Part shown: piece by piece, positions 1 to 5,937 of the stretch
Layout: each line of letters starts with the position of its first letter
Position numbering within the stretch: the stretch's first letter is position 1
NCBI GenBank assembly: GCA_016937995.1
Contig: JAFGVM010000050.1
Location: forward strand, 1 to 5,937
Reading direction: 5' to 3'
Length of the DNA stretch: 5,937 nucleotides
Origin: Candidatus Delongbacteria bacterium
Lineage (GTDB): Bacteria; UBA4055
Position numbers and translations under genes: made by a program
Notes under the pieces: model-generated
What the model was told of the DNA's origin: nothing
The model's database searches: none
The model's input: only the letters and a program-made list of their open reading frames with translations

Positions 1-882
1 ATTAAAAACCGTCACCTCTGCTCTCCTGACCAATGCTTCCTTAGTCTTAAAAGCAATATGAGGAGTAAGCACAATGTTATCCATATTCAAAAGCGGATTA
101 TCAAATTTTACAGGCTCAACCTCATAAACATCTATACCTGCTCCTGCAATAACATTTTTCTGCAAAGCTTCTATAAGTGCTGATTCATCAACTACAGGAC
201 CTCTTGCAGTATTGACAAGAAAACCATTCTGACCCACTAACTTCAACTGCTCTTCCCCGATAAGTCCTTTTGTCTCTGAGTTCGAAGGAACATGAATAGA
301 AAGAATATCCACTTTTTCACAAAGTTCATTCAATGAATCAACATATATTCCACCAAGATCAGTGAACTCTTTTCTCTGAGTTTTTGACCAACCTAAAATA
401 TTACAACCAAGAACTTTAAATATCTGAGCAGTCCTGATACCGATCTCCCCTGTTCCGCAGATACCCACTGTTTTACCTGAAAGCTCAATACCTGCTTTAC
501 CCAGGTTCCAACCGCCTTTTCTGATAACATCATTTCCTTTAGGGATCTCTCTTAAAAGGTTTATCGTTAATCCTATAGTAAGTTCAGCAACTGAATTGGT
601 TGAATATGCAGGAACATTATAAACTGCAATAGCATTCTCTCTGCAGTAGTCAAGGTCCACACTGTCATAACCTGTAAAAGCCACTGCTATCATTTTCAGA
701 CTGGAAAACTCTGAAAGTTGATTTCTATCCAGCTTTGTTTTAACAGTTACTAACACTTCCACCTTGTCACACTGAATAGCTTGTTCCGATTTATCGGAAA
801 ACCATGATGTCTCATGATCTTCTGCAGCTGAAATGAATTGTTCTCTGGGTATTCCAAGTTCTTCTAAAATATGTATTTTCAT
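1..882 (-). CDS. D-isomer-specific 2-hydroxyacid dehydrogenase (C-terminus cut by window edge)
   Basis: NAD(P)-dependent cytoplasmic oxidoreductase that interconverts a D-2-hydroxyacid and a 2-keto acid; the glycerate/hydroxypyruvate reductase branch is likely, but the substrate cannot be read from the sequence. 294 residues are visible of a usual 310-330. The dinucleotide-binding loop GTGEIG is at residues 143-148. The catalytic triad is complete: Arg227 in NTARGP, Glu256 in DVYEVEP and His275 in LTPHIAF. The position where NAD-specific members carry Asp at the end of the second beta strand is Ser166, followed by Lys167 and Arg170, which suggests NADP(H) preference (inference). ATG at 880-882 is preceded by AAAGGAG (888-894) at 5 nt. 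The gene is last in a minus-strand series and is separated from the peptidase gene by a palindromic element and a heptad array. Family assignment is very secure; exact substrate is not. Confidence 0.93.
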   Translation of the reverse strand, partial: MKIHILEELGIPREQFISAAEDHETSWFSDKSEQAIQCDKVEVLVTVKTKLDRNQLSEFSSLKMIAVAFTGYDSVDLDYCRENAIAVYNVPAYSTNSVAELTIGLTINLLREIPKGNDVIRKGGWNLGKAGIELSGKTVGICGTGEIGIRTAQIFKVLGCNILGWSKTQRKEFTDLGGIYVDSLNELCEKVDILSIHVPSNSETKGLIGEEQLKLVGQNGFLVNTARGPVVDESALIEALQKNVIAGAGIDVYEVEPVKFDNPLLNMDNIVLTPHIAFKTKEALVRRAEVTVFN

Positions 883-887
883 ATATT

Positions 888-894
888 CTCCTTT
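888..894 (-). promoter_or_regulatory. Shine-Dalgarno of the dehydrogenase gene
   Basis: The minus strand reads AAAGGAG, 5 nt before the ATG at 880-882. It fixes the start codon. The site is only 4 nt from the end of the palindromic element at 899-980, so a folded element in the mRNA would lie right beside the ribosome landing site. Confidence 0.75.
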
Positions 895-898
895 AATA

Positions 899-980
899 GT
901 CATTGCGAGTACTATGTTCGAAGCAATCTAAAACGCAAACAAATATCAGATTACCACGTCATTTCATTCCTCGTAATGAC
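899..980. repeat. 82-bp palindromic repeat element (REP/MITE-like)
   Basis: The ends are GTCATTGCGAG (899-909) and CTCGTAATGAC (970-980), inverted copies matching at 10 of 11 positions. A second internal pair, AATCT (925-929) and AGATT (948-952), allows a long stem with a looped middle. GTCATTGCGAG-type termini are common to dispersed, non-coding palindromic elements in many bacterial genomes. No ORF is inside. It lies between the peptidase and dehydrogenase genes and would be transcribed into the dehydrogenase leader or the peptidase 3' end. Confidence 0.75.
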
Positions 981-987
981 AAATTTT

Positions 988-1050
988 CGCACAACGCACA
1001 ACGAACAACGAACAACCCGAGACTCAAGACCCGAGACCCAAGACTTGAAC
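988..1050. repeat. Composite 7-bp tandem array of two unit families
   Basis: Two families are joined in the same 7-nt phase: four units of CGMACAA (988-1015, as two CGCACAA then two CGAACAA) followed by four units of the type CCGAGAC / TCAAGAC / CCCAAGAC-like variants (1017-1044), then a degenerate unit. The array crosses the 3' end of the peptidase gene: its TGA stop (1024-1026) and about its last seven codons are made of repeat sequence. Confidence 0.85.
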
Positions 1051-1674
1051 AATATGCTCATTAAAACCCTCCTCCCCAGCTTTCTTTACCAGTTCGGTCA
1101 AAGGTAATAATTCTGCGACATATCTGAATATATATGCATAATTCTCGTAACTTCCTCTTTCTTCATTTTTTATAATATCTATCATCTCATCTTTGGAAAG
1201 TACAAGCTTAGAATGTGAGAACTGGTCTGCAGCGAATAATGCAAAGCCTTCAAAGAACCAAACAGGTCCCATAGCTTCCTCATCTCCACCGAGAATTCTG
1301 ATATGCAGTCTGTGTGCAATTTCATGAGCCATTATCTTTGAATAGAATTCATCCTCAATTCCCTGCGGAAAGACCTTTTCATATATCTCAGGTGAAACAA
1401 TGGTCAGTATCCTTTGCTCTAATGCTCCACAGTATGTCTCCGGAAGTTCTAAGGTTGGATCAGATTCAGTAAGTTCAAGTAGCATTTTATCAAATTCTGA
1501 TTTCTGATCAAAGATCATTACTTTATCCATGAAAGGTTCTTTCACTAATTCTTCCCAACCGTACTTTTTCGAAAAAGTTCTTATCCTATCCTGAGCGTCT
1601 GTAAGATACTTTTCAAACTCAGCCTTTCTGGGTTCATAAGAAGCTGGTAATTTTAAATCAATTTTATTTTTCAT
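1024..1674 (-). CDS. Small HExxH zinc metallopeptidase-like protein (gluzincin type)
   Basis: Predicted 216-residue soluble protein with no signal peptide or membrane segment. Residues 117-121 are HEIAH, the zinc-binding and catalytic motif (His117, Glu118, His121). Twenty-one residues after the second His comes WFFEGFALFAAD with Glu142, the pattern of the third zinc ligand in gluzincins (peptidase MA-like clan). The N-terminal part is charged and helical and not recognisable to me. ATG at 1672-1674 is preferred over a TTG nine codons upstream because GAAGG (1683-1687) stands 8 nt before the ATG. The last residues (about QVLGLGS) are encoded by a heptad tandem repeat, so the C-terminus has probably been remodelled by repeat growth. 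The gene is flanked by repeat-filled gaps on both sides. A peptidase is likely; the substrate is unknown and a non-catalytic role is possible. Confidence 0.8.
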   Translation of the reverse strand: MKNKIDLKLPASYEPRKAEFEKYLTDAQDRIRTFSKKYGWEELVKEPFMDKVMIFDQKSEFDKMLLELTESDPTLELPETYCGALEQRILTIVSPEIYEKVFPQGIEDEFYSKIMAHEIAHRLHIRILGGDEEAMGPVWFFEGFALFAADQFSHSKLVLSKDEMIDIIKNEERGSYENYAYIFRYVAELLPLTELVKKAGEEGFNEHIVQVLGLGS

Positions 1675-1737
1675 AAATATAACCTTCAATATTGTTCTCA
1701 ATAAAAATGCAATATAGATATTTAAACTTTCTTATTC

Positions 1738-1772
1738 AAGTTAGAAGTTGTGGGTTGACAGTTGACAGAGGC
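1738..1772. repeat. 7-bp tandem array (AAGTTAG / GGGTTGA type)
   Basis: Five successive 7-nt units at 1738, 1745, 1752, 1759 and 1766 drift from AAGTTAG through AAGTTGT and GGGTTGA to CAGTTGA and CAGAGGC. The first 12 bases (1738-1749) recur exactly at 1976-1987, and 1746-1757 recurs inverted at 2015-2026. Confidence 0.75.
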
Positions 1773-1824
1773 GAATCTTTTGACTTACCTTCCCAGACAG
1801 CTACGGACACGACCAAATTATATT

Positions 1825-1858
1825 CCCCGTGAAAAACCGACGATCCTTTATCACGGGG
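1825..1858. repeat. Hairpin with 8-bp perfect stem
   Basis: CCCCGTGA (1825-1832) and TCACGGGG (1851-1858) are perfect inverted copies separated by 18 nt. A competing pairing CGATCC / GGATCG overlaps it (1841-1846 with 1857-1862). Neither strand has a long T run after the stem, so it is more likely a remnant of a dispersed palindromic element than a terminator. Confidence 0.6.
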
Positions 1859-1913
1859 ATCGCACTTTTACAGCCATAAATTTGCACAATATTAGGGGTA
1901 AAAAATATGGATC

Positions 1914-1947
1914 GTCTTGATTTTTTTGTTTCTTTTTGTATCAAGAC
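1914..1947. repeat. Inverted repeat around a T-rich loop
   Basis: GTCTTGAT (1914-1921) and ATCAAGAC (1940-1947) are perfect inverted copies flanking an 18-nt loop made almost only of T with G and C interruptions. The same kind of element seems familiar from intergenic DNA of Bacteroidetes-like genomes, but that is recollection, not a search result. Confidence 0.55.
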
Positions 1948-1971
1948 AAAAAGATAGAATCATGTACGCTT

Positions 1972-1992
1972 TTAGAAGTTAGAAGTTAGAGG
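1972..1992. repeat. 7-bp tandem array (TTAGAAG)
   Basis: Three units: TTAGAAG at 1972, TTAGAAG at 1979 and TTAGAGG at 1986. It is the same family and orientation as the start of the array at 1738. Confidence 0.75.
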
Positions 1993-2012
1993 AGAGATTA
2001 CCAAATATATAA

Positions 2013-2047
2013 CACAACCCACAACTCATACTTCATACCTTATACCC
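2013..2047. repeat. 7-bp tandem array (CACAACY / CATACYT)
   Basis: Five units in strict 7-nt phase at 2013, 2020, 2027, 2034 and 2041 change stepwise from CACAACC to CACAACT, CATACTT, CATACCT and TATACCC. The CAACCCACAACT part (2015-2026) is the inverted copy of 1746-1757. The array stops one base before the palindromic element at 2049. Confidence 0.75.
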
Positions 2048-2048
2048 C

Positions 2049-2108
2049 GTAAAAAGTCTTACATTTCTCCGATAAATCGGAGTAAACTAACCCAATGTGA
2101 CTTTTTAC
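2049..2108. repeat. Nested palindrome overlapping the DUF1684 stop codon
   Basis: The outer arms are GTAAAAAG (2049-2056) and CTTTTTAC (2101-2108), the middle arms ACATT (2061-2065) and AATGT (2094-2098), and the inner hairpin CTCCGAT (2067-2073) with ATCGGAG (2076-2082). The right arm contains the TAA stop (2105-2107) of the DUF1684 gene. On the minus strand the 3' arm holds a short T run, so it could act as a weak terminator for that gene; it equally resembles a small mobile palindromic element. Confidence 0.65.
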
Positions 2109-2641
2109 TTATATTTCTTTTCCCCTGCTGTAACAGCTACATTAAGCACATTCTCATCAGGTACCAACGGGCAGGAATATTTAGAATTATATGCACACCA
2201 TGGATTGTAAGCCAAATTGAAATCAAGTATCCATTTTTCACCAACTTTATCATGCTCTTCTTCCAGATCAAGATACCTGCCTGCACCATAAGAATCTATC
2301 GCTGTAGTTTTATCTTTATAAGGAATGAATAATCTGGTATCATTCACATCTGATTTATAAGCTATCAATTGGTTTTCTATATCATCTATCTTGAATTTGA
2401 ACTTACCGAATTTGATAAAGTGCCTGTCATTACCTTTAGAGTCTTTGATTATTATCTCAATTTTATCAGGGAATTCTATAAGCTCCAGCTCGAATCTGAA
2501 CTTCCCATCAACAGGAAAATAATTCAACCCCTTAAAACCTCCCCTTTCTTCTTCTGGAATAGGAGAATTGATCTCGTTCTTGAGGTAAGTGTTCTTGGCT
2601 ATTCGATCATTTTGAAGTTTATTATTGTATTCGTTAAACAT
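2105..2641 (-). CDS. DUF1684 domain-containing protein
   Basis: 178-residue protein matching the DUF1684 family over its whole length; the biochemical role of the family is not known to me. The N-terminal half has the family pattern SPIPEEERGGFKGLNYFPVD (residues 26-45). The C-terminal half carries the conserved core: FIPYKDKTTAIDSYGAGRYLD (about 105-125), then DFNLAYNPWCAYNSKYSCPL (140-159) and PDEN...VTAGEK near the end. Two cysteines (149, 157) sit in the conserved block. There is no signal peptide or lipobox, so this copy looks cytoplasmic, unlike family members with N-terminal lipoprotein signals. ATG at 2639-2641 follows AGGA (2647-2650) by 5 nt. A heptad array starts immediately upstream of that site, and the stop lies in a palindrome. 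Family call secure; function open. Confidence 0.9.
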   Translation of the reverse strand: MFNEYNNKLQNDRIAKNTYLKNEINSPIPEEERGGFKGLNYFPVDGKFRFELELIEFPDKIEIIIKDSKGNDRHFIKFGKFKFKIDDIENQLIAYKSDVNDTRLFIPYKDKTTAIDSYGAGRYLDLEEEHDKVGEKWILDFNLAYNPWCAYNSKYSCPLVPDENVLNVAVTAGEKKYK

Positions 2642-2646
2642 TTTAT

Positions 2647-2650
2647 TCCT
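2647..2650 (-). promoter_or_regulatory. Shine-Dalgarno of the DUF1684 gene, abutting a heptad array
   Basis: AGGA on the minus strand, 5 nt before the ATG. The 7-bp tandem array begins at the very next base (2651), so the 5' leader just upstream of the ribosome site is repeat DNA. Confidence 0.6.
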
Positions 2651-2692
2651 AGTGGTAAGTGGTTAGTATATAGTGGCAAGGGCTAAGTTTAC
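2651..2692. repeat. 7-bp tandem array (AGTGGTW)
   Basis: Six units in 7-nt phase from 2651: AGTGGTA, AGTGGTT, AGTATAT, AGTGGCA, AGGGCTA and AGTTTAC, with AG at the head of every unit. It lies in the 96-bp gap between the MscS and DUF1684 genes. Confidence 0.8.
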
Positions 2693-2714
2693 AACATCAT
2701 TTATAAATCCTTTT

Positions 2715-2731
2715 TGCCTTCGTGCCTTTGT
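2715..2731. repeat. Short 8-bp direct repeat
   Basis: TGCCTTCG (2715-2722) is followed directly by TGCCTTTG (2723-2730) and the beginning of a third unit. It ends 6 bp before the stop codon of the MscS-family gene (2738-2740). Confidence 0.5.
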
Positions 2732-2737
2732 GAGAAA

Positions 2738-3595
2738 TTAATCTTTTTTAACATCCTGCAAATCTTTTTTAAATACAACTGTCCTGTAAGGGAACGGTAT
2801 CTCGATGCCTTCTCTGTCAAATCTCTCTTTAACTGATTTTAAAAGATCACATTTAAGAACAAAGCCATCACCATAATTTGCTGTCCAGATATAAGCTTTC
2901 AAATTTACAGAAAAATCCGCAAGACCAACAACTCTAACCACCACTACAGGATCATTATTCTTTTTTTCCTGTTTTGTTCTTTTGTCAATGGTCAAAGGAT
3001 GTTTAAGCGCTTCTTCTGTAATGATATCTATAGCTTTGTCAATATTTGAATCATAACTTATCCCGAAAAGAACCTGTTTACGGATTTTTTCATCAGTAAT
3101 GGAACTGTTGATCAGAGTTTCTTCACTGATAATACTGTTAGGAATAATGATCCTTTGACTTTCCCAATTTCTAATAACTGTATGTCTCAAAGTTATCTCC
3201 TCAACGATCCCTTCTCTGGAATCCGGAAGCTCAACAATGTCACCTATCTTAAAAGGTTTAAAGATCAGCATAAAAATACCTGAAATTATATTCGTAAATG
3301 CTTTCTGTGACGCAAAACCGACAGCAACAGCAAGTATCCCGGCACTTGCAAAAAGAGCAGTACCTATAGATTTCAGGTATGGTATTTTGAAGAAAATAAA
3401 TATAATTGCTAAACTGTAAATTATAAAACTGATCGAATTCTTCAAAAAAGAAAAATTTGTCGGATCTGTTTTCAGTTTTTCAGAATATTTATTAATGAAC
3501 ACATTAATGATCTTTCTTAATATCAGTGTAACTATCAAAGCTATTGATAAGGTTATCACAACAAGAAGAATATAGTATAGATTTACATTATTCAT
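2738..3595 (-). CDS. mscS: MscS-family small-conductance mechanosensitive channel
   Basis: Inner-membrane channel subunit expected to form a heptamer that opens under membrane tension and releases solutes during hypo-osmotic shock. At 285 residues it is almost exactly the length of E. coli MscS (286). Membrane segments: TM1 about 6-30, TM2 about 50-72 and the pore-lining TM3 about 76-112, with Gly/Ala-rich packing (SAGILAVAVGFASQKAFTN) and the conserved exit KPFKIGDIV at 113-121. The beta domain follows, including the IPNSII signature (151-156), and the alpha/beta domain ends in EGIEIPFPYRTV (262-273). ATG at 3593-3595 follows AAGGA at about 6 nt. A charged lysine-rich loop (about 205-213) precedes the last domain. 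The gene lies 180 bp downstream of corA, separated by repeats, so cotranscription is uncertain. Confidence 0.93.
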   Translation of the reverse strand: MNNVNLYYILLVVITLSIALIVTLILRKIINVFINKYSEKLKTDPTNFSFLKNSISFIIYSLAIIFIFFKIPYLKSIGTALFASAGILAVAVGFASQKAFTNIISGIFMLIFKPFKIGDIVELPDSREGIVEEITLRHTVIRNWESQRIIIPNSIISEETLINSSITDEKIRKQVLFGISYDSNIDKAIDIITEEALKHPLTIDKRTKQEKKNNDPVVVVRVVGLADFSVNLKAYIWTANYGDGFVLKCDLLKSVKERFDREGIEIPFPYRTVVFKKDLQDVKKD

Positions 3596-3623
3596 TTATT
3601 TTCCTTTTTAATTTAATCCTTGT

Positions 3624-3653
3624 ATTCTATTTTGTCATCCTCGTGCTTGTAAC
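3624..3653 (-). promoter_or_regulatory. Possible mscS promoter with -35 inside the palindromic element
   Basis: On the minus strand TAGAAT (3624-3629) resembles a -10 box, with GTTACA (3648-3653) 18 nt upstream as a weak -35 (4 of 6 matches). The -35 would be supplied by the repeat element. Sequences like this arise easily by chance in AT-rich DNA. Confidence 0.22.
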
Positions 3654-3700
3654 GGGGATCCACATCTTTTATGGATTACCGGATCAAGTCCGATAATGAC
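3634..3700. repeat. 67-bp palindromic repeat element (MITE/REP-like)
   Basis: The ends GTCATCCTCG (3634-3643) and CGATAATGAC (3691-3700) are inverted copies at 8 of 10 positions. Inside are GGATCCA / TGGATTACC arms and two small hairpins, CGT(gcttgta)ACG and CGGA(tcaag)TCCG, giving a possible cloverleaf fold. Elements beginning GTCATCC and ending in (A)ATGAC with this layout are dispersed in many bacterial genomes. It is non-coding and lies in the leader of the mscS gene. Confidence 0.7.
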
Positions 3701-3709
3701 ATTTTATTT

Positions 3710-3732
3710 GGGGACGAAAAGAAATCGTCCCC
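3710..3732. repeat. Perfect 8-bp GC-rich hairpin downstream of corA
   Basis: GGGGACGA (3710-3717) pairs with TCGTCCCC (3725-3732) around a 7-nt loop of A and G. It is the strongest stem in the gap and lies about 43 nt after the corA stop on the minus strand. No T run follows it on that strand, so intrinsic termination is unproven; it could protect the corA mRNA 3' end or be a dispersed repeat. Confidence 0.6.
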
Positions 3733-3740
3733 TACATTTT

Positions 3741-3773
3741 AATTATCCATTGTAAATTATCAATTATCAATTG
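3741..3773. repeat. 7-bp tandem array (AATTATC)
   Basis: Units at 3741, 3748, 3755, 3762 and a partial at 3769: AATTATC, a diverged CATTGTA, then AATTATC twice and AATTG. It ends 2 nt before the corA stop codon (3776-3778). Confidence 0.75.
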
Positions 3774-3775
3774 CT

Positions 3776-4840
3776 TTAAAGCCATTTTTTCTTTTGAAAA
3801 TATTTCAACATTCCTAGAGCTACCACAACCATAACGCCAAGCATTATAAAATAGCTGTATTTGTAGTGAAGTTCTGGCAGTACATCAAAGTTTGTTCCGT
3901 AAATACCCGCAATGAAAGTCAAAGGTATGAATATCACAGAAAATACTGTAAGGAATTTCATAACATCATTAAGTTTACTGCTTATGGTAGTATGATAAAT
4001 GTTCAGCTGGTCCGAGAGTATCTCTCTGTAACTGTCAGACGATTCAGTTGCATGGTTTATATTATCCAGCAATTCTTTGAAATGAATATATGTATCATCT
4101 TCGATCAGATCTGACTCGATCTTTGACAAAGAAAGTATCATTTCTTTTGCAGGATTGATGTTCTTTCTCAAAAAATTAAGTTCTCTCTTGTATGTATTTA
4201 TCTGATCAATAATGCTTTGTGGTGGATCCTGAAGCAAATTCTCCTCGAGTGCTTCTATTTTTTCACCCAATAGACTGATTATATAGATATAGTTATCAAT
4301 CACAACATCAAGAAGTGCAAAAGCAAGATAATCAGTACCTGAATTCCTGATCCTTTTCTTTTGAGCTCTGATCCGCTCTCTTACAGGATCGAACACATCT
4401 CCTCTAAATTCCTGAAATGATATAAGTATGGTCTCTGTAATGACAAGGCTGAGATTCTCAACATGTATTTTTTCAGTCTTTTCATCCTGACGAAGCATTT
4501 TCATAGAAATATATATACAATTATCGTATTCCTGAACTGTAGGTCTTGCCTGTGTTTGCATAACATTGGATAAAATAAGTTTCTCCAGATCAAAATGTTT
4601 GGAAACATCCGCCATTAGTGCTTCATCATGAAGACCGTCTATGTTCAGCCAGGTCACAGAAGGTTTCTTTTTATATGGAACAACCTCTTCTATGGACTGT
4701 ATCACCTTTTCTTCTTTGTTCTCTGCATCAAAATCAATAACACGAAGTAAAACCGAATCGGTCTTCTTTTCACCTCTGAATTTAAGATCGTCCGGTCCAA
4801 GACCTATCTCATGCTTATGCTTCTTTACAAACCTAGGCAT
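3776..4840 (-). CDS. corA: CorA-family magnesium/cobalt transporter with GTN in place of GMN
   Basis: Inner-membrane divalent cation channel, expected to be a pentamer importing Mg2+ (also Co2+/Ni2+). Residues 1-290 form the cytoplasmic funnel, including the long stalk helix (about 250-300) leading into TM1 (about 293-314, ending TFIAGIYG) and TM2 (about 328-346). The C-terminal KKKWL fits the conserved CorA tail. The signature after TM1, normally Gly-Met-Asn, reads Gly-Thr-Asn at 315-317, followed by FDVLPELHYKYSY, the expected external loop. At 354 residues the length is typical. ATG at 4838-4840 follows AGAGGT (4847-4852) at 6 nt, and that site overlaps the stop of the upstream LapA-domain gene, so translation of the two is probably coupled. 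Family call is secure; ion selectivity is inferred. Confidence 0.92.
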   Translation of the reverse strand: MPRFVKKHKHEIGLGPDDLKFRGEKKTDSVLLRVIDFDAENKEEKVIQSIEEVVPYKKKPSVTWLNIDGLHDEALMADVSKHFDLEKLILSNVMQTQARPTVQEYDNCIYISMKMLRQDEKTEKIHVENLSLVITETILISFQEFRGDVFDPVRERIRAQKKRIRNSGTDYLAFALLDVVIDNYIYIISLLGEKIEALEENLLQDPPQSIIDQINTYKRELNFLRKNINPAKEMILSLSKIESDLIEDDTYIHFKELLDNINHATESSDSYREILSDQLNIYHTTISSKLNDVMKFLTVFSVIFIPLTFIAGIYGTNFDVLPELHYKYSYFIMLGVMVVVALGMLKYFQKKKWL

Positions 4841-4846
4841 TATATT

Positions 4847-4852
4847 ACCTCT
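4847..4852 (-). promoter_or_regulatory. corA Shine-Dalgarno overlapping the upstream stop codon
   Basis: The minus strand reads AGAGGT, 6 nt before the corA ATG. Its first two bases belong to the TAG stop of the LapA-domain gene, so ribosomes finishing that gene stop on the corA ribosome site. Confidence 0.7.
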
Positions 4853-5066
4853 ATTTTAATTTCTCTTTTTTGCTGCCGGTGTAAATATATACCAGGATCG
4901 CACCCGAAACAAATCCAAGTAATGACATTAAAACCAGAAGTGCAATTCTGGGCATGGTAAAAGTGTAAAACAAAATTTTTGTATCAACAGGCTCAGTATT
5001 CTGTAGAAAAATTATCAGTGAAAATATGGATATTAAAATTACTAAAACAAGTTTAACTTTTTTCAT
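4851..5066 (-). CDS. LapA-domain (DUF1049-like) small inner-membrane protein
   Basis: 71-residue protein with two membrane helices (about 4-21 and 37-60) and a lysine-rich C-terminal tail (SKKEKLK). Between them lies the family hallmark FLQNTEPVDTKILFYTFTMPRIALL, which matches the LapA domain (lipopolysaccharide assembly protein A, formerly DUF1049). In E. coli LapA works with LapB in control of lipopolysaccharide synthesis; no lapB is nearby, so that role is only inferred here. ATG at 5064-5066 is preferred over the adjacent in-frame GTG (5067-5069), because GGAGG (5071-5075) is 4 nt from the ATG and only 1 nt from the GTG. It is the first gene of an operon with corA and is divergent from the AsmA-like gene. 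Confidence 0.82.
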   Translation of the reverse strand: MKKVKLVLVILISIFSLIIFLQNTEPVDTKILFYTFTMPRIALLVLMSLLGFVSGAILVYIYTGSKKEKLK

Positions 5067-5070
5067 CACA

Positions 5071-5075
5071 CCTCC
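5071..5075 (-). promoter_or_regulatory. Shine-Dalgarno deciding the LapA-domain gene start
   Basis: GGAGG on the minus strand, 4 nt before ATG 5064-5066. It is the strongest ribosome site in the window and rules out the adjacent GTG, which would leave only 1 nt of spacing. Confidence 0.7.
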
Positions 5076-5099
5076 CGGAAATGATCAGTATTTATTTCT

Positions 5100-5129
5100 A
5101 TTATAACATCTTACTTCAATATATATCAA
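5100..5129 (-). promoter_or_regulatory. Candidate sigma70-type promoter for the LapA-domain gene and corA
   Basis: On the minus strand TTGATA (5124-5129) is followed after 18 nt by a perfect TATAAT (5100-5105). Transcription would start near 5093, about 27 nt before the ATG. The placement in a divergent gap ahead of a two-gene operon supports it. If the organism is a Bacteroidetes member, whose main sigma factor prefers other boxes, the match could be chance. Confidence 0.5.
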
Positions 5130-5204
5130 TCAACCCTTAAACTCAATCAAATTATTCGATAGTTTTCGAAGCTCATCTAACGTATATTACTTTGTTAAAA
5201 ACAA

Positions 5205-5937
5205 ATGGATATTGTTATTAAAAAATTAAAAAGATACATATTATATATTTCCGTTGCAGTAATATTCTCCATTGCCAGCTTTGTTATATTTTTTATGTCA
5301 GATTATGGGAAAAATAGAATTATTTCATTTACGAATAAATACATTCCTGTCAGGATTGAATTCAAGGATTTTAGTCTAAATATATTTAAAGGCAGAATTG
5401 AGATATATGATCTTGTTATTTATGATGATTCGGATGTAATAATAGGCAAAATTAAGAAAATCGCATTGAGTATTCAGTACAAACCATTGTTCTCAGGTAA
5501 ATATGTTGCAGATCATTTGATCATTATTGAACCTAGCATTGATGTCAGCAGTACTCAGATCAGCCAGATCAAGAAAAAAATAAAGAATAAAGATAAAATT
5601 ACTGAAGATAACATTGATAAAAAAACACCGGATCTGGTCGTAAATAAATTAGAGATATTAAATACAGTTCTGATGTATAAAGATACAGAGAGATCATCAG
5701 AATATGGTTTTAAAACTAAGAAGATCAGTGCTACAGTAGATAATAAAAACTCCGATTATTCCCTGAATACAGTCAATTCCAGGATCTCGATCAAAACTGA
5801 TAAGATCAATAAAACTATTATCAATGACAGCTTGAATATCAGTCTTAAAGATTCTGATTTGAATATTAAAAAAGCAAGATTTAGAACTGAAGGACTTGAT
5901 ATTTCTTTCATAGGTCTTGTAAATGATCTGTTCACTC
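5205..5937 (+). CDS. AsmA/TamB-like envelope protein (N-terminal 244 residues, 3' end cut by window edge)
   Basis: Begins with a short basic cytoplasmic segment and one membrane anchor (about 11-32), then continues outside the membrane. Residues 44-113 (NKYIPVRIEF ... GRIEIYDLVIYD ... YKPLFSGKYVADHLIIIEPSIDV) show the repeated short beta-strand pattern and 'pLl.G...i..l.i..P' signature of AsmA/TamB N-termini. These proteins form long lipid-binding grooves bridging the inner and outer membranes. A lysine-rich, probably flexible segment (about 118-142) interrupts the beta region before it resumes at about 145. ATG at 5205 is the first start after an in-frame TAA (5196-5198) and keeps the anchor at the N-terminus. 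No clear Shine-Dalgarno is present. A weak -10-like TATATT lies at 5183-5188. The family is large and diverse, so which AsmA-type clade this is stays open; the remaining length is unknown. Confidence 0.75.
   Translation, partial: MDIVIKKLKRYILYISVAVIFSIASFVIFFMSDYGKNRIISFTNKYIPVRIEFKDFSLNIFKGRIEIYDLVIYDDSDVIIGKIKKIALSIQYKPLFSGKYVADHLIIIEPSIDVSSTQISQIKKKIKNKDKITEDNIDKKTPDLVVNKLEILNTVLMYKDTERSSEYGFKTKKISATVDNKNSDYSLNTVNSRISIKTDKINKTIINDSLNISLKDSDLNIKKARFRTEGLDISFIGLVNDLFT

Follow-up and report, generated by a model that had tools for sequence, protein, structure and literature searches.

Intergenic heptad arrays with a common C-poor skeleton face each other and tend to begin at stop codons

Introduction

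Heptad repeats have been noted piecemeal in prokaryotes for decades, with polymerase slippage or a quadruplex function given as the explanation. Heptanucleotides are the commonest class of long simple sequence repeats (SSRs) in most genomes, and slippage with a preference for 7 nt was put forward as their origin (Mrazek et al. 2007, as cited in PMC4679880 and PMC4692102). The heptamer excess itself is already known. The tandem heptads GGGAATC / GGGGA(C/T)T of Xanthomonas and Nostoc (Rehm et al. 2015, PMC4692102) have their G-rich strand as the coding strand when they lie up to 50 bp from a stop codon or overlap it, and as the antisense strand directly upstream of ORFs; they are rare within genes and between divergent ORFs, and two Xanthomonas genomes contained 70 and 75 convergent pairs (PMC4692102). 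The direct repeat TAACTGA is found in Beggiatoaceae, Cyanobacteria and Bacteroidetes (MacGregor 2015, PMC4679880), and tandem heptanucleotide repeats are known in cyanobacteria such as Calothrix. REPINs (Bertels and Rainey 2011, PMC3116915) are inverted pairs with a spacer, extragenic and dispersed, that form hairpins and have a palindromic core, the most abundant 16-mer.

Here, we describe heptad arrays in a window of 5,937 nt (the whole stretch of DNA analysed) from a Candidatus Delongbacteria genome. They are best read as members of a widespread class of intergenic elements with units of 7 nt, sometimes 8 nt, and a C-poor strand of the type RRTKRKR (R = A/G, K = G/T). The skeleton recurring across phyla, the facing of neighbouring arrays and their anchoring at stop codons together form a specific pattern beyond what slippage by itself predicts, and they turn an old curiosity into a testable question: how the DNA between genes comes to be built, broken and filled again.

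Results

The window contains the following features.

903-983, no strand: imperfect palindrome CATTGCGAG...CTCGTAATGAC, adjoining the array 988-1044
988-1044, minus (the C-poor strand): heptad array, pointing outward from the stop of gene 1024-1701
1024-1701, minus: flanking gene without a Pfam match
1738-1768, plus: heptad array AGTTAGA AGTTGTG GGTTGAC AGTTGAC, outward on the start side of gene 1024-1701
1972-1997, plus: heptad array TTAGAAG, left arm of a convergent pair
1998-2012, no strand: spacer of 15 nt separating the two convergent arms
2013-2046, minus: heptad array GGTATGA AGTATGA GTTGTGG GTTGTG (minus-strand reading), right arm of the pair
2105-2641, minus: flanking gene, DUF1684
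2651-2692, plus: heptad array AGTGGTA AGTGGTT AGTATAT AGTGGCA, outward from the DUF1684 start
2738-3595, minus: flanking gene, MscS-type mechanosensitive channel
3612-3735, no strand: two dispersed palindromic repeats, GTCATCCTCGTGC...ATAATGAC and GGGGACGA...TCGTCCCC, adjoining the array 3742-3772
3742-3772, minus: heptad array AATTGAT AATTGAT AATTTAC AATGGAT AATT (minus-strand reading)
3776-4840, minus: flanking gene, CorA Mg2+ transporter

The six arrays claimed by the sequence-only reading all exist. Lag-7 detection returned them at the positions listed, within a few bases of those claimed; the exception is the degenerate tail of 2651-2692, where only 2651-2674 exceeded the threshold. All six point outward, away from the adjoining gene. 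The array 2013-2046 sits on the stop side of the DUF1684 gene, 3742-3772 starts 3 nt past the CorA stop codon (3776-3778), and 988-1044 reaches into the 3' end of gene 1024-1701 on the minus strand, where the array encodes the terminal residues QVLGLGS. Gene ends can be recoded by arrays.

Period 7 exceeds every unrelated period, in the window and in a sample of 1.22 Mb from the 2.75-Mb genome. Dinucleotide shuffles of the window gaps averaged 0.12 arrays, with two as the highest count, and none of 300 reached six; other lags gave 0-1 arrays in the five gaps, apart from three at lag 14, a multiple of 7, and Tandem Repeats Finder reported period 7 or 14 in six of eight rows. Among intergenic sequences of the genome sample, lag 7 had 38 exact runs, and the remaining lags up to 24, leaving aside 14 and 21, had 0-3. 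Arrays scoring at least 12 numbered 72 at lag 7, lags not divisible by 7 gave 0-11, and at a score of at least 9 there were 123 arrays, compared with 15.6 in shuffles. Between genes, period 7 is the sole clearly enriched period in this genome, and its 7-nt tandems share the excess over other periods and the chiefly intergenic location of prokaryotic heptanucleotide SSRs. Neither of the outcomes that would have spoken against the original observation, no excess of period 7 or an equal density in shuffled intergenic DNA, was seen, and its fixed period with varying units that differ by small steps holds in the window.

The supposed separation into six unit families stands only in part. Unit content does vary, but the arrays are in-register mixtures on a shared skeleton rather than clean families. 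Several units are mixed within one register in 1738-1768 and in 2013-2046, and on the minus strand 988-1044 passes from GGGTCTC/GGGTCTT/GAGTCTC to GGTTGTT/CGTTGTG units, a change between GTTGT- and GTCTC/T-type units that keeps the register. Across arrays, one strand has the common C-poor skeleton RRTKRKR, within which units change in register. Its strength in the window genome is 4.57 bits per array versus 3.22 ± 0.06 in column-permuted controls; against such controls it was also found in Pinibacter (Bacteroidota) and Calothrix (a cyanobacterium), and arrays of this kind occur in several further phyla. Since one skeleton is common to all, the six families of the window are not independent, and since the permuted controls reveal it, array content is not free. 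A reversed-sequence control retains period 7 and therefore tests the skeleton alone. A scan with the position weight matrix (PWM) only was too strict, giving too few pairs, and a loose scan picked up coding noise (172 arrays versus 154 in the reversed control); the lag-7 detector was therefore used for pair counts. The 5'/3' polarity of unit identity was uninformative.

Neighbouring period-7 arrays at most 150 nt apart were scored as convergent or divergent. The ratio was 11:0 in the window genome, 28:0 in Pinibacter A and 24:0 in Calothrix, 46:3 in 80 multi-phylum loci and 21:1 in held-out loci. The rule is weaker when periods 7 and 8 are merged at a looser threshold (26:3, 38:4 and 40:8), and a small locus set from genomes related to that of the window had 4:3. 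At stop codons, located on mechanical ORFs rather than a proper gene annotation, the C-poor strand is the coding strand in ratios of 26:7 (window genome), 32:3 (Pinibacter), 43:4 (Calothrix), 75:20 (multi-phylum loci) and 37:4 (held-out loci). For arrays upstream of a start codon, the C-poor strand is in most cases the template (a total of 55:19). The beginnings of arrays tend to coincide with stop codons.

This is the strand layout of the Xanthomonas GGGAATC class, at stops and starts and in its convergent pairs. That class is defined by G-runs capable of quadruplex formation, whereas most arrays here lack a G3 run and belong to many unit families; the PWM of the window-genome arrays has no G3 run and GGG appears in few arrays only. 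Because arrays without G-runs keep the layout, quadruplex formation cannot be its general reason. TAACTGA repeats are likewise intergenic heptads in scattered phyla, and the other strand of their unit, AGTTATC, matches RRTKRKR at six of seven positions; TAACTGA is, however, described as one fixed sequence, mostly directly upstream of starts, while the arrays here have many units, lie mostly at stops and converge. The exact TAACTGA unit is not among the units of the window. In what PMC4679880 and PMC4692102 relate of the older heptamer SSR literature (Mrazek 2007), the skeleton, the pairing and the gene-end rule do not appear.

Could the units, being indivisible by 3, serve as fail-safe stop signals that rotate stop codons through all frames after a gene? 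In 36-63% of C-poor strands each of the three frames meets a stop inside 28 nt, compared with 14-21% in shuffled sequence, and periods 7 and 8 occur while 6 and 9 do not. Stop trinucleotides, however, are not enriched over column-permuted units (ratio 0.87-1.03), which refutes frame-cycling as the main driver; moreover, arrays upstream of starts are mostly on the template strand, and the units AGTCAGA, AGTGGTC and GGTTGTG contain no stop. We regard this explanation as very improbable. Rho-utilisation sites, which would make use of the C-rich, G-poor strand, were rejected as a general account because no Rho is known from cyanobacteria and Calothrix is nevertheless rich in arrays.

Three Pinibacter species allow a comparison of the same sites. 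Often the arms persist and the spacer differs, or the spacer and both arms change family jointly. In the first situation, identical or nearly identical arms of the three species enclose spacers whose lengths are 36, about 77 and about 20 nt and which cannot be aligned; the joint change is seen at other sites. One 77-nt spacer recurs elsewhere in the same genome as a partial copy (81%), between the same arms. The layers of the arms are mirrored (34 pairs versus 9). About nine unit families occur as dispersed copies in which the order of unit variants recurs, so the earlier statement that no fixed sequence had spread fails in part. Because period-8 arrays behave like period-7 arrays in Pinibacter, 7 is not a fixed step. 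Arm-arm matching is strong in Pinibacter only; in Calothrix and the window genome it is not above random.

Discussion

One account would be neutral repeats made by plain replication slippage of a polymerase that favours 7 nt. The period-7 excess, the differences of one or two bases among units and the long perfect arrays located at the ends of contigs (L017:1-82, L036:1-81 and L065:11961-12047), which are compatible with continuing tandem expansion, are what it would lead one to expect. The strand rule, the convergent pairs, the anchoring at stop codons and the shared skeleton are not predicted by it, and the concerted change of both arms speaks against it. We consider this account improbable and disfavour it as a complete one. 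Length-based copying, by slippage or by an enzyme with a 7-nt step, had been suggested from the window; it accommodates the period, the small steps between units and the expansion, but not convergent pairs, starts at stop codons or the matched Pinibacter arms with replaced spacers.

Alternatively, facing arrays could be selected RNA hairpins, bidirectional terminators or mRNA 3' ends, whose position is kept while the sequence turns over. Arrays do begin at stop codons and are less dense in divergent gaps, the folding of Pinibacter pairs is much stronger than that of shuffled sequence (z -3.1 to -10.7), and a pair is also present in Pinibacter C at 25 of the 33 placeable pair loci of Pinibacter B. 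The pair of the window, however, folds no better than shuffles (z -0.7), other pairs of its genome are weak, and Calothrix pairs give mixed results. Arm matching does not exceed chance in Calothrix or the window genome, convergent gaps of the latter are not enriched over tandem ones (0.51 versus 0.82 per kb), and some spacers hold an ordinary terminator-like hairpin of their own. We consider selected hairpins an unlikely explanation.

Like REPINs, the arrays are extragenic, dispersed copies with two inverted arms and a variable spacer (REPIN definition: PMC3116915), and the Pinibacter pairs share hairpin formation with them. They might then be non-autonomous elements moved by Y1 (RAYT/IS200-type) transposases, and Y1_Tnp matches are indeed present in all four array-bearing members of the family of the window genome and in two of the nine others. 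Yet three of these four genomes are congeneric, and the Y1 matches are for the most part weak or incomplete. The arrays have no conserved palindromic REP core; their arms are tandem heptads of many families and periods, their spacers vary freely in length and sequence, no adjoining transposase was found, and the flanks of the Y1_Tnp gene in G000 (G000:C56:32618-32959) are without a heptad array. Movement of this kind has a rather poor chance of being the explanation.

We tentatively prefer, as a serious possibility short of a probable one, that the arrays are convergent repeat elements, expanded in tandem and copied among arms and loci by recombination. The typical full form would be two facing arrays with a short spacer between two genes, and single arrays would be half forms. 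Units would first multiply in place through ordinary tandem expansion. When the centre is broken or stalled, the facing C-poor 3' ends could be extended with the partner arm or another locus as template. Only a partly homologous C-poor 3' end could prime copying from another array, so that arms would stay in register, share families and remain convergent. Unrelated sequence would then close the centre. The gene ends would mark the limit of loss tolerated by selection, and arrays would thereby come to abut stop codons. As to the enzymes, none of the 13 genomes in the family has Ku; Ku-type end joining is therefore not their route, and a Ku/LigD end-joining product was rejected. A telomerase-like reverse-transcriptase product was also rejected; RVT_1 was not found in the array-bearing genomes G001, G002 and G007, of which the first two are incomplete.

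It is conceivable, though doubtful, that a strand-specific process common to many bacterial phyla extends facing 3' ends and thereby builds C-poor heptad arrays outward from gene boundaries, nests pairs inside older pairs and exchanges their centre. All of this would form a single class of elements, with the Xanthomonas G-quadruplex repeats, TAACTGA and the cyanobacterial heptanucleotide repeats as its local dialects.

Assemblies seem to break at arrays. The palindromic repeats of 3612-3735 have numerous copies in the genomes G000, G001 and G002. The palindrome 903-983 may be an independent dispersed repeat; its type is also present in Pinibacter.

Period-7 arrays in the window and its genome

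The six tandem arrays of 7-nt units (heptads) described by the sequence-only reading are all present (6/6), a number never reached in shuffled gaps. The window is the whole of contig C94 of a 2.75-Mb draft genome in 99 contigs (G000), and the excess of period 7 between genes holds there as well: 72 arrays score ≥12 with the lag detector, versus 0-11 for each lag not divisible by 7 (1.22 Mb of G000). The array finding is confirmed, and it shows more structure than was first seen. The features of the window are:

1024-1701, minus strand, gene without Pfam match
minus strand, 2-hydroxyacid dehydrogenase gene
minus strand, DUF1684 gene
minus strand, MscS channel gene
minus strand, CorA gene
minus strand, gene for a LapA-domain protein
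plus strand, DUF748-like gene
903-983, 3612-3705 and 3709-3735, dispersed palindromic repeats adjoining arrays

The elements at 3612-3735 have many copies in G000 and its relatives G001 and G002. A palindrome like 903-983, CATTGCGAG...CTCGCAATGAC, is also found outside the window's family, in Pinibacter (G024:C1:51.1-51.5 kb). At 1024-1050 a heptad array encodes the final residues (QVLGLGS) of the gene 1024-1701.

A shared skeleton

The six unit families do differ in wording, as had been claimed, but all are variants of one skeleton. Unsupervised alignment of register and strand in the 72 G000 arrays gave 4.57 bits per array, compared with 3.22 ± 0.06 when unit columns were permuted. On one strand, here called C-poor (C = 5-6%), the unit reads approximately RRTKRKR, and the register is kept while units change inside one array (1738-1768: AGTTAGA AGTTGTG GGTTGAC AGTTGAC). 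Similar C-poor skeletons were derived independently for Pinibacter (Bacteroidota; 4.98 vs 3.46 bits) and Calothrix (Cyanobacteria; 3.81 vs 2.69 bits).

In the window's family, matches to AGTN4 x4 are numerous in G000 (152; the reversed control pattern also matches within arrays, 40 in G000), G002 (95) and G001 (22). G007 (7) and G004 (2) have few, and eight further members have none. Y1_Tnp matches occur in 4/4 members with arrays and 2/9 without; many of these matches are weak, and the genomes compared are related to each other. Among 84,980 species genomes, AGTN4 x6 found at least 119 stretches in many phyla. This pattern is biased to AGT, so the skeleton test on these loci used only arrays other than those that recruited them, giving 3.33 bits vs 2.80 ± 0.08.

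Orientation towards genes and towards each other

Arrays tend to begin at gene ends. Near stop codons, the median array edge lies 2-3 nt before the stop-codon end. At stops, the C-poor and the coding strand mostly coincide (101:14; held-out loci, 37:4); upstream of starts, the C-poor strand is mostly the template strand (55:19). Genes are mechanical ORFs in these counts. Each of the six arrays in the window points away from its adjoining gene. Array density is lower between divergent genes.

Neighbouring arrays (period 7, ≤150 nt apart) face each other with their C-poor strands, taken here as the strand with G > C. Same-direction neighbours are a minority.

Convergent:divergent neighbouring arrays
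G000, 11:0
Calothrix, 24:0
Three Pinibacter species, 28:0, 24:1, 21:3 (part of the stretches picked for AGT matches)
The same species, contiguous blocks picked regardless of pair orientation, periods 7 and 8 merged, 26:3, 38:4, 40:8
80 multi-phylum loci, 46:3
39 previously unexamined loci, 21:1
Relatives of the window genome, 4:3 (set too small to judge)

Period-8 arrays of Pinibacter (AAAATTTG, AATAACTG; L247-L265, L298-L317) follow the facing rule too; Calothrix had no such pairs at the threshold of the period-7 count. Clostridium sp. UBA701 (L195; G026:C3, C21) differs from this paired layout, since its AGTGACA/AGTGGCA/AGTTACA clusters hold several co-directional arrays at one place.

Turnover of pairs

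We compared three aligned Pinibacter species (A, B and C; ~88% identical). At G024:C1:53.6 kb both arms are nearly letter-identical, and the spacers they enclose have neither sequence nor length in common. At 105.7 kb, nearly every unit in either arm of B differs from its counterpart in A and C, and B has a further pair, from another family, nested inside in the same register. Of 33 B loci with flanks that could be located in C, 25 have a pair there also; the spacer was replaced in 7 of the 8 with clearly different arms and in 3 of the 17 with similar arms. In some species, a different inverted element lies inside the pair at 64.1 and 113.7 kb, and an inverted element with CGCAGAT...ATCTGCG ends lies inside heptad pairs or replaces them at 38.5, 64.1 and 113.7 kb. 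Many Pinibacter spacers with no other relationship carry a recurring CACAGAAA(G)C motif close to one end.

In Pinibacter the two arms of a pair resemble one another (z 6.9); in Calothrix and G000 they do so no better than chance. Folding shows the same contrast. One Pinibacter spacer recurs elsewhere in its own genome (81%, 54 nt) with the same arms, likewise adjoining stop codons.

Proposed mechanism and known systems

Near-perfect long arrays lie at contig ends (L017:1-82, L036:1-81, L065:1-33, L065:11961-12047, L083:1-81, L087:1-23, L020:10449-10527), so that arrays probably break assemblies and their true length is underestimated. Because of these long perfect arrays, tandem expansion very probably acts here, which upholds part of the slippage-type origin first suggested. 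Expansion alone cannot produce the strand rule, the facing pairs or the concerted arms. The simplest addition to expansion, and the favoured proposal, is recombination-dependent copying. C-poor 3′ ends would face a broken or stalled centre and be lengthened by copying the complementary strand of a different array, and therefore both arms would gain related units in register; the centre would then be closed with new sequence. Three chief rivals are selected RNA hairpins, transposition of a REPIN-like kind, and slippage with an unspecified strand bias.

As cited in PMC4679880 and PMC4692102, Mrazek (2007) found that in most genomes no class of long SSR is commoner than heptamers, and proposed slippage at a 7-nt polymerase footprint. 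TAACTGA arrays are known from scattered phyla (MacGregor, PMC4679880). Our search of open-licence literature found no paper joining the GGGAATC, TAACTGA and heptamer-SSR reports, and none giving a shared skeleton. The arrays represent a much wider variant of an already known repeat type. Xanthomonas GGGAATC repeats, read as G-quadruplexes by Rehm et al. (PMC4692102), share both orientation features with our arrays: at stops they favour the coding strand, before ORFs the antisense strand, and they form 70-75 convergent pairs per genome.
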